From contig NZ_JNLL01000001.1 of the NCBI RefSeq assembly GCF_000703085.1, positions 558,001 to 622,000 of the forward strand: a DNA stretch of 64,000 bases, given 5' to 3'. The stretch is from Persephonella sp. KM09-Lau-8. GTDB taxonomy: Bacteria > Aquificota > Aquificia > Aquificales > Hydrogenothermaceae. The notes beneath the pieces were generated by a model. The model was not told the DNA's origin. It saw nothing but the letters and a program-made list of their open reading frames with translations, and searched no databases. The first letter of the stretch is position 1, and every line of letters begins with the position of its first letter. Position numbers and translations under genes: made by a program. Below, one piece after another: positions 1 to 64,000 of this stretch.

Positions 1-1
1 T

Positions 2-964
2 ATTCTGGATTATGACCAGAGTAAACTTTCTTATCAGCTTGTATCCAAATTTGAACATTCTAAATATTTTGACACTACCGTTTCCTATGAACCAGAAAAT
101 AGAATCTTAGACAGGATGAAACAAGGTAAAGTTGATATTCTAATCATAATCCCTGAAGGATTTGAAAAAAGATTGCTAAAAGGTCAGAAAACAGAAATAG
201 CAGCCTTTATTGATGCCTCTTTTCCACTACGGGGAGTTACTATGCAAAGTTATGTTGAGGGAATGATACTTAATGCTGCTTCTTCTTATCTGAAAAATAT
301 TCCTGTGAAAAACCTAATCATAATAAACCACCGTAATTTGTTTAACCAATCTATGAGAGATGAAAATGCCATAGTCCCTGGTTTACTGGGAATTATTTTG
401 CTGGTTGCCCCTGCTATTTTATCGGCTTTACTCATTGTTAAGGAAAAAGAGATGGGCACTATTTTTAACTTTTATTCTTCTCCTGTTAGAAAAATAGATT
501 TTTTGATTGCAAAATTACTGCCTGTATTTTTTCTACATTCAATAAATATTTTTATTCTGTTTTTGTGGGCTACTTATCTGTTTAAAGTGCCATTTAAGGG
601 CAGTTTTTTTATATTCTGGTTAGTTTCAGAAATTTATGTGCTGATAAGCGTAGCTATTGGCCTGCTGGTTTCGGTAATAACAAGAACACAGATAGTTGCT
701 TTAATTGCAACAATAATTATCACAGTAATCCCAGGATTTTTATATTCGGGAATACTTATGCCTATATCATCTATGACAGGGGAAGCTTATATTGAAGCCC
801 ATTTGTTTCCCGTAATGTATTACAACCATATTATTTATGACTCTTTTCTGATAGGACAGGGATTTTCTTCAACTAAGAATATTGTTTATTTTCTTATCAT
901 GATTGGATATGCGGCAACTTTGCTTACTGCAGGTAGCATTCTAATGAAAAAGGAACTGAGATGA
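2..964 (+). CDS. ABC-2 type transporter permease, 5'-truncated by window edge
   Basis: The reading frame is open from base 2, so the gene begins upstream of the window; the ATG at 116 is internal. The visible part starts in a periplasmic segment (ILDYDQSKLSYQLV) typical of ABC-2 permeases of the YhhJ/YbhR type. It continues through several hydrophobic helices, including LLGIILLVAPAILSALLIV before the KEKEMGT motif that follows the first helix of the membrane domain in this family. It should be an integral inner-membrane subunit of an exporter; substrate unknown. The stop overlaps the next gene's start as ATGA at 961-964, so the two permeases are translationally coupled and probably form a heterodimer with an ATPase encoded upstream. 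Confidence 0.88.
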   Translation: MLDYDQSKLSYQLVSKFEHSKYFDTTVSYEPENRILDRMKQGKVDILIIIPEGFEKRLLKGQKTEIAAFIDASFPLRGVTMQSYVEGMILNAASSYLKNIPVKNLIIINHRNLFNQSMRDENAIVPGLLGIILLVAPAILSALLIVKEKEMGTIFNFYSSPVRKIDFLIAKLLPVFFLHSINIFILFLWATYLFKVPFKGSFFIFWLVSEIYVLISVAIGLLVSVITRTQIVALIATIIITVIPGFLYSGILMPISSMTGEAYIEAHLFPVMYYNHIIYDSFLIGQGFSSTKNIVYFLIMIGYAATLLTAGSILMKKELR

Positions 965-2039
965 AAGCTTTCTGGAGTATTTTTGTAAAAGAGATAATAA
1001 CCTTTTTGAGAAATTGGGGACTGGTAATTGTCTTGCTTTATTCTTTTACTATAGATGTTTATATTGCAGGGCAGGGATTTGAGGTGAAACCCAGAAATGT
1101 ATCTATAGGGTATGTGGATTACTCGCAGGGAGTTATTTCTAAAAAAATCTTAAACCATTTGCATAGTCCTGAATTCAAACCCCAGTTGAGTTTAAATCTC
1201 AGGAAGAGTTAAGCAGGGCTATTTTTGATAAAGAAATTATGGTGGGTCTAATATTTGAATCTGATTTTGGAAAATCTCTCTATAAAAACGGAAAAACACA
1301 GCTTAATGTTTTGCTGGATTCTACAGCTGCAGCACAGGCATTTATAACTTTAACTTATTTGCAAAACATAGTGATGAATTTTTCACAGCTGAAATTTCCT
1401 GTTGAACTGAAAATTCATAAGATTTTTAACCAGAATGCAGATACCAGAAAATTTATATCTTTTTCTGAATTTTTATCGGTCTTGACACTTATTGGTGTTA
1501 TCTTATCTGCTGTTGTTTTTGTTAGGGAAAAAGAAAACGGAACATGGGATATAATGCTTCTAATGCCTGTTGATTCAAAACTTATTATTTTTGCTAAAAG
1601 TTTTTCCCAGATTATTATCACAATGATTGGCACTATTTTAAGCGTTGGTCTGATTTTATTCGGTGTATTTGATGTGCCTATGAATGGCAATTTCTGGGTT
1701 TTTATTGTTTTTACATTTGTTTATCTGCTTTCTGTTAGTGGAATAGGACTTTTTATTGCATCTGTGGCACAAAATATGCTTCAGGTGGCACAGCTCTCTG
1801 TAATTATTATGATGCCTATTATCTTTCTCAGTGGTGCATGGACACCGATATACTCAATGCATCCTGCAGTCCAGTATCTTTCTTACCTCTCACCTCTTAG
1901 ATATTACATTGAAGGAAGTATCAGCATATTTTTCAGGGGAATTCCGTCTGTAGATTTAACAATTTATTTTGTGGCGCTGACAATTTTAAGTGTAGCTTTA
2001 TATATCTTTGGATTTAGGAAAATAGGAAAGCTGTTTTAA
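961..2039 (+). pseudogene. ABC-2 type transporter permease, split by a frameshift
   Basis: Two adjacent frames encode one permease. The first frame (961-1212) gives the N-terminal helix and the start of the periplasmic domain, then ends in out-of-frame residues. The second frame is open from before 1185, carries the coding sense (EEFKS-like, then SRAIFDKEIMVGLIFESDF) and continues through KEKENGTWD and the membrane helices to 2039. One missing base near the CCCC run at 1180-1183 restores a continuous protein of about 359 residues, similar in length and order to its upstream neighbour. It may be a real recent mutation, a sequencing error at the homopolymer, or, less likely, programmed frameshifting. 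Both halves otherwise look intact, which favours an error or a very young lesion. Confidence 0.75.
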
Positions 2040-2040
2040 A

Positions 2041-2056
2041 AGCCCCTTTCGGGGCT
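2041..2056. terminator. Convergent hairpin terminator
   Basis: AGCCCC-TTTC-GGGGCT forms a perfect 6-bp stem with a 4-base loop. It lies between the 3' ends of the plus-strand permease and the minus-strand gene ending at 2064. On the minus strand it is followed by TTTTAAAA, so it can serve as an intrinsic terminator there; the plus-strand T-run is weaker. Confidence 0.7.
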
Positions 2057-2063
2057 GGAAAGG

Positions 2064-3098
2064 TCATTTTTCTTCTGTTTCAAAATAGGCTGAATTTAGC
2101 ACATCGTCAAAGTCAATGTAATCTTGGATTTTGTCATACAGGAACGGAGAAATTTCTTTTAGTTTGTTTACAGACTTTTCGTAAGCTTCTTTATCAGAAA
2201 GTTCAGGCTGAGTGTGTTTAAGCAGCTGGATATTTACATAAAGGAAATATTCTGTATAACTTACCATTACTTGAAATGCATCAGTATCCCTCAGGTTTTC
2301 AAACTCATTTTTTGCAACTGTATCAACTATAGAAGAGGCTATGTCTATAATCTTCTGGGCTTTTTCAATATCATTGCTACTAATCAAAAGTTCTGCATAA
2401 GCAGAAAGGAAAAACAGCATATTTGAGTTTAGGTTATCTTTTGGGTAATCCATAGATACACGGAACATAATCCATTCTGCAACATTCTGAAATGCTTTCA
2501 TAGCAAGCTTATAATCATTATCAACAATATTCATTGCGATATGACCTTCTATCTCATAAAGCAGGTCTTCATCTGGATATTTTTCTTTTAGTTTTTCAAG
2601 GAACTCTCTTGCTTCAACCACATCATAGGAAACATAGAAATTCAGGAACTCATAGTATCTAAGAACTTTTGTTTCTTTATCTTGGTAAGCCGCTTCAACC
2701 AATTCATAGAAGTGGTCTTTAAACATGACAATATTGCTTTCTTCCAGATGAATCAGTGTAAGAATTACATCAACAACTTCATATCTGTTCTTTTCCAGTT
2801 CAAAATACTTATCCATCAGATAATCAAAAACCAGTTCAAAGTCTTCTTCGCTGAATTTTGTAATAAAGTAGTTGAGCAATGCACGGAAAAGATTTTCATA
2901 TTTAGGGTTGTTTAAGGCAATAATTTCATCAATGGCAGACATTGTAACGTTGATATCAGAAAAGAGATGGGACATTACTTTGGTAGAGTCAAATATTGTC
3001 CATCCATACTCGCTTAAATCAACAAGAACATTAGTGAGATACTCAAGGGACTCATCATCAAGGCTGAGTAAAAATTGTTTAAGGAAACTTTTTTGCAT
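2064..3098 (-). CDS. Hypothetical all-helical protein (344 aa)
   Basis: I do not recognise the family. The protein is acidic, rich in Leu, Glu, Phe and Tyr, without signal peptide, membrane helix or cysteines. Its pattern of amphipathic helices, such as AREFLEKLKEKYPDEDLLYE and AMKAFQNVAEWIMF, suggests a helical-repeat (TPR-like) solenoid in the cytoplasm. The start is supported by GGAGGT about 7 bases upstream on the minus strand. It is a single-gene unit: its 3' end faces the permease across a shared hairpin, and its 5' end is divergent from the VOC gene. Codon use resembles the neighbours, so there is no sign of recent transfer. Confidence 0.8.
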   Translation of the reverse strand: MQKSFLKQFLLSLDDESLEYLTNVLVDLSEYGWTIFDSTKVMSHLFSDINVTMSAIDEIIALNNPKYENLFRALLNYFITKFSEEDFELVFDYLMDKYFELEKNRYEVVDVILTLIHLEESNIVMFKDHFYELVEAAYQDKETKVLRYYEFLNFYVSYDVVEAREFLEKLKEKYPDEDLLYEIEGHIAMNIVDNDYKLAMKAFQNVAEWIMFRVSMDYPKDNLNSNMLFFLSAYAELLISSNDIEKAQKIIDIASSIVDTVAKNEFENLRDTDAFQVMVSYTEYFLYVNIQLLKHTQPELSDKEAYEKSVNKLKEISPFLYDKIQDYIDFDDVLNSAYFETEEK

Positions 3099-3235
3099 AA
3101 AGGCTTTACCTCCAGAGGTTTTTTATTCCTCTATCTTAATTAACGGCTACTTTGCCCTTTTTCTGACTTTAATATAAAAGATAAATGTGAAATAATTTTT
3201 CCCAAACAAAAATTACCAAAGTTTACGGAGCAGTG

Positions 3236-3643
3236 ATGGAATTTAAGGTTCATCATATTGCTGTGTCAGTTTCGGATATGGGAAAAGCCGTTGAGTTTTA
3301 CTCAATACTTGGTTTTAAGGAGATAGCTGGCTACAAGGATGATAATCTGGAGATTAAGCATTTATATCTAAATGGATTTATACTTGAGCTTTTCTGTTTT
3401 AAAGAGCATATCGGCAAAGAACTTCTTGAACTATGGGAAGACTTAAAAAGAATTGGTGTTAAACATTTTGCTTTGTCTGTTCCTGATATACATAAGGCAA
3501 AGAAGTATCTATCGGATGAAGGCATAATTCAGGAAGATATAGAAATAAAAAAAGGTAGAACAGGGATTTTATACTTTTTTATTAAAGACCCAGACGGGAA
3601 TTTTGTTGAGATTGTAGAAGACAAAAGAAATATCAAACTTTAG
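3236..3643 (+). CDS. VOC (glyoxalase/epimerase) superfamily protein
   Basis: A 135-residue protein with the paired beta-alpha-beta-beta-beta modules of the vicinal-oxygen-chelate fold. The N-terminal HHIAVSVSDMGKAVEFYS and the C-terminal YFFIKDPDGNFVEIVE are the characteristic ends of the two modules. Likely metal ligands are the histidine in HHIAV, the glutamate in LELF, a second-module His (HFALSV) and the final Glu (VEIVE). Substrate cannot be inferred; methylmalonyl-CoA epimerase, lactoylglutathione lyase and dioxygenases share the fold. I chose ATG 3236 over GTG 3233 because GGAG at 3227-3230 sits five bases before the ATG and only two before the GTG. The last 11 bases overlap the convergent gmhB. 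Confidence 0.85.
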   Translation: MEFKVHHIAVSVSDMGKAVEFYSILGFKEIAGYKDDNLEIKHLYLNGFILELFCFKEHIGKELLELWEDLKRIGVKHFALSVPDIHKAKKYLSDEGIIQEDIEIKKGRTGILYFFIKDPDGNFVEIVEDKRNIKL

Positions 3644-4196
3644 CTTCTTTCAGAATAAAATTTTCTACAACATCAAGTATATTTTCCCCTATATAATCTG
3701 CCTCTGTGTTTTCAACATATTTCGTTCCTTGTCCTGTTTTTACCAGAGCAGCTTTTATACCTTCTTTGTGTGCAGCTTTTATATCAGTTTCTTTATCTCC
3801 TATTAAAAATGAGGCAGACGGGTCTATATTAAACTCCTGTATCCCCTGTCTTATCATCCCGCTTTCGGGTTTTCTACAATCACATTTCATTGTGAGTTCA
3901 GGAATTATTCCTTCTGGATGGTGTGGGCAGTAATATACCTTATCTATCTTTATTCCTTCTTTTTCAAAGACTTTTAGCATATATTCTGTAAGTTTTAAAA
4001 AATCTTCTTCTGTGTAATATCCTACTGCAATACCGGACTGGTTTGTTACCACAAGAAGTTTATAACCTGCTTCCTGTAATTTTCTTAAAGCCGGAAAAAC
4101 TTCAGGATAGATATGAAAATTTTCTATTTTATGGACATACCCAAAATCCTCATTAATCACTCCATCTCTATCAAGGAAAACTGCTTTGTTTTTCAA
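3633..4196 (-). CDS. gmhB: D-glycero-beta-D-manno-heptose-1,7-bisphosphate 7-phosphatase
   Basis: HAD-superfamily phosphatase that removes the 7-phosphate in ADP-heptose synthesis for LPS inner core. The catalytic DRDG motif has nucleophile D9 and acid D11, with VVTNQSG as the second motif and GDKETD (about 133-138) as the metal-binding third motif. A zinc loop typical of GmhB is present (C90, H92, C105, C107). The frame is open further upstream inside tldD, but TTG at 4196 fits best: GGAGG lies seven bases before it and the start overlaps the tldD stop as TTGA. It gives 187 residues, the usual length. The pathway partner hldD is at 51143-52090. Histidinol-phosphatase-like HADs are the main alternative. 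Confidence 0.88.
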   Translation of the reverse strand: MKNKAVFLDRDGVINEDFGYVHKIENFHIYPEVFPALRKLQEAGYKLLVVTNQSGIAVGYYTEEDFLKLTEYMLKVFEKEGIKIDKVYYCPHHPEGIIPELTMKCDCRKPESGMIRQGIQEFNIDPSASFLIGDKETDIKAAHKEGIKAALVKTGQGTKYVENTEADYIGENILDVVENFILKEAKV

Positions 4197-5578
4197 GAGT
4201 TTCCTCCCACTATAAGTGATTTTATTTTTATTGTTGGTTGGGCATCGCCAACGGGAGCTGCCTGTCCGTTTTTCCCGCATGTTCCAATTGCCCAGCCTAT
4301 ATCGTATCCAACAGCCTCAACATCCTGCATGGCTTTAGGGCCATTTCCCATAAGGGCAGCTCCTTTAATCGGATATGTAATTTCTCCATTTTCTATCATA
4401 TATCCTTCAATTATTTCAAACATAAAATCTCCGTTAACGGTGTTAACTTGCCCACCACCCATTTTTACAACATATAATCCCTTTTTGGTATCCTTTATAA
4501 AATCATGGGGGTTGTCTTGACCAGGGGCTATAAAGGTATTCCTCATTCTTACAATTGGAATGTTTCGGTATGTATCTCTCCTTCCGTTTCCTGTTGAGTT
4601 TTTTCCTGTTTGCATTGCAGTTAATCTATCATACATAAAGCCCTTTAAAATACCATTTTCAATCAAAACTGTTCTCTGGGCTGGAATCCCTTCATCATCA
4701 AAATTAAAGCTACCCATTTTTCCTTCTATAGTTCCATCATCTATAACAGTTATTTTTTCTGAGGCTACTTTTTCTCCGATTTTTCCTGCATAAACGGACA
4801 TCCCTTTTTCTGCAAGGTCAGCCTCAAGACCATGACCTACAGCCTCATGTATCATTGTTCCACCGGCTTCGGATGAAATAATAACCGGCATACTTCCAAG
4901 GGGAGCAGGTTTTGCATTAAGTCCTAAAACTGCCCTGTGGGCTGCTTTTGAGGCTACATAATCAATTATGTTAATGGTATCTCCCTGAAAAAACTCATAT
5001 CCTATGGCACCACCGGCAGACTCGTATCCTCTATATAGAGTTTTGCCGTCGGATGCTATAGCCTCTACATATAGGGCAACTCTTATCTGGGTATCTTCAA
5101 CTATATCCCCGTCTGTATTTATGATAAGGATTTCCCGTTTTGTATCCTTTAGGGTAATTCCTGCTTGTTTTATATGAGGGTCATAACTTCTTACTATATC
5201 GTTTGCTGTGAGAAGTATCTCTTTTTTCCTTTTCAAAAAGTAATCTTCTGGGTCTATTTTTGCAGGGGAATATCCAATAAGATGTTCAATGCCTACTTTT
5301 ACTTTTCCTTCACCTTCATGGGAGTTAATTGTGCTGACTAATAACTCAAGATTTTCTTTATTTATTTCTGAGGTGTATCCATAATGGGTTTTCCCATTTT
5401 TGATTAATCTTATTCCTACCCCTTCATCTATTCCTTCAACTGCTTTGCTGAGCCTGTTATCTTCATATTTCAGAATGGTGGAGTATGTTCTTTCATAAAA
5501 TATCTCTCCAAACTCTCCACCATTTGACATAAGCCTTGTGAGTAGATAAGGTGCTATCTCACGGATAAAGTTTTTCAT
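4193..5578 (-). CDS. tldD: TldD/PmbA-family metalloprotease TldD
   Basis: 461-residue protein of the TldD type, the catalytic partner in TldD/TldE proteases that degrade unfolded peptides and mature some modified peptides. The zinc motif HEAVGH lies at 244-249, followed by GLEADLAEKGMSVYAGKIG, diagnostic of TldD rather than the inactive TldE/PmbA partner. A conserved Cys in IGTCGKNGQ near the C-terminus is the likely third zinc ligand. No tldE lies next to it. It starts within TAATG, overlapping the stop of the upstream 164-aa gene by one base, and ends in a TTGA overlap with gmhB, so the three genes are co-translated. Confidence 0.92.
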   Translation of the reverse strand: MKNFIREIAPYLLTRLMSNGGEFGEIFYERTYSTILKYEDNRLSKAVEGIDEGVGIRLIKNGKTHYGYTSEINKENLELLVSTINSHEGEGKVKVGIEHLIGYSPAKIDPEDYFLKRKKEILLTANDIVRSYDPHIKQAGITLKDTKREILIINTDGDIVEDTQIRVALYVEAIASDGKTLYRGYESAGGAIGYEFFQGDTINIIDYVASKAAHRAVLGLNAKPAPLGSMPVIISSEAGGTMIHEAVGHGLEADLAEKGMSVYAGKIGEKVASEKITVIDDGTIEGKMGSFNFDDEGIPAQRTVLIENGILKGFMYDRLTAMQTGKNSTGNGRRDTYRNIPIVRMRNTFIAPGQDNPHDFIKDTKKGLYVVKMGGGQVNTVNGDFMFEIIEGYMIENGEITYPIKGAALMGNGPKAMQDVEAVGYDIGWAIGTCGKNGQAAPVGDAQPTIKIKSLIVGGNS

Positions 5579-6072
5579 TATAATCCCAGCAGAAATGCTA
5601 TTTCCTCAGGAGCTTTTCCTTCCAGTAAGTAGTTTAATGCCTGCATTCCTTTTTCATCAAGGGCAATATAAAGTGCTTTGTCTCCTGAACTAAATGGAAC
5701 AACCAGAATTGGAACCCTCCATGTTTGAATAAATCTTGTCCAGTCAGGTTGAAATCCAGAAAGGAGCAAAGAGGCTTCCCTGAATTTTCCTAAAACTATA
5801 TTAACAAGTGCGAACATATACTTGGCTTCAGGAATTTTTGAGGCACTTTTTGCAAGCTCTCTTCTGGAGCCTTTGAAATCCCCATCTATAAATTTATTAA
5901 AACCTTCCACAAAAGCCTTTTCTTCCTCAGGCATATCAAGATAAAACTCAAAAGGGATTTCCATATAAGCCTCTGAGTTGTCTATTTCTGCCCATGGGGC
6001 AACCTGGGTATGGACTTTTTCCGGATGACCTTTGAAAATATAAATATCTATCTTTTTTTCAGCTGTATTCAT
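5578..6072 (-). CDS. Hypothetical protein (164 aa), first gene of the tldD operon
   Basis: I do not recognise a named family. The cytoplasmic protein contains a helical, TPR-like middle (EKAFVEGFNKFIDGDFKGSR and AKYMFALVNIVLGKFREAS) followed by a hydrophobic beta segment (RVPILVVPFSSGDKALYIAL). It has no signal peptide, cysteines or recognisable catalytic motif. The start is supported by AGAGGT about eight bases upstream on the minus strand. Its stop overlaps the tldD start by one base (TAATG), so a role linked to TldD proteolysis is possible, but that rests only on position. Confidence 0.78.
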   Translation of the reverse strand: MNTAEKKIDIYIFKGHPEKVHTQVAPWAEIDNSEAYMEIPFEFYLDMPEEEKAFVEGFNKFIDGDFKGSRRELAKSASKIPEAKYMFALVNIVLGKFREASLLLSGFQPDWTRFIQTWRVPILVVPFSSGDKALYIALDEKGMQALNYLLEGKAPEEIAFLLGL

Positions 6073-6125
6073 ATTTTTACCTCTTTGTTAAGGATTTTGA
6101 GATATTTTATGCCTATTTGTTTGTT

Positions 6126-6293
6126 TCAGGTGTGATTTTCCTCATCTGTTTTTTTCTTCTGGTCATACCATTTTTTATCCCTTTCATCAACAACTGTTCC
6201 CTTTTTTGACCAGTAAATCATAAGAAAGATAATCAGTCCAAACATAATTCCAAAAACGACAATTGCCAGCCATAATTCTGTAGTTTCGTTCAT
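6126..6293 (-). CDS. Small single-pass membrane protein (55 aa)
   Basis: An ATG at 6293 preceded by AGGAGGT at a good distance opens a 55-codon frame ending at 6126. The product starts MNETTELWLAIVVFGIMFGL, has one transmembrane helix at about residues 7-28 and a charged cytoplasmic tail rich in Lys, Asp and Glu (DERDKKWYDQKKKTDEENHT). Size, topology and the helix ending in IYWSKKG resemble CcoQ/FixQ-type small subunits of cbb3 cytochrome oxidase, but no oxidase gene is nearby and the resemblance is weak. It is the only gene-like element in the 276-base interval between the tldD operon and trmH. Confidence 0.68.
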   Translation of the reverse strand: MNETTELWLAIVVFGIMFGLIIFLMIYWSKKGTVVDERDKKWYDQKKKTDEENHT

Positions 6294-6348
6294 CCAGACC
6301 TCCTGATTGTTAGTGTAAAATTAAATTATAAATGATAAGGGGAGAAAA

Positions 6349-6987
6349 ATGTTTATAACTGAAAAACGTCTGGAGAAAATTAGAAAAGTTCTGCAAAAAA
6401 GGCAGAAAGACCTGCAGGTTTTTTCTGATAATGTAAAAAATCAGCATAATTTCTCTGCAATTTTAAGAACATGTGATGCTGTTGGAGTTTTGTATCTGTA
6501 TTACAGGTTTTTAGGAGAAGGAGAACTTATAAATGAAGAAATAACAATGGGTTCTCACAAATGGGTAATCCATCAAGAAGTTGAGGATATTGATACATTT
6601 TTTAAAAATAAAAAAGAAGAAGGATTTCAGATTGTTGCCACATATTTATCAGACAAAAGTATTCATTTCAGGGAAGTAGATTATACAAAGCCTACATTGA
6701 TTGTTGTCGGAAATGAAATACACGGAGTAAGCGAAGAAGTTCTAAAATATGCAGACCACAATATAATAATACCAATGTATGGAATGGCACAGAGTTTAAA
6801 TGTATCAGTTGCCACCGGAGTAATTCTTTATGAAGCTCAAAGGCAAAGGGAAGAGAGAGGATTTTATGAAAAACAATCATTATCCGATGAGGAAATAGAA
6901 TCAATAATAAAAAAATGGGCTACTGAGGATGTTATCAGATACAAAAAACAAGAAAGTGCCATAAGGCATATCAAAAAATCTGATTGA
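6349..6987 (+). CDS. trmH: tRNA (guanosine-18-2'-O)-methyltransferase
   Basis: SPOUT-class methyltransferase that uses SAM to methylate the 2'-O of G18 in tRNA D-loops. All three family motifs are present: motif 1 with the catalytic Arg (NFSAILRTCDAVGV, R40), motif 2 (VVGNEIHGVS) and motif 3 in the deep trefoil knot (IPMYGMAQSLNVSVATGV). The short helical N-terminus and the C-terminal RxRxEERGFYE-like extension match TrmH rather than 23S methyltransferase TrmB/RlmB, which carries an extra N-terminal domain. Length of 212 residues is normal for the family. A GGGGAG ribosome site precedes the ATG. The gene stands alone and is divergent from the small membrane protein. Confidence 0.9.
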   Translation: MFITEKRLEKIRKVLQKRQKDLQVFSDNVKNQHNFSAILRTCDAVGVLYLYYRFLGEGELINEEITMGSHKWVIHQEVEDIDTFFKNKKEEGFQIVATYLSDKSIHFREVDYTKPTLIVVGNEIHGVSEEVLKYADHNIIIPMYGMAQSLNVSVATGVILYEAQRQREERGFYEKQSLSDEEIESIIKKWATEDVIRYKKQESAIRHIKKSD

Positions 6988-7050
6988 AAGGTTGTCAACT
7001 ACGTAAATAATAACTAACTTTATGGATAGTATCAAATTGAGGGGGTTGTT

Positions 7051-7509
7051 ATGATTCTTGTTAAGACTTCATCTTTTGGAGAAGGAGATATTATACCTTC
7101 TGCTTATACATGTGATGGGGCAGATATATCTCCAGAGCTAAAATGGGGAAATTTTCCACCGGAAACTCAAAGTTTTGTTGTTATCATGGACGACCCAGAT
7201 GCACCCCTTGGCACTTTCACCCACTGGATAGTTTATGATATTCCTCCTGATATAAATTTTCTTCCGGAAAATTTTCCTAAAGAGCCTCAGATAGATGGTA
7301 TAAAGCAGGGTATAAATGATTTTGGCAGAATAGGATATGGAGGACCCTGCCCACCTCCAGGAAAACCTCACAGATATTTTTTCAAGGTTTTTGCACTGGA
7401 TATTCCAACTCTTGAGCTTCCACCAGGAGCAACAAGACAGGAAGTCCAGCTTATTATGACAGGACGGGTTATTGATGAGGGATATGTTATGGGTTTATAC
7501 GGCCGTTAG
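7051..7509 (+). CDS. PEBP-family protein (YbhB/YbcL, Raf kinase inhibitor-like)
   Basis: 152-residue phosphatidylethanolamine-binding-protein fold without signal peptide. Signature elements are CDGADISPELKW near the N-terminus, DDPDAPLGTFTHWIVYDIP in the middle and GYGGPCPPPGKPHRYFFKV, which together form the anion-binding pocket (the DPDAP and GxxHR motifs). Bacterial members are of unknown physiological role, with proposals including protease or kinase inhibition. A GAGGGGG ribosome site sits upstream. The gene is convergent with, and overlaps by 23 bases, the cytochrome c gene. Confidence 0.93.
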   Translation: MILVKTSSFGEGDIIPSAYTCDGADISPELKWGNFPPETQSFVVIMDDPDAPLGTFTHWIVYDIPPDINFLPENFPKEPQIDGIKQGINDFGRIGYGGPCPPPGKPHRYFFKVFALDIPTLELPPGATRQEVQLIMTGRVIDEGYVMGLYGR

Positions 7510-7852
7510 AGATAAATCTCCTGAATAACCAGATACCCAATTCCTCAGCCTCATAGGAACTGATATTTACAGGTGGCATTAAGCCCCATCTTTTTATACA
7601 GGATGGGCATACGGACTTTTCTGTAGAGGGATTTTGTAAATAATCCTTCAGGTATTGGATAAAGCTTTGTTGATTTCTATACATATAAGAAACCTGTCTC
7701 ATCACAACATCCATAGGAGGTGCTTCAAGATTAAGAGTATCTGCAGGAGTTTCTAACAGATGACACTGGGCACATTTTGCCTTAAATATCTGACTTCCGG
7801 TCTGGGCAAAGGAATATCCGATTAATAGCAAGATTATCAAAAATTTTTTCAA
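7487..7852 (-). CDS. Periplasmic monohaem cytochrome c-like protein
   Basis: A signal peptide (MKKFLIILLLIGYSFAQ, cleavage near residue 16) is followed by a CAQCH haem-attachment site at C27, C30 and H31. A GLMPP segment near residue 92 provides a plausible distal Met ligand. It should be an exported electron carrier of about 11 kDa. An additional CPSC pair (C82, C85) without the His of a haem motif is unusual and could form a redox disulfide or bind metal. It lies just downstream of the pseudopilin gene on the same strand, separated by 11 bases, so it may be transcribed with the pilus operon. Partner oxidase or reductase is not in the window. Confidence 0.85.
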   Translation of the reverse strand: MKKFLIILLLIGYSFAQTGSQIFKAKCAQCHLLETPADTLNLEAPPMDVVMRQVSYMYRNQQSFIQYLKDYLQNPSTEKSVCPSCIKRWGLMPPVNISSYEAEELGIWLFRRFISNGRINP

Positions 7853-7863
7853 TCTATAGCCTC

Positions 7864-9690
7864 CTACTCGAACCTGATTCCAAAATAGGAAATCTCAACT
7901 GTCTGTGTTGCACCACCGGTTCCTTCGGTAAATCCAAATTTAACTTCTTGGAGGTTTACCTGTTGTTTTTTTACACATCTTGTAACAAGAGGATCTTCCG
8001 AAAAATCCTGTCTTAAATCATCACAATTTCTACAATCAATCCATGCTTTTATCAGTATATAGTTCCCATTATTCCCACATTCTTGACAGCTATTGTTGCA
8101 TTTTGTATGTATCTCTAATCTATAAGAATGTTTCTGATTATCTTCTAACCATGTAGGATCGTCATTTTTATAAAAACATCCAGAAGATAGGCATTTGGAG
8201 GTCAGGTTATCATCATGGGTTACACTTCCGTTAAAATCTATAGAGAGGTGATTATATCCTTTAAAACTAAACCATACCCATTTATATGGGTCTTTAAGAC
8301 TTGTATTCGGATATGTATCTATCTCTGTAGCTACACTTGATTTATCCAAACCACTATATCCGAGCCCTCCACCATCATTTCCACAATCTTTTGTCCATGG
8401 TGAATTTCGTATGGTAAATGTAAAACCATCGGCATAATTCCTACTTGAATCTGATCTTTCCTGATAAGGAAATCTAAAGAAAAAAAAAGCTCTTATCACC
8501 TTGTAATTGGACAAATCATAAGTATTTGGATACCAAAAACAGCTTGCTGTATGATTCTGGCCATTACCAAAATAAATGACTTTACTATCGTTATCTACGG
8601 TTATACCCTTGTTATCCCCTGCTTGTTGAAATTCTGAAAGATTATCTGCAAAGCTCACCTGAGAGCCAGGAGGAGCAGCTCCTCCACCAGAAGAGGAAGA
8701 TTGGGGATTTACAGTAAGAACCAGTGTTTTTTCTGCTATGTTATTTTCTGAATCATGGACATAAAATTTCAGGTTGTAGCTGCCAGCTGTTCCAGTTGAT
8801 ATTGTTCCTGTAATTTTAGGAGATGTGCATTGATTCCATGTTGCAGATGTATTAATAGAACCATCAGTGTTTAGGCAATTTGTGGATTTGGTAAGTGGAC
8901 CAGCACAATCAATAGTTAATCCTGCGGGTAAATCTCCTTCAAAGCACCATTCATAGTCATTTTTACCATCTCCATCATTATCAACTCTAAAAGGAATTCC
9001 CCCATCTGCATATAATTTTGCATTATAAGATGAATTTTCATATCCGTAAGGAAGTTCGTTATTTAGAATAGTAATTTTGTATTTACACTGGGCTTTCGTC
9101 TGAAGTTCAGGGAGGGTTATCCATTTAACAATGTCATCATATTTCTCAGGTCTATCAATATCAGATGGAAACTTATCCACATCTCCAACTCCATATTCAT
9201 AAACATAAATATCTGTAGGTGTAGAGATAGTTATTACATGGGGTTCGGGATGAAGGTTTCCATCGCCGGTTTGGATATTGTAGTTTTCAGAACCGCTTAC
9301 AAGCAAAAATGCTACATTTTGAACATCTATGTATGATGAACAGGAAGAATCTTTACATATTTTTACTGTAAGATTTGTCTGATTTTTTCTGCAGACATAT
9401 TTATCATTGGTTGTAAGATCGGCATCAACAAAGAATTTTATATCTTTATTAAAGCTATCTTTTGAGTTTCTTACTATACTTTGGAACTTCGTATCAGTTC
9501 CCGGCAATTTCTCTGCTGAGCCGGCATAAGAGATAAGGGCATCAGCAGCAGCATTAATTATTTCTTTTGTTGATTGAACCTTTGCTCTTTTGACTAAAAT
9601 TCCAAAAGCTGTAATCCCAATACCCAAAAGAAGCCCGATTATAATCAGAACCATTGCCAGTTCAATAAGAGTAAAACCTCTGTTTCTCAT
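7864..9690 (-). CDS. Large pseudopilin with Ig-like and lectin-like C-terminal domains
   Basis: Prepilin leader RGFTLIELAMVLIIIGLLLG with the cleavage Gly before Phe and Glu at +5, then the N-terminal helix of a type IV pilin. Residues about 205-330 resemble a putative Ig (He_PIG) module ending in KFYVHDSENNIAEKTLVLTV. A proline/glycine linker (GGGAAPPGS) leads to a C-terminal region (about 345-608) with L-type lectin features: ADGFTFTI, GGGLGYSGL, ATEIDTYPN and HLSIDFNGSV. Cysteines are many, implying disulfides in the exported state. At 608 residues it is far larger than a major pilin, so a tip adhesin of the MSHA-type pilus is likely. It overlaps the mshN-like gene by TGATG. Confidence 0.88.
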   Translation of the reverse strand: MRNRGFTLIELAMVLIIIGLLLGIGITAFGILVKRAKVQSTKEIINAAADALISYAGSAEKLPGTDTKFQSIVRNSKDSFNKDIKFFVDADLTTNDKYVCRKNQTNLTVKICKDSSCSSYIDVQNVAFLLVSGSENYNIQTGDGNLHPEPHVITISTPTDIYVYEYGVGDVDKFPSDIDRPEKYDDIVKWITLPELQTKAQCKYKITILNNELPYGYENSSYNAKLYADGGIPFRVDNDGDGKNDYEWCFEGDLPAGLTIDCAGPLTKSTNCLNTDGSINTSATWNQCTSPKITGTISTGTAGSYNLKFYVHDSENNIAEKTLVLTVNPQSSSSGGGAAPPGSQVSFADNLSEFQQAGDNKGITVDNDSKVIYFGNGQNHTASCFWYPNTYDLSNYKVIRAFFFFRFPYQERSDSSRNYADGFTFTIRNSPWTKDCGNDGGGLGYSGLDKSSVATEIDTYPNTSLKDPYKWVWFSFKGYNHLSIDFNGSVTHDDNLTSKCLSSGCFYKNDDPTWLEDNQKHSYRLEIHTKCNNSCQECGNNGNYILIKAWIDCRNCDDLRQDFSEDPLVTRCVKKQQVNLQEVKFGFTEGTGGATQTVEISYFGIRFE

Positions 9691-10697
9691 CAGGGCTCTC
9701 CTAATAGTCTAATTCTCTCCGCCACCACCTCCCGCAAATTATTATCGGTTATTTTTGATAAATTTATGCTTTTATATACGTTCAAAGCTTTTGTATACTC
9801 CCCGTTTAATTCAAGTATTCTTGCATAGGCATAGGCTATATATGGGTCTTTCCTATTCAGTTTATATGCAGTTTTATAATATTTTAATGCTTCTTTATAC
9901 TTTCCCTCCTTTTCATAAAGATATCCTGCAACATAGTAAAGGTAACCTGATGTATCATTTTTCAGGTTTTTTGTGAGATAATCATGAACGATTTGTGTAT
10001 TACCTGTATCTATCAGTCCTATTAGAATTTCTGACAAAAATTCTTTGTTTTTTATTCTGTTTAAATAATTTTGAATATCCGAAGCTCTTCCTGTTTCTAA
10101 TTTTAAGAGAATTATGTTTTTTAAAATCTTTTCTGAAGGTGATAACCTGTATGCTTTTTCTAAATAGATTAGAGCTTTTTCATAATTTTTCTGGTCTATA
10201 TACTGATTGGCCTGTGATATATAGGTAGAGAATAAAAAGTTTTTATCTGCCTTTTTATTTGGTCTTTCATTTTTTGCTATTTTTTTGGTTTTTAGTTTTT
10301 CTGGGTTCTCTTGAGGTTTTGACTTTATTTTTAAGGTTTCTGTTTTTTCAGAACTTTCATCTGGATTTTTTATTGTTTTTTCATAATTAGGCTCATTTTT
10401 TTGTTCTCTTTCAAGAATCTCAGGGTTTTCTACAATAGGTTTTGAAACCTGAACATTTTTATTAGCTTTATTTTCTACTATCTGGAAAAATTCAGATTTA
10501 TTTTCATAAATAAATCTATCCTGAAATACCACCAGAAATGTCATAACTGTAGATAAAAATATGATTAAACTGGCTAAAATTATGTATCTTTTTTTATTGT
10601 TATTGTTTTTTTTCTTCTTTTTAGAAATGGAAGGAGGAACAGGCTTTTTATTACCTCCTTCTTTCATTTTGTTTAAGGTATCCAGTATCAGACTCAT
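9690..10697 (-). CDS. MshN-like TPR membrane protein of the MSHA pilus locus
   Basis: Starts MSLILDTLNKMKEGG, the short helical opening shared by MshN and GspB-type proteins, then a lysine/asparagine-rich stretch and a single transmembrane helix at about residues 38-59 (IILASLIIFLSTVMTFLVVF). A long charged linker leads to C-terminal TPR repeats, visible as QKNYEKALIYLEKAYRLSPS and EGKYKEALKYYKTAYKLNRK. The TPR domain is predicted to be periplasmic and to support assembly of the secretin or fibre. Position directly after the secretin and before a pseudopilin matches mshN in Vibrio-type loci. Homology to MshN is inferred from topology and context. Confidence 0.75.
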   Translation of the reverse strand: MSLILDTLNKMKEGGNKKPVPPSISKKKKKNNNNKKRYIILASLIIFLSTVMTFLVVFQDRFIYENKSEFFQIVENKANKNVQVSKPIVENPEILEREQKNEPNYEKTIKNPDESSEKTETLKIKSKPQENPEKLKTKKIAKNERPNKKADKNFLFSTYISQANQYIDQKNYEKALIYLEKAYRLSPSEKILKNIILLKLETGRASDIQNYLNRIKNKEFLSEILIGLIDTGNTQIVHDYLTKNLKNDTSGYLYYVAGYLYEKEGKYKEALKYYKTAYKLNRKDPYIAYAYARILELNGEYTKALNVYKSINLSKITDNNLREVVAERIRLLGEP

Positions 10698-10704
10698 TTT
10701 TATC

Positions 10705-12267
10705 CTAATGCACCTTTATAATGCGAGGTCTTAAGAAAATTATAAGTTCTTTTTTAAGTCTTAAAGTTTCCTGTCTTTTGAACAATGCACCTATTCCCGG
10801 TAAATCTCCCAGTCCAGGGATTTTGCTTTCTATTTTTCTTTTTTCAGTGCCTATTAATCCTCCGATAATTATCAGGTCTCCATCCTTTACCCTTACTATA
10901 GTCCCAGCTTCTTTTATATTAAGCACAGGTGCTTCTGCTACTACCTGTCCGTTATCAACAAGTTGACGGATGTCCTGAATTCTGGTTGAAACAGGCACAA
11001 TATTCATCATTATTTGATCATCTTCTATATAAGGAGTCACTCCCAGTAAAACCCCATCAAGGACATTTGACCTTGTATATGTGATTTCTTGAGTTGTGGC
11101 GTTTCCTGTCACTGTGTTTATTTCTTTTTCCCAGAAGGGAACTATAATTCCGGAAGATATTAAAGCTGTCTGACCGTTTAAAACTCTTATTCTGGGATTG
11201 GATAAAGTCTCAATATTGCCGGTTCTTTCAAGGGCATTAATTACCGATTGAAAATCTTTTCCTGTTATAAGAACCTGACCATAGCTGTTTCCAAGTGCTA
11301 AACTCTGGACAATCCCAACTGAAGCACCAGTTCCCAGAAAATCCCTCATAAGCAAATTCCAGTCAATACCGTATCTAAATTCTTTACTCAGAGTAACCTC
11401 AATTATTTTCGCTTCAATTAAGACCTGTTTTTGAGTTTCTCTTTTCAATGTTTTGACAAAATTTTCAATCTGCCCCATTTTATCCCGTGTAGCTGTTACT
11501 ATAAGAGTTCCAGTAAATCTATTAAGTGTGTAGCTGTTTGGATTATATTCCTGATTCAAGGTTTGCTGATTATCAAGCTGTAGAATTTTTTTAACTGTAT
11601 CTTCAATCTCTTTATAGTAATTATTTATATCCTGTGGATTTTCATATTTAAGAGAAAAATCTCCTTTCAGGTTTGCCACTGCAGGTGAAGTTACGGATGT
11701 TCCGCCTGTTCCTGTAGTTGATGTTCCACCTGTTGTGCTTCCTGAAGTTCCAAGGACATCACCACCAAGGTCAGCTTTATATTTTGAATTTGTATGAACA
11801 TAAGGCAGATGGAAAACTTTTGTAGTTGTTGCTTTTATATAAATAACATTACCTTTTATCTCGTAATAAACTCCTGCAAGAGAAGTTATTATCTGAAGTG
11901 CTGTTTCAGCTGGAGTGTTGTTGAAATTTGCAGAAATTATTTTGGTTAAATCAACATCTGGCGATATTGCTAGATTCATCCCTGTATCTTTGGATATTGC
12001 ATATAATACAGTTCTTAAAGGTGCATTGTCAGCACTAAAAGAGAAATATTTACCCTCTAATGGGGATATTTTTTGAATCTTTGGCTTTTTTATAACAGGT
12101 GGAGGGGGTATATATCTTTTTACAGGCTTTTTCTCCTCTATGCTGGCAGGTTTTTGGGTCAATGTAGGTTTTGCATAATCTATTTCCTGACTGCTTTGCT
12201 GATGATAACAACCACCTATAAAAATAGCTGAAGATAATCCCAGAATTACCTTAGAAATTTTATCCAT
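10705..12267 (-). CDS. mshL: MshL/PilQ-type secretin lipoprotein
   Basis: Outer-membrane secretin forming the pilus exit channel. A lipoprotein signal peptide ends at C20 (IFIGGC). Residues about 75-145 are a secretin/TonB N0 domain (FSADNAPLRTVLYAISKDTG), followed by an MshL-type middle region with a Gly/Thr-rich linker. The C-terminal secretin core includes VLIEAKIIEVTLSKEFRYGI, the VPFWEKEI insertion, GVLLGVTPYI and DGDLIIIGGLIGTEKRK, ending in KKELIIFLRPRII. The length of 520 residues fits MshL. The lipid anchor suggests it reaches the outer membrane by the Lol system, with no separate pilotin gene visible. It overlaps the upstream gene by 22 bases. Confidence 0.9.
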   Translation of the reverse strand: MDKISKVILGLSSAIFIGGCYHQQSSQEIDYAKPTLTQKPASIEEKKPVKRYIPPPPVIKKPKIQKISPLEGKYFSFSADNAPLRTVLYAISKDTGMNLAISPDVDLTKIISANFNNTPAETALQIITSLAGVYYEIKGNVIYIKATTTKVFHLPYVHTNSKYKADLGGDVLGTSGSTTGGTSTTGTGGTSVTSPAVANLKGDFSLKYENPQDINNYYKEIEDTVKKILQLDNQQTLNQEYNPNSYTLNRFTGTLIVTATRDKMGQIENFVKTLKRETQKQVLIEAKIIEVTLSKEFRYGIDWNLLMRDFLGTGASVGIVQSLALGNSYGQVLITGKDFQSVINALERTGNIETLSNPRIRVLNGQTALISSGIIVPFWEKEINTVTGNATTQEITYTRSNVLDGVLLGVTPYIEDDQIMMNIVPVSTRIQDIRQLVDNGQVVAEAPVLNIKEAGTIVRVKDGDLIIIGGLIGTEKRKIESKIPGLGDLPGIGALFKRQETLRLKKELIIFLRPRIIKVH

Positions 12268-12713
12268 CTTTCACCCCATTTTCCCGTTACTAAAACACCA
12301 TCCTTTGTAATCCTTAAAATCTTTTCACCATAAGGTAGTGTATCACCTTCTGACCAGAGTTTATTATCGATTATTACATATTTATGTTTACCAATGTAAA
12401 TAAAAGAAATCCTGTAAGTTGGTGGAGGTGCTTTTTCAACGGTTTTAGTTTTTTCTTCTATCTTAGGGGCTGTGTAAGGTCTAACTTCTATTAATGAAAT
12501 CAGGGTCTGTTCTCCTTCTGTTTTAATTCTAACAATAGAAGGTATTTTAGGTATTTCCGGACTATAATTCAGATTATCTTCAGCTATTTTGTAAATTGCT
12601 CTTTCTAAATAAGATGGAAATAAAATATAAAGAAAAATAGCAATAATTATCGGCAAACTCAATAAGATATATTCTTTGACAGTAAGTCTTCCTAAAATTT
12701 TTGTTAAATTCAT
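12246..12713 (-). CDS. PilP/GspC/MshK-like inner-membrane protein
   Basis: Single N-terminal transmembrane helix (about residues 16-32, ILLSLPIIIAIFLYILF) followed by a periplasmic part that ends in a small beta domain (RISFIYIGKHKYVIIDNKLW, then GEKILRITKDGVLVTG). That beta module, repeated around a G-D/E turn, is the homology-region fold of PilP and GspC, which links the inner-membrane platform to the secretin. Placement between the PilO-like and secretin genes corresponds to mshK/pilP. Start overlaps the preceding stop as ATGA. Sequence similarity is low, so the assignment rests on topology and gene order. Confidence 0.72.
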   Translation of the reverse strand: MNLTKILGRLTVKEYILLSLPIIIAIFLYILFPSYLERAIYKIAEDNLNYSPEIPKIPSIVRIKTEGEQTLISLIEVRPYTAPKIEEKTKTVEKAPPPTYRISFIYIGKHKYVIIDNKLWSEGDTLPYGEKILRITKDGVLVTGKWGERWIKFLR

Positions 12714-13204
12714 TCTATAAATGGCTGCTCCATAGTAATTTCAAAACTTACTATTGTGCCTTCCTTTAGGTTTTCGAGCGTAAAGCTATTTATCATTAAT
12801 ACAGGATATTTTTGCTCTTTTAAACTATTTATAAACTGAAAAAGTTCTGTAGAGCTTTCAGGATAATATTTAAAAGAAATACTGACTGTATATACTCCTT
12901 TTTTCTCTGTAAGTGGTTTTATTACCCGAGCATCGTAAAGAGCTAAAAACTGGTTTAGGCTGTTGAAAATAATACTTTTTGCTGTTTCTTTATTTACAGG
13001 TTGTAAGCCGTTTTGAGATATAAAATTCTTAAGTTGTATAGCTTTTTTTTCCTGCTGAGAAATTTTATTTTTTACTGAAAGAAGTTCATTCTTTTTTGCC
13101 TGTAAAGATCTATCCAGATAGGATAAAGAAAAATAAGAGGTTACAGATATTATAAATAAAATAAACACTCCCAGATAAAGAATATACAGTTTATTTAACT
13201 TCAT
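12710..13204 (-). CDS. PilO/MshJ-like pilus assembly protein
   Basis: 164 residues with one N-terminal transmembrane helix (about residues 7-27), a coiled coil (LDRSLQAKKNELLSVKNKIS) and a C-terminal ferredoxin-like region ending VSFEITMEQPF. This is the architecture of PilO/GspM/MshJ, which dimerises with PilN in the periplasm to form the inner-membrane alignment complex. It overlaps the PilN-like gene by 14 bases and the following PilP-like gene by four. The function is inferred from topology and from the conserved gene order in pilus loci. Confidence 0.78.
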   Translation of the reverse strand: MKLNKLYILYLGVFILFIISVTSYFSLSYLDRSLQAKKNELLSVKNKISQQEKKAIQLKNFISQNGLQPVNKETAKSIIFNSLNQFLALYDARVIKPLTEKKGVYTVSISFKYYPESSTELFQFINSLKEQKYPVLMINSFTLENLKEGTIVSFEITMEQPFIE

Positions 13205-14501
13205 TTTTTAGTCCCTTTTCTAAAATTAGGGTTATGTTCAATTGAAAGGTATGTAAATTTTCTTGAAGAGATTTGTTGATCTTAAAGTCTTTTAAGTTAG
13301 ATAAAATGAGGTTTATTTTGTTTTTAAAGTTTTCCACTTCAGCTATTGAACTGAATTTTGGTGAAGAAATTATAGAAATTTTGACTGAATTTTCTGTTAT
13401 GGAGATATCCAGTTTTTTCTCATCAAGAATAAATAGTAGATCTGAAATCTGGAGCATTATATTGTCCGGAAAGGATTCTACACTTTTATTTAATAAGTTG
13501 AAATACTTTTTATAATAATTGATCTCTGTAGGTCTTATTATGGAATAAATCTTGTTTAATTTGTTTTCTATCTCCTGTCTCAAAATAGATACCTGCTGAT
13601 CAAGTTCCTGTATTTGTGAGAACTTTATAAAATTCAAGGCTAATATGGCTATTAATAAAACAATCAAGACAGAAGATACTTTTTTAAGTATTCCAGAAAA
13701 AAATCTTTCCCTTTTTATATCAAGTGGTAAAAAGTCAAACTCTTCTGAGAGCAAGGCTGTTCCAATTTCAATAAGGAATTCATTAAATTGCTGGGGATTT
13801 AAACCTTTTACTACTGGTATAAGATTAACTATAGGTTTTCTGACCTGGTCATAAATCAGACTAATAAACTCCTCATTATCAAAGGCAAGTCCAGAGATTA
13901 TGATGTTATCAACGTTTATTCTTTTATTTTGTGAGACAAAAGAGTATGTAACACTGAAATTTTCATACAAGTAGTTTATATACTGTTCTTCTGGTATGCT
14001 TTCAGGAACAGAAACTGCTCTGGTATACAATGGAATCATATCTTCATAGACAGATATAAGTATCTTTTCTTTATCTGAATAAAAATGAAATGTTTTCCCT
14101 GTTAGAGAAAAAGGAATTAGGGAAAAGGTATCAATTGTAAGAAAGTCTATCTGATTATATTCTGAGATTAATTGCTGGTATATTTCAACAGGAAATGCGT
14201 ATACTTCAAATAATGTTTCTGTTTCTGAGATTTTTTCTTTTGGGAAGAATACAAATGTGTAGTCTTTTTCAGGTTGAAGTAGATTTGAAAGCTTGTTTTT
14301 GGTAAGTAAGTTTCTGGTTTCTTCATCCTCTATATCAGGTAGTGTAATAGTTGAATTTATAACGTCTGGATAATGAACTGATATATAGGTTTTTGCCCTT
14401 GCTACACGATCAAAAGATAGGAAGATTAATTCATCCCTTTTTTTGTCCAGTGATATGCCTTTTCTTATCTGATTTCCGTGGTAAACCGAATAAATTTTCA
14501 T
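13191..14501 (-). CDS. MshI/PilM-PilN-type (GspL-like) pilus assembly protein
   Basis: Residues about 1-255 form a divergent actin-like cytoplasmic domain equivalent to PilM (for example YTFVFFPKEKI and NVDNIIISGLAFDNEEFISL). A single transmembrane helix follows at about 277-294 (VSSVLIVLLIAILALNFI), then a coiled coil (EIQELDQQVSILRQEIENKL-like) and a PilN-like periplasmic domain. The fusion of both halves in one 436-aa protein is characteristic of MshI and GspL. It is the first gene of the minus-strand pilus operon and reads away from the pilin gene. It should contact the ATPase on the cytoplasmic side. Confidence 0.78.
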   Translation of the reverse strand: MKIYSVYHGNQIRKGISLDKKRDELIFLSFDRVARAKTYISVHYPDVINSTITLPDIEDEETRNLLTKNKLSNLLQPEKDYTFVFFPKEKISETETLFEVYAFPVEIYQQLISEYNQIDFLTIDTFSLIPFSLTGKTFHFYSDKEKILISVYEDMIPLYTRAVSVPESIPEEQYINYLYENFSVTYSFVSQNKRINVDNIIISGLAFDNEEFISLIYDQVRKPIVNLIPVVKGLNPQQFNEFLIEIGTALLSEEFDFLPLDIKRERFFSGILKKVSSVLIVLLIAILALNFIKFSQIQELDQQVSILRQEIENKLNKIYSIIRPTEINYYKKYFNLLNKSVESFPDNIMLQISDLLFILDEKKLDISITENSVKISIISSPKFSSIAEVENFKNKINLILSNLKDFKINKSLQENLHTFQLNITLILEKGLKNEVK

Positions 14502-14539
14502 GATTTATTCATTTTAGCAGTATATTTCTTCTTATAAAA

Positions 14540-14559
14540 GTTAATATTCGGTTAATATT
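14540..14559. promoter_or_regulatory. Direct repeat GTTAATATT in the divergent pilus promoter
   Basis: GTTAATATT occurs at 14540-14548 and again at 14551-14559, an 11-base period that places both copies on one face of the helix. It lies in the 135-base gap between the divergent mshI-like operon and the pilin gene, so it could bind a regulator of both arms. No clear -35/-10 pair or sigma-54 site was found. Confidence 0.35.
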
Positions 14560-14636
14560 GAAAAAATTAAACAATGGGACGATAATGGAAAATGTGTAAA
14601 TGAAAGATTATTAAAAAAAGACAGGAGGTAATAATT

Positions 14637-15287
14637 ATGAAAAGAACCTCACAAAAGGGTTTTACCCTTGTGGAACTTGCTATTGTTCTTGTAATTATTG
14701 GAATTATTCTTGGGGCAGTACTGAAGGGACAGGAATTAATAAATAACGCAAAAGCGAAAAGAGTTCAAAATGATATGAGAGGATTAGAAGCTGTTGTATG
14801 GACATTTTATGATAGATATGGTAGATTTCCCGGAGATTGTAATAGTGATGGTGTAATAGATGCCATTACTAATAATGGAACAGGAGGACTTGATAATAAC
14901 CCAGCAAAAGGTTTATGTTCAGGTGTTGCTTATGATGGAGATAGAGATAGACCATGGGCAGAATTAAGAGCTGCATATCTTGTAAATGATATAGACAATA
15001 GAAAACTTTCTCTAACAGCTTTAGGAGGTAGATTTTTCATAGGTAGAGCTTATGCGGGAAGTGGAACACAGTTTAGAAGTGCTATAGCTGTCGCTGATAT
15101 TCCATGTTTTGCTGCAAAAATGATAGATGTGTCCATAGATGGAGAAGCTGATGCAGGGGTGGGAAGAGTAAGAGAGTTAACCGGAGCTTATACAGCCCGC
15201 AATGCTTCTGACCCAAATTGGGGAACAACATGCACTGATGAGCATAATACTGTAGACCTTGTATTCTTCTTTGACAAGCTTCCATAA
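14637..15287 (+). CDS. Type IV pilin (probable major MSHA-like pilin)
   Basis: Prepilin leader MKRTSQKGF with cleavage after G8, then FTLVELAIVLVIIGIILGAV with Glu at mature position 5, the classic N-methylated pilin helix. The 216-residue length suits a pilin with a globular C-terminal domain. It contains an acidic DCNSDGVIDAI segment that could bind calcium and several cysteines (in FPGDC, GLCSG, IPCFA and GTTC) able to form disulfides. An AGGAGGT ribosome site precedes the start. Its stop overlaps the ATPase start by TAATG, so pilin and motor are co-translated, which is unusual for an abundant fibre subunit. Confidence 0.9.
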   Translation: MKRTSQKGFTLVELAIVLVIIGIILGAVLKGQELINNAKAKRVQNDMRGLEAVVWTFYDRYGRFPGDCNSDGVIDAITNNGTGGLDNNPAKGLCSGVAYDGDRDRPWAELRAAYLVNDIDNRKLSLTALGGRFFIGRAYAGSGTQFRSAIAVADIPCFAAKMIDVSIDGEADAGVGRVRELTGAYTARNASDPNWGTTCTDEHNTVDLVFFFDKLP

Positions 15288-16963
15288 TGCAGCGTAAACC
15301 ACTTGGCCAGCTCCTGAAGGAGCTGGGTTATATAACAGAAGAGCAGATACAGGTAGCCCTTGAGGTTCAACAAGTTGTAGGAGGGCTTTTTGGGGAAATT
15401 CTCCAGAAGCTCTCCTTTGTATCCCCAAGGGAAGTAGCAGAGGCTATTGCTCACCAGTCTGGAAAACCTTATATTGACCTGTCACAATACCCACCTTCCA
15501 GAGAAGCCCTCAGACTAATAGACAAAAATCTGGCAAAACAGTTTCAGGTTATACCTTTTAAGGTAGAAGGCAACAAATTATATCTTGCAATGACAAACCC
15601 CTATGACCTTAATGCCATTGATATAGTCCGAAGAGTTACAGGCAAAGAGATAGAAATTTACGTAGCTGATACAGAAACACTCCTGAAAACAATTGAAATT
15701 CAATACTTTTTACTGGAAAAACCTGTTGATGAGGAAATAAAAGAGCTTATAGAAAGGGCAAAAGCAGGGGGACTTGGAACAGAAGTTCCACATTTTGTAG
15801 AGCTTATTTTGAATAATGCCATTATAGATCGAGCAACAGATATACATATATCCCCTGAGGATCTGGCATCACATGTATTTTTCAGAATAGATGGTATTAT
15901 GAAACATTACTATGCTATCCCTAAAGAAATACATAATCCTATTGTATCCCGCATAAAAGTCCTTGCAGGAATGGATATAGCAGAACAAAGACTTCCCCAG
16001 GATGGTTCTTTTTCCCATACATTTTTTGATGAAGAATATGACCTCAGGGTATCAACAGTGCCCACTGCTTATGGTGAAAATGTAGTCATCAGAGTTTTAG
16101 GTAAAAATATCTCCCTGTTTAATCTAAAAAATCTGGGATTTGAGGAAAATGTTCTAAAAGAATTAGAAAAACAATTTATGAAACCACAGGGAATAGTCCT
16201 TGTTACAGGTCCCACAGGCTCAGGTAAAACAACAACCCTTTATGCTGCCCTCAGGAAAATAAATGCCCTTAATAGAAATATACTTACCGTAGAAGATCCA
16301 ATCGAGTATAAATTCCCATTTATAAAACAGACACAGGTTAATGAAAAAGCTGGATACACATTTGCCCGTGCAATCAGGCACTTCCTAAGACAAGACCCTG
16401 ACGTTATTCTGGTAGGCGAGATCAGGGATGAAGAAACTGCTGAAATGGCAATGAGAGCCTCAATAACAGGTCATCTCGTCCTATCTACACTCCATACAAA
16501 TGATGCAGTAAGTGCTATACCCCGTTTAATTGATATGAAAATCAAAGACTATATGGTTGGTTCTGGTGTATCTGCAATAACAGCACAAAGATTGGTAAGG
16601 AAAATCTGTCCATTCTGCAAAGAAGAAAAAACAATAAAAGTTTCAGAGCTTGAGGAATATGGATTTGAATTGGACTCAATTAAAAAGATAGCAAAAGTGG
16701 AAAACCCTGAAGATGAGATAAAAATTTACTATGGAAAAGGATGTGAGCACTGTAAAAACACAGGATATTTAGGTAGGACTGTTATTGCAGAGCTGTTAAT
16801 TATTGATCCTGATATAGCCGATTTAATTGTAAAAGGGGAAACTCCGCTGAAAATTATGGAAAAGGCCAGAGAAAAAGGAATGCTAACTATCAAAGAAGAT
16901 GGTCTTATAAAAGTTCTAAAAGGAATAACCACCCCTGAGGAAGTCAGGAGAGTTGTTGGGTAA
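15287..16963 (+). CDS. mshE: Type IV pilus assembly ATPase (MshE/PilB/GspE family)
   Basis: Cytoplasmic hexameric extension motor. An N-terminal MshEN/GspE-N domain (about 1-140) is followed by the ATPase core: Walker A GPTGSGKTT near 308-316, the Asp box (ILTVEDPIEYK), Walker B (DVILVGEIRDEETA near 370) and the His box (GHLVLSTLHTNDA). A tetracysteine zinc site (CPFC and CEHC) typical of GspE/PilB is present. Length 558 is normal. It cannot be a retraction ATPase such as PilT, which lacks the N-terminal domain and zinc site. It sits between pilin and platform gene, overlapping both by one base. Confidence 0.95.
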   Translation: MQRKPLGQLLKELGYITEEQIQVALEVQQVVGGLFGEILQKLSFVSPREVAEAIAHQSGKPYIDLSQYPPSREALRLIDKNLAKQFQVIPFKVEGNKLYLAMTNPYDLNAIDIVRRVTGKEIEIYVADTETLLKTIEIQYFLLEKPVDEEIKELIERAKAGGLGTEVPHFVELILNNAIIDRATDIHISPEDLASHVFFRIDGIMKHYYAIPKEIHNPIVSRIKVLAGMDIAEQRLPQDGSFSHTFFDEEYDLRVSTVPTAYGENVVIRVLGKNISLFNLKNLGFEENVLKELEKQFMKPQGIVLVTGPTGSGKTTTLYAALRKINALNRNILTVEDPIEYKFPFIKQTQVNEKAGYTFARAIRHFLRQDPDVILVGEIRDEETAEMAMRASITGHLVLSTLHTNDAVSAIPRLIDMKIKDYMVGSGVSAITAQRLVRKICPFCKEEKTIKVSELEEYGFELDSIKKIAKVENPEDEIKIYYGKGCEHCKNTGYLGRTVIAELLIIDPDIADLIVKGETPLKIMEKAREKGMLTIKEDGLIKVLKGITTPEEVRRVVG

Positions 16964-18183
16964 TGCAAACATATCTGGTAGAGGTAATAGATAGGGAAGG
17001 AAATAAGCAGAGAAAAATATTTTCCGTTGAAACAGAAGATGAGATATTCCGTTCCCTTGAGTTTGCAGGTTTATTTCCGGTAAAAATTAAAAAACTTCCT
17101 TCATTTGTCAGATATCTTAATCCTAAAAAAATTCTTTATAGAATAAAGCCTCAGGAGATTATAGAAACCCTTGAAAATCTCCACCTTATTGTAAAATCAG
17201 GAATTCCTGTTATTCAGGGATTAATGGATTTAGCAGAAGATTCCGATAATCCGGCTTTAAAAGAACTTTTACAGGATATGGCTTATAAAGTTCAGGCTGG
17301 ATATTCTCTTTCACGGGCTTTTGAAGCACATCCGGAGGTTTTCTCTCCTGTTATTGTATCTCTTGTAAAAATCGGAGAAGAAACAGGAAATCTTGAAAAA
17401 ACTTTGAAAGATGCAGCAGAGCACCTGAAAAAAATTCAGGATATAAAAGCAAAAACAAAACAGGCATTGATTTATCCATCATTTGCATTTTTCAGTGTTC
17501 TCGGAGCTTTGATATTCTGGCTTGTTTATGTTCTTCCTAAAATAATAGATGCATTTAAGGAATTTAATGTCCAGCTGCCAGCCACTACAATTTTTATTAT
17601 GTATTTGTCCGAATATACAAGGAAATATCTTTGGATCGTGATAATACTGCTAATTATTGGTTTTATTGTGCTAAAAATACTCAGAAATAAAAATGAAAAA
17701 GTAAGATATCAGACAGATAAGCTTTTACTGAAAACCCCTGTGTTTGGAATAATCATATTAAACTTTAATTACGCATTTTTTGCCGAATACCTGAGGTTAA
17801 TGATAGTTTCTGGAGTCCCACTTTATCAGGCACTTCATATTATGGAAGGTGCAATTAAAAATATGGTGTTTAAAACTGCTATAAAAAACACCCGTGAAAA
17901 AATAGAGATTGGTAAACCATTTTCCGAGTCTTTGAAGGAAGAAGGAGTTTTTTCTCCTGTTATCACAAGAATGATTTCTATAGGGGAGCAGGCAGGCCAG
18001 TTGGATGAACAGCTGAATTATATCTCAAATTATTATTATAATAAGGTGGATTATCTGGCACAGAATATAGCAAAAATGATAGAACCTATAGTAATCGGTA
18101 TTGTAGGGGCATTTATGCTTGTGATTATGCTTGGACTTATTGGTCCTATATATGACTTGATTTCTCAAATATCAAAGATGTAA
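16963..18183 (+). CDS. mshG: Type IV pilus platform protein (MshG/PilC/GspF family)
   Basis: 406-residue inner-membrane platform with two repeated GspF domains. The first includes LENLHLIVKSGIPVIQGLMD and ends at SLVKIGEETGNLEKTLKDAA; the second repeats that pattern as LRLMIVSGVPLYQALHI and ISIGEQAGQLDEQLNYI. Transmembrane helices lie near 168-190, 216-235 and at the C-terminus (IVIGIVGAFMLVIMLGLIGP). It turns ATPase rotation into pilin addition. The start overlaps the ATPase stop as TAATG. No prepilin peptidase or mshM-like ATPase follows, so these must be encoded elsewhere. Confidence 0.95.
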   Translation: MQTYLVEVIDREGNKQRKIFSVETEDEIFRSLEFAGLFPVKIKKLPSFVRYLNPKKILYRIKPQEIIETLENLHLIVKSGIPVIQGLMDLAEDSDNPALKELLQDMAYKVQAGYSLSRAFEAHPEVFSPVIVSLVKIGEETGNLEKTLKDAAEHLKKIQDIKAKTKQALIYPSFAFFSVLGALIFWLVYVLPKIIDAFKEFNVQLPATTIFIMYLSEYTRKYLWIVIILLIIGFIVLKILRNKNEKVRYQTDKLLLKTPVFGIIILNFNYAFFAEYLRLMIVSGVPLYQALHIMEGAIKNMVFKTAIKNTREKIEIGKPFSESLKEEGVFSPVITRMISIGEQAGQLDEQLNYISNYYYNKVDYLAQNIAKMIEPIVIGIVGAFMLVIMLGLIGPIYDLISQISKM

Positions 18184-18185
18184 TT

Positions 18186-18947
18186 ATGGAAAAAACTTAT
18201 GGTATTGCTTTATCAGGGGGAGCTGTTAGAGGGGCTGCCCATATAGGTGTTTTAAAAGCATTGGAGGAACATGGGATATTCCCTTCAGTAATCTCCGGCT
18301 CAAGTGCTGGCTCAATAATTGGATGTTTCTATGCTGCAGGATATTCTCCGGCAGAATTAGAAGAAATAATTCTGGATACAAATATCCTTAGCTATCTGAA
18401 ACCTGCAATGAACTTAACAGCCTTATTTTCTCTGGAAGGATTGGAAAAATTAATTCAGAAATACATTAAAATTTCTGATATATCTCAGCTTGAAAAAAAG
18501 CTTTATGTATGTGCCACCAATCTAAATCTGGGAATTCCTGAGTATTTTGATAGGGGTAATATATACGAAATTATTTCTGCTTCCAGTGCTTTACCTTTTA
18601 TTTTTAAACCTGTAAAAATAGGGGATTATGTGTATGTGGACGGAGGAATAATGGATAACCTGCCTGTTGAACCTCTTTTGAAAAAATCTGATTTTATTAT
18701 TGGTTCTGAGGTTAACCCTCTTGGAGTAGAAAAAAACTTTAACAATCCAGTGAATATTTTGCTTAGAAGTTTCTTCCTTGCAGTTAGGGCTAATGTAGAG
18801 GCAAGGAAAAAATATTGTAATCTGTTTTTACAACCTCCTGAACTTAGGCAGATAGGTCTTTTTTCAACATGGAAAATTAAGGATGCTATAGAAATAGGCT
18901 ACAGATATACAAAGGCTGTTTTAAGGGAATACTTTAAACAGGAATAA
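18186..18947 (+). CDS. Patatin-like phospholipase (RssA/YchK type)
   Basis: 253-residue serine acyl hydrolase. The oxyanion motif GGAVRGAAHIG lies near the N-terminus, the nucleophile elbow is GSSAGS (about 38-43) and the catalytic Asp is in VDGGIMDNLP. Asp plus Ser form the patatin dyad, so the enzyme should be active on lipid acyl esters at the inner face of the membrane. There is no signal peptide. It begins two bases after the pilus platform gene, probably in the same transcript, and its 3' end overlaps dnaJ on the opposite strand by 14 bases. A functional link to pili is not evident. Confidence 0.9.
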   Translation: MEKTYGIALSGGAVRGAAHIGVLKALEEHGIFPSVISGSSAGSIIGCFYAAGYSPAELEEIILDTNILSYLKPAMNLTALFSLEGLEKLIQKYIKISDISQLEKKLYVCATNLNLGIPEYFDRGNIYEIISASSALPFIFKPVKIGDYVYVDGGIMDNLPVEPLLKKSDFIIGSEVNPLGVEKNFNNPVNILLRSFFLAVRANVEARKKYCNLFLQPPELRQIGLFSTWKIKDAIEIGYRYTKAVLREYFKQE

Positions 18948-19845
18948 TTTTTACAATTAAATCTCCTCTTTTGCCGTTTGGTTTTCTGTATCCTTTATTT
19001 TTTATTCTGAACTTGATAGGTTTTATTTCCTCTACTTCAAGGGGGATTTTAAGTTTATTTCCTTCTAAATCCTCAATGTATATGTATGGACTGTCTATAA
19101 GAGTTTTTCTATCTATTTTCAATTCTGTAAAAACATCTAATCCTTTTAATTTGAATCTGTCTTTTTTGTCAAAGTTTATTTTCAGATAAAGGTTTCCTGT
19201 TTCTCCGTTGTTTAGACCTTCGTTGCCGGCTTTTTCCACCAGCAATGTCTGTTTATCTGTTATACCTGCAGGTATATAGATTGTTTTTTGTTCAAATTTA
19301 GAGACTCTCCCTTCCCCTTTGCACAATGGACAGGGATTTTTGATTACTATTCCTCTACCAAAGCAGTTGATACAGGGTAATTCCAAAAATGCTTTTTTTA
19401 TTTTCCCTCTACCGCCGCATTTTTCGCAGTTTTCTATTCTGGACTCAGAAGTAATTCCAGAACCATTACAAGTAGTGCATTTTACTTTTCTCTGATAACG
19501 AATTGTTTTTTCTGTTCCGTGAAAGCCTTCTTTTACAGATATTTTGATTTTTAGTTTTATGTCCTCTCCCCGCTGAGGCTTTGAATGAAAACCTAAAAAC
19601 TGGGCAAGGGCTTCTCCTATTAAGCTTCCAAAATCTTTTTTTTCAAGTTTATAAAGACTTTCATCATATTTTTTTCTTTTTATCGGGTCAGAGAGTATGT
19701 CATATGCATGGGTTATCTGTTTAAAGATTTCCGCGTATTCGGGATTGATGTCTGGATGGTATTTTCTGGCTTTTTCCCGGAAAGCCTTTTTTATTTCCTC
19801 CGGGGTGGCATCTCTGGCCACCCCTAAAAGCTGATACAGGTTCAT
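18934..19845 (-). CDS. dnaJ: DnaJ-family co-chaperone, short form without G/F region
   Basis: J domain with HPD at 30-32, four zinc-binding CxxCxGxG-type motifs (C123/C126, C140/C143, C158/C161, C172/C175) and the C-terminal substrate-binding barrels (VSKFEQKTIYIPAGITDKQT onward). The usual Gly/Phe-rich linker after the J domain is replaced by a short sequence (SLIGEALAQFLGFHSKP), and the total of 303 residues is shorter than the roughly 375 of classical DnaJ. It stimulates DnaK ATPase activity. Its start directly follows the grpE stop with no gap, so the two are co-translated; dnaK is not adjacent. Confidence 0.9.
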   Translation of the reverse strand: MNLYQLLGVARDATPEEIKKAFREKARKYHPDINPEYAEIFKQITHAYDILSDPIKRKKYDESLYKLEKKDFGSLIGEALAQFLGFHSKPQRGEDIKLKIKISVKEGFHGTEKTIRYQRKVKCTTCNGSGITSESRIENCEKCGGRGKIKKAFLELPCINCFGRGIVIKNPCPLCKGEGRVSKFEQKTIYIPAGITDKQTLLVEKAGNEGLNNGETGNLYLKINFDKKDRFKLKGLDVFTELKIDRKTLIDSPYIYIEDLEGNKLKIPLEVEEIKPIKFRIKNKGYRKPNGKRGDLIVKIIPV

Positions 19846-20490
19846 CTATGTGATTTCTTCCCTTTCTTCAGGTGGTATTGCAACAATAACCTTTGCAGGT
19901 CTTATTGTTTTTCCTCTGTATTTATAGCCTGTCTGAACGACTTTTATGATTTCATTAGGTTGGTGTTCTTTTGAGGCAATAGTTTCAATTGCTTCATGTT
20001 CCATAGGATTAAATCCCTGAGATGTTTCTATCTTTTCTATACCCTGTTCCTGCAAAAATCTAAAAAGCTGATAATGTATCATCTGAATACCTTTCATAAG
20101 GGCATTTATATCTGTGGTCTTAGCTGCACTTTCAAGGGCTTTTTCAAAATTATCCACAATCTCCATAAATCCTTTTACTACCCTTAAGGCTCCCTCTTCT
20201 TTTGCCTCTTCTTTTTCTTTTCTCATTCTGACTTTGTAATCTTCAAACTCTTTTTGGAGGGATTGATACATAACAGACAGTCTTTTTGCTGCTTCTTCTG
20301 TTTTCTGGAGTTTTGCTTTAAGCTGGTTAAGCTCTTCTTCTAATTTTTTGTTTTGCTCAATACATTCTTCAAGGGTGAGTTGTTTTTCTTCCTTTTCTTC
20401 CTGCTGAATTTCTTGAGATTGTTCTTCCTGCTGAGATTTTTCCTGACTATCCTCTATTTTTACTTCAACTTCTTCCTTTTTTTCTTCCAT
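19846..20490 (-). CDS. grpE: Nucleotide exchange factor GrpE
   Basis: 214-residue DnaK nucleotide exchange factor. A long Glu/Gln/Lys-rich N-terminus (about 1-35) leads into a coiled coil, then the conserved four-helix bundle ([15 protein letters not shown]) and the C-terminal beta domain with [20 protein letters not shown] and [17 protein letters not shown], the family signature. It opens DnaK to release ADP under heat stress. The acidic N-terminal extension is longer than average. It is upstream of dnaJ and shares its transcript. No CIRCE-like inverted repeat was recognised in the 64 bases before it. Confidence 0.93.
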
Positions 20491-20554
20491 TTATGAGACT
20501 CCTCCATTGTTTTTTATTTATAATTTTTGCAAAAAACGGCTGTTTTCAATATTT

Positions 20555-21079
20555 TCAAAGGAAGATATCTTCACCGAACATGGTAAGGTCTATAAATTCA
20601 TCTGCTATCTCAACCAACTCTTTGGCTGCTGTCTGCTTGAAGGCTGCTATTTCTACTTTTACACCTTTCGTGTGCAGATATCTAACAAGATCTGCAAAAT
20701 CTCCATCTCCACTTGCAAGCACTGCCACATCTATTTTTTCTGCCAGTGATATGGCATCCATTGCAATACCCATATCCCAGTCGGCTTTGACCGTAGTCCA
20801 GAGATTGCCTTCCTCATCTAATCTTTTGAAAATTTTAGGTTCCTTAACTCTGACCTGATAACCTATATGCCTGAGGGTATTAATAAAGCCTTTCTGGTCA
20901 ACTCCTTGAAGCTTTACAAGATATGCAATAGCTCTGATGAGAACTCTATCATTTAAAACTTTATGTAAAACACTTTCGAAATTCACTTTGCGGTTAAATG
21001 CATCCCTTGCAGAGTAATAGAGGTTCTGGATGTCCAGAAATATTGCAACTCTCTGGTTTTTGTAAAGGTTGTTTGTCAT
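20555..21079 (-). CDS. NYN-domain (LabA/DUF88) putative ribonuclease
   Basis: 174-residue PIN-like NYN protein. The acidic catalytic constellation is visible as FLDIQNLYYSARD near residue 15, KADWDMGIAMDA in the middle and ASGDGDFADLV toward the C-terminus, the order expected of a metal-dependent RNase. It has no membrane or secretion signal. The 64-base gap to grpE and the opposite orientation of the next gene suggest its own transcript from the 80-base divergent promoter region. RNA target unknown. Confidence 0.88.
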   Translation of the reverse strand: MTNNLYKNQRVAIFLDIQNLYYSARDAFNRKVNFESVLHKVLNDRVLIRAIAYLVKLQGVDQKGFINTLRHIGYQVRVKEPKIFKRLDEEGNLWTTVKADWDMGIAMDAISLAEKIDVAVLASGDGDFADLVRYLHTKGVKVEIAAFKQTAAKELVEIADEFIDLTMFGEDIFL

Positions 21080-21159
21080 TCAGTTTCTCCTTATGGCACA
21101 AAAATACTGATAAAATTATATTATAGTTTAGAAATATAAAAACGAAACGGAGGTTTATT

Positions 21160-21366
21160 ATGTCTAAAGCAGCGATAAGAGCTCAAAGGGCTGTAATGGG
21201 AACACTTCTTTTAATAGCAATGATTTTGATGGCAATAGGTTATGACTGGGGTAAGTATATAGTTTATTTCATAATATTTATGCTTTATCTCTCAGCAGCT
21301 ACGGGATTTTGTCCATCTGATGCAATTTTTGAAAAACTATTTGGCAAGAGACAGGATAATATTTAA
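21160..21366 (+). CDS. DUF2892/YgaP-type small membrane protein
   Basis: 68 residues with two transmembrane helices (about 14-28 and 32-48). The ending GFCPSDAIFEKLFG matches the conserved GxCPL..LLGK-like tail of the DUF2892 family, in which a cysteine follows the second helix. Family members occur alone or as the membrane anchor of rhodanese domains. An ACGGAGG ribosome site precedes the start. The stop overlaps the sbcD start (TAATG), an unusual partner. Function unknown. Confidence 0.8.
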   Translation: MSKAAIRAQRAVMGTLLLIAMILMAIGYDWGKYIVYFIIFMLYLSAATGFCPSDAIFEKLFGKRQDNI

Positions 21367-22517
21367 TGAAGTTTGTTCATATCTCTGATACACATCTGGG
21401 ATATCATCAATACGGCCTGCAAGAACGGGCGGAGGACTTTTATGATGTTTTTGATGAGGCTGTGGATTTTGCAATAGAAAAAAAAGTTGATTTTGTGATT
21501 CATACAGGGGATTTTTTCCATTCCTCCCGCCCTTCTAATCAGGTTATCCTTCAGGGAATTAGTATTCTCCAAAAGCTAAAAGATGCAGGTATCCCGATTT
21601 TTGTTATATCCGGTAATCATGATAGAGGCAGTCAGGTAAGGGATGTATCTCCTTTGAAAATTCTTGAGCCTTCAGGATTAAAACTGATAGATAACGGAGT
21701 TATTGAATATGATGGGATATTCTTTGCAGGACTGAAATATATCTCAAAAGCAGGTCTCAAACAGATAGGTGGAAGTCTCAGACCTATTTTTGAAAAGTAT
21801 CTGGAAAACATGGGAAATGGTTTTAAAATTCTAATGCTACATCAGGAGTTTCAACCATTTTTTCCCTCTTCAAATCTATATTTGAAGAATGAAATTCCTG
21901 AAGGCTTTGATTATGTGGGAATAGGTCATTATCATATTCCCCAAATGCCTGCAGTTATTAATGGTGCTACTGTTGTTCAGCCTGGTTCAACAGAGTTTAC
22001 AGCTTATAACGAAAAAGAGGAAGAGGCTGGAAAAGGCTTTTATTATGTTGAGGTTGACGGAAAAGAGGTAAAACCTCAGTTTATAAAGCTTAATAGAAGA
22101 CGACCATTTCTATATTACAGATTTTCTGAAGAAAATATAGAAGAGCTAATAAAACAGATTAAAGAGGATATAGAAAAATTAGGAGGTGGCAAAAAACCTG
22201 TTATTGTTTTTAAAGGAGTTTTAAAAGAGCTTACCTATAAGGATATATACAAATATCTTTCGGCTGAAGGCATATCAGAAGAGGAAGGCAGTATCTTACA
22301 TCTGCATTTTAATCTTACAAGGGAAGTAGCTGAAGAAGAAGGCTTTTCTGTAATTGAAACCTCAACTGAAAAGATAAATCAGGAACTTAAGAGGCTTATA
22401 GGAGATGATGAGCTTTTTGAATCTGTTGTTGAAACTTTAAATTTCCTCAGAACCTTTGACAACATTGATGAGATTAAAAAATATCTCAAAGAAAATCCAG
22501 ATGCTATAGATATTTAG
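21366..22517 (+). CDS. sbcD: SbcD/Mre11-type DNA repair exonuclease
   Basis: 383-residue calcineurin-like metallophosphoesterase. Metal-binding motifs run in order: ISDTHLGYHQYG (D8, H10), HTGDFFHSS, VISGNHDRGS, LHQEF and VGIGHYHIP, matching the Mn-dependent nuclease core of Mre11/SbcD. The C-terminal part (beyond residue 240) is the capping region that contacts the partner ATPase. The expected partner sbcC/rad50 is not next to it; instead a HEPN and an MNT-like gene follow closely. It should process DNA ends during break repair. Confidence 0.9.
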   Translation: MKFVHISDTHLGYHQYGLQERAEDFYDVFDEAVDFAIEKKVDFVIHTGDFFHSSRPSNQVILQGISILQKLKDAGIPIFVISGNHDRGSQVRDVSPLKILEPSGLKLIDNGVIEYDGIFFAGLKYISKAGLKQIGGSLRPIFEKYLENMGNGFKILMLHQEFQPFFPSSNLYLKNEIPEGFDYVGIGHYHIPQMPAVINGATVVQPGSTEFTAYNEKEEEAGKGFYYVEVDGKEVKPQFIKLNRRRPFLYYRFSEENIEELIKQIKEDIEKLGGGKKPVIVFKGVLKELTYKDIYKYLSAEGISEEEGSILHLHFNLTREVAEEEGFSVIETSTEKINQELKRLIGDDELFESVVETLNFLRTFDNIDEIKKYLKENPDAIDI

Positions 22518-22531
22518 TCAGGAGATAATGC

Positions 22532-22936
22532 TTGGACAAAAAGACTTATTTACAAAAGGCTAAAATTCAATATGAAGCTGCACTTTGTCTGTTTAAAAAT
22601 GGGTATATAAATGACGCAATATCCAGACTCTATTACTCATTTCGTTCATTATGCGTTCATATAGTAGGAAAACCAGAAAAAGGAAAATGGAAACATTACA
22701 GTCTAATGAAAAAAGTGATAATAATTGTAGATAATTATGATAAAAATATCCTTTCACGGAAAGATAGAGAACTAATTAAGAACTTTCCAAACTTAAGAGA
22801 AACTGCAGATTACGATTTACTTGAAATTCCTAAGGAAAAATTTAATATTTATTTAGAAGTTGTTGATAAGTTTTTCAGATTTATGGAAAAAATGGAGTTG
22901 GAGGATGAAAATTTTAGAAACGATAACCAAACTTGA
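22532..22936 (+). CDS. HEPN-domain protein, probable toxin of a HEPN/MNT pair
   Basis: 134-residue helical HEPN protein: the opening AKIQYEAALCLFKNGYINDA and SRLYYSFRSLCVHIVG are the first two helices of MNT-associated HEPN proteins. R38 and H43 in RSLCVH give an Rx4H spacing, which may be the RNase motif, though it lies earlier than in many toxins. The start is TTG at 22532, chosen because AGGAG lies seven bases upstream; the nearby ATG at 22528 is in a frame closed after 11 codons. It begins 15 bases after sbcD. The 3' end overlaps the MNT-like gene by 32 bases, typical of toxin-antitoxin pairs. Confidence 0.75.
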   Translation: MDKKTYLQKAKIQYEAALCLFKNGYINDAISRLYYSFRSLCVHIVGKPEKGKWKHYSLMKKVIIIVDNYDKNILSRKDRELIKNFPNLRETADYDLLEIPKEKFNIYLEVVDKFFRFMEKMELEDENFRNDNQT

Positions 22937-23171
22937 TATCTTAAAGAAAGCACAGGAATGTATAGATGAAAATACTGAATTAAAAGGTCATGTAAAAATA
23001 GATATTGAAGAAAAAAATAAAACAGATGCTGATCTTGATATAGTAATTATCACAGACTTACCTAACGAATGGGACATTAGAGATAAAATCACATTTTCTA
23101 TCTACCAATGCTTAGAAGAAATAGATCCTTATATAACAATCCACTTTAATTGGAAGTTTACATCTGATTAA
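22905..23171 (+). CDS. Degenerate MNT-like nucleotidyltransferase (antitoxin candidate)
   Basis: 88-residue protein starting at ATG 22905, with GGAG seven bases upstream; the longer open frame from 22860 lies inside the HEPN gene. DADLDIVIITDLP resembles the DxD-bearing strand of minimal nucleotidyltransferases, where two aspartates bind metal. The usual preceding GSxARG loop that binds nucleotide phosphates is not recognisable: the equivalent position reads KGHVKIDIEEKNKT. The protein may bind the HEPN partner without catalysing AMP transfer. Overlap with the HEPN gene and shared operon support a two-component module, but the family call is tentative. Confidence 0.6.
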   Translation: MKILETITKLDILKKAQECIDENTELKGHVKIDIEEKNKTDADLDIVIITDLPNEWDIRDKITFSIYQCLEEIDPYITIHFNWKFTSD

Positions 23172-23210
23172 AATAACATTTATTTTCTTGATTTTTGGCA
23201 TTCTTCCCTT

Positions 23211-23219
23211 TGTTATAAT
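23211..23219 (+). promoter_or_regulatory. Extended -10 promoter for the aldo/keto reductase gene
   Basis: TGTTATAAT combines a consensus TATAAT hexamer with an upstream TGn extension, about 40 bases before the start codon at 23259. The -35 region is poor (TTGATT at a spacing of about 20), which fits extended -10 promoters. It follows the end of the HEPN/MNT operon and would start a new transcript. Confidence 0.5.
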
Positions 23220-23258
23220 AAATCTAAAATTTCAAATAATATTCTATGAGGGTTTTCT

Positions 23259-24260
23259 ATGGAATATCGGAATTTAGGTAATACAGGTCTAAAGGTATCT
23301 GTTATCTGTCTTGGGGCTATGACATTTACAGAAAAAGGCTGGCGTTCAGCAGGGACAATGTCCTTCTCAGAAATACAAAAAGTTGTAGATTATGCTCTGG
23401 ACAATGGAGTTAACTTTTTTGATACTGCTGATATATATGCATTTGGAGAAAGTGAAGAACTGCTTGGTAAAGCTCTTGGAAACAGGAAAAATGATGTGAT
23501 TATTGCAACAAAAGTTAGAGGTGTTATGTCAGATGACCCTAATGACAGAGGACTTTCCAGATATCATATTTTTAAATCCATAGATGCATCCTTAAAAAGA
23601 TTAGGCAGAGATTATATAGACTTATATCAGGTTCACTGGTGGGATAATTCAACGCCAATTGAAGAGACAATAGATGCTTTAAACGACCTTGTTAGAATAG
23701 GAAAAGTTAGATATATAGGAATATCTGATTTTGCAGGCTGGCAGATAGCAAGGTCAGTATCTTTGCAGGAAGCTAAAAACTATGCAAAATTTGTTTCAGC
23801 CCAGATGTATTACTCGCTACTGGGTAGAGATATTGAGTTTGAGGTTGTTCCTGCCTGTGAAGCTTTAGGGCTTGGGATACTGGCATGGAGCCCACTGGCA
23901 GGTGGTTTTCTTACAGGAAAATACACCCGTGAGAATATTCCCGAAGGCAGTAGATATGCCAGAATGGAAAGACCTTTTTTAAGATTTGATTTTGAAAAAG
24001 GATATTTTGTTGTTGATGAACTCAGAAAACTTGCAGAGAAATACAATGCTACCGTTTCACAGGTGGCTCTAAACTGGATAAAAGCAAAACCATTTATAAG
24101 CTCAATCATTATAGGAGTTAGAAGCCTTGAACAGCTAAAGGATAATCTTGGCTGTATCAACTGGGATTTATCAGAGGAAGACATATCTTATCTTGATGAA
24201 ATAACTGCTCCTGAAAGACCATATCCCCAGTGGTTTCTTGATATGTTTGCAGACCTGTAA
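23259..24260 (+). CDS. Aldo/keto reductase
   Basis: 333-residue NAD(P)H-dependent oxidoreductase with a TIM barrel. The active-site tetrad is visible: FFDTADIYAFGESE supplies Asp and Tyr, IATKVRG the Lys and YQVHWWD the His. The cofactor end reads AWSPLAGGFLTGKY and IIIGVRSLEQLKDNL, which bind the pyrophosphate and 2'-phosphate. It resembles the YajO/Tas-like subgroup (the opening MEYRNLGNTGLKVSVICLGA is diagnostic). It reduces small aldehydes or ketones in the cytoplasm; the substrate is not deducible. The ABC exporter gene starts ten bases after it. Confidence 0.93.
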   Translation: MEYRNLGNTGLKVSVICLGAMTFTEKGWRSAGTMSFSEIQKVVDYALDNGVNFFDTADIYAFGESEELLGKALGNRKNDVIIATKVRGVMSDDPNDRGLSRYHIFKSIDASLKRLGRDYIDLYQVHWWDNSTPIEETIDALNDLVRIGKVRYIGISDFAGWQIARSVSLQEAKNYAKFVSAQMYYSLLGRDIEFEVVPACEALGLGILAWSPLAGGFLTGKYTRENIPEGSRYARMERPFLRFDFEKGYFVVDELRKLAEKYNATVSQVALNWIKAKPFISSIIIGVRSLEQLKDNLGCINWDLSEEDISYLDEITAPERPYPQWFLDMFADL

Positions 24261-24270
24261 GGAATAGACA

Positions 24271-26049
24271 ATGTATACCTGGGAAAAGATTTTTTCTGAG
24301 ATAAAAAAATACAAGAAAGAGCTTATCTTGGGGCATATTTTTGCCCTTCTGGCAATTGCTGTAAGTGTTCCAACCCCTCTATTCCTGCCTTTGCTTGTTG
24401 ATGAAGTGCTACTGAACAAACCGGGAATATTTGTCCATACATACAATAAAATCTTTGGACAGGGCAATCCTGTAACATATACCCTTGCTGCACTGATTAT
24501 TGTTCTAATAATGAGAACTTTGTTTTTTGTGTTTAATGCACTGCAGGCAAAGATTTTCACAAAAATATCCAAAAGCGTTACATACAAAATTAGGGAAGAC
24601 CTGCTTAAACATATAAAAGATTTATCTATGGCTGAATTTGAGACTGTAGGAAGTGGGGCTATTGCCTCTAAACTTATAACCGACGTTAACACCATTGATG
24701 ATTTTATAGGGAAAACAGTAAGTAGATTAATTATATCTGTTTTAACAATTGTCGGTGTTGCTGTTGTTCTTATTATGATTAACTGGAAGCTGGGGTTGCT
24801 TATAGTTTTTTTAAACCCTGTGGTTATATATTTCACTACCCTTGTCGGTCGCAGGATAGGAAAGTTAAAAGCTATAGAAAATAAAGCAGTAGAAAAATTT
24901 CAGGAAAAATTAACAGAAACCCTTGATTTATTCTGGCAGATAAGGGCAAGTAATAGAGAGGAGTCATTTATAAATGCAGTTTTAAAGACTGCACAGGAAG
25001 TTAAAAACACTGCCATAGAATTTGGCTGGAAAAGTGATGCAGCAGGGAGATTATCTATGCTTGTTTTCCTTGCTGGATATGAAATATTTAGGGCTACAAG
25101 TATCCTCTTCGTTGCATACTCAGACCTCACAATCGGTCTGATGCTTGCGATTTTTGGGTATCTGTGGGTAATGATGACACCTGTTCAGGAATTGCTTGGG
25201 ATACAGTATGCCTTCCATTCTGGAGATGCTGCTCTAAAGAGAATAAATCAGATTTTTGAAATGAGAAAAGAGCCTAAATATCCCCATATACTAAATCCAT
25301 TTAAAAATAGAGAAACAACATCGGTAAAGTTAAAGGATGTGTATTTTTCTTATGACGGAGAAAACTATGTTCTAAAAAATATCAATCTAAAGGCTGAAGA
25401 AGGCCAGAAAATAGCTATAGTAGGTGCCAGCGGAAGTGGTAAAACCACTCTGGCTCATATCATAGTAGGTTTTTACCCTGTGGATAAAGGAAAGGTTTTA
25501 TATGGAGATATTCCTGTTGAGGAAATTGGGCTTGATGTTGTCCGTGAAAATGTATCTCTTGTTTTGCAGATGCCTATGATGTTTAATGACACTGTTAGAT
25601 TTAACCTGACACTTGGCAGAGAGATCCCTGAATACAAGATATGGGAAGCTTTAGAAATAGCTCAGATGAAAGATGTAGTAGAGGCATTACCACAAAAACT
25701 GGATACACTTATTGGAAAAAATGGAGTTAGACTTTCAGGAGGTCAAAGACAGCGGCTTGCTATAGCCAGAATGATATTACAAGACCCTAAAATTGTTATC
25801 CTTGATGAGTCCACATCGGCTTTAGACACCCATACAGAATATAAGCTATTTAAGGCATTACAAAAATATCTTGAGAAAAAAACAGCAATTATTATTGCCC
25901 ATAGATTATCTACCGTTCAACAGGCAGATTATATCTACGTCCTTGATAAAGGGGAAATTGTAGAAGAAGGAACTCATCAGGAGCTTATGGAAAAAGAAGG
26001 TCTTTATAATCAATATATGAGAAGGTATTTTGCTCACGAAAACCTATAA
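24271..26049 (+). CDS. ABC exporter, fused permease and ATPase (MsbA/lipid-type)
   Basis: 592-residue half-transporter that should dimerise in the inner membrane. Six transmembrane helices occupy residues about 15-310. The nucleotide-binding domain has Walker A GASGSGKTT near 385, signature LSGGQRQR near 488, Walker B KIVILDESTSALD and the H-loop IIAHRLS. The opening (FSEIKKYKKELILGHIFALL) and domain order resemble MsbA and multidrug exporters, but the substrate is not evident. It is immediately downstream of the aldo/keto reductase, probably in one transcript. Confidence 0.93.
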   Translation: MYTWEKIFSEIKKYKKELILGHIFALLAIAVSVPTPLFLPLLVDEVLLNKPGIFVHTYNKIFGQGNPVTYTLAALIIVLIMRTLFFVFNALQAKIFTKISKSVTYKIREDLLKHIKDLSMAEFETVGSGAIASKLITDVNTIDDFIGKTVSRLIISVLTIVGVAVVLIMINWKLGLLIVFLNPVVIYFTTLVGRRIGKLKAIENKAVEKFQEKLTETLDLFWQIRASNREESFINAVLKTAQEVKNTAIEFGWKSDAAGRLSMLVFLAGYEIFRATSILFVAYSDLTIGLMLAIFGYLWVMMTPVQELLGIQYAFHSGDAALKRINQIFEMRKEPKYPHILNPFKNRETTSVKLKDVYFSYDGENYVLKNINLKAEEGQKIAIVGASGSGKTTLAHIIVGFYPVDKGKVLYGDIPVEEIGLDVVRENVSLVLQMPMMFNDTVRFNLTLGREIPEYKIWEALEIAQMKDVVEALPQKLDTLIGKNGVRLSGGQRQRLAIARMILQDPKIVILDESTSALDTHTEYKLFKALQKYLEKKTAIIIAHRLSTVQQADYIYVLDKGEIVEEGTHQELMEKEGLYNQYMRRYFAHENL

Positions 26050-26109
26050 AAATTTGATAATTGGCCGAAAATTAATAAAACAGATAAAAAAATATTAATG
26101 GAGGAATGG

Positions 26110-28104
26110 ATGAAATTTTTATCGAATTTAACCATTAAAATGAAAGTCCTTATTCTTTCTATTATTCCACTTCTGGCAATCTTAATTTACACCTCCATTT
26201 TTCTGTATGAACATTACAAAAGTTATTCTGAATCCCAAATCATAGAAAATAGTGTTAATCTTGCAACAAAAATATCAGCAGTTGTCCATGAATTACAAAA
26301 AGAAAGGGGGAGAACAGCAGGTTATCTGGGAAGTGGTGGAACGAAATTCAAAATAGAACTTCAAGAACAACGAAGACTAACAGATCAGAAAATATCCCAG
26401 CTTAAAAACTATTTAAATCAAATAGATAAAGACAGCATCCCAGAAAAAACATATATGAAACTCCAGACCGCAATGGAGGAGCTTAAAAAAATTAGTTTTA
26501 TAAGAAGTCAGGTTGATAGCCTAAACATTCCAGTTAATAAAGCAATAGGCTTTTATACGAATCTCAATAGACTATTTCTGGAAACAATAGGTTCTTTTGC
26601 AAAGAATAGCTCTGATGCAACCATAACAAAACAACTAACAGCATACACAGATTTTCTGTTTGCTAAAGAAAGAATGGGAATTGAAAGGGCTGTTTTATCT
26701 GCTGTCTTTGCAAGAGAAAGCTTTACACCTGAGCTGTATACAAAATTTATATCCCTTTTAAGTGAACAAAGAGCCTTCCTGATATCATTTGAAACTATAG
26801 CACCTGAGGATTTCCTTCAAAAATATCGTCAAATAGTCAGCGGTCAGGTTGTTGAAGAAGTTAAAAGAATGGAAAACATAGCAATTCAAAAGGCACAGGA
26901 AGGAAACTTTGAAGTAGACCCACACTACTGGTTTGACACTATTACAAAGAAAATCAATCTTATGAAAAAAGCAGAAGATTATATGTCTGCCACACTAATT
27001 AAAACTATAAATGATATCCAGTCCCATGCTAAAAGTAATCTTATAGCGGATTTTATTATTTCCTCAGTGATAATAGCTTTCATAGTGCTTATAGGATTTA
27101 TGATAAACAAATCAATCAGCACTACGATAACTACTATACAGAAAGAGCTTAAATATATTGCTGATACAAAAGACTTTACAAAGAAAGTAAGAGTAAATAC
27201 AAACGATGAGATGAAAAATATTGCTGACTCTATCAATTACCTTATTGAAGCCTCAAGAGAAGCGATAGAACAGGCAAAAATTGCTGCTCAGGAAAACACA
27301 TCTATTGCAGCTGAGCTTTCGGCAACTGCAACAGAAATAGAGAAAAGAGCAGAAGAGGAAACTCATATAGTCAATAACACTACAACAAAAGCCCACTCTA
27401 TAAGAAAACCCCTTGAGGTTTCTGTGGAAAAACTTGAACAGACCAAAGAAAAAATAATAAAGGCAAGTGAAACACTTGATGAAGCGAAAGGTAAGATTTC
27501 AAGTCTCATAGAAACTGTAAAATCCAGTGCTGCAGAAGAAATAAAAATTGTTCAGGAACTGGAAGCATTAAAAGAAGCCACAGAAAAAACAAAAGAGGTT
27601 CTTAAACTTATTGAAGATATAGCAAACCAGACAAACTTGCTTGCCCTTAATGCTGCTATTGAGGCAGCAAGAGCTGGAGAATTTGGAAAAGGATTTGCAG
27701 TTGTTGCTGATGAAGTGAGAAACCTTGCAGAAAAATCAAGGGAATATGTTGAAAATATAACAAACACCATTATGGAGCTTTTAACTCATATAAATAACAT
27801 AGCCGAAAAAATCTCCAGCAATGCACAGGCTGTCAATAAACTTGCAGAAGAATCCTCAAAAGTTGAAGAGGATGTAAACAATATAACAACCACCATGAAA
27901 GAAACAGCTGAAGTCTCAGAAGACGCATCAGAATCTATTAAAGCAATAGTAGAAGAAATAAAGGGAATTATAGCTGATATAGAAAAGATTAATGAGATTT
28001 CAACTGCAAATACCCAGAGTGTTGAAGAAATTGCCAAGGCAACAGAGCATCTATATACAATGACAGAAAATCTCAGCAAAATACTTGAAGAATTTAAGAC
28101 ATAA
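26110..28104 (+). CDS. Methyl-accepting chemotaxis protein with NIT sensor domain
   Basis: An N-terminal transmembrane helix (about residues 10-32) and a second at about 310-330 flank a periplasmic NIT (nitrate/nitrite-sensing) helical domain that contains the characteristic [22 protein letters not shown]-like stretch follows, then the cytoplasmic coiled coil with the signalling hairpin ([20 protein letters not shown] and [15 protein letters not shown]). It probably senses nitrate or related oxyanions and signals to CheA/CheW; no che genes are in the window. I chose ATG 26110 rather than the in-frame 26098 because GGAGG at 26100-26104 sits five bases before it. Confidence 0.9.
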
Positions 28105-28113
28105 AAGTTCCTC

Positions 28114-28147
28114 AGGCAGGGCTTCCTCCTTGCCTTTTTCTTTTTTC
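28114..28147 (+). terminator. Intrinsic terminator after the chemoreceptor gene
   Basis: AGGCA at 28114-28118 pairs with TGCCT at 28131-28135, with further partial pairing of GGG and CTCC inside. It is followed directly by a pyrimidine tract of TTTT, C and TTTTTT. It sits ten bases after the chemoreceptor stop and before uvrD. Confidence 0.75.
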
Positions 28148-28206
28148 TTCCCAAATTTTTCTTCTGTTGTCCTATAATAGATACAGTTTTTTCTCAGGGA
28201 GGAAGT

Positions 28207-30321
28207 ATGGATATATTAGAAGATTTAAATCCTCAGCAAAAAGAGGCTGTAGAATACTTTAGCTCACCGCTTCTTGTTCTTGCAGGGGCAGGTTCAGGGA
28301 AAACAAGGGTTATAACACACAAAATAATGTATCTTGTGGAAAAATTTGGTATTCCTGTTAATAGAATACTTGCTATAACATTTACAAACAAAGCTGCCAA
28401 TGAAATGAAAGAAAGGGTGGTCAAAGCCCTTGATTTACAAAATGAACCTGAATGGATAACAACATTCCACAGCCTTTCTGCAAAAATCCTCAGAATAGAG
28501 GCAGAGCATATCGGATATAAAAATGACTTCGTTATATACGATGAAGAAGACAGCAAAAAAGTTTTAAAAGATGTGATAAAAGAGTTAGACCTTGATGGAG
28601 AGGTTTATAAACCTGAAAGACTCAAAAATATAATAAGCCAGATTAAACAAAATCTGGATGAATCTATACTGGACTTTTATGCCTTTACAATGCCCCATCT
28701 TCCAAAAATCTATCAAAAATATCAAGAACATCTGGCATTTAGTAATGCAATGGATTTTGATGACCTGCTGCTTAATGTTGTCAAGCTATTTAAAGAAAAT
28801 CCAGAAATCCTGAAAAAATGGCAGGAAAAGTTTGATTATATTCTGGTAGATGAGTATCAGGATACCAACCTTGTTCAGCATGAGATTTTAAAATTGATTG
28901 TTGGAAACAGAGATTGTATTACCGTTGTGGGAGACCCTCAGCAATGTATATACACATGGAGAGGTGCAAATCCTGAGAATATACTGGATTTTGAAAATGA
29001 TTTTCCCAACACCAAAATAATAAAACTCGAAAGAAACTACCGTTCCACAGAAAAGATACTATCAGTGGCAAACAAAGTAATATCAGATATAAGAGGTCGC
29101 TGGAAAGAAAAGGTTTTAAACTTATGGACGGATAAAAAAGGCGGAGAGGATATATATCTAATAATTCTGGAAACAGATAAAAAAGAAAGTGATTTTATAG
29201 CCAGAAAAATCAAATCCATAACAAAGGAAGAAGGATATTTTTACTCAGATTTTGCTGTGCTTGTAAGAATGTCTTATCTATCCCGTAATATTGAAGAAGC
29301 TTTTATAAAGCATAACATTCCATATCAGGTTATAGGCGGAGTTAAGTTTTATGAAAGGGCTGAGATAAAGGATATTCTTGCATATCTTAGATTTGCTTTA
29401 ATACCAACTGATACACAGGCATTTAAAAGGATTATTAATCTGCCTTCAAGGGGAATAGGAGAAAAAACAATTCAAAAAATAAAGCAGTTTTATGAAACAG
29501 ATTGGCTTCGGGCTTTACATGATGCTTATCCATCTTTATCAAAAAAAATCCAGCTCAGACTTCAGGAATTTCTTGAACTGATTGAATACGTGAGAAACCA
29601 CGCAAATACCTCTCCTGCAAATACGGCAAAATATGTTGTGGATGTTATCAAATATGAAGATTATTTGATGGATAAATACAAAGACTGGGAAGACAGAGTT
29701 GCCAATATTCATGAGCTTTTCAATGCTCTGAAAGAAATAGAAAAAAGCGGAAAAACATTTATGGAATTTTTAGAAGAAAGTTCTCTTTCACAGGCTCAGG
29801 ATAATCTGGAAAACTCAAATACTGTAAAAATAATGACTGTCCATGCTGCCAAAGGGTTGGAATTTCCTGTGGTGTTTATCGCAGGATTGGAAGATGGGAT
29901 ATTCCCAAGTGGAAGGTCTTTTGAGGATATTGAGCAGATGGAAGAGGAAAAAAGATTATTCTATGTGGCAATTACAAGAGCAAAAGAGAAATTATTTATG
30001 ACTTATGCAAAACAGAGGGCATCTTTTAGTGGTTATCTTAATGAAACCAAGCCGTCCAGATTTTTGAAAAGTATAAAAGACAGTGTAAAAATACTGGCAG
30101 ATAGGAGTCTGGTAAAAAAATCCCAGAAATCCCCAAAACCTGCAGCAAGCTATGGAAATAAGGCATTTTCTTCATCTTCAGATATAAGAATAGGACAGCT
30201 TGTTAAACATGATATCTTTGGAAAAGGTGTTGTGAAATCCATTTCAGGAAATAAAGCAACAGTTATTTTTGAAAATGTAGGAGAAAAACAAATTATAAAA
30301 GACTTTCTAAAACCAGTTTAA
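28207..30321 (+). CDS. UvrD/PcrA-type superfamily 1 DNA helicase
   Basis: 704-residue 3'-5' helicase for repair or replication-fork clearance. Motifs in order: Q motif LNPQQKEAVEY, motif I AGAGSGKTR near 28, Ia TFTNKAANEMKER, II DYILVDEYQDTN, III VGDPQQCIYTWRGA, IV RNYRST, V KIMTVHAAKGLEFPVVFIAG and VI FYVAITRAKEKL. A C-terminal Tudor-like segment (DIRIGQLVKHDIFGKGVVKS) that is typical of PcrA/UvrD binds RNA polymerase in known members. AGGGAGG precedes the start. It ends one base before the convergent Rpn gene. Confidence 0.94.
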   Translation: MDILEDLNPQQKEAVEYFSSPLLVLAGAGSGKTRVITHKIMYLVEKFGIPVNRILAITFTNKAANEMKERVVKALDLQNEPEWITTFHSLSAKILRIEAEHIGYKNDFVIYDEEDSKKVLKDVIKELDLDGEVYKPERLKNIISQIKQNLDESILDFYAFTMPHLPKIYQKYQEHLAFSNAMDFDDLLLNVVKLFKENPEILKKWQEKFDYILVDEYQDTNLVQHEILKLIVGNRDCITVVGDPQQCIYTWRGANPENILDFENDFPNTKIIKLERNYRSTEKILSVANKVISDIRGRWKEKVLNLWTDKKGGEDIYLIILETDKKESDFIARKIKSITKEEGYFYSDFAVLVRMSYLSRNIEEAFIKHNIPYQVIGGVKFYERAEIKDILAYLRFALIPTDTQAFKRIINLPSRGIGEKTIQKIKQFYETDWLRALHDAYPSLSKKIQLRLQEFLELIEYVRNHANTSPANTAKYVVDVIKYEDYLMDKYKDWEDRVANIHELFNALKEIEKSGKTFMEFLEESSLSQAQDNLENSNTVKIMTVHAAKGLEFPVVFIAGLEDGIFPSGRSFEDIEQMEEEKRLFYVAITRAKEKLFMTYAKQRASFSGYLNETKPSRFLKSIKDSVKILADRSLVKKSQKSPKPAASYGNKAFSSSSDIRIGQLVKHDIFGKGVVKSISGNKATVIFENVGEKQIIKDFLKPV

Positions 30322-30322
30322 A

Positions 30323-31102
30323 CTATTGCTTTTCTTTTAAAACTTCTTTAACAAATTCTACAGGAAGTCCCAGGACATCAGCTATTTTATTAAAATTCCA
30401 TGCAGTTTTTTTATGCAAATTAATTACTGCTTCTTTTTGGGCTTCTAATTTACCTCTTTCAATACCATCTTTATAAAGAGGATGTCTTTCAATTGTTTCT
30501 TTATCTATAGTCAATGGCATATCCCTTTCCTCCTTTCGTAACTCCTCCATTAATTTAGGTCTATATGATAATAAATTCAATAACTTCTTTAAATAGTCCC
30601 TTCTTTTCCTTTCCGGCAGTTTTGATAACTCAGTAAGTATCTCCCTAAAATATTTCGAAGGATTTTTGACATCACATAAAACTGCCAGTATTTTGTCTGT
30701 TAAATCCTCACTTTCCAAAAGTTCTTCACATTTTATCTCTTTTATATCTTTTAAAATATAGCTAAATTTAAGGTTTTCTTTTTCTATTTTGTTTTCCATT
30801 TTTAGAGGTTTTTCTCCCAGATATAAGACCATTTGAAGAATATCCTTTGATGGATATTTCTGGGAAATCAGTGTGTAATATTCCAGCATCCTAAAGGGCA
30901 TATTTTTATCGTTTGTTGTCTGGAGTTCAAGGTGGAAAACTTTTCCGTCTTCCAGTTCCACAAGGAAATCAACTCTTCTGTCTTTTACTTCTGGTAAAGA
31001 GGTATCCAGTAGTTTTGTTGCTGATTTACCTGTTAGTATCTGGATAAACTTAGGTGGTATTTCCTGAATTACGTCCCTTAGAGTTATATCTAATTTTGCC
31101 AT
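30323..31102 (-). CDS. Rpn/PD-(D/E)XK-family nuclease-like protein
   Basis: 259-residue protein of the Rpn family (recombination-promoting nuclease/transposase-like). The nuclease core is seen in RRVDFLVELEDGKVFHLELQ, which supplies the Asp and the Glu-x-Gln typical of this fold. The C-terminal region has DMPLTIDKETIERHPLYKDG and a Lys/Glu-rich helix with a helix-turn-helix-like end (NKIADVLGLPVEFVKEVL). Rpn proteins are DNA endonucleases implicated in recA-independent recombination and, in some cases, phage defence. It abuts murI with one base between, so it shares the transcript. It is not flanked by insertion-sequence ends. Confidence 0.85.
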   Translation of the reverse strand: MAKLDITLRDVIQEIPPKFIQILTGKSATKLLDTSLPEVKDRRVDFLVELEDGKVFHLELQTTNDKNMPFRMLEYYTLISQKYPSKDILQMVLYLGEKPLKMENKIEKENLKFSYILKDIKEIKCEELLESEDLTDKILAVLCDVKNPSKYFREILTELSKLPERKRRDYLKKLLNLLSYRPKLMEELRKEERDMPLTIDKETIERHPLYKDGIERGKLEAQKEAVINLHKKTAWNFNKIADVLGLPVEFVKEVLKEKQ

Positions 31103-31103
31103 T

Positions 31104-31877
31104 TTACAGACTGCAAATCTGAGAAAGGTCTATTCTTTCAACAGGAATATCTCCAACCAGCATTTCTTTGAATTTTTTGAAACTTTCGGCCTCATCTGTT
31201 ATGTATATTTTCCTTTTTCCTATGCCTTTGAAAATAATGTTGTGTTTATGAAGAAACTCCACTATTGCCTGTGAGGAGTCCACAATTGAGATATGTGGAT
31301 AGAGCTGCTGGATTGTGTTTTTAAGCAATGGATAATGGGTGCAGCCTAAAATAAGGGTATCAATTCCTTTTTCTATGAGCTCATCAAGATATTCCTTTAC
31401 AATAAGTCTTGCTATTTCTCCTTCTGTTATTCCTTCTTCTACAAGGGGAACAAATAATGGACATGGTTTCTGGAATACCTGTATATCTTTTTTTTCTAAT
31501 AGATTTTTATAAGAATTACTTCTTATTGTCGCCTGTGTTCCGATAACCCCAACTTTTCCATTTTTTGTATGTCTCAAAGCCATCTCAACTCCTGGTTCAA
31601 CAACACCAATCACAGGAAAATCAAAATTATCCCTGAGTCTGTCTATAGCATAGGAAGATGCTGTATTACAGGCAACTATAAGGGCTTCTATTCCAAATCC
31701 TGCCAGATAACCTGCCGCTTCAAGTGAGTATCTGATTACTGTTTCAGGAGATTTATTCCCATAAGGAACACGGGCAGTATCTCCAAGATAATAAATATCA
31801 GCAAGGGGGAATTCTTTTGCTATTTCTTTGAAAACCGTAAGCCCGCCAATACCTGAATCAAATATTCCTATACTCAT
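31104..31877 (-). CDS. murI: Glutamate racemase
   Basis: 257-residue cofactor-independent racemase making D-glutamate for peptidoglycan. The two catalytic cysteines lie in VACNTASSY (C70) and LGCTHYPLL (about C180), with the N-terminal DSGIGGLTV and YYLGDTARVPYG motifs. Length and residue order are those of MurI. The start overlaps the rsfS stop by four bases (ATGA). The operon upstream contains BamD and RNase G, mixing envelope and RNA functions. Confidence 0.95.
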   Translation of the reverse strand: MSIGIFDSGIGGLTVFKEIAKEFPLADIYYLGDTARVPYGNKSPETVIRYSLEAAGYLAGFGIEALIVACNTASSYAIDRLRDNFDFPVIGVVEPGVEMALRHTKNGKVGVIGTQATIRSNSYKNLLEKKDIQVFQKPCPLFVPLVEEGITEGEIARLIVKEYLDELIEKGIDTLILGCTHYPLLKNTIQQLYPHISIVDSSQAIVEFLHKHNIIFKGIGKRKIYITDEAESFKKFKEMLVGDIPVERIDLSQICSL

Positions 31878-32230
31878 TTTTCTTCTTCCTTGTTTGAATA
31901 AACCACAGGTGCATCAGACCATAGCCACTCAAGGTTGTAATATTCCCTAAGCTCAGGGATAAAGATATTTACCATAATATCCCCGTAATCTATGGCTATC
32001 CATCTGCCTTCAGTATATCCCTCAATATGAGAAGGAATTACTCCTTTTTCTTTTAGTCTGTGTGTAATCTCATCACATATTGCTTTTGTGTGAACAGGCA
32101 CATCACCTGATATTATTACCATATAATCTGCTATTGGAGATACTTTTCCTATCTCAAGGGCTACAATATCTTTTCCTTTTTTCTCTTCGGCTGCCTTTAT
32201 GATTTCATTTAAAATTTCTTTTGTATCTAT
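31874..32230 (-). CDS. rsfS: Ribosomal silencing factor RsfS, apparent ATA start
   Basis: Iojap/RsfS family protein that binds ribosomal protein uL14 and blocks subunit joining. The core reads KDIVALEIGKVSPIADYMVI, then SGDVPVHTKAICDEITHRL and GRWIAIDYGDIMVNIF. The first ATG (32122) is inside the conserved domain and removes about 36 residues. Upstream, the frame stays open to a stop at 32236-32234 and carries RsfS-like DTKEILNEIIKAAEEKKG but has no ATG, GTG or TTG. ATA at 32230 is eight bases after GGAGG and three bases after the bamD stop, so it is the best start; the product would be 118 residues, the normal length. A sequencing error (ATG read as ATA) is possible. Confidence 0.82.
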   Translation of the reverse strand: MDTKEILNEIIKAAEEKKGKDIVALEIGKVSPIADYMVIISGDVPVHTKAICDEITHRLKEKGVIPSHIEGYTEGRWIAIDYGDIMVNIFIPELREYYNLEWLWSDAPVVYSNKEEEK

Positions 32231-32233
32231 GGT

Positions 32234-33130
32234 TTATCCCTCCTTTGCGTTTTTTAATAAATCTTTTATATCATCTTTATATTTTGTATCAGGAAATTCT
32301 TTTAGCATATGTTTTAGAACAGCTATGCCTCTTTTCTTGCTTTGTTGAATTCGCTCTTCCAGTTTATCTACATGTTTTTGCAGAAGCTCTTTTCGATTAA
32401 TCAGAACGTTCTTTTTTTCCAGATTTTTTTCTTGCTGTATCTTTTCTTCAAGCTCTTTTATTTTTTGCTTATATTCCTGAATTTCATCTTCGTATTGTTT
32501 ACCAGCATTCAGGAGATTATACCCAATCTTATAAATAACATATTCTTTATCTATAAAATCTGTATATTCATCATAGGCCATGTTGTAATATACTGCAGCC
32601 GAGTAATGTTTCCCAAGATGTTCATATAAATCAGCTATATCTATCAGATGTGTAGCTTCTATTTTTTTAACTTTACTGATTATCTCATCTGCTTTTTTTG
32701 CATAAGGGCTGTCTGGATACTCATCTTTTAATTCCTCAGCTTTATCAAGAGCTTTTCTTACATAAGTCAAATCTCTATCAGGTGAAGGAGATATTTTCAA
32801 ATAGGAAACAGCCAGTTTATAAAGAACTTCTGGAACCTGAGGAGCAGTAGGAAACAGAGCAAGGAACTCCTCAAATTCAACTATAGCATCTATATAGTTT
32901 TTTTCCATATAGTATATATTGGCAAGCATATATCTTGCCTGCATTATGTCTGCTGTTGTCATATCTTCTGCTTTGTAGATAGCCTCTCTTAAGTAGTCCT
33001 TGGCATCATCATATTCGCCTTTTTTATAGAGCTCTATTCCCCGTGGTAAAACCTGCTCTTTTGTGATTTTTTTCTCTGCACAGGAAAACATTAAACCTGC
33101 AACAAGTCCTGCAATAAGAATTTTTTTCAT
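32234..33130 (-). CDS. bamD: BamD-like outer-membrane assembly lipoprotein with TPR repeats
   Basis: Lipoprotein signal peptide with lipobox ending at C17 (GLMFSC), then TPR repeats (EQVLPRGIELYKKGEYDDAK, YMLANIYYMEKNYIDAIVEF and FPTAPQVPEVLYKLAVSYLK) matching BamD/ComL, an essential Bam complex lipoprotein that inserts beta-barrels. The later part contains a coiled coil (EIQEYKQKIKELEEKIQQEK), longer than in proteobacterial BamD, and a final TPR-like motif. The ribosome site of rsfS lies within its last codons. It starts in an ATGA overlap with the RNase G gene. Confidence 0.82.
   Translation of the reverse strand: MKKILIAGLVAGLMFSCAEKKITKEQVLPRGIELYKKGEYDDAKDYLREAIYKAEDMTTADIMQARYMLANIYYMEKNYIDAIVEFEEFLALFPTAPQVPEVLYKLAVSYLKISPSPDRDLTYVRKALDKAEELKDEYPDSPYAKKADEIISKVKKIEATHLIDIADLYEHLGKHYSAAVYYNMAYDEYTDFIDKEYVIYKIGYNLLNAGKQYEDEIQEYKQKIKELEEKIQQEKNLEKKNVLINRKELLQKHVDKLEERIQQSKKRGIAVLKHMLKEFPDTKYKDDIKDLLKNAKEG
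32238..32243 (-). promoter_or_regulatory. Ribosome-binding site deciding the rsfS start
   Basis: GGAGGG on the minus strand lies eight bases before the ATA at 32230 and inside the last codons of bamD (bamD stop at 32236-32234). There is no comparable site before the internal ATG at 32122, which supports initiation at the ATA. Confidence 0.6.
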
Positions 33131-34533
33131 TCTACTCTCTCTATACTGAATTTATTTACATTAATATTACTATCAGAAAGTATATCAATTCTGTCTGCTA
33201 ATTTCAGGTCTTTTATCAGGTTATTCACAGCACGATAAATAGCCGGATTTACTCTTACCCGTAGTTTTACAAAAGGCTTCATTTCAGATATTTTTTTCTC
33301 TATTTCAAAAAGAATTAGATGTTTACTTCGGATAAATCCCTGTCCCCCACAGGTAAAGCATATTTCTGTGAGTTGCTTTATAAGACTTTCCTCCAGTTTT
33401 TTACGGGTTAGCTCCAGTAATCCTAAAGATGTAAAATTCTTTATCTTTACAGGTCTTTTGTCCTTTTTAACCTCTTCTTTGAAGCGTTCTATTAGGGATT
33501 TCTTTCTTTCTGTATCTTTCATATCTATAAAATCTATGATAATAATGCCTCCTAAATCTCTTAATCTTAAATGTTTTGCAATCTCCTTAACTGCTTCTAA
33601 ATTTGTATGGTATGCGGTTTCTTCAAGGGATTTATGTTTACAGTGGCTACCACTATTTACATCTATAGACACAAGGGCTTCTGTTTCTTCAATAACTATA
33701 TACCCACCATTTGGAAGCCAGACATAAGGATTTAGTATTTTATGGATTAGTTTGTCTATCTGATAGTAAGAATATAAGGAAACCTTCCTCTTTCTGTAAG
33801 GTTCCAACTTAATATTTTGATTTGGAAAATTCTTTTTAAGATATTCTTTGATTTCTTTTAGTTTTTTAATGTCATCGGATATTATTTTGGAAAAATTACC
33901 TGCATAATCCCTTAAAATTCCATAAATCTTACTGGTTTCCTCGTAAAGTAAAGAAGGAGTCTTTTTATTTTTTGCAGATTTAGAGATATTATTCCATAGC
34001 TGTTTAAGTGAAAGAAAATCTTCAATTATGGCTTCATCTGTAGCATCTACTGCAGATGTTCTTATAATAAATCCATGATTCTCCTCGTTAAATGGCTCAA
34101 GAAGCCATTTTATATGTTCCTTTAGTCTGTTTTTTTCTTCTGGATTTTCTATCTTTGTGGATATTGATATATAAGGATTATCTGGAATCAAAACAAGATA
34201 CTTACCTGGTATGGCAATTTTACAGGATAACTTTGCTCCTTTTGTGCCAACAGCAGACCTTTTAACCTGAACAATAATATTTTCATTTACTTTTAGTTCT
34301 TTTGAACAGTTGTTTATATCCTTTAAAGGAAGAAATGCTTCCCTTTCTTCTCCAATATCAACGAAAGCAGCATTCATAGCAGGCACTATTCTTTTTATTT
34401 TGCCTTTGTATATATTTCCAGATTGTCTGACAAGGTCTTTGTATTCTACACGGACTTCCACAGGTTCTTTTTCTTCAAAAATAACATATAAATAAAGATT
34501 TCTTGAAGAAATAATAATAAGTTCTCTGTCCAC
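33127..34533 (-). CDS. rng: Ribonuclease G/E family endoribonuclease
   Basis: 468-residue RNase G-like enzyme. The S1 domain is at about 35-120 (GNIYKGKIKRIVPAMNAAFV, GEEREAFLP). The RNase H/DNase I-like catalytic region contains GGYIVIEETEALVSIDVNSG, with the Asp that binds magnesium, and LGGIIIIDFIDM, with the second. The zinc-link motif CFTCGGQG carries the paired cysteines that tetramerise the enzyme. The RNase E scaffold domain is absent, so it is the short form. It cuts single-stranded RNA in rRNA and mRNA turnover. It is the first gene of the bamD-rsfS-murI-rpn string. Confidence 0.93.
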   Translation of the reverse strand: MDRELIIISSRNLYLYVIFEEKEPVEVRVEYKDLVRQSGNIYKGKIKRIVPAMNAAFVDIGEEREAFLPLKDINNCSKELKVNENIIVQVKRSAVGTKGAKLSCKIAIPGKYLVLIPDNPYISISTKIENPEEKNRLKEHIKWLLEPFNEENHGFIIRTSAVDATDEAIIEDFLSLKQLWNNISKSAKNKKTPSLLYEETSKIYGILRDYAGNFSKIISDDIKKLKEIKEYLKKNFPNQNIKLEPYRKRKVSLYSYYQIDKLIHKILNPYVWLPNGGYIVIEETEALVSIDVNSGSHCKHKSLEETAYHTNLEAVKEIAKHLRLRDLGGIIIIDFIDMKDTERKKSLIERFKEEVKKDKRPVKIKNFTSLGLLELTRKKLEESLIKQLTEICFTCGGQGFIRSKHLILFEIEKKISEMKPFVKLRVRVNPAIYRAVNNLIKDLKLADRIDILSDSNINVNKFSIERVE

Positions 34534-34593
34534 AAAAAAACCTGTTAAGAATTTTTTTAAATGATAAATCAGAAGGGATTGTTAAATCAAGGA

Positions 34594-34619
34594 GAAGGAG
34601 GCCTGAAAGGCCTACCTTC
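34594..34619 (-). terminator. Hairpin between the polyferredoxin and RNase G genes
   Basis: GAAGG-AGGCCT-GAA-AGGCCT-A-CCTTC makes an 11-bp stem with a single bulged A. It lies after the 3' end of the polyferredoxin gene (minus strand). Only a weak T-rich tract follows, so it may be a weak or Rho-assisted terminator, or an RNA-stability hairpin ahead of rng. Confidence 0.45.
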
Positions 34620-34636
34620 CGGGAGGGAGTGTAGTG

Positions 34637-35521
34637 TTATGAAGATTTTTTGACTTTACCTGCAATAAAATCGGCATCTCTTTCAGGAAGTTCAGATACC
34701 CAGGTCATAAGAGGCTCTTTACATTGTGGAAGCATTACCTGTTTACATGTGTCGATGCACTCTCCACATACTATACAAGCCTGAATACCTTTATAAAAAT
34801 CATTTATATAAGCCATTCTTCTTGGATCAAGAGCCATAGGGCAGTTTTTGATACATTCTTTACATGTTCCACAATCTGCAAGATCAAACTGAGGCGCCAT
34901 TGTAGGTTTTACTTTGTGGTGATATGGAGTTATTTTCTGATAAATTCCTGTTGGACAGAAAGTTCTGCACCATCTTTTTCCTATAAAGACTTCAAAATAA
35001 ACAACCACAAGAGCAGAAAGGAAAGCTGCCCAGAGCCATGGAAACATAGGGTTAGTGCTATAGAAGAATACCCTTAAATCTGTAACCCAGTTAAAGAAAA
35101 GAGCAAGGAATAAAACTGCTGTAATCAGTGATACACCATAATATCCTATTTTGCTTAAAGTGGAAGACCTTGGGTTATACATCTTTTTTCTAATAATATC
35201 CTGTATCTCAGCAACCCATCCTCCAGGACATATCCATCCACAGAACACTCTTCCATTAAAAAGGTTCATAACAATAACCAGAATTGCAAAAAATCCAAGG
35301 GAGAGAATTACAGGCATAAGCCCATCTTCCACGGCAACTCTGTTACCAAAAATCCATGCTTCATCATGGGCAAGGTCAATTTTTGCTATTTTAAAAACAG
35401 GAATAATAATAAGCAATAGAATAACCAGAATATAAACGGTATTTCTTAAAACTGTAAATTTATGGGTTTCCATAAATGATGGTTGCGGACAGGCCGGTGC
35501 AGAGTTGACTGAAGTAGACAT
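34637..35521 (-). CDS. NapH/CcoG-type membrane polyferredoxin
   Basis: 294 residues. Four or five transmembrane helices (first at about 27-45) enclose the paired motifs CGWICPGG and CRTFCPTG, typical of NapH/RdxA-like proteins. Two 4Fe-4S cluster motifs follow (CGTCKECIKNCPM, CIVCGECIDTC). It should pass electrons across or along the inner membrane, for example from quinol to a periplasmic reductase or in copper/oxidase maturation. No nap or cco genes flank it. The divergent neighbour is a PEGA lipoprotein. The N-terminal Met-Ser-Thr segment is cytoplasmic. Confidence 0.85.
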   Translation of the reverse strand: MSTSVNSAPACPQPSFMETHKFTVLRNTVYILVILLLIIIPVFKIAKIDLAHDEAWIFGNRVAVEDGLMPVILSLGFFAILVIVMNLFNGRVFCGWICPGGWVAEIQDIIRKKMYNPRSSTLSKIGYYGVSLITAVLFLALFFNWVTDLRVFFYSTNPMFPWLWAAFLSALVVVYFEVFIGKRWCRTFCPTGIYQKITPYHHKVKPTMAPQFDLADCGTCKECIKNCPMALDPRRMAYINDFYKGIQACIVCGECIDTCKQVMLPQCKEPLMTWVSELPERDADFIAGKVKKSS

Positions 35522-35560
35522 TTAAACTTTACCTCCAAAAATATTTAACAGGCGTTAAAA

Positions 35561-35580
35561 TATTATAGTATATTATAGTA
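35561..35580. repeat. Tandem 10-base repeat in a divergent promoter
   Basis: TATTATAGTA occurs twice head to tail in the 107-base gap between the polyferredoxin and PEGA genes. The repeat contains TATAGT and TATTAT, which can act as -10 hexamers on either strand, so it probably marks overlapping promoters; the tandem copy may also bind a regulator. Confidence 0.4.
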
Positions 35581-35628
35581 TAATTTTGTTAGTTTTTACT
35601 AACCAAAAATCCAAAAGAGAGGTTGGAG

Positions 35629-37242
35629 ATGAAAAAAGCCCTGTCCGTTTTTTTGTTTTTAATAGCCGCAATTTTCCTTGCATCCTGTGAAGGTAAAGGA
35701 AAACTTGTAATTAAAGAACCTCCTAATGCAGATGTTTACATTAACGGAAAACATGTTGGCAAAACTCCACTGGAAATTGAACTTAAAGAGGGCAAATACA
35801 CAGTAGAGGTTGCCACTTCTCCATTTGATATGGAAAGGAAAAAAGATGTATGGGTTTATTTTGACCATACCACAGAACTTTCATTTAAGCCTAAACCAAA
35901 AGGATTACTTGTTATAGATACCAAGCCTCAAGGAGCAATTGTTTTAGAAGGTAGAAACCCGATTGGAAAAACTCCTTTCAAAGACAAATTGGATGTTGGT
36001 GAACATGAGATAGTCCTGAAATTAGGCTCTGTTGGAACTTCAAGGAAGGTAAATATTCAATACGGTAAAGAAACAAAACTTTTTGTTGATATGGAACATG
36101 CTGTTCTTCACTTTAAAGCTGAGCCTTCAGATGCAATTTTATACATAGATGGAAAAGAAATAGGTCAATTCCCACAAACAGTTAAACTGGATGAGGGTGT
36201 TCATAAAATAACAGTTAAAAAAGGTGGTTATGCAGACTCTTTTGTTTTAAAGCTGAAAAAAGGTGATGAATTTACAGTAAGATACACATTACAACCAGTT
36301 CAGCTTCCACCTATACAGGCTTATGGACCTGTTGATTTTACACCTGACTTTAAGTATCTGGTTACTCTTGGAAAAGCTGGAATATATTTCTGGGATATTA
36401 AAAAATTCAAGCCTCAGATTTCCCTTTATGACCCTAAAGATGTAAGAAACTTTGATAAATTCATAAATTACGGTATATCTGAAAACGGCCAGTATGTTGC
36501 AGGTATTAAACCAATTAGAAAACTGGCTTATGCACTTCCTCCTGAGCTGAAAGACAAAAAAGTTGACAAAATACTTGTATGGAATATGAAAACCACTTTC
36601 CCTGCTATGTCTAAGATGTATCCAATGGAATCTGTAATAGTAGCGATTAGCAAAGACAATACTAAAGTTTATTACGTAACAAAAGATGGAAAAATCAAAA
36701 TCGCTGACCTTAAAACAGGCTCCATAAAGGGAGAAAAGGATTTAGGGCATCAGCCTGCGTGTGGAAAATATGTTGCTGGAAAAATATATATTGGAACAAA
36801 AGATGGTTATGTTATTTCCTTTGATACAACTTCAGACAGTATAGAAAAAGCAGAAAAAGTTCACTCTCAAGAAATTACATCTTTAACTGATAGTAGAGAC
36901 AAGCAAAATATAGTTACTTCATCCCTTGATGGCACAGTAAACATCCTTGGTTTAGACTTATCTGTAGTTAAGAAGATAGATGCAGGATATCCAGTTTACT
37001 CGGCAGCACTCTCCACTGAGAAAGATGAGATTGCCCTTGGAAAAGGTGATAAATCTGTTGAAGTTAGAGATATAAACACAGGTAAAACTCTTTATACAAT
37101 TGAAAACCTTGCATTTATCCCAAGATCTATGGTATTTGCAAATGAAGAAGTTCTTATCGTAGCTTCTTTAATGGATAATCCTCATATTGATATCTTCAGA
37201 AACGGTCACCTCATGAAAAAATGGATTCAAACTGTTCAATAG
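35629..37242 (+). CDS. PEGA-repeat and beta-propeller lipoprotein
   Basis: 537 residues starting at ATG 35629, preferred over TTG 35623 because AGAGAGG lies at proper distance. The lipoprotein signal peptide ends at C20 (FLASC). Three PEGA repeats follow (PPNADVYINGKHVGKTPLEI, KPQGAIVLEGRNPIGKTPF and EPSDAILYIDGKEIGQFP), about residues 23-220. The C-terminal 300 residues form WD40/PQQ-like blades: YLVTLGKAGIYFWDIKKF, KTFPAM-like loops and IVTSSLDGTVNILGLDLSVV. It is exported and membrane-anchored, perhaps binding cell-wall sugar or protein. I know of no function for this combination. Confidence 0.82.
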   Translation: MKKALSVFLFLIAAIFLASCEGKGKLVIKEPPNADVYINGKHVGKTPLEIELKEGKYTVEVATSPFDMERKKDVWVYFDHTTELSFKPKPKGLLVIDTKPQGAIVLEGRNPIGKTPFKDKLDVGEHEIVLKLGSVGTSRKVNIQYGKETKLFVDMEHAVLHFKAEPSDAILYIDGKEIGQFPQTVKLDEGVHKITVKKGGYADSFVLKLKKGDEFTVRYTLQPVQLPPIQAYGPVDFTPDFKYLVTLGKAGIYFWDIKKFKPQISLYDPKDVRNFDKFINYGISENGQYVAGIKPIRKLAYALPPELKDKKVDKILVWNMKTTFPAMSKMYPMESVIVAISKDNTKVYYVTKDGKIKIADLKTGSIKGEKDLGHQPACGKYVAGKIYIGTKDGYVISFDTTSDSIEKAEKVHSQEITSLTDSRDKQNIVTSSLDGTVNILGLDLSVVKKIDAGYPVYSAALSTEKDEIALGKGDKSVEVRDINTGKTLYTIENLAFIPRSMVFANEEVLIVASLMDNPHIDIFRNGHLMKKWIQTVQ

Positions 37243-37249
37243 CTCTAAA

Positions 37250-37268
37250 AGGGGGATTTACTCCCCCT
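37250..37268 (+). terminator. Hairpin terminator after the PEGA lipoprotein gene
   Basis: AGGGGGA and TCCCCCT form a perfect 7-bp stem around the loop TTTAC, directly after the PEGA gene stop. The following GTTTCTGTT is only moderately T-rich. It separates the gene from purF. Confidence 0.65.
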
Positions 37269-37311
37269 GTTTCTGTTAAAATTTTTTCAAAACAAACTGC
37301 AGGTCAGGAGA

Positions 37312-38691
37312 ATGTGTGGAGTATTTGGAGTTTTTAATAATACAGATGCATCATATATGACTTTTTTAGGATTACATGCACTTCAGCATAGAGGTCAGGA
37401 AGCAGCAGGCATAGCTGTATCAGATGGATACGATATTAATCTGAAACTTGGAGAAGGCCTTGTAACAAGAGTCTTTTCAGATAAAGACCTTAAAGAGCTA
37501 AAGGGCGACCTTGCAATAGGCCATGTTAGATATTCAACTTCAGGTGGTTCAGACCCTAAAAATATCCAGCCATTTTTTGCCCATTTTTATGGAGGTTCTT
37601 TTGCAATAGCCCATAATGGGAATCTGGTGAATGCCGATCAGATAAGAGAAGAGCTTGAAAAAAACGGGGCAATATTCAGGTCAACTTCAGATACAGAGGT
37701 ATTTGTTCACCTTATAGCAAAAGCTAAAGAGCCACCACCTTCACATATTATGCTCCATAAAAATGATAGGGATTTTCTACCACTGGTATTCTCTGCAATG
37801 TCTAAAGTAAAAGGGGCTTATTCCCTACTAATCCTTCGGGAAAAACAGCTTATTGCAGTTAGAGATCCTTACGGCTTCAGACCCCTTGCACTTGGTAAAA
37901 ATAAATCAGGTAGCTTTTTTGTGGCTTCAGAAACATGTGCCTTTGATATTATTGATGCTGAATACCTTAGGGATATAAAACCCGGTGAGGTTCTGGTTAT
38001 AGATGATGCAGGAATGAGGTCATACTTTCCCCTTGAACATACAGAAGAACCTAAAAAATGCATATTTGAGTTTGTTTATTTTGCAAGGCCAGATAGCATG
38101 ATTTTTCAGGACTGGGTTTATGAAATCAGAAAAGAGATGGGAAGAACCCTTGCAAAAGAGTATAAAGTAGATGCTGATTATGTTGTTCCTGTATTAGATT
38201 CAGGATTGCTGGCAGCAAAAGGATATTCTGAAGAAAGTGGTATTCCTCTGGAAATAGGCTTAATCAGAAACCATTATGTTGGAAGAAGTTTTATACAACC
38301 TACCCAGTCTATAAGAGATTTAAGCGTTAAATTAAAATTAAATCCTGTTAAACAAGTAGTTGAAGGCAAAAGGCTTATAGTAATAGATGATTCCCTTGTG
38401 CGGGGAACAACAAGCAAAAAAATTGTTAATATGCTCAGAAAAGCCGGAGCAAAAGAGATCCACCTTCTATTAAGCTCACCTCCAGTAATTAGTCCCTGTT
38501 ATTATGGAATAGACACACCAACAAAAGAAGAATTAATTGCAGCTAATAAAACCATTGAAGAAATTAGAGATTATGTAGGAGCCGATAGCATCTACTATCT
38601 TTCACTGGAAGGAATGATAAAATCGGCAAATAAATACAGACAGAAAGGTTTCTGCACAGCCTGTTTTGACGAGAACTATCCTGTCTTATAA
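37312..38691 (+). CDS. purF: Amidophosphoribosyltransferase
   Basis: 459-residue enzyme that makes 5-phosphoribosylamine from PRPP and glutamine, the first step of purine synthesis. The N-terminal MCGVFGVF has catalytic C2 of the glutaminase domain (about 1-230), with LHALQHRGQEAAGIA and AIGHVRYSTSG following. The PRTase domain has the PRPP-binding loop RLIVIDDSLVRGTTSKKIV. There is no extended propeptide before C2. AGGAGA precedes the start. It stands alone rather than in a pur operon. Confidence 0.95.
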   Translation: MCGVFGVFNNTDASYMTFLGLHALQHRGQEAAGIAVSDGYDINLKLGEGLVTRVFSDKDLKELKGDLAIGHVRYSTSGGSDPKNIQPFFAHFYGGSFAIAHNGNLVNADQIREELEKNGAIFRSTSDTEVFVHLIAKAKEPPPSHIMLHKNDRDFLPLVFSAMSKVKGAYSLLILREKQLIAVRDPYGFRPLALGKNKSGSFFVASETCAFDIIDAEYLRDIKPGEVLVIDDAGMRSYFPLEHTEEPKKCIFEFVYFARPDSMIFQDWVYEIRKEMGRTLAKEYKVDADYVVPVLDSGLLAAKGYSEESGIPLEIGLIRNHYVGRSFIQPTQSIRDLSVKLKLNPVKQVVEGKRLIVIDDSLVRGTTSKKIVNMLRKAGAKEIHLLLSSPPVISPCYYGIDTPTKEELIAANKTIEEIRDYVGADSIYYLSLEGMIKSANKYRQKGFCTACFDENYPVL

Positions 38692-38702
38692 ATTAAAAAA
38701 GA

Positions 38703-38720
38703 GGGGGAGAACACTCCCCC
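38703..38720 (+). terminator. Hairpin after purF
   Basis: GGGGGAG and CTCCCCC form a 7-bp stem with the loop AACA. The stem is preceded by AAAAAAGA, giving a T-run on the opposite strand only. Thirty bases later GTTAGT-AAAC-ACTAAC (38747-38762) forms a second, shorter hairpin. Either may stop or stabilise the purF transcript; neither has a strong plus-strand T-tract. Confidence 0.5.
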
Positions 38721-38840
38721 AATATGGATGGCTCCAGCAGGGCATCGTTAGTAAACACTAACTAACATTATATTAATATAAAAAATCCCAAAATGCAACC
38801 TTTATGCTAAAATTTTTCCTGCATAATCAGGAGGTTCAGT

Positions 38841-39908
38841 ATGAAAATAAAGGAAATTCAAAATAAAATACAAGGCGAAAATCTTTCTTCTTTTCTGTTC
38901 TCAAGCAGACCTAATGTTTTTTATTTAAGTAGATTTAAATCTTCAAATGCCTACGTGCTTCTAACTCCTCAGGAAAAATTTTTTATTACAGACAGCCGAT
39001 ATTTTGAAGCTGCAAAAGAAAAGCTCAAAGGATGGAACCTTATCCAGCTGGGAGAAGGAGGAAAACCCCAGTTAAAACATTTACAGGAAATACTCAACGA
39101 ATATGGAGGTAATCAAATAGGCTTTGAAGAGGATAGGGTAACTCTATCCTTTTATAAATCGTTGAAAGAAGGCCTAAAAACCGGGCTAAAAGGCTATTCC
39201 GGATTTTTAGATGAGTTCAGAATTCAAAAAACAGAAGAAGAGATAAGAATAATCAGGGAGGCAGTTCATAAAACCGATAGAATCTTCGAAAAAATACTGA
39301 CCCAGATACCACAGGCTACAGATGAGTTAGACCTGAGAAGAAGAATAATAAATGAGATATTCATAGAAGGGGGAACAGACGAAAGCTTTCCGGCAATTGT
39401 AGCAGCAGGAAAAAATTCTGCCGTTCCCCATCATGAAACATCCCATACACAAATAGAAAAGAATAACCCTGTCCTGATAGATATGGGACTTATTTATGAA
39501 GGATACTGCTCTGATTTCACACGAACAGTATTTTACGGACAGGTTCATCCTGAAATAGAAAAGATATACCAGATTGTAAAAGAAGCCCATCTTGAAGCTC
39601 TCAGCAAAGTAAAAGCAGGAATTCCAATAAAAGAAATAGACCTTGCCGCAAGAAATGTTATAGACAAATATGGATATGGAGATTATTTTATCCATTCCAC
39701 AGGTCATGGAGTAGGAATAGAAATCCATGAACCTCCACGGATATATAAAAACAATGAAGAGATACTCCTTGAAAACACTGTTTTTACCATTGAGCCAGGA
39801 ATATACATTCCAGGGATAGGTGGTGTAAGACTTGAAAATATTGTTGTTGCCAGAAAGGATAAGGGAGAAGTTTTAACCCAGACTTCCCTTGAAGAAATCA
39901 GGATATAA
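38841..39908 (+). CDS. M24-family Xaa-Pro aminopeptidase/dipeptidase
   Basis: 355-residue metallopeptidase. An N-terminal creatinase-type domain (about 1-125) precedes the pita-bread catalytic domain. Metal ligands are visible as VLIDMGLIYEGYCSDFTRTV (two Asp), HSTGHGVGIEIHE (His), TVFTIEPGIYIPG (Glu) and GVRLENIVV (Glu). It releases N-terminal residues before proline, or cleaves X-Pro dipeptides. CAGGAGG precedes the start. It forms a pair with the mechanosensitive channel gene nine bases downstream. Confidence 0.93.
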   Translation: MKIKEIQNKIQGENLSSFLFSSRPNVFYLSRFKSSNAYVLLTPQEKFFITDSRYFEAAKEKLKGWNLIQLGEGGKPQLKHLQEILNEYGGNQIGFEEDRVTLSFYKSLKEGLKTGLKGYSGFLDEFRIQKTEEEIRIIREAVHKTDRIFEKILTQIPQATDELDLRRRIINEIFIEGGTDESFPAIVAAGKNSAVPHHETSHTQIEKNNPVLIDMGLIYEGYCSDFTRTVFYGQVHPEIEKIYQIVKEAHLEALSKVKAGIPIKEIDLAARNVIDKYGYGDYFIHSTGHGVGIEIHEPPRIYKNNEEILLENTVFTIEPGIYIPGIGGVRLENIVVARKDKGEVLTQTSLEEIRI

Positions 39909-39917
39909 TAAATAACT

Positions 39918-41048
39918 ATGAATCAAGAGGGATTTTTAAGCAATATAAATACGATACTTAATCAGGTTGTTCTTGGAACTCCACTTTATAAATGGGCTCT
40001 TGCACTTGTTGTCCTGTTATTTTTCTTACTCCTGAAAAATCTATTTTCTGCAATTATTGTCAAAAGCATAAGAACCGTTGTTTCCAGAACAAAAACATCC
40101 ATTGATGACAAACTCCTTCTTATGATAGAAAGCCCTCTGAGATTTTTATTTGTTGTAATTGGTCTATGGCTTGCCCTTGATATCATCAATCTCAGGGCAG
40201 ATATACTCCAGCATTTTGTCCGTAGCTTATTTATTATCATGGTCTTCTGGATTTTTTATAACGGTATAAATGTTTTTACAGATGATATATACAAATTCTC
40301 CCAGAAATTCGGAAAAGAACTATATAAGGAAATAGGCTCATTTCTTATAAAAGCTACAAAGGCATTTATTGTAACAATAGGTTTTCTTGCCATTCTTCAG
40401 GAATGGGGCATTAATGTAACAGCTCTTATTGCATCACTGGGAATAGGTGGTCTGGCAATAGCACTTGCCGCCAAAGATACAGCTGCTAACTTTTTCGGTG
40501 GTTTAACAATTCTTGCAGATAAATCCCTAAAAATCGGCGAATGGGTAAAAGTTGGTAGTGTTGAAGGTATAGTTGAAGACCTAGGAATGAGAACAACCAA
40601 AATTAGAACTTTTGAAAAATCCTTAATAACAGTTCCAAACCAGTATATAGCAAATAACCCAATAGAAAACTTTTCCAGAAGGAATGTAAGAAGAATAAAA
40701 ATGACTATAGGCCTTGTTTATGATACCCCAGGAGAAACAATGAAAAAAATACTTAAAGATATAAAAGAAATGCTGGAAAACCATCCGGGAATTGCAAAAG
40801 ACCAGACAATGCTGGTTTTCTTTGATAAATTTAATGATAGTTCTCTGGATATATTCATTTATACCTTTACAAACACAGCAGACTGGATTGAGTATATGGC
40901 AATTAAAGAAGATATCAATCTAAAAATTATGGAAATCGTTGAAAAAAATGGTTCTTCTTTTGCATACCCAAGCCAGTCAATCTATATAGAAAAAGTTCCT
41001 GAAAAACTAACATTTTTTGATGATAGTAGAAATTCAACTGAACATTAA
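39918..41048 (+). CDS. MscS-family mechanosensitive channel
   Basis: 376-residue channel. Four or five transmembrane helices at residues about 22-42, 66-86, 98-115 and 140-165 precede the pore-lining helix (GIGGLAIALAAKDTAANFFG) and the MscS beta domain (LKIGEWVKVGSVEGIVEDLG, RTFEKSLITVPNQYIAN). A cytoplasmic alpha/beta cage domain follows. It releases osmolytes under hypo-osmotic stress. No strong ribosome site precedes the ATG, so it is probably coupled to the M24 gene. The 3' end overlaps the convergent DUF58 gene by 15 bases. Confidence 0.93.
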   Translation: MNQEGFLSNINTILNQVVLGTPLYKWALALVVLLFFLLLKNLFSAIIVKSIRTVVSRTKTSIDDKLLLMIESPLRFLFVVIGLWLALDIINLRADILQHFVRSLFIIMVFWIFYNGINVFTDDIYKFSQKFGKELYKEIGSFLIKATKAFIVTIGFLAILQEWGINVTALIASLGIGGLAIALAAKDTAANFFGGLTILADKSLKIGEWVKVGSVEGIVEDLGMRTTKIRTFEKSLITVPNQYIANNPIENFSRRNVRRIKMTIGLVYDTPGETMKKILKDIKEMLENHPGIAKDQTMLVFFDKFNDSSLDIFIYTFTNTADWIEYMAIKEDINLKIMEIVEKNGSSFAYPSQSIYIEKVPEKLTFFDDSRNSTEH

Positions 41049-41843
41049 TTTCAGTTTTATAAATGGGTCTTCATCTGTAAATATTTTCTGAAAAGGAATT
41101 CTTTTTAAGACAATCTGGTGTCTTAGATTTTCATCAAGTTTTTCCAGATTTCTTTTATAAATTTTAACCATAGGGCTTACAAGGAGGGGGATTTTTCTTT
41201 TTTCATCAAATGATTTAAGCTGAAATCCTGTATATCCGGAAGGATTTTCTTCTTCTTTATCCCTTACACAGATTACAGACAACTTATGTTTTGAGGCAAT
41301 ATTTAAAATATTTATCGGATAAACAAAATCCCCTATCAGTATTACAAGAGACCTTTTATGTCTATTTATAAGTCTGTATATATTCTCTGTGTCTATTTTT
41401 TTGTGTTTTATATCTAATGAGTAAATAAAATCAAGAATCTCCGTAATATGCTGGGGGTGGTTTTTGTGGGGAAAATATTTTTCTATCTTATCTGTGAAAA
41501 TATAGGTATGTAGCTTGTCTTTATGATATAAAGCTGAATAGCCTAAGATGGCAAAAATCTCTGAAATCTTATCTAATTTATTTTTAAAAAGCATTTCCTG
41601 GTCTAAAAGCAAAACAATAATTATATTCTGGCTTTTTAGCTCTTCCCGTTCTACAACATAGGGTTTTCTTTCCTTTGCAGTTATTATCCAGTTTATTCTT
41701 TTGACATTATCTCCGTAAGTGTATTCCCTTATATTTTTTAAATCATCCTCCTCACCAAATATTATTGCTTTGTGAATACCTTCCAGAGAGGATAAAACTT
41801 TGTGCTGTGCTTTTAAGGATATAATTTTGCTTTTTTCAATCAT
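41034..41843 (-). CDS. DUF58 (VWA-like) protein of the MoxR cluster
   Basis: 269-residue protein with the DUF58 signature: GEEDDLKNIREYTYGDNVKRINW in the first third (shown in part), followed by KPYVVEREELKSQNIIIVLLLDQ that leads into a degenerate VWA-like fold. It lacks the membrane helices found in longer DUF58 proteins. Such proteins work with MoxR ATPases, probably as chaperone partners. It is the last gene of the cluster and starts eight bases after moxR. The end overlaps the mscS gene. Confidence 0.85.
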   Translation of the reverse strand: MIEKSKIISLKAQHKVLSSLEGIHKAIIFGEEDDLKNIREYTYGDNVKRINWIITAKERKPYVVEREELKSQNIIIVLLLDQEMLFKNKLDKISEIFAILGYSALYHKDKLHTYIFTDKIEKYFPHKNHPQHITEILDFIYSLDIKHKKIDTENIYRLINRHKRSLVILIGDFVYPINILNIASKHKLSVICVRDKEEENPSGYTGFQLKSFDEKRKIPLLVSPMVKIYKRNLEKLDENLRHQIVLKRIPFQKIFTDEDPFIKLKLMFS

Positions 41844-41851
41844 TTTTAACC

Positions 41852-42814
41852 TTACGGCATAGGGACTTTTTCAACTATCATATCTATGATATGGTCTGTA
41901 GTTATTCCTTCGGCTTCTGCATAGAAGGACACCATAAATCTGTGTCTGAAAACATCTTTCAGGTATAAAAGCACATCTGCGGGTGATACATAATCTTTTC
42001 CATTCAATAAAGCTACTGCTTTAGATACTTTATAAAGATTTATAGTTGCCCTTGGGCTTAATCCCAGTCTAATAAGCTTTTTATCTATTCCGTATTTCTC
42101 AGGCTGTCTTGTTGCCATTGTCAATTCAACCATATATTTTTCAACTTCCTTGTCTACATGGATTTCTTTTAACTGTTTTTTCAGGGCAATGATATCCTCC
42201 TTTGATGCAACCGGCTGTGGTTCTTCTACCTGCACACCTTCATTTCTTATCCCTTCCTGTGCTGTAACAAGCCTGAGAATCTGATATTCTTCTTCCTCAG
42301 ATGGATAACCAACTACAACTTTCATCAAAAATCTATCCAGCTGGGCTTCAGGTAGGTTATAAACCCCTTCTTCTTCAATAGGGTTTAAGGTTGCCATTAC
42401 CATAAATGGTTTATCAAGGGGGAATGTATCCTCTCCAATTGTAACCTGTCTTTCCTGCATAGCTTCAAGCAATGCTGACTGAACCTTTGCAGGTGCCCTG
42501 TTTATCTCATCTGCAAGAAGCAGATTGGTAAATATGGGACCCTTTTTGACCCTGAATTCATCCTTTTCTATTATGTATATCTCTCCTCCCAGAATGTCTG
42601 ATGGAATAAGGTCAGGGGTGAATTGTATCCTTTTAAAATCAAGATTAAGAATTTTTCCAAGGGTTTTTACTGCTGTGGTTTTGGCAATTCCCGGAATACC
42701 TTCTATAAGGATATGCCCTTCTGTGATAAGGGCTATCAAAAGGCTATCTATCATTCTTTCCTGACCAATTATGGCCTTCTTTAACTCATTTTTGATTTTC
42801 TGGATTGTGTCCAT
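41852..42814 (-). CDS. MoxR-family AAA+ ATPase
   Basis: 320-residue AAA+ chaperone-like ATPase. Walker A is GIPGIAKTT near 38-46, Walker B LLADEINRAPAKVQSALLEA, sensor 1 VMATLNPIEEEGVYNLPEAQ and sensor 2 near LGLSPRAT. It is thought to fold or activate VWA-domain proteins. A perfect 16-base palindrome lies 30 bases upstream (42844-42859), and the 134-base gap suggests its own promoter, distinct from that of the BatA/BatB genes 1.3 kb upstream. It couples with the DUF58 gene. Confidence 0.93.
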   Translation of the reverse strand: MDTIQKIKNELKKAIIGQERMIDSLLIALITEGHILIEGIPGIAKTTAVKTLGKILNLDFKRIQFTPDLIPSDILGGEIYIIEKDEFRVKKGPIFTNLLLADEINRAPAKVQSALLEAMQERQVTIGEDTFPLDKPFMVMATLNPIEEEGVYNLPEAQLDRFLMKVVVGYPSEEEEYQILRLVTAQEGIRNEGVQVEEPQPVASKEDIIALKKQLKEIHVDKEVEKYMVELTMATRQPEKYGIDKKLIRLGLSPRATINLYKVSKAVALLNGKDYVSPADVLLYLKDVFRHRFMVSFYAEAEGITTDHIIDMIVEKVPMP

Positions 42815-42843
42815 AATTACTCCAAAATGCTTTTTATAAGACT

Positions 42844-42859
42844 ATTCATAATTATGAAT
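42844..42859. promoter_or_regulatory. Perfect 16-base palindrome upstream of moxR
   Basis: ATTCATAATTATGAAT is a perfect inverted repeat 30 bases before the moxR start, in a 134-base gap. It resembles a binding site for a small dimeric repressor. AT-rich genomes give such palindromes by chance, so its role is uncertain. Confidence 0.4.
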
Positions 42860-42948
42860 TTTAAAAGTTTATAATACAAGAGGCAAAAGAAAATAAAGAG
42901 TAGAGATTATTAAGGCTATAAATGAAGAATATATAATCCCTTTTAATG

Positions 42949-43662
42949 TTAAAATTTTCGTGAATTTTGTATGGTAAATATTTCGTAATCTGCCTTTATC
43001 AAATTTGAGATTTTTTCAATTTCGGACAAATAGGGTGAGTTTATATTTTCATTTCTTGCTAAAGTAATAAGATATTCTGCATACTGTAGTTCTCCAAAAG
43101 CTTGGGTATAAGTTTCTTCTAATTTTTTAGCTTTGTCAAAAACTCTTAAAAGATAAACAAAACTTTGTTTTGATAATATTTCTTTTAAAAAAATCTGTAT
43201 TGTTTCATAATACTCATACAGCTTATTTCTGTATATCAGAAGATAATATTCTATTATTTCCTTATGCGATAATTTTTTTGATGAGATATATCCTATAACT
43301 AACGAATCTTCATCTTCTGAATGATATTCATGCTCATGATAAAATTCTTTAATCCCATGATATATTGCTTTATCTAATGCACCTTTTATTTTGATGTCAA
43401 TATATATAATTTTACAAATAAGAATTCCATCTTCTGTAAAATCTTCTATTTTAAGCTTTGCAGCTATTTCCTCTGTTCCAGAAAATTTTATTTCTATAAA
43501 CTTGGGAATTGAATTGTCGTCTGCTAATAGTTCAATATCAATTTTATACTGTGTTTTCTTTTGTGGCTCGGAGATAGAGAAAGTTTTAATTTTTCGTTTT
43601 CTAAATGCTTGTATATTAATAGGCGTTTTTGTAGGTATCCAATAAGATATATACTCCCCCAA
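42949..43662 (-). CDS. Hypothetical protein (237 aa) inside the Bat/MoxR cluster
   Basis: I do not recognise the family. The N-terminal half is beta-rich (KFIEIKFSGTEEIAAKLKIE and GILICKIIYIDIKIKGALDK), then a DUF-like helical half with EEILSKQSFVYLLRVFDKAK-type helices and many Tyr/Ile. No signal peptide, membrane helix or catalytic motif. Base composition is more AT-rich than the flanking genes. The start at 43662 is a TTG with only AGGA upstream and is uncertain. It sits between batB-like and moxR genes, with no known link to them, so insertion is suspected. Confidence 0.68.
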   Translation of the reverse strand: MGEYISYWIPTKTPINIQAFRKRKIKTFSISEPQKKTQYKIDIELLADDNSIPKFIEIKFSGTEEIAAKLKIEDFTEDGILICKIIYIDIKIKGALDKAIYHGIKEFYHEHEYHSEDEDSLVIGYISSKKLSHKEIIEYYLLIYRNKLYEYYETIQIFLKEILSKQSFVYLLRVFDKAKKLEETYTQAFGELQYAEYLITLARNENINSPYLSEIEKISNLIKADYEIFTIQNSRKF

Positions 43663-43712
43663 TTTAGTTTCCTACTTTTTGCTTTATTAAAATTTTTTTG
43701 TTTTAGGTCAAA

Positions 43713-44018
43713 CTAAATTTTAAGCCCGTAAAGTTTGTTTTGAATTTTTTCAAGTAAATTCCTTGGTTTATATATTCTGGCCTCTAACATACCCTTTCTT
43801 GTAATTCTCCACGTATTTTTACGGTTTTCTCCTATCCCATGTGAAATAAATCCCAGCAAAGCTAAAGCTTCCATGATTTCTTCTTCTTTGCCTGGGAAGT
43901 TTTGTGCTAAAGCTGTTTTTAAGTCTTCATCAGTTCCATATTCCTTTTTTCTTGCAATTAATAAAGCTGTATAAAGTTCTTCTCCTCTCACATCAATAGG
44001 TTTTCTTTCTCTCATCAT
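43713..44018 (-). CDS. Small winged-helix-like hypothetical protein (101 aa)
   Basis: 101 residues with helices at GEELYTALLIARKKEYGTDE and LKTALAQNFPGKEEEIMEAL, then LGFISHGIGENRKNTWRITR, which resembles the wing and recognition end of a winged-helix fold. The final helix reads PRNLLEKIQNKLYGLKI. This suggests a small DNA-binding protein or regulator, but similarity to a named family is not visible. It starts with two ATG codons (44018 and 44015). It lies between the BatB-like gene and the 237-aa gene, separated from the latter by 50 bases. Confidence 0.68.
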   Translation of the reverse strand: MMRERKPIDVRGEELYTALLIARKKEYGTDEDLKTALAQNFPGKEEEIMEALALLGFISHGIGENRKNTWRITRKGMLEARIYKPRNLLEKIQNKLYGLKI

Positions 44019-44115
44019 AGCCGCCCCACCTTACTCTTAACTCACGAAATAGTTATAAACTCACCAATATTTCCTTATTGTCAATTAATATAAAAGTTCA
44101 AAACTTATAAGTCAA

Positions 44116-45450
44116 TCACCACGGATTTAATCTCTGGACATTTTTGGGGGCGATTTTATTTTTTTGCTGGCTTTTTTCTTTAACCTTGACGATTGTTATT
44201 TTTTTCTCAGGTTTTTTTCCAAAATTGACAACCATCTTTGTAAAGTTGTAAAGTTTCTCAATTCTTTTATCAGAAGGAGAAACCTGCACAAGTTCTTTAG
44301 CTACGGTGTATGCCTTTTCAAAATCATTTTTTCCAATATAAGAAAGAGCAGTCAGATATCTGACCTTTTTGTAAACAGAAATATCCTCTGTTTTAATACT
44401 GTTTAAAATATTTAAAGCCCTGTCATACATACCAGCCTTAAAAAATGAAAGGGCAGCATTATATCTGTTTTTTATATCTTTTTCTTCTGAAAATTCTATT
44501 CCTGCTTTTTGATAATTGCCTGTCAGATAATAAATGTAGCCTTTTATCTCTCCTGCATAAGATAGATTAAAAAAGAGTAAAATCCCTGCAAAAATTGTAA
44601 TTATCCTGTTCAAAGCAAATTTCAGAAATATCAGCACGAGGATAAAAACTGCTATAAATGGTGATAAATCAACACTTTTAGGTAAATTAAAAGCAAGCTC
44701 TATGTTCTGGGATGATATCTGGGAAATAAATCTGTATATATTTTCCACATCTGAGTTATCATAAGAAACCTTTTGAAATATTCCTCCTGTTTTATAGGCA
44801 ATATCTATTAATTGTTTATTTATTTTAGAAATCACATTGTATTTTGGAACTTTTCCACCTCTTTCTGTTGCTATAGCCCAGAAAACAAGTTTTGCCCCTG
44901 ATTTTTCAAGAAGTTCTTTCACTTTATACAGATTCTCATCTCCACCATCAGACAGAAGAATTATGATTTTACCCTTAGCTGAGAATACAGAGTTTGCAAT
45001 ACTTATAGCCTTTAGAATATCTGTGCTGCCTTCAGGTTTTAGACTCAGTGATTTTATCTTTTCTACTGTCTTTGGATTCATAAACTCAGGGTAGGATATA
45101 ATTTCCACATCATCTGAGAAGGTAATTATGCCTACCTTTTCTTTTTTCAGCTTTTCAATTAACTCAACAGCTTTTTTTAAAGCTACATTTAAACGGGAGG
45201 GTTTTATATCCGAAACTCCCATTGATAACGAATGGTCTATAAGCACTACAACTTCGGTATCTGTCCTGTATATTTTTTCTATTCCTTTTTTCATATATGG
45301 GCTGGCAAGCATAATAGCTAAAAGAAATGTAATAACTGCATAAAAAAGGAATTCTTTTAAATTCTTTCCTGATTTTTTCCAGACCAGAATAACCCATATA
45401 CTAAGCAAAATACCTATTAGCAAAAATTGAGGATTTTTAAACTCTATCAT
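44116..45450 (-). CDS. BatB-like VWA protein with TPR region
   Basis: 444-residue membrane-anchored VWA protein. Two helices at the N-terminus and one at about 265-285 enclose the VWA domain. The MIDAS is intact (VVLIDHSLSMGVSDIKPSRL, DHSLS, with TFSDDVEIIS and LLSDGGDENLY later). The C-terminal part (about 300-430) has TPR-like motifs (YYLTGNYQKAGIEFSEE and AYTVAKELVQVSPSDKRIEK), so it combines BatB and BatC functions. Proteins of this kind are linked to aerotolerance or envelope stress. It overlaps the BatD-like gene by 14 bases. Confidence 0.85.
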   Translation of the reverse strand: MIEFKNPQFLLIGILLSIWVILVWKKSGKNLKEFLFYAVITFLLAIMLASPYMKKGIEKIYRTDTEVVVLIDHSLSMGVSDIKPSRLNVALKKAVELIEKLKKEKVGIITFSDDVEIISYPEFMNPKTVEKIKSLSLKPEGSTDILKAISIANSVFSAKGKIIILLSDGGDENLYKVKELLEKSGAKLVFWAIATERGGKVPKYNVISKINKQLIDIAYKTGGIFQKVSYDNSDVENIYRFISQISSQNIELAFNLPKSVDLSPFIAVFILVLIFLKFALNRIITIFAGILLFFNLSYAGEIKGYIYYLTGNYQKAGIEFSEEKDIKNRYNAALSFFKAGMYDRALNILNSIKTEDISVYKKVRYLTALSYIGKNDFEKAYTVAKELVQVSPSDKRIEKLYNFTKMVVNFGKKPEKKITIVKVKEKSQQKNKIAPKNVQRLNPW

Positions 45451-46924
45451 TTTCCACCTTTATAACTACCCGATTCATAAGAATATATATAAAAACTCCC
45501 GCTACCAAAATCAGCATATTCAAAATATTTAGATAAAGCTTCTGCTGGGGATATAGTTTTGCAAAAAATTGCACCACTGCCGTTGCAAATAAAATAAATC
45601 CTGCCGAGGTTAACAGAGCTCTATGTTTTTCAACAAATATCCAGATTTTTATAATCCTATTGGCATTTTTAGAAAGAACTTTTGCTTTTTCATTTACAAG
45701 CTGGAATTTTAAATTCTGGATTGTGTCTTTAATATCTTTAGGGAAAAGTTCACCGGAAGGGGTTATAAGTTTTATTACCCTATTGCCCTTTTGCTCTATC
45801 TCACTGTTATAAAGCAACTCATCAGTTATTCTAAGATATTCTCTAAATAAATCCTGCTGGGAATACAAATATCGGTATAGCTTTTTTATTGTATCTAATC
45901 TGTCCTCTGGTAGTAAAATAATTTGTAAAATTTGAGGGTCTATCTGGTTTATAGCCACCTTTCTGATAAACAGAATAAATACAAAACCTGTAAACAGAAC
46001 AAACAGAACAAATACTTCCTTATATCTATTTGTGGTTTGTAAAATATCTTTAAAGATATTTTTTTCTTTAAAATATTCAGGGTATAGCTCTCTAAATGTC
46101 TCCAGATAGATTTTATTTTTTTCTTCCTGAGATAGTTTTTCAAAAGGAATTTTTTGTGGTTGTGTGATTTTTTTTAGCTCAATAGGAATGGTTTTTTTGG
46201 TGATAATTCTTTCTTGAAATGGGTCAAAATATTTAAACTCTATAGGCAAAACCTTCAGACCATCCATATAAACTATTTTGAATTTTTCCACAGCTGTTAT
46301 GTATCCCATATCGTTTTGAATATCTGTTGATATCTTTTTGGCGGAGCCATTCCTGACTGCAAGGGTATAATCCGGAACAGCGGGAAAGCCTCTACCTGTT
46401 ATTTCTATCAAAAGAGTTGCAACCCCATTTTCATCAATCAATCGGGGTTTTATATCAAAATCTCCAACAAAATGGTAAGGGGATTGTTTTATAGGATATT
46501 TATGTTGGCTTTTCAGGATATACCTCTGGGAAAGTTTTTTGAGTATTTCATCCTTTACAAGCCCTTTCATCTGATTTGTATTAAATCTAAGCTCAAAAGG
46601 TAAATCTGTATCTCCTACCTTCAGATAAAGCATGTTTTTTACTATAAGCTTTTTTTCATCAGGATGAATTGAATATTTCTGCTGGTATTTTATGATTAAA
46701 GGCTCCACAGGCTTTATTTTTAGATAACTAAGTAGGACTTCCTTTTTCAAAGCTGTTTTATTTTCTATTACATAAATATCAAACCTTACAAAAACAGGCT
46801 CTTTCTCATAAAAATACTCTTTTGCAGGATAAAGTTGAACAACTTTTAATTTTAAAAATCCATAATCAATTTCAAATCCATATACAAAACCAAACAAAAA
46901 CAGGCTAATCAGTATTTTTTTCAT
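45437..46924 (-). CDS. BatD-like exported membrane protein
   Basis: 495 residues. A signal peptide (MKKILISLFLFGFVYG) precedes an N-terminal beta-rich region with VFVRFDIYVIENKTALKKEV, as in BatD immunoglobulin-like repeats. Transmembrane helices lie near 305-322 and in two segments at the C-terminus (SAGFILFATAVVQFFAK and LILVAGVFIYILMN). Between them is a helical cytoplasmic region with DRLDTIKKLYRYLYSQQDLF. Sequence is divergent; the call rests on topology and on position between two VWA genes. It overlaps the BatA-like gene by 20 bases. Confidence 0.7.
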   Translation of the reverse strand: MKKILISLFLFGFVYGFEIDYGFLKLKVVQLYPAKEYFYEKEPVFVRFDIYVIENKTALKKEVLLSYLKIKPVEPLIIKYQQKYSIHPDEKKLIVKNMLYLKVGDTDLPFELRFNTNQMKGLVKDEILKKLSQRYILKSQHKYPIKQSPYHFVGDFDIKPRLIDENGVATLLIEITGRGFPAVPDYTLAVRNGSAKKISTDIQNDMGYITAVEKFKIVYMDGLKVLPIEFKYFDPFQERIITKKTIPIELKKITQPQKIPFEKLSQEEKNKIYLETFRELYPEYFKEKNIFKDILQTTNRYKEVFVLFVLFTGFVFILFIRKVAINQIDPQILQIILLPEDRLDTIKKLYRYLYSQQDLFREYLRITDELLYNSEIEQKGNRVIKLITPSGELFPKDIKDTIQNLKFQLVNEKAKVLSKNANRIIKIWIFVEKHRALLTSAGFILFATAVVQFFAKLYPQQKLYLNILNMLILVAGVFIYILMNRVVIKVENDRV

Positions 46925-47819
46925 CCTTTACAGCTCTATATGTTATTTTTGTTAGTATAAAAAATCCTACAAGCAATGCGGCAATCTTTATATAAAAATC
47001 AACAGGCTCCTCTATTTTATAACTGGTTTCCTTTATCACAGAAGGCTCCAGATGGTTAATAATATTAAAAATATTTTCTAAAGCTGTTTTATACTCTGTT
47101 GTTATAAAAAATGCCTTTCCACCAGAGGATACAGACAGCCTTTCAAGAGCATAGGAATGAATTCCACTACTTATTCCAATGGTATAAATCTTGGCTTTTA
47201 CTACTTTGTTGTATTTAATTACATCATCAAGGGTATGTTTACTATCTATATCTCCACCATCAGACAGGAGTATAACAATCTTATTTTTCCACTCAGGCTT
47301 AAAAACATCCAGAGATTCGATAAGGGCATCATACATAGATGTGCCCCCTTTATCTACCATAGCAGGATGTATAGAAGGTATAAGCTTTAGGATTTTTTTT
47401 CTGTCTGTGGTTAGAGACACAAGCCTGAATGGAATATTATCAAAAACCACAATCCCAATTCTATCCTCATTATCCCTTTTTAGGACAAAATCCCTTAAAA
47501 CTTTTTTTGCAATCTCAAGTTTGTTTTTCTCCTTCATAGAATTACTGACATCAAGGCAGACAACGATGTTATATACCTTTTTTTCTGAAAAAATATCCTT
47601 TGTTTTATACGGGTGAATGGCAATAATAGTGAGTAAAACTACCAGCAATAAAACAGAATAAGGGATAAACCTTGTAATAAATCTTAAAGGCTTTCCAAAC
47701 AGCTCTATATGGGGAAACTGGACAACTTTTGAACTTTTGAAAAAGATAGAACATATAACAACACACAAAAATGTCGCTATTCCCAAAACAGCAAAATATA
47801 AATATTTAATCTCAGGCAT
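46905..47819 (-). CDS. BatA-like VWA protein
   Basis: 304-residue membrane-anchored VWA domain protein. Helices at the N-terminus (about 6-26 and 54-68) and C-terminus (about 277-292) flank a VWA domain whose MIDAS is intact: IVVCLDVSNSMKEKNKLEIA, DKGGTSMYDALIESLD and ILLSDGGDIDSKHTL. It likely works with the BatB- and BatD-like proteins at the inner membrane and with a MoxR ATPase. The start overlaps the 118-aa gene by eight bases. Confidence 0.88.
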   Translation of the reverse strand: MPEIKYLYFAVLGIATFLCVVICSIFFKSSKVVQFPHIELFGKPLRFITRFIPYSVLLLVVLLTIIAIHPYKTKDIFSEKKVYNIVVCLDVSNSMKEKNKLEIAKKVLRDFVLKRDNEDRIGIVVFDNIPFRLVSLTTDRKKILKLIPSIHPAMVDKGGTSMYDALIESLDVFKPEWKNKIVILLSDGGDIDSKHTLDDVIKYNKVVKAKIYTIGISSGIHSYALERLSVSSGGKAFFITTEYKTALENIFNIINHLEPSVIKETSYKIEEPVDFYIKIAALLVGFFILTKITYRAVKDEKNTD

Positions 47820-48168
47820 TTTTCACATACTCTAAAAATTTTTCAATCAGCTTTACTGTTTCTTTATCAAGTGGTTTAACATCTTTCCTGTATTTATACT
47901 GTTCAAGCCTTTTTAAAAGCTCTTGATTATATGGGGTATCGTAGTCATGCATCATATATGTGATTGTGTATGCCGTTTCTTTAGGGTTGTTAAAATCAAT
48001 TATTACCTTCTTTCTGGAATAGGGAAAGCATCTGAGTTTGTTAAATAACTTATAGGTTATCAAAAAGACCAAAAATAACAGTGTAATAGCAATACCAATG
48101 TATAAAAAAATTGAAAAATCATATTCCAGAGAATAAGGTTCAAAAAGTTGCAAAATATTTCTTTCCAT
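47812..48168 (-). CDS. Small membrane protein, first gene of the Bat operon
   Basis: 118 residues with one transmembrane helix (about 21-40, LYIGIAITLLFLVFLITYKL) and a cytoplasmic tail containing AYTITYMMHDYDTPYNQELL and LKRLEQYKYRKDVKPLDKET. Gene position and topology match the DUF4381-like small proteins found upstream of BatA in MoxR/Bat clusters, but the sequence does not show a clear family motif. It has its own promoter region (110 bases) shared divergently with the CoA-binding gene. Confidence 0.7.
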   Translation of the reverse strand: MERNILQLFEPYSLEYDFSIFLYIGIAITLLFLVFLITYKLFNKLRCFPYSRKKVIIDFNNPKETAYTITYMMHDYDTPYNQELLKRLEQYKYRKDVKPLDKETVKLIEKFLEYVKNA

Positions 48169-48278
48169 AAGAAAAAGGTAAACTTATTTTCCAAAAAGTG
48201 CAAATATGACTGCTTTCATAGATTACAAATAATTTTTTAGTATAAATTTTATCTAAAACGATACAAAGGGGTAAAAAA

Positions 48279-48701
48279 ATGCCTGTAATTGAAAATCCTG
48301 AAGATATTAAGAAAATACTGGAAACACAGAAAAAAGTTGCAGTGGTTGGAATATCTGCAGACCCATCAAGACCATCTTATTATGTATCAGAGGCTCTCCA
48401 AAGATACGGATTTAAGCTATTCTTCGTTAACCCAAAATATGCAGGACAGGAAATTTTAGGAGAAAAAGTTTATAAAAGTTTATCGGATATCCCAGAAGAG
48501 ATAGATATTGTAGATGTTTTCAGAAGACCTGTTGATGTCCCTCCAGTTGCTGAAGAAGCAATGAAAAAAGGTTTCAAAACATTCTGGCTACAACCAGGAA
48601 CAGTCAATCCTGAAGTGGTAAAGGAATTATCAGAAAAGGGGTATAATGTGATTGTAGACAAATGTATGAAGGTTGAAGCCATTAAACATCTGGAGGGATA
48701 A
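48279..48701 (+). CDS. CoA-binding domain protein (YccU family)
   Basis: 140-residue Rossmann-fold protein of the YccU/succinyl-CoA-ligase-like CoA-binding type. The glycine-rich loop is VAVVGISADPSRPSYYVSEA, followed by FFVNPKYAGQEILGEKVYKS and DIVDVFRRPVDVPPVAEEA, then WLQPGTVNPEVVKELSEKGY and VIVDKCMKVEAIKH. These match the family end to end. The binding partner is CoA or a CoA thioester; the physiological role is unknown. AAGGGG precedes the start. Confidence 0.92.
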   Translation: MPVIENPEDIKKILETQKKVAVVGISADPSRPSYYVSEALQRYGFKLFFVNPKYAGQEILGEKVYKSLSDIPEEIDIVDVFRRPVDVPPVAEEAMKKGFKTFWLQPGTVNPEVVKELSEKGYNVIVDKCMKVEAIKHLEG

Positions 48702-48703
48702 AA

Positions 48704-49024
48704 TTGGTCAAATTTGTTAAGTTTTTTGGGATTACATTCTTTTTTATTCTTGTGCTTACTGTAGGTTCAATGTATTTAAGCATACTCAAAGGAGAAGGGC
48801 TGATCAGACCTGCTGCCGTTGTATTTTACACAATAGTATTTTTTGGATACGGGTTTACTCTGATTTATGTCTGGAAAAAAGAAAAAGAGCTTGAAATTCA
48901 GCAGGCAAAAATGGAACTGGAAATGGCCAAACAGGAAGCTGAAAAACATAGAGCCGAACTTGAAAAACTTAAAAAAGAGTTTGAAGAATACAAAAAATGG
49001 GTTGAAAAACAATTATCAACATAA
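48704..49024 (+). CDS. Two-helix membrane protein with coiled-coil tail (106 aa)
   Basis: 106 residues starting at TTG 48704, supported by GGAGGG seven bases upstream, overlapping the end of the CoA-binding gene. Two transmembrane helices (about 7-25 and 36-57) are followed by a long heptad-repeat coiled coil (EKELEIQQAKMELEMAKQEA onward) that ends LKKEFEEYKKWVEKQLST. It may act as a spacer or assembly factor at the inner membrane. No named family recognised. It is followed by folE after 11 bases, in the same operon. Confidence 0.75.
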   Translation: MVKFVKFFGITFFFILVLTVGSMYLSILKGEGLIRPAAVVFYTIVFFGYGFTLIYVWKKEKELEIQQAKMELEMAKQEAEKHRAELEKLKKEFEEYKKWVEKQLST

Positions 49025-49035
49025 GGAGTTAGTAT

Positions 49036-49593
49036 ATGAGTATAGATAAAGAAAAGCTAAAACAATCTGTGAGGCTTTTTTTAGAGGCTATCGGGGAAGA
49101 CCCAGACAGAGAAGGTCTTAAAGATACTCCGGATAGAATTGTAAGATTATGGGAGGAGTTCAAATCCCATGAAAATTTCAATATGACTATTTTTGAAGAT
49201 ATCGGTGAATACGATGAGATGGTAGTAGTCAGAGATATTCAGTTTTATTCGCTATGTGAACATCATCTATTGCCATTTTTTGGGAAAGCCCATATTGCCT
49301 ATATTCCAGACAAAAAAGTATGTGGACTTTCAAAACTGGTCAGAGTTGTAAACAAATTCGCGTATAGACCTCAGGTTCAGGAAAGACTAACAGATGAAAT
49401 AGCCCAGTTCCTTGAAAAAGAATTAAAGCCAAAAGGTGTTGCAGTAGTATTAGAGGCGCTCCATCTTTGTATGGCAATGCGGGGGGTTAAAAACCCTACA
49501 TCTTACACGGTAACAAGTAAGCTAATCGGTAAATTTAAAGAGGATGAAAAAACAAGGAATGAATTCTTGAATTTGATACATAATGGAAAATAA
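49036..49593 (+). CDS. folE: GTP cyclohydrolase I (FolE)
   Basis: 185-residue enzyme opening the imidazole ring of GTP to make dihydroneopterin triphosphate for folate. Zinc ligands are in [20 protein letters not shown] (Cys and His) and [12 protein letters not shown] (second Cys). [20 protein letters not shown] follows in usual order. Length is slightly shorter than the E. coli enzyme. The start is preceded by AGGAG. It ends 15 bases before an intrinsic terminator. Confidence 0.95.
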
Positions 49594-49614
49594 GGGGCTA
49601 AAAGCCCCTTTTTT
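49594..49614. terminator. Intrinsic terminator shared by folE and the convergent gene
   Basis: GGGGCT-AAA-AGCCCC followed by TTTTTT on the plus strand is a textbook terminator for folE. The minus-strand gene ending at 49616 reads into the same hairpin from the other side, where TTATTTT follows, so it works in both directions. Confidence 0.88.
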
Positions 49615-49615
49615 A

Positions 49616-50221
49616 TTATTGCTGATTATTTGAGGAAAGTTGTTCCGGTTGCTGTGGATTTGAAGGTGGCTGATTATAAAGGTCATTTTGAGACTGATAA
49701 GCAGGTCTATCAGGAAGTGTAAAGAAAGCCACAGTAACAAGTATCCATCCAATCCATACCACTAAAAAACCAATTATTATAATTCCTGCTACACTTCCCC
49801 AGAATATTACATTACCGGCAGTTTTGAATAAAGGCTGATTTAATACATCTCCAGTATCTGTAAAACATTTTTTGTAATAATATCCAGAAGCAACAAAAGC
49901 AATATATCCTATAACAAATGCAACTATTGTTCCCAGTCCTATTCCAATTGCCATGGCATTTTCATCACCGGCCATAAAAGGAAGCATAGAGAAAAGACCA
50001 CCTAACATAGCAATTAATCCACCTACAAAATTAACCAGAAAAGCAATAATAAAATTTGTAAAAATACCCTTTTCCGGAGCTGCATCTGATACTTTTTTCA
50101 GTGCAATTGCAAGTAGAACCAGACCTACAATAGCAAGAAGAAATCCAAGGTAAGGAAGCCACGAAAGAACCAGAAATAAAGCCCCCAAACCCCCTAAGGT
50201 TTTAATACTTTTTACATCCAT
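49616..50221 (-). CDS. DUF996-type membrane protein
   Basis: 201 residues with about five transmembrane helices: near 14-40, 53-80, 90-112, 135-160 and close to 165. The N-terminus MDVKSIKTLGGLGALFLVLS is Gly-rich and resembles DUF996 proteins. A hydrophilic Gln/Pro/Asn-rich tail (YNQPPSNPQQPEQLSS) lies at the C-terminus. The function is unknown. The GGAGGG ribosome site lies just upstream. Confidence 0.72.
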   Translation of the reverse strand: MDVKSIKTLGGLGALFLVLSWLPYLGFLLAIVGLVLLAIALKKVSDAAPEKGIFTNFIIAFLVNFVGGLIAMLGGLFSMLPFMAGDENAMAIGIGLGTIVAFVIGYIAFVASGYYYKKCFTDTGDVLNQPLFKTAGNVIFWGSVAGIIIIGFLVVWIGWILVTVAFFTLPDRPAYQSQNDLYNQPPSNPQQPEQLSSNNQQ

Positions 50222-50235
50222 AAATGGCCCTCCTT

Positions 50236-51138
50236 TTATTCTAAGATAGTAAGTTCTGCCCCTCTCTTGTCTATATCTAATACTTTATATTCGGCTTTTA
50301 ATCCATTTTTCTCAAAAGCCTGAACCATTGAAGAACCTATTTTTTCAAAATTATCAGTGGCCAGAGCAAGAATTGTTGAACCTGCACCGCTTAAAGAAGC
50401 ACCGATTGCTCCGTTTTCGTAAGCTGCAGAAACAACATCATCAAAACCGGGAATTAGCTGTTTTCGGTATGGCTGATGGAATTTGTCTTCCATAGCCACT
50501 TTTAAAACTGAATAATCCCTATTCTGGAGGGCCGCAAGAAAAAGAGCTACCCGCTGGACATTGAAAATACCGTCTTTTAATGGGATTTCTTTTGGCAAAA
50601 CCTGACGGGCTTTTTCTGTGGAAAGTTCAAGCTGTGGTATTGCAACAACAGCCTTTATATCATCAGGAAAATCTATCTGTTGATAGTATGTTTTACCATT
50701 TTCAACTAAAGCAGTAACAAATCCTCCTTTCCATGCAGGAAGGAGATTGTCAGGATGAGGCTCAAATTTGTATGCAATATCAAAAAAATGTTCATCTGTT
50801 AAAGGGGTTTTACTTACAGCAGCACTGATTAAAATTGCAGCCACTATGGCTGTCGCACTGCTTCCAAGCCCTCTTGCTACAGGAACATTGGTAATCTGTT
50901 TCACCTTCGCACCGTGGAAGGTTTTACCCCTTTTCTCGCAGGCATATTTCAGAACCTGAACAAAAAGATTATTTTCCGGAATTTCAAGAAATTTATTTTC
51001 TGGAACGGTCTGTATGACTACTCCATCGTATTCTTCAACCTCAAACTCATTATATAAAGTAAGGGCAAGACCAAAAGTATCAAAGCCTGCCCCTAAATTT
51101 GCCGTTGTTGCCGGAACTTTTACCTTTAATCTTTTCAA
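50236..51138 (-). CDS. thrB: Homoserine kinase
   Basis: 300-residue GHMP kinase in threonine biosynthesis. The N-terminal ATTANLGAGFDTFGLALTL, the ATP-binding PVARGLGSSATAIVAAILIS and the C-terminal GAIGASLSGAGSTILAL are the three GHMP motifs. Start in MKRLKVKVPATTANLG is the usual position. No thrC or hom gene is adjacent; it lies between HldD and DUF996. Confidence 0.95.
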   Translation of the reverse strand: MKRLKVKVPATTANLGAGFDTFGLALTLYNEFEVEEYDGVVIQTVPENKFLEIPENNLFVQVLKYACEKRGKTFHGAKVKQITNVPVARGLGSSATAIVAAILISAAVSKTPLTDEHFFDIAYKFEPHPDNLLPAWKGGFVTALVENGKTYYQQIDFPDDIKAVVAIPQLELSTEKARQVLPKEIPLKDGIFNVQRVALFLAALQNRDYSVLKVAMEDKFHQPYRKQLIPGFDDVVSAAYENGAIGASLSGAGSTILALATDNFEKIGSSMVQAFEKNGLKAEYKVLDIDKRGAELTILE

Positions 51139-51142
51139 TTTT

Positions 51143-52090
51143 CTACCTTATTGGATAATCTATTTTTCCTTCTAAGATAGCTATGTATTCTTCAATTCCC
51201 TTTTCCAGATTATACTTTGGAACAAAGCCAAGCTCCTCTTTTATTTTTCTCATATCTGCCTGTGTAAACTCCTGATAAAAATCGTAAGGGCAATCAAAAT
51301 ACTCAGGTTCAAAATCCGTTCCCAGATTTTTATTAAGCAAGGCAATAACCTCGTTAAACGACCTTGCTTCCCCTGAACCTACATTGTAGACGGTGGATTG
51401 AGGGGCTTCTTTTGCAAGGATTGTTGCGTCTACCGCATCCCTTACATAAACAAAATCCCTTTTTTGCTCACCCCATTTAAAAATTCTTGGCCTTTTATTT
51501 TTTTTCATTTGGAGATAAAGCTGATATATCATGCTGGCGAATTTACCTTTGTGTGCTTCCCCAGGACCATACACGTTGAAATATCTGACACCTACCACTT
51601 TCAACCCTGTTTGTTCAGAAAAATCACGGGCAATATTATCCATAATGTATTTTGAAAATGCATAAACATTTTCAGGAGATTTTTCCCTGTCTTCTGAAAG
51701 GGGAACCTTTTCTTTTACATTACCGTAAACTGAGGCTGAAGAGGCATAAACAACCGTAGCTTCCGAGTCCTCTGCCAGTTCAAGTATATTTTTAAAACCA
51801 TCAACATTTTTTCTCATCATAAGTTCTTGGTCTGTAACAGTTGTATCTGTAATAGATGCCATGTGGAAAATAAGTTCAGGCTGAAAATCATCTACTTTAA
51901 AAAATAATTCATCTGTTGATACATCACAGGCAAGGACTTCACCTTTGAATTTTTTTAGGTTTTTAAAGTTTGCACTGGAAAAATCATCAAGTATTAAAAT
52001 TTTTGCCTTGGGGTATCTTTCCTGAAGTTCAAGGGCGAGATTAGCACCGATAAAACCAGCACCGCCGGTTATTAAAATACTATTTACCAT
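51143..52090 (-). CDS. hldD: ADP-L-glycero-D-manno-heptose 6-epimerase (HldD)
   Basis: 315-residue SDR epimerase for LPS heptose. NAD-binding GGAGFIG at 9-15, catalytic Y143xxxK147 in NVYAFSKYIM, and HldD-specific KWGEQKRDFVYVRDAVDATI with DFYQEFTQADMRKIKEELGF near the C-terminus. It acts on the product pathway of GmhB encoded at 3633-4196. UDP-galactose 4-epimerases share the fold but lack the TQADM-like end. It has an ATG four bases after the thrB start region and is in the same direction. Confidence 0.9.
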   Translation of the reverse strand: MVNSILITGGAGFIGANLALELQERYPKAKILILDDFSSANFKNLKKFKGEVLACDVSTDELFFKVDDFQPELIFHMASITDTTVTDQELMMRKNVDGFKNILELAEDSEATVVYASSASVYGNVKEKVPLSEDREKSPENVYAFSKYIMDNIARDFSEQTGLKVVGVRYFNVYGPGEAHKGKFASMIYQLYLQMKKNKRPRIFKWGEQKRDFVYVRDAVDATILAKEAPQSTVYNVGSGEARSFNEVIALLNKNLGTDFEPEYFDCPYDFYQEFTQADMRKIKEELGFVPKYNLEKGIEEYIAILEGKIDYPIR

Positions 52091-52101
52091 TCACCTTACC
52101 T

Positions 52102-52554
52102 CTACACAGGTTCTATATAGAAAAGTTCCTGACCATATTCTACAGGTTGGCCATTTTCTACCAGAATTTTTACAACCTTTCCGTTTACATCACTTTCAAT
52201 CTCGTTCATAACTTTAAGGGCTTCTATAATACATAAAACCTGCCCTTTAGAAACCATATCCCCTTCCTCAACAAAAGGAGGAGCTCCAGGAGATGGTGCT
52301 CTGTAAAATGTTCCAACCAGTGGAGATTTTATAACGTGATATTTCTTTGAACCATCCTTCTCAACTTCAACTGTTGCAGGTGCTTTTATTTCCTCTTTTA
52401 CTTCTACTACTGGTTGAGGTGCAGAAACCACTTCTTTTTTAGGACCTACATACTGCTTTATTTTTATTCTCCCTTCTTCTGTTTCAAACTCAACCTCTTC
52501 TATTTTTGTTCCTTTAATTTTTTCAATAATTTCAAAAATAAGGTTCTTATCCAT
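52102..52554 (-). CDS. accB: Biotin carboxyl carrier protein of acetyl-CoA carboxylase
   Basis: 150 residues. A short N-terminal helical domain is followed by a Pro/Ala/Glu linker (about 40-65) and a C-terminal biotinyl domain. The acceptor lysine is K114 in [15 protein letters not shown]; the residue before it is Leu where most family members have Met. The [18 protein letters not shown] thumb motif is present. It carries CO2 between AccC and AccAD. Its gene is next to efp, a common order in bacteria, but accC does not follow. Confidence 0.93.
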
Positions 52555-52567
52555 AATAAAACCCCTC

Positions 52568-53137
52568 TTAATTAACTCTTTCTATATACTTACCTGTCCT
52601 TGTATCTATTTTTATTTTATCCCCTTCATTTATAAATAATGGCACCTGAACAGTAGCCCCTGTGTCTATTTTTGCAGGTTTAAGGGTTGATGTTGCTGTA
52701 TCCCCTTTGAATCCTGGTTCTGTTTCAATTACTTCGTAAACAGCAGATTTTGGTAATTCTACGCCTATTGGTTGTCCTTTATCAAGGAAAATAAATACTT
52801 CCATTCCTTCTTTAAGGAATTGTGCTTCATCTCCTAAAACAGATGCAGGAACAGCAATCATGTCCCCTGTATTTGCATCTATGAACCAGTAAGAATCTCC
52901 ATCAAAGTATGAATAAGCCATCTGTCTTTGTTCAAAATCTGCCAGTTCAATGCTGTCAGAGGATTTGTAAGTTATCTCGATAACGTTTCCTGTTTTCATA
53001 TTTTTTGCTTTTACCCTTACAAATGCCTGTCCTTTTCCTGGTTTAACATGGTCATAATCCAGAACCCTGTAAGGCTGCCCATCATGAACAATGAACATAT
53101 CTTTTTTAATCTGGTTGATGCCGATTTTAACTCCCAT
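52568..53137 (-). CDS. efp: Translation elongation factor P
   Basis: 189-residue three-domain EF-P. The modification-site loop is [20 protein letters not shown], with the conserved Lys at its tip, then [20 protein letters not shown] and the C-terminal OB domain ending [13 protein letters not shown]. It rescues ribosomes stalled at polyproline. No epmA/epmB-type modification genes are nearby. It heads the efp-accB pair; the 5' end is divergent from thiL. Confidence 0.95.
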
Positions 53138-53159
53138 TTATTCCTCCAGAATTTCAATT

Positions 53160-53186
53160 TTGACTTAAATAATTTTAGCATATAAT
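53160..53186 (+). promoter_or_regulatory. Sigma-70-type promoter for thiL
   Basis: TTGACT at 53160-53165 and TATAAT at 53181-53186 with a 15-base spacer (16 if TTTGAC is used). It is the best -35/-10 match I found and lies in the 81-base gap between divergent efp and thiL, 33 bases before the thiL start. Confidence 0.55.
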
Positions 53187-53218
53187 AGAAATCTTAAATA
53201 AAAGGATAGGTTTTGGTT

Positions 53219-54172
53219 GTGAATTTAAGAGATTTAGGTGAATTTGGCCTGATAGATAGAATAACAAAACTTTTAAAGGTAGATGACCCTCAGGTTATTG
53301 TTTCTTTTGGGGATGATTGTTCTGTTATAAAAACAGATAAAAAATTTTTACTTTTTAGCTCTGATATTCAGATTGAAAACCATCATTTTATAAAGGATAA
53401 AATTTCTCCTGAAGACCTTGGCTGGAAATTAGTATCTGTGAATGTAAGCGATATTATTTCTTGTGGTGGAAAGGCAAAATGGGGGTTTATATCTGTAGCA
53501 TTTCCCCCTGAAACATCTGTTGAATACGTTGAAAGACTTTATAAAGGTATTCAAGAAGCTTGTGATTACTACAATTGCAGCGTTATAGGTGGAAATACTT
53601 CTGCATCTGAGGAAATAATACTGGATTTATTTATTGTTGGGCAGACAGATAGACCTGTTTTAAGAAAAGGAGCACAGGAAGGGGATATTCTTCTTGTTTC
53701 AGGATATACAGGCTTATCCCGTGCAGGTCTTGAGCTTCTATTGATGGATAAAAATTATTATGAGGACTTTGAGGAAAGACTAATTAAAATCCATACAAAA
53801 CCTGTGGTTCCTGTGGAACTCTCAGAAAAAATAATGAGATATGCAAGCAGCTGCATAGACATTAGCGATGGGCTTGTTGCTGACCTTGGACATCTCCAAA
53901 AGGCAAGTGGTGTAAAAGTTATTATAGAAAAAGATAAACTCCCGATTCATCCAGACCTTGAAAGGTTTTGCCAGAAGTACAATAAAAGCCCTTACGACTA
54001 TATTTTGTATGGTGGAGAGGATTATCAACTTCTGTTTACAACCAAATCTGAAAATCTGAACCAGTTTGAAAATTGCTTTCAGATAGGATATGTGAAACAG
54101 GGAGAAGGTCTATTTTTAGAAGAAAATTCCAATTTGGAACCTTTAAAAACAGAAGGATTTCAGCATCTTTAA
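53219..54172 (+). CDS. thiL: Thiamine-monophosphate kinase
   Basis: 317-residue kinase making thiamine diphosphate from TMP. The N-terminal LGEFGLIDRI, ATP-binding FGDDCSVIKTDKKFLLFSSD, VNVSDIISCGGKAKWGFISV and GGNTSASEEI match ThiL; SSCIDISDGLVADLGHL and YGGEDYQLLF are the later PurM-like motifs. The GTG at 53219 gives MNLRDLGEFGLI, the usual start; the TTG at 53213 would add two residues. It has its own promoter and a compact 3' end facing the 95-aa gene. Confidence 0.92.
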   Translation: MNLRDLGEFGLIDRITKLLKVDDPQVIVSFGDDCSVIKTDKKFLLFSSDIQIENHHFIKDKISPEDLGWKLVSVNVSDIISCGGKAKWGFISVAFPPETSVEYVERLYKGIQEACDYYNCSVIGGNTSASEEIILDLFIVGQTDRPVLRKGAQEGDILLVSGYTGLSRAGLELLLMDKNYYEDFEERLIKIHTKPVVPVELSEKIMRYASSCIDISDGLVADLGHLQKASGVKVIIEKDKLPIHPDLERFCQKYNKSPYDYILYGGEDYQLLFTTKSENLNQFENCFQIGYVKQGEGLFLEENSNLEPLKTEGFQHL

Positions 54173-54175
54173 GTT

Positions 54176-54460
54176 TTAAAAAGCATACAGAAGGGTTTCA
54201 AAAATATCCGAAGTTATTTCAAATCTTGAAACCTCTTCATTCTGGACTTCTACAATAAGATACTCAAAATCTTTTTTCTGCGGATCTGTTGTGATTTTGT
54301 AGAAAACAAGGGTGGTTTCCTCCATTTCCCACACATCCAGAATACCAAAAATCAGTCTGCCTTCTTTTGCAGCTTCAGTAAGTTCAGGAACAGTATCTAT
54401 AACATGGATAATAAAAGGGAGATATTTCCTGTCCCTTTCTAAATTGGAATTATTTTCCAT
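54176..54460 (-). CDS. Hypothetical protein (94 aa), convergent with thiL
   Basis: 94-residue cytoplasmic protein, ATG at 54460 chosen because GGAGG lies seven bases upstream (a TTG at 54463 is also in frame). It has a central alpha-beta pattern with TLVFYKITTDPQKKDFEYLI and a C-terminal VEVQNEEVSRFEITSDIFET. No cysteines, membrane helix or named domain is visible. It ends three bases from thiL on the other strand. Confidence 0.72.
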   Translation of the reverse strand: MENNSNLERDRKYLPFIIHVIDTVPELTEAAKEGRLIFGILDVWEMEETTLVFYKITTDPQKKDFEYLIVEVQNEEVSRFEITSDIFETLLYAF

Positions 54461-54543
54461 CAAAAGACCTCCTGAAAGATTTTGTATTAATAAAACGAAT
54501 TTTTTAGGGGTTTTCTGACTTTTGAATGGTTTGAGAGAAAATA

Positions 54544-54566
54544 CAGGTGTCCAGAGCAGACACCTG
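54544..54566 (-). terminator. Hairpin terminator after parB
   Basis: CAGGTGTC and GACACCTG pair perfectly over 8 bp around a 7-base loop. On the minus strand it follows the parB stop and precedes TATTTTCTC, a modest T-rich tract. Confidence 0.7.
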
Positions 54567-54574
54567 CTTAAGAG

Positions 54575-55525
54575 TTACTCATATTTCTCAAGAAGTTTAT
54601 AGATTTCACTGAGCTTTTTGTTTATTGCTTTTTCTACTTTTATTTTTTCTTTTTCAGGCAGCTTTCTGTATAGCTCTGATACTCTTTTGTTTAGATCTTT
54701 GAAAGTTTCTTTGAATGGATTTTTAACTCTTTTTTCTGCTTCTTCCCCTAAGATTTCTTTTACCCTTTGTTGAACTTCTTTTTTGGTAAGACCTTTATCT
54801 ATTATTTCCTGTATAAGCTGTTCCATTTTTTCAGGTATATGTCTGAGTTTATTAACCTCTATTGCGAGACTGTAAGACCAGCCATATTTTCTGATGGCTT
54901 CTTTAATCTGAGGTGCAACATTCAGGATTTTTAGTCTTTCTATGAATGTTCTTAAGTTTGTACCTGATAGTTTCTGAAGGGTCTTTTCTATAATTTGTCC
55001 CTCTTTTCTTTCTTCTGGAGTAAGCTGTTTTACGTTGCCGGAAATATAATTAAATACTTTCCTTGCTATTTTGATTACTTCTTCTTTATCCTTGCCCAGT
55101 ATAAATGATAAATACTCCAGATGGGACATAAGTTTATCATAATCATTCAGGTCTTCTCTCTGGGCATTTTCAGAAATCATAAGGGCTAATGCCGTTTCTT
55201 CATCAACATCAAGAACAATTGCAGGAATTTTATCCTTTTTTAGATACTCGTAGGCTTTAAGACGAATATATCCGATTATTCTTTCATAACTACCGTCTTC
55301 AAGCTTTCTAACCACTATAGGCTGGGCAAGGCCATAGGCTTTAATATTTTCTGCCAGAGCTACAATTCTCTCAGGGCTTACATAACTTCGGTCATGGAAG
55401 CGGGGATTTTTTATTTTTGATATCTCTATTTCCTGTGGCTTTACTTCCTGTATTGTTTGTATTACCTTTTTTGCTTTTTGTGTTTTTGGTGTGTCAAGGA
55501 CATCTTCAAAAATTCCTAAATCCAT
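54575..55525 (-). CDS. parB: ParB-family partition protein with atypical GERR box
   Basis: 316-residue ParB/Spo0J-like DNA-binding protein. The N-terminal domain has VEPERI-like and EISKIKNPRFHDRSYVSPER, then the box that in chromosomal ParB reads GERRxRA is GYIRLKA at 85-91, lacking the first two residues important for CTP hydrolysis. ENAQREDLN (119-127) is close to the canonical ENLQREDL. The helix-turn-helix region and a C-terminal coiled coil follow (EAEKRVKNPFKETFKDLNKR). It pairs with ParA encoded immediately upstream. Plasmid-type or island-type rather than chromosomal ParB is possible. Confidence 0.85.
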   Translation of the reverse strand: MDLGIFEDVLDTPKTQKAKKVIQTIQEVKPQEIEISKIKNPRFHDRSYVSPERIVALAENIKAYGLAQPIVVRKLEDGSYERIIGYIRLKAYEYLKKDKIPAIVLDVDEETALALMISENAQREDLNDYDKLMSHLEYLSFILGKDKEEVIKIARKVFNYISGNVKQLTPEERKEGQIIEKTLQKLSGTNLRTFIERLKILNVAPQIKEAIRKYGWSYSLAIEVNKLRHIPEKMEQLIQEIIDKGLTKKEVQQRVKEILGEEAEKRVKNPFKETFKDLNKRVSELYRKLPEKEKIKVEKAINKKLSEIYKLLEKYE

Positions 55526-55538
55526 CTTACTGACCTCC

Positions 55539-56390
55539 TTATACCATTACAGTTTCAGGTAGATGAATTCTTCTAATAATTTCATCTGTGATATTTTCAA
55601 CGGCAAGGATAATATCCTTTTGGGCTCTTTTTTCCTTTTCTATGTAATCTCTAATTGAAATTCTTTTTCCTGCTGCTTCTGCCCAGGCAATTCTGTCTTT
55701 GATAGGTTCAAAGAATAACTCGTCGGAAGCGGTTTTGATAAAGTCATATTTTTCAAGTATTTCAGGAATGGTTTTCTTTAAGGAAGCAAGGACATCATTA
55801 TGTTCTCTAAGCCTTGGTTTATAAGCCACAGGAATAAATCCAAGTATAGACAAATCAAGCCTAAAGGTCATTACTGCCTGTATGACGGTCTGAAGTGTTC
55901 CTACCAGTCCGGTGGAATCAACAAAGGTTAATCTGGTTGGAACAAGGATATAATCACTGGCAGCTATAGTTCCAACGGTTAATGCTCCGCTATCGGCAGG
56001 AGAGTCTATCAAGACAAAATCGTATTCCTCTGCTATGCCTTTTTTGCCAAAACCACCTTTCAGGAAATTAGCCAGAACAAGCTCTTTTCCCATTCTTCCG
56101 CTTTCTGCTTCCTCTCTTAGACCTTGATTTGAGGGGATAAGGTCAAGGTTTTCTTTTACATTGACAGGGGTTACACCTTCATTTTCAAAAATATTTGTGA
56201 TGTCGTGTTCAGTATTAACAAACTCAGAAAGCCTGTTAAACCCAAAAAGCATAGTTTGTGTTCCCTGAGGGTCGTAATCAACTACCAGAACTTTGTATCC
56301 TCTTCTGGCAAGTTCATGTGAAATCGCATTGGTAAGGCTGCTTTTACCTGCTCCACCTTTTTGGTTAACAAGTCCAATAATTTTACCCAT
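55539..56390 (-). CDS. parA: ParA-family partition ATPase
   Basis: 283-residue deviant-Walker ATPase. KGGAGKSS at 11-18 is the Walker A, VDYDPQGTQTMLFG the A' region and FVLIDSPADSGALTVGTIAA the Walker B segment. There is no N-terminal helix-turn-helix, so it is the short ParA type. It moves ParB-bound DNA by nucleoid-linked gradients. It lies 13 bases upstream of parB. The 230-base gap upstream holds an array of TGTCTTA repeats that may control the pair. Confidence 0.93.
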   Translation of the reverse strand: MGKIIGLVNQKGGAGKSSLTNAISHELARRGYKVLVVDYDPQGTQTMLFGFNRLSEFVNTEHDITNIFENEGVTPVNVKENLDLIPSNQGLREEAESGRMGKELVLANFLKGGFGKKGIAEEYDFVLIDSPADSGALTVGTIAASDYILVPTRLTFVDSTGLVGTLQTVIQAVMTFRLDLSILGFIPVAYKPRLREHNDVLASLKKTIPEILEKYDFIKTASDELFFEPIKDRIAWAEAAGKRISIRDYIEKEKRAQKDIILAVENITDEIIRRIHLPETVMV

Positions 56391-56410
56391 TTCCCACTCC
56401 TTAAAAGTAT

Positions 56411-56473
56411 TGTCTTAGAAGATATTTCGGCAGAAAATTCATTGTCTTAAATCTAAGACAGAAAATTGTCTTA
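56411..56473. promoter_or_regulatory. TGTCTTA repeat cluster upstream of parA
   Basis: TGTCTTA occurs at 56411-56417, 56443-56449 and 56467-56473, and its inverse TAAGACA at 56454-56460. The central pair forms an 18-base palindrome with 7-base arms and AATC between (56443-56460). The start-to-start spacings of the direct copies are 32 and 24 bases. It lies 20-85 bases before parA, the normal place for a ParA/ParB autoregulatory operator or a parS-type centromere. Confidence 0.6.
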
Positions 56474-56620
56474 GATTGGAATTAAACAGGTACTTTTATA
56501 AACAAGCTGTTAAAGGTTTTTTTATCTCAATTGAAAAATCTTCCGTAAGATCGGTATGAATCTAAAAGTGCATGAAGAAGATACACTAAAATAAATTAAA
56601 TATGAGGCAAGTTACTATAG

Positions 56621-57049
56621 TTAATCTTCAATTGCATTTACAGTGATATAATCTTTTTCATCGTTTAATATAGACTCTATTACTTGAGGAAGACCTTCAG
56701 TATAATCTGAATTGGAGGAAAAAGCCATAGCCACAATCTTAACAGCCTCTTCTACCTTATCTTTTTCTAGTAATTTATCTGTTAAATTAATTGCCCATTC
56801 TAATTTTATTAAATTATCTTGTGCTTTTTTCTCTATAATATCAAATATTATCCTTTCTGCAGTTTTGATTTTTAATACTTTTTCTCCGTGTTCTTTCTCA
56901 ATCTGCTCTCTTTTAGTTTTTTCTTTTATGTATACAGCCACCACTTCCATAATAGATGAGAAATGATTTTCAGGTATGTTGGATATAGCCTTTGAAACTT
57001 TTTCCAAATCAAACTTTTTAACAAGTTCTAAAGCTTCTTTTTTGCTCAT
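56621..57049 (-). CDS. Hypothetical helical protein (142 aa), third gene of unknown operon
   Basis: I do not recognise the family. It is fully helical with heptad-like spacing (EALELVKKFDLEKVSKAISN and LIKLEWAINLTDKLLEKDKV) and no signal, membrane helix or cysteine. Its ribosome site is AGGAGG six bases upstream. It lies 85 bases after the 124-aa gene and ends 230 bases before parA. Given the shared orientation it probably belongs to the same transcript as the two upstream genes. Confidence 0.7.
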   Translation of the reverse strand: MSKKEALELVKKFDLEKVSKAISNIPENHFSSIMEVVAVYIKEKTKREQIEKEHGEKVLKIKTAERIIFDIIEKKAQDNLIKLEWAINLTDKLLEKDKVEEAVKIVAMAFSSNSDYTEGLPQVIESILNDEKDYITVNAIED

Positions 57050-57134
57050 TTAAAACCTCCTAAAAGTTATTTTGCAATATTAATTAACGATTTGGAGGCT
57101 ATATTTCTGACATTTAGTTTGATTTTTATCTATC

Positions 57135-57509
57135 TTATCTAAAGGGGGCTTTTGCAAGCAATTCTATATCTTTTTGGGTTATAGTGGACTGTTTCATCAC
57201 TGTTTCAAATATTTTCAGGAAAATAGGCAAAAGTCCAGGATCATCTATATATTTATCTATTTTTTCTAGTAAATGATCCAATTTTTTATTTTTTTCTATA
57301 CGTCTATTCTTACCGACTTGTTCAATAATGTTTTTTTGGACCTCTGCCAATAGTTTTATAGTTTGAATTTCTTTTTCTATTTTCAGTCTTTTAGTTTGTT
57401 CAAGTTGCTGGATTTTTCTTGATTCCAAATATTTATTCAATATTTGGGCATAAACATCAATTGCATTTTTAGAATTAGAAAGTTTTGCTATTTTAAATAA
57501 GTGTTTCAT
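57135..57509 (-). CDS. Hypothetical helical protein (124 aa), second gene of unknown operon
   Basis: 124 residues, basic and fully helical with a coiled-coil centre (YLESRKIQQLEQTKRLKIEK and IQTIKLLAEVQKNIIEQVGK). The C-terminal ITQKDIELLAKAPFR is conserved-looking but unidentified. It begins one base after the stop of the 311-aa gene, with AGGAGG inside that gene's last codons, so it is translationally coupled. It may be the partner or immunity-like protein of the 311-aa protein. Confidence 0.7.
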   Translation of the reverse strand: MKHLFKIAKLSNSKNAIDVYAQILNKYLESRKIQQLEQTKRLKIEKEIQTIKLLAEVQKNIIEQVGKNRRIEKNKKLDHLLEKIDKYIDDPGLLPIFLKIFETVMKQSTITQKDIELLAKAPFR

Positions 57510-57510
57510 T

Positions 57511-58446
57511 TTACCTCCTAGAATTCTCTTTTAAAGGGTTATCCATTAGATTTTTCAAAGTTTCTGTTAGATAAATGACAGTAAGTAATTTTTTCTCAAT
57601 CTTTACATGAGAGGATTTTCCCTTTATAAGTTCTTCAAGCTCAGTAAGATTAAATAATAATCTATATCTCAGCTGTAGAAATCTATTTTTATAATCTTCA
57701 ACTTCTTGTATATACTTCTCTATGATTTTTATCTGAATATTTAATTTTTCTATAGCTATTCTGACCTGTTTTTCATACTCTTTTGCAGAAGTTAAATATT
57801 TCTCACTTATAATATCGGCTCCTATTCCCAGAATAGCAACTGCAGGAGCAATAGCAATTCCACTTAAAACTATCGTTCCACCCGCTATTCCAAATCCACC
57901 TGCAGCAAGAGAACCACCACCTAAATAAGATAACAGAGCATTAGTATATGCTGCTCCTGATAATGAAGATAAAGCTGTTCCTGTTGAAGCCTCTCCTACA
58001 GCTGTTGCAACCGCTACAGTTCCACTTGCAGATAAAACTCTACCTATAGTGGCTGTTCCTACTGTCTTTAGTGCATTAAGAGCAATTTCTATCTTATTTG
58101 CATATGTATTAATTTCTGAAATATGAATACTTATTTCTTCAACAGCAATAGAAAGCTTTGTATATTTTTCGATATTAATTTCCTTTTTAAGTAAAGCAAC
58201 TACTTTAGCAAGTTTTTTAAAATCGCTTTTGTAAACATTCAAGTAAATATTGTCAAGTTCCGTAAGTTTATTTTGGAGCTTATTTTGCATTTTTTGGAAT
58301 TCTTGAGTTACGTTATTTACTCTTTCTTCAAACTTTTCTATAGTGTTTTTTGCTTTTTTAAACTTTTTATAAGCTTTTATTCCTTTATAGGAACCTGTAG
58401 CTGTTCCTGCAGCTATAACTAATCCTCCTAAAATTAGAGGTATCAT
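57511..58446 (-). CDS. Glycine/alanine-rich membrane protein with long coiled coils
   Basis: 311 residues. The N-terminus (MIPLILGGLVIAAGTATGSY) is a hydrophobic helix, then long coiled coils at about 30-125, a Gly/Ala/Ser-rich hydrophobic block at 128-210 and a second coiled coil to 300. The block contains GTALSSLSGAAYTNALLSYL and GGGSLAAGGFGIAGGT, a recurrent pattern in bacterial proteins I recognise only as uncharacterised, consistent with a helical hairpin that inserts in membranes (glycine-zipper-like). It is the first gene of a three-gene operon with AGGAGG before its start. It may be a pore-forming effector; this is inference. Confidence 0.72.
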   Translation of the reverse strand: MIPLILGGLVIAAGTATGSYKGIKAYKKFKKAKNTIEKFEERVNNVTQEFQKMQNKLQNKLTELDNIYLNVYKSDFKKLAKVVALLKKEINIEKYTKLSIAVEEISIHISEINTYANKIEIALNALKTVGTATIGRVLSASGTVAVATAVGEASTGTALSSLSGAAYTNALLSYLGGGSLAAGGFGIAGGTIVLSGIAIAPAVAILGIGADIISEKYLTSAKEYEKQVRIAIEKLNIQIKIIEKYIQEVEDYKNRFLQLRYRLLFNLTELEELIKGKSSHVKIEKKLLTVIYLTETLKNLMDNPLKENSRR

Positions 58447-58857
58447 TTACTTACCTCCTAACTTTAATTTCTGTATTTATTAACTTTAAATTCTCTTGAT
58501 TTCTGACTTTTCATCTTATCTTTGAAAATTAAATATTCTCGAATAAATTTCAGGAAAAAAATCCGGTTGAGACTAAAAATTTCTGAATGGGAACTAAAGA
58601 ATGCATTTAATTTCATTGAAGGTAAAATTCTTAACTGGCAGACATTTTTTCTTTTTGTACTATTTGCAATTGCTATTTCATAGATTTCCGAAATTTGTCA
58701 TTTGTATTATCCCAATTTATATTCAATTTTTAACAGGATTTTGATAGTTATCAATGCTAATTTTTATAGAAAATTATAAACTTATTTTAAGATTACTAAC
58801 AGACATTTACCTTGTATGGTTTATTTTTTTTCTACATTTCCAACATCTAACATAAAG
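58447..58857. other. 411-base non-coding gap between unknown operon and CRISPR genes
   Basis: No open frame of useful length occurs. It holds the promoter region for the 311-aa gene and the 3' flank of the csx1-like gene. A segment at 58566-58594 begins GTTGAGAC and ends GGGAAC, resembling a single CRISPR repeat in outline, but it has no second copy. No tandem repeats, terminator hairpin or tRNA is visible. Confidence 0.6.
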
Positions 58858-60057
58858 TCATTTTTTCTTTACGTATTTATAAAGGAGGCTGTAATACTCT
58901 CTTATTTTATCAATACCTTCCTTGGGTGAATATTTAGAGGAACTTTGATGTGCTATAGCATTTCTAATATTTCTTACTTTATTATATATGGTTATGAATG
59001 CGTTTTTAGTTTTAGAGTTAAGATATTTCTCTTTTATATAATCTCTATTATCCTTTATTTTGGGGTCAATATTTTCTTTTTCACATAAAGCGGAAATAAC
59101 AGCTTCAGCTAAAGCAATATAAGCAATAGCATAATTCTCGTTTTCTATATTCCACTTTGCAAACTCAAATTGAAATTCTGAAACCGTTTTATTTGAAAAT
59201 CTATTTATAAATTTTTCTAAATCTTCTGATATTAAATTAACAAATTTACTTTCGCTTTTTTTAAATTTATTTATTTTTCCTTTTAATCTTTTGATTTCCT
59301 GTTCAAGTGCAAACATATGAGATATGCTTAATGCATAAGAAAAGTTTACAACAGAATTTTTAATATCTTCATCTATTTCAGTTTTCTGGAGTAAATTTCT
59401 TAAAGATGTGCTGTTTCCATAATTCTTTAAATCTCTAATTGCTCTTGCCCAAGACAAAAATTCTAATAAAACTTTTAAATCAACTATTGGCGAAGGAGGT
59501 TTTTTTGAAAGCATTCCATAAAAGATTCCACCAATTTTAATTTCCTTTATATCCATTAGTTCTGCTAAAATTAAGCTCATTACTGAAACTGACCTAAACA
59601 AATGTGTAATATCAAAATAAACTACATCATTCTTTGAAACCATTGATAGGATTTCAAGAAATTTATCAAAAATTTTAAGAATTTCTTCTTCAGTTGTCCC
59701 CTCTTCAACAACGAAACATTTACTTCCTTCTATAGTTAAATACTTATTAATTACATTTGATAGTTTAATTAGATATTCTTCGTTTATTAATCCTTTTTCT
59801 TTTTTTTCCAATAAGTCTAATATTAAATCTTCATTAGCTCCAAAATATTCAGCAACATTGTCCCACATAGATTCTTTTGTTCCTATTATAAAGACTTTAT
59901 TAATGTCGTAGTGTTCAATAATAGCACTTGCAACAAATTTTTTATCTTTATATATCGTTCCATCTATAATGTAATCAGTGCCTATATATTCATTTTTCTC
60001 TAAATCCCCTTTGGCTAACTTTCCTGTTCCAAGTAAGGTAATCAATACCTTTGCCAT
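58858..60057 (-). CDS. Csx1/TM1812-type CARF-HEPN ribonuclease
   Basis: 399-residue type III CRISPR accessory protein. The N-terminal Rossmann-like CARF domain has VLITLLGTGKLAKGDL, HYDINKVFIIGTKESMWDNV and FDITHLFRSVSVMSLILAEL, the latter near-diagnostic of the TM1812 (TIGR02221) group. The C-terminal HEPN domain ends in RNIRNAIAHQSS, with catalytic-type R365-x4-H370. CARF binds cyclic oligoadenylate made by Cas10 and activates HEPN RNase. It is last in the visible cas operon, 17 bases after the RAMP gene. An AAGGTG ribosome site precedes it. Confidence 0.88.
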   Translation of the reverse strand: MAKVLITLLGTGKLAKGDLEKNEYIGTDYIIDGTIYKDKKFVASAIIEHYDINKVFIIGTKESMWDNVAEYFGANEDLILDLLEKKEKGLINEEYLIKLSNVINKYLTIEGSKCFVVEEGTTEEEILKIFDKFLEILSMVSKNDVVYFDITHLFRSVSVMSLILAELMDIKEIKIGGIFYGMLSKKPPSPIVDLKVLLEFLSWARAIRDLKNYGNSTSLRNLLQKTEIDEDIKNSVVNFSYALSISHMFALEQEIKRLKGKINKFKKSESKFVNLISEDLEKFINRFSNKTVSEFQFEFAKWNIENENYAIAYIALAEAVISALCEKENIDPKIKDNRDYIKEKYLNSKTKNAFITIYNKVRNIRNAIAHQSSSKYSPKEGIDKIREYYSLLYKYVKKK

Positions 60058-60074
60058 AACTACACCTTTTTCTA

Positions 60075-62180
60075 TTAAGGTTTTCCATAATCTGTTGATT
60101 TTCCTAAGATTTTTCTGTCCCTAAATTCTTTTAATTCTTGATAATCTGTTTTCTCTAACCAATCTTCTTGTTTAGTATTTTCCCAGTTCAATATTGCTTT
60201 TAGCTCTTTGAGTCTTTCATGTTCCCATAATGAAGAAGGATGTTCCATTTTACTTTTAATTTTAATAAAGTTTTCAAATTTTGATTTAAACTCATCAATA
60301 TCAACTTCTTTAATGCCTAAATTCCAGTTATCGTCTTCAAATAAGCTTTCGTATCTTTTTTGTGTATCTATTAAATAGAGTTTAGGCGTAATTTTTATAC
60401 TTCCGAGTCCTAAAGGTTTAGCCATCCCTATTTTATGATAATGATTTTCAGGTAAATCTAATACAAAAAGTAAAGCTCCAAGTTCTTCATCTGTAAGATT
60501 TTCAAATCTTATTTTCCCTTTAAACTTTGCTCCTGTATTTAGTGGATTTATTTTTGTTATTACGTTTTTTTTCTCTTTTTCTTCTTTACTTGCTAACCAA
60601 TATTGTGGATTTTTATTAATATCTTTATGCCAATAGAGTTTGTAGCCTCTTATTAATACATTTGTATCCCAGTGATTTCTCTCTTTCCCGTGTACTCCTT
60701 TTTGCTCTAAATAATGCTGAAAAGCTGTAGGCTTTGGTGCTGCTAAAATTCTTGGGATTTTTTCTCCTAAACTTTCACCTCCAGATATCAATACCGCATC
60801 TTCAAAATAAACTCTACCTGCCCATTTTCCTTCCTTTCCAAAAATAGCTTCTGCAAAATCTGGTCTTTCATCATCTTTTAGTTTTTCAGGAATGTGTTCT
60901 GATATTTTTTTCTCGTAAGGAACTCTAAAATATCTTGTATGTCCAAAGGCTTTGATTCTATTTCTATTTTTTTCTTTTAAATAAAAAACAGGATATTCTT
61001 TTCTTTCCAAGACGTTAATGGATTTTCTATCTGTATCACTTTGATATTCTTCAATATTTTCTAAAGATAGCCTATCTATATCTCCACTTTTTTCTTTGTC
61101 CAATATCCATTGAGTTCTCTTTTGTTTTCCTAATTTACCAGATGCTACTAAATAAGCAGGTTTAAATTTGGAATTTTGAGTAAATACTATATTTTCGACA
61201 ATAGGATGTTTTTGTGAGTAGGAATTTTTCCCAGATTTAGCACTTTTTGGGTCAAAAGATATATTGTAATAATTAAAAATTTTCAATTCTTTATCTTTAA
61301 TTTTGAAACTTTTATCTCCTGTCCATTTTACCTTTACTCTGTAAAATTTTTTATTTTTAAATCTATATATAGAATATTGTCTCCTTCCTTCTTTTTTTAA
61401 TAAGCCTGCAAATATTTCATATTTTTGCTCTCCATTTACTTTTCCATCTAACAATTCTCTGTAATATTTTCCAAAACTTGTTTTATCTCCGACTGCCCTA
61501 AAATAAAGTCTTTTATCTTCAAAATTTTTAAATTTTCCAAAACTTACAATTTCTACTAATGTTCTAATCATTCCTCTTAGGCTACTTCCAGGAATTTTAG
61601 GAACACCATTTATATTAAAAAATTCAGATTTATCTTTTGACTCCTTCCCTTCTTTTACTTCCTCCTCGTCTAAGCCATCTCTTATATATATAGGAGTAAG
61701 AGCTTCTATTTCTATTTCTATATAACCTGTGTTCAAACTAGAGTGATATGTAGAAAAACCTTTATAATCTGCTAAATTTTCTTCTTTTCCATTAAAAACT
61801 TCCACCGGAATATCTGCTATTTTATCTAACAAGACAACTTCCTTATTTAAAGGAACAAAGTTGTAGGGAGCTTTTGAAGTTTCAGGTGGACTTTCTAAGG
61901 ATTCTTTATATGACTTATTTTTAGGTTTTTTATAAGAGGTATTAATCTTAACTTTTTGTTTTTCTGATTTTGATTGTTTCACAGGTTGAATACCCTCTTT
62001 TGTATAAACTTTACCTTCAAGAGTTATTTCTTTTACAAATAAACCTTTTAATTCAAACTCACATTCTTTTCCTATTAAATTATCTGTAATTCCTTTTATT
62101 CCTAAAATAGGGTAAGATTTCGAACTACCTATTTCTTTTATAACTAATTTACCTTTTTCTTTTACAATCTTACCTTTCAT
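60075..62180 (-). CDS. TIGR03986-type RAMP (Cas7-like with insertion)
   Basis: 701 residues. A beta-barrel-like start (1-60) and a charged linker (65-105) precede FVPLNKEVV (108-116), the opening of TIGR03986 family RAMPs. Motif VPKIPGSSLRGMIRTLVEIV (193-212) is the Cas7 glycine/arginine loop; HKIGMAKPLGLGSIKI near 610 is the C-terminal Gly-rich RAMP loop. Only one Cas7 core is apparent, with long insertion regions, so it resembles the Cas7-insertion subunit of type III-Dv complexes. It starts three bases after the csx19 stop. Confidence 0.85.
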   Translation of the reverse strand: MKGKIVKEKGKLVIKEIGSSKSYPILGIKGITDNLIGKECEFELKGLFVKEITLEGKVYTKEGIQPVKQSKSEKQKVKINTSYKKPKNKSYKESLESPPETSKAPYNFVPLNKEVVLLDKIADIPVEVFNGKEENLADYKGFSTYHSSLNTGYIEIEIEALTPIYIRDGLDEEEVKEGKESKDKSEFFNINGVPKIPGSSLRGMIRTLVEIVSFGKFKNFEDKRLYFRAVGDKTSFGKYYRELLDGKVNGEQKYEIFAGLLKKEGRRQYSIYRFKNKKFYRVKVKWTGDKSFKIKDKELKIFNYYNISFDPKSAKSGKNSYSQKHPIVENIVFTQNSKFKPAYLVASGKLGKQKRTQWILDKEKSGDIDRLSLENIEEYQSDTDRKSINVLERKEYPVFYLKEKNRNRIKAFGHTRYFRVPYEKKISEHIPEKLKDDERPDFAEAIFGKEGKWAGRVYFEDAVLISGGESLGEKIPRILAAPKPTAFQHYLEQKGVHGKERNHWDTNVLIRGYKLYWHKDINKNPQYWLASKEEKEKKNVITKINPLNTGAKFKGKIRFENLTDEELGALLFVLDLPENHYHKIGMAKPLGLGSIKITPKLYLIDTQKRYESLFEDDNWNLGIKEVDIDEFKSKFENFIKIKSKMEHPSSLWEHERLKELKAILNWENTKQEDWLEKTDYQELKEFRDRKILGKSTDYGKP

Positions 62181-62183
62181 AAT

Positions 62184-62729
62184 TTAAACCTCTTTTAAGA
62201 AAAATTTCACAAATCTATTATCTTCAAAGCCTACTTGCCCCAATGGATTGTATGTTATGTAATTTCTTGTTTTTATGAATAATCTTTTATTTAAAGATAC
62301 ATCTTCGTTTAAAATTTTTTTTGGTAAAATAAAAATGGAACCTCTATCTTCCTTTATTTTTTTCCAGTTTTCGTCAATGCTTATTGTTTCAGTTCCTAAT
62401 ATAAGCTGATTTGTATCTATATATTCTATTTTTCCATTGTCGGATGGAATATCCTTTCTATAACGATAAAAATACTTATTCTTCTTTCTCCATATATGTA
62501 ATTCTTCATCTTCGTTAAAAGCTCTAATTCTAAAAGTAAAGTCATAGTCCGGTTTTTCAAAGAAAAAAAGGTTCCTTTGCTCTATATACCCAAATAAAAT
62601 TTGATAATCAAGCCACAAAACTACAGTTCCGTTATTAATAAGTTCTGTTATAAATTCAGGCGAAATTTTTTCTATTTGTCCTATATATGTTTCGGAATCT
62701 ATATTTTTTTGGATTATGTATTCTTTCAT
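62184..62729 (-). CDS. csx19: Csx19 (TIGR03984 family) type III-D subunit
   Basis: 181 residues, a small beta-rich protein. Features shared with Csx19: NGTVVLWLDYQILFGYIEQR near 35-55, FRIRAFNEDEELHIWRKKNK near 90, a middle NQLILGTETI strand, GSIFILPKKI and a C-terminal RLFIKTRNYITYNPLGQVGF ending in VKFFLKEV. It has no catalytic motif. In the known III-Dv complex Csx19 is a structural subunit. The start overlaps the double-RAMP stop (ATGA); its stop lies three bases from the next start. Location between the two RAMP genes is as in that system. Confidence 0.82.
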   Translation of the reverse strand: MKEYIIQKNIDSETYIGQIEKISPEFITELINNGTVVLWLDYQILFGYIEQRNLFFFEKPDYDFTFRIRAFNEDEELHIWRKKNKYFYRYRKDIPSDNGKIEYIDTNQLILGTETISIDENWKKIKEDRGSIFILPKKILNEDVSLNKRLFIKTRNYITYNPLGQVGFEDNRFVKFFLKEV

Positions 62730-64000
62730 CTCCTTCCTCTTACACTCTTTATAAACTCGGATACAAAATTTTCCAATTCCTGCTTTATGTTCTCTTTATT
62801 TCCTTTTATATCTAATTTCCCATTCTTATTTTCCAAAATTGCTTTTATCTTTTCCTCTCCTTTTTCATAAACTATTTTGGCAAATATTCCTTCAAATGTT
62901 CCTCTACCAATATTTTTCTCTCCACCTATAGTAAGGTGTCCTGTCCATAAATCTTTCAATAAAAGTAAGAGTAAGCCGATATCTTCATCTTTGGCTTCTT
63001 CTATTTTTATTTTTACAAAAACTTTGTTGTTTTCTTTTGCCCATAGTGCAAAACTATCAAATAAAGCTGAATGAATTACTCCACCGGTAAATCTATCTAT
63101 TCTTATTCTGTTTTGTAATTTTTTTAAATACTCCTCTACTGTTGTTTCTTTTACATACATCCTGCTTTTTATTTTTTCTTTTGTATTTTCATCTGTGTAG
63201 CCCATCAAGTCTTTTACATATTCTTCTCCATTTCCACCTAAGGTATTTACAATTTTTACAGCCTTATTTCTTATAGCTCCTTTCACCGATGTTCCTGCTA
63301 ATACAGGTTTACCGTCACTTTCTATATGTGTTTTATCAGGAGCTTCAGGATTTGGAGAATAAGAACCTATGATTAAAGAATTTTTAATTTTTAGCTCTGC
63401 AGTTAGATAAAACGTATTTTTGTTTTTCTTTTCTAATGTATTTTCAGAAATTTTAGTTTTAGGATTTGTGTAAATTCCAGTTAAATAATTGATTGCATCT
63501 TCTTCATTACTAAAATCAAACTCATAAATTTCTATATTATTAAGTTTGATTTCACCAAATCCACGTGTAGTTATAGCTCCTACTTTTAGTTTTTCATTTT
63601 TTAGAATGTTTATTATAGTTTGAAGAATTTTATAAAGTTCTTCTTTCTTTTCATTGAATTCTTGTCTTAAAGTGAGTTCCCCTTGAAAACTAAATTCTAC
63701 TTGAGGTTCTAAAATTTCATAATTATATTTAGCTTTTTCTTCTGTAATTCCTATTTTGTTATTTATCTTAATTCCGTTTCTTATGTTTATTTTTCTTTTA
63801 ACTAAATCTTCATTTATAGGTGTTAAATCATTTAAAATAAAATGACTTTGATAGGTTTCTTTATTTTCATCAATTATATTGCTTCCCCAGAAATATTCAA
63901 AAGAATTACCATCTAAAACTTTATAATTATTTTTAATATAATGTCTCAATGCGCCGGCAAATGAGCTTGCTGGTATATAAGGAACCCCATTTTTATCTTT
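62726..64000 (-). CDS. Double Cas7 RAMP (Cas7-2x type), 5'-truncated by window edge
   Basis: The frame is open to the window edge, so the TTG at 63949 is an internal Leu; the edge residues read KDKNGVPYIPASSFAGALRH. Two Cas7 units are visible: PASSFAGALR plus GAITTRGFGEIKL, and PVLAGTSVKGAIR plus TGHLTIGGEKNIGRGTFEGI. The Asp in APDKTHIESDGKP of the second unit is where Csm3-type enzymes have the catalytic residue. It would form part of the crRNA-binding backbone and cut target RNA at fixed intervals. The upstream cas10 and fused Cas7-5-11-like genes lie off the window. Confidence 0.85.
   Translation of the reverse strand, partial: KDKNGVPYIPASSFAGALRHYIKNNYKVLDGNSFEYFWGSNIIDENKETYQSHFILNDLTPINEDLVKRKINIRNGIKINNKIGITEEKAKYNYEILEPQVEFSFQGELTLRQEFNEKKEELYKILQTIINILKNEKLKVGAITTRGFGEIKLNNIEIYEFDFSNEEDAINYLTGIYTNPKTKISENTLEKKNKNTFYLTAELKIKNSLIIGSYSPNPEAPDKTHIESDGKPVLAGTSVKGAIRNKAVKIVNTLGGNGEEYVKDLMGYTDENTKEKIKSRMYVKETTVEEYLKKLQNRIRIDRFTGGVIHSALFDSFALWAKENNKVFVKIKIEEAKDEDIGLLLLLLKDLWTGHLTIGGEKNIGRGTFEGIFAKIVYEKGEEKIKAILENKNGKLDIKGNKENIKQELENFVSEFIKSVRGRR

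Follow-up and report, generated by a model that had tools for sequence, protein, structure and literature searches.

A probable type III-Dv CRISPR effector operon joined to a Calp signalling cassette in the thermophile Persephonella sp. KM09-Lau-8

The window, a stretch of 64,000 nucleotides from Persephonella sp. KM09-Lau-8, corresponds to bases 558001-622000 of contig C1 in a genome of 2.07 Mb. A preliminary description of its last part had recognized four minus-strand open reading frames, for a double Cas7 RAMP, Csx19, a TIGR03986-type RAMP and a CARF-HEPN nuclease, as a single operon cut at its 5' end. All four were confirmed with the families named, and when the reading was extended to C1:614001-633000 (locus L002, in which adding 56000 to a coordinate gives the window-frame coordinate) the operon was found to continue past position 64000 as predicted. 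Its ten genes, in window-frame coordinates, are as follows.

58858..60057, minus strand: csx1, CARF-HEPN ribonuclease effector, 399 aa
60075..62180, minus strand: Cas7-insertion subunit (TIGR03986), 701 aa
62184..62729, minus strand: csx19, 181 aa
62726-64114, minus strand: Cas7-2x, 462 aa, with residues 39-462 inside the window and the start codon 114 bp past its end
64107-66305, minus strand: Cas7-Cas5-Cas11 fusion (Cas11 part putative), 732 aa
66309-67745, minus strand: Cas10, 478 aa
67762-69288, minus strand: CalpL, 508 aa
69290-70201, minus strand: CalpT, 303 aa
70237-70917, minus strand: CalpS, 226 aa
70907-71599 (L002:14907-15599), minus strand: fourth Calp gene, 230 aa

The spacing of the Cas7-2x, csx19, Cas7-insertion and csx1 genes (gaps of -4, +3 and +17 bp) makes the proposed operon plausible, and neighbouring genes throughout the set of ten are -11 to +35 bp apart, so that a single transcript is likely from the arrangement of the genes. 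Every open reading frame of the operon is intact and all catalytic residues checked are present. The operon has a G+C content of 0.278 compared with 0.335 for the window. ParA- and ParB-like genes lie directly downstream of the operon (window 54575-56390), and these neighbours together with the low operon G+C are a hint that the segment is plasmid-like or was acquired.

The effector proteins were compared with the five-subunit III-Dv complex of Synechocystis PCC 6803 (PDB 8s9t/u/v/x; PMC11026444). The Cas7-Cas5 fusion matched chain 8s9t_A over residues 9-560 (E 4.2e-19), and its full-length profile alignment to III-Dv chain A gave E 1.5e-31. Cas7-2x, with two RAMP stretches in one protein, matched 8s9t_D (E 3.2e-14), the double Cas7 RAMP of the preliminary description (62726-64000) being the 3' part of this gene, and Cas10 matched 8s9t_C (E 9.6e-21). 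For these three proteins the top PDB match was a III-Dv chain. The Cas7-insertion protein matched TIGR03986 (E 1e-130, 438 bits, cut-off 161) and, by phmmer, 8s9t_E (E 1.1e-14), as well as Cas7-11/gRAMP-type chains that scored somewhat higher. The assignment of Csx19 held up, with a match to TIGR03984 (E 7.6e-29, 100.6 bits, cut-off 35); the protein has diverged too far for a sequence match in the PDB, and its predicted fold, a low-confidence model (pLDDT 48), ranked 8s9u_B and 8s9t_B first among PDB entries with probability 1.00. Chain B was read as Csx19 by elimination, since each of the remaining four protein chains of the complex carries another name. The downstream CARF-HEPN protein, also as described, matched PADLOC CARF_HEPN (E 1.8e-120) and TIGR02221 (E 2.4e-37), and the HEPN R-x4-H motif RNAIAH near its C terminus aligned with Synechocystis Csx1. 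Scores of the size obtained for the four proteins named in the preliminary description are well outside the range of chance.

The PADLOC Cas5_IIId model covers the fusion protein to residue 723, and when a low-confidence structural model of a relative's Cas7-5-11 was compared by fold, the four highest-ranked matches were III-Dv chain A entries, with 765-799 alignment columns. The 160-aa C-terminal tail of the fusion, which is helical in this model and produced no significant match when the tail alone was used in profile comparison, is a putative Cas11. In Synechocystis, mutation of D26, D33 or D246 abolished each respective cut (PMC11026444), and the aligned counterparts here are D23, D34 and D260; both catalytic aspartates of Cas7-2x are thus retained (D34 and D260 opposite the tested D33 and D246). 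A GGDD motif is present in the Cas10 palm at 284-287, with D286/D287 the counterparts of the tested Synechocystis D308/D309. On inspection of the sequence, Cas10 has no HD dipeptide and lacks the N-terminal HD nuclease, which is likewise absent from most III-D Cas10 proteins (PMC11229360).

Upstream of the window end, Cas10 and the Cas7-Cas5-(Cas11) fusion complete the III-Dv-like set of fused subunits that had been proposed, and the gene order cas10, cas7-5-11, cas7-2x, csx19, cas7-insertion is that of Synechocystis plasmid pSYSA. The two systems also share the fusions themselves (that of Cas11 being putative here), the catalytic aspartates, the GGDD motif, the absence of HD and a downstream csx1 gene. 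Identity between corresponding subunits is only 24-30%, and the present locus differs in that csx1 lies within the operon (in Synechocystis it is on the opposite strand), a Calp cassette is added, cas6 is in trans and cas1/cas2 are duplicated. Parts of type III-E Cas7-11 (gRAMP) are matched by Cas7-insertion and Cas7-2x; however, type III-E is a single-protein effector without Cas10, whereas the present system retains Cas10 and Cas5 in an effector of five separate proteins. The gene content, gene order, homology and conserved catalytic residues observed at this locus make it highly probable that the operon encodes a type III-Dv (III-D2) effector set with a Calp signalling cassette attached at the 5' end.

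That cassette is complete, with a CalpL Lon-SAVED protease, a CalpT anti-sigma factor, a CalpS sigma factor and a fourth gene. In the published cascade CalpL binds cA4 and cuts CalpT, so freeing CalpS, and the SAVED domain is reported to degrade cA4 (PMC11417357). The 508-aa CalpL, a Lon-SAVED fusion in which the Ser-Lys dyad is kept, matched the solved CalpL of Sulfurihydrogenibium sp. YO3AOP1 (PDB 7qda, 8b0u; PMC11417357) with E 7e-54 against 7qda, and R357 aligns with R361 of that protein. A contig from a genome of the same family encodes the solved CalpL and carries homologues of calpS and calpT, arranged as they are here; the proteins in the CalpT and CalpS positions there matched the 303-aa CalpT (E 8e-20) and the 226-aa CalpS (E 2e-17), the latter giving no Pfam sigma match. 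The PDB fragment CalpT10 starts at residue 196 of CalpT from that organism, and the aligned cut falls here between A227 and A228 (Ala|Ala), the residue preceding the cut being Ala in 10 of 11 homologues. The Sulfurihydrogenibium cassette, at 27-35% identity, shares gene order, catalytic dyad, cut position and a same-family fourth gene before calpS, but is followed by a III-B cmr operon rather than by III-Dv. Two further genera of this family have a cassette of about 70% identity, and on one of these contigs a III-A csm operon follows, indicating that the Calp cassette moves independently. When 40 complete four-gene Aquificota cassettes were compared, the flanking Cas10 was cmr-type in 11, csm-type in 10 and III-Dv in one (the present locus), and in 18 no Cas10 was found within the fetched flank. 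In three genomes, which belong to two genera, the cassette has the same DUF1232 gene at its flank (L002:15912-16346, L053:6850-7251, L057:5867-6307), which suggests a common insertion place. Comparison of promoter regions upstream of the cassette revealed only a short TTCTGAC word common to three loci. In one genome CalpT and CalpL apparently form one 640-aa open reading frame (L093:5238-7160), which may be a genuine fusion or an artefact of assembly.

Upstream sequence of 1.6 kb or more was available for 42 CalpL loci, and in 41 of them a gene of the fourth family lies upstream of calpS, in the order X-S-T-L; the profile was trained on those same loci, so that it is the constant position that counts as independent evidence. 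An R-P pair and two cysteines are shared by all of 32 members, two more cysteines are at least 90% conserved, and these four near-invariant cysteines perhaps form a metal site. The protein gave no Pfam or PDB profile match, and its PADLOC family, C3a162, is listed without function. A MazF-like identity, considered from a KG..RP pattern, was rejected, neither Pfam nor PDB profiles supporting it. The gene is absent from the tripartite Calp model in the literature searched. We tentatively propose, at a likelihood a little short of even, that this protein is a near-universal component of the Calp pathway that helps to hold or release the sigma factor under a III-A, III-B or III-Dv signal.

The preliminary description had found no array or adaptation gene in the window and had suggested looking beyond 64000 for cas10, a fusion, cas6 and arrays. 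The adaptation genes and arrays do all lie outside the window, as does cas6; cas10, the fusion and one array were recovered past 64000 and cas6 in trans. The features upstream of the operon, again in window-frame coordinates, are listed below.

72399-72656, plus strand: cas2
72630-73523, minus strand: cas1
73535-74443, minus strand: divergent cas1-like gene
74424-74777, minus strand: second cas2
about 74767-75335: CRISPR array

The contig carries three arrays, at 532 kb, 632.8 kb and 873 kb, with 5, 8 and 5 repeats respectively, all of which have a 35-nt repeat ending ATTGCGAC and a nearly identical leader; the expected crRNA start would be AUUGCGAC. Tandem repeats near 74767 were considered as 26-aa coding repeats on account of two identical spacers; that reading was rejected because the spacing (70 and 76) and the leader in common with the other arrays identify a CRISPR array. 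A single cas6 could be detected with Pfam in the genome. It ends about 320 bp ahead of the 532-kb array, about 90 kb from the operon, and because it is the only one and lies beside an array of this repeat type it is likely to encode the crRNA processing enzyme of the III-Dv system. Five spacer-derived patterns had no exact match in viral contigs. Against the A+T-rich background of the genome, most spacers (array at L002:18767 to L003:331, and L012 array at C1:873 kb) have a high G+C content; one array holds two duplicated spacers, and a single target sequence is represented, with one difference, in both arrays. Adaptation blocks with a normal cas1, flanking cas2 and an extra gene of 283-302 aa were seen at five loci (L002:16399-18777, L055:6981-9208, L063:691-2975, L065:1332-3616, L060:8470-10452). 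The extra gene here has a weak match to the Cas1 N-terminal part and seems to lack catalytic residues, so that from its sequence it is possibly a catalytically dead Cas1 partner. Elsewhere in the genome, a 332-aa SAVED protein without a Lon domain (L014:1746-2744, C1 about 786.7-787.7 kb) is encoded between cmr6 and a type I-B cas8b in a mixed III-B/I-B locus.

The expectation that such a system would be rare in Aquificota was borne out, with the III-Dv fusion present in 2 of 136 genomes, compared with CalpL homologues in 64 of the 136. Scanning a genome collection with an alignment of three fusion proteins returned a Thermotoga MAG contig, a cyanobacterium and the Hydrogenobaculum contig, the last of which had been found before. 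Hydrogenobaculum sp. ARK-05 (L104) and Thermotoga sp. B3_G13 (L103) have the same fused subunit genes, with Cas7-5-11 at 33-37% identity, on short contigs on neither of which a Calp cassette was seen. The pairing of III-Dv with Calp is therefore rare, given one III-Dv among 40 cassettes, the fusion in 2 of 136 genomes and the few relatives in the scan, and no description of it was found in the literature searched, from which the original CalpL paper was absent.

RAMP proteins resemble each other across subtypes, and Csm3, Cmr4 and Cmr6 models cross-match, so the genes might only look fused and the operon might be an ordinary multi-subunit III-D1, III-A or III-B system. We consider this extremely improbable, since the fused open reading frames are intact with III-Dv chains as best matches, the standard III-A/III-B set looked for upstream was not there (no separate Csm2/Cmr5, Csm4, Cmr3 or small-subunit gene in the operon), and a Sphaerospermopsis plasmid carries a split III-D relative that shows the unfused form for comparison. 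Decay of the locus to an inactive state is very improbable: the arrays are short, with 5 to 8 repeats, and contain duplicated spacers, and the low operon G+C suggests foreign origin, but all open reading frames are intact, all tested catalytic residues are present and the shared leader is retained at three arrays.

The cassette might instead be a passive neighbour serving another type III system while III-Dv signals through Csx1 only, as could be argued from the occurrence of a similar cassette on a III-A operon elsewhere and of a Cmr6 gene near 786 kb in this genome. However, calpL ends 16 bp ahead of cas10 on the same strand, and a diffusible messenger would reach co-expressed CalpL regardless, so that this reading too is unlikely.

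By analogy with the studied relatives, from which complex assembly, RNA cleavage, the cA4 messenger, the protease cascade and the pairing of Cas6 with the repeats are taken, a III-Dv system with a Calp output arm may act as follows. A crRNA-loaded complex of Cas10, Cas7-5-11, Cas7-2x, Csx19 and Cas7-insertion would bind foreign RNA, the crRNAs presumably deriving from the three arrays of one repeat type after cutting by the Cas6 encoded about 90 kb away, and three Cas7 sites would cut the bound RNA. As Cas10 lacks the HD domain its output would be cyclic oligoadenylate, made by the GGDD palm and predicted to be cA4. Two receivers are predicted: Csx1, leading to RNA degradation, and CalpL, which would assemble and cut CalpT after A227, freeing CalpS to change transcription. 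The SAVED domain may also degrade cA4 and thereby time the response.

Type III-Dv has been proposed as an intermediate between type III complexes of several proteins and the single-protein Cas7-11. To our knowledge, one organism, a mesophilic cyanobacterium, has so far yielded its structure. The locus described here is a complete and rare III-Dv system with a Calp output arm in a thermophilic host, and with its full subunit set and all catalytic residues it provides a second, probably more stable, III-Dv example. The apparent coupling of III-Dv to a sigma-factor cascade allows the compatibility of Calp with any cA4-making Cas10 to be tested, and the conserved fourth gene points to something specific and testable that the Calp model lacks.
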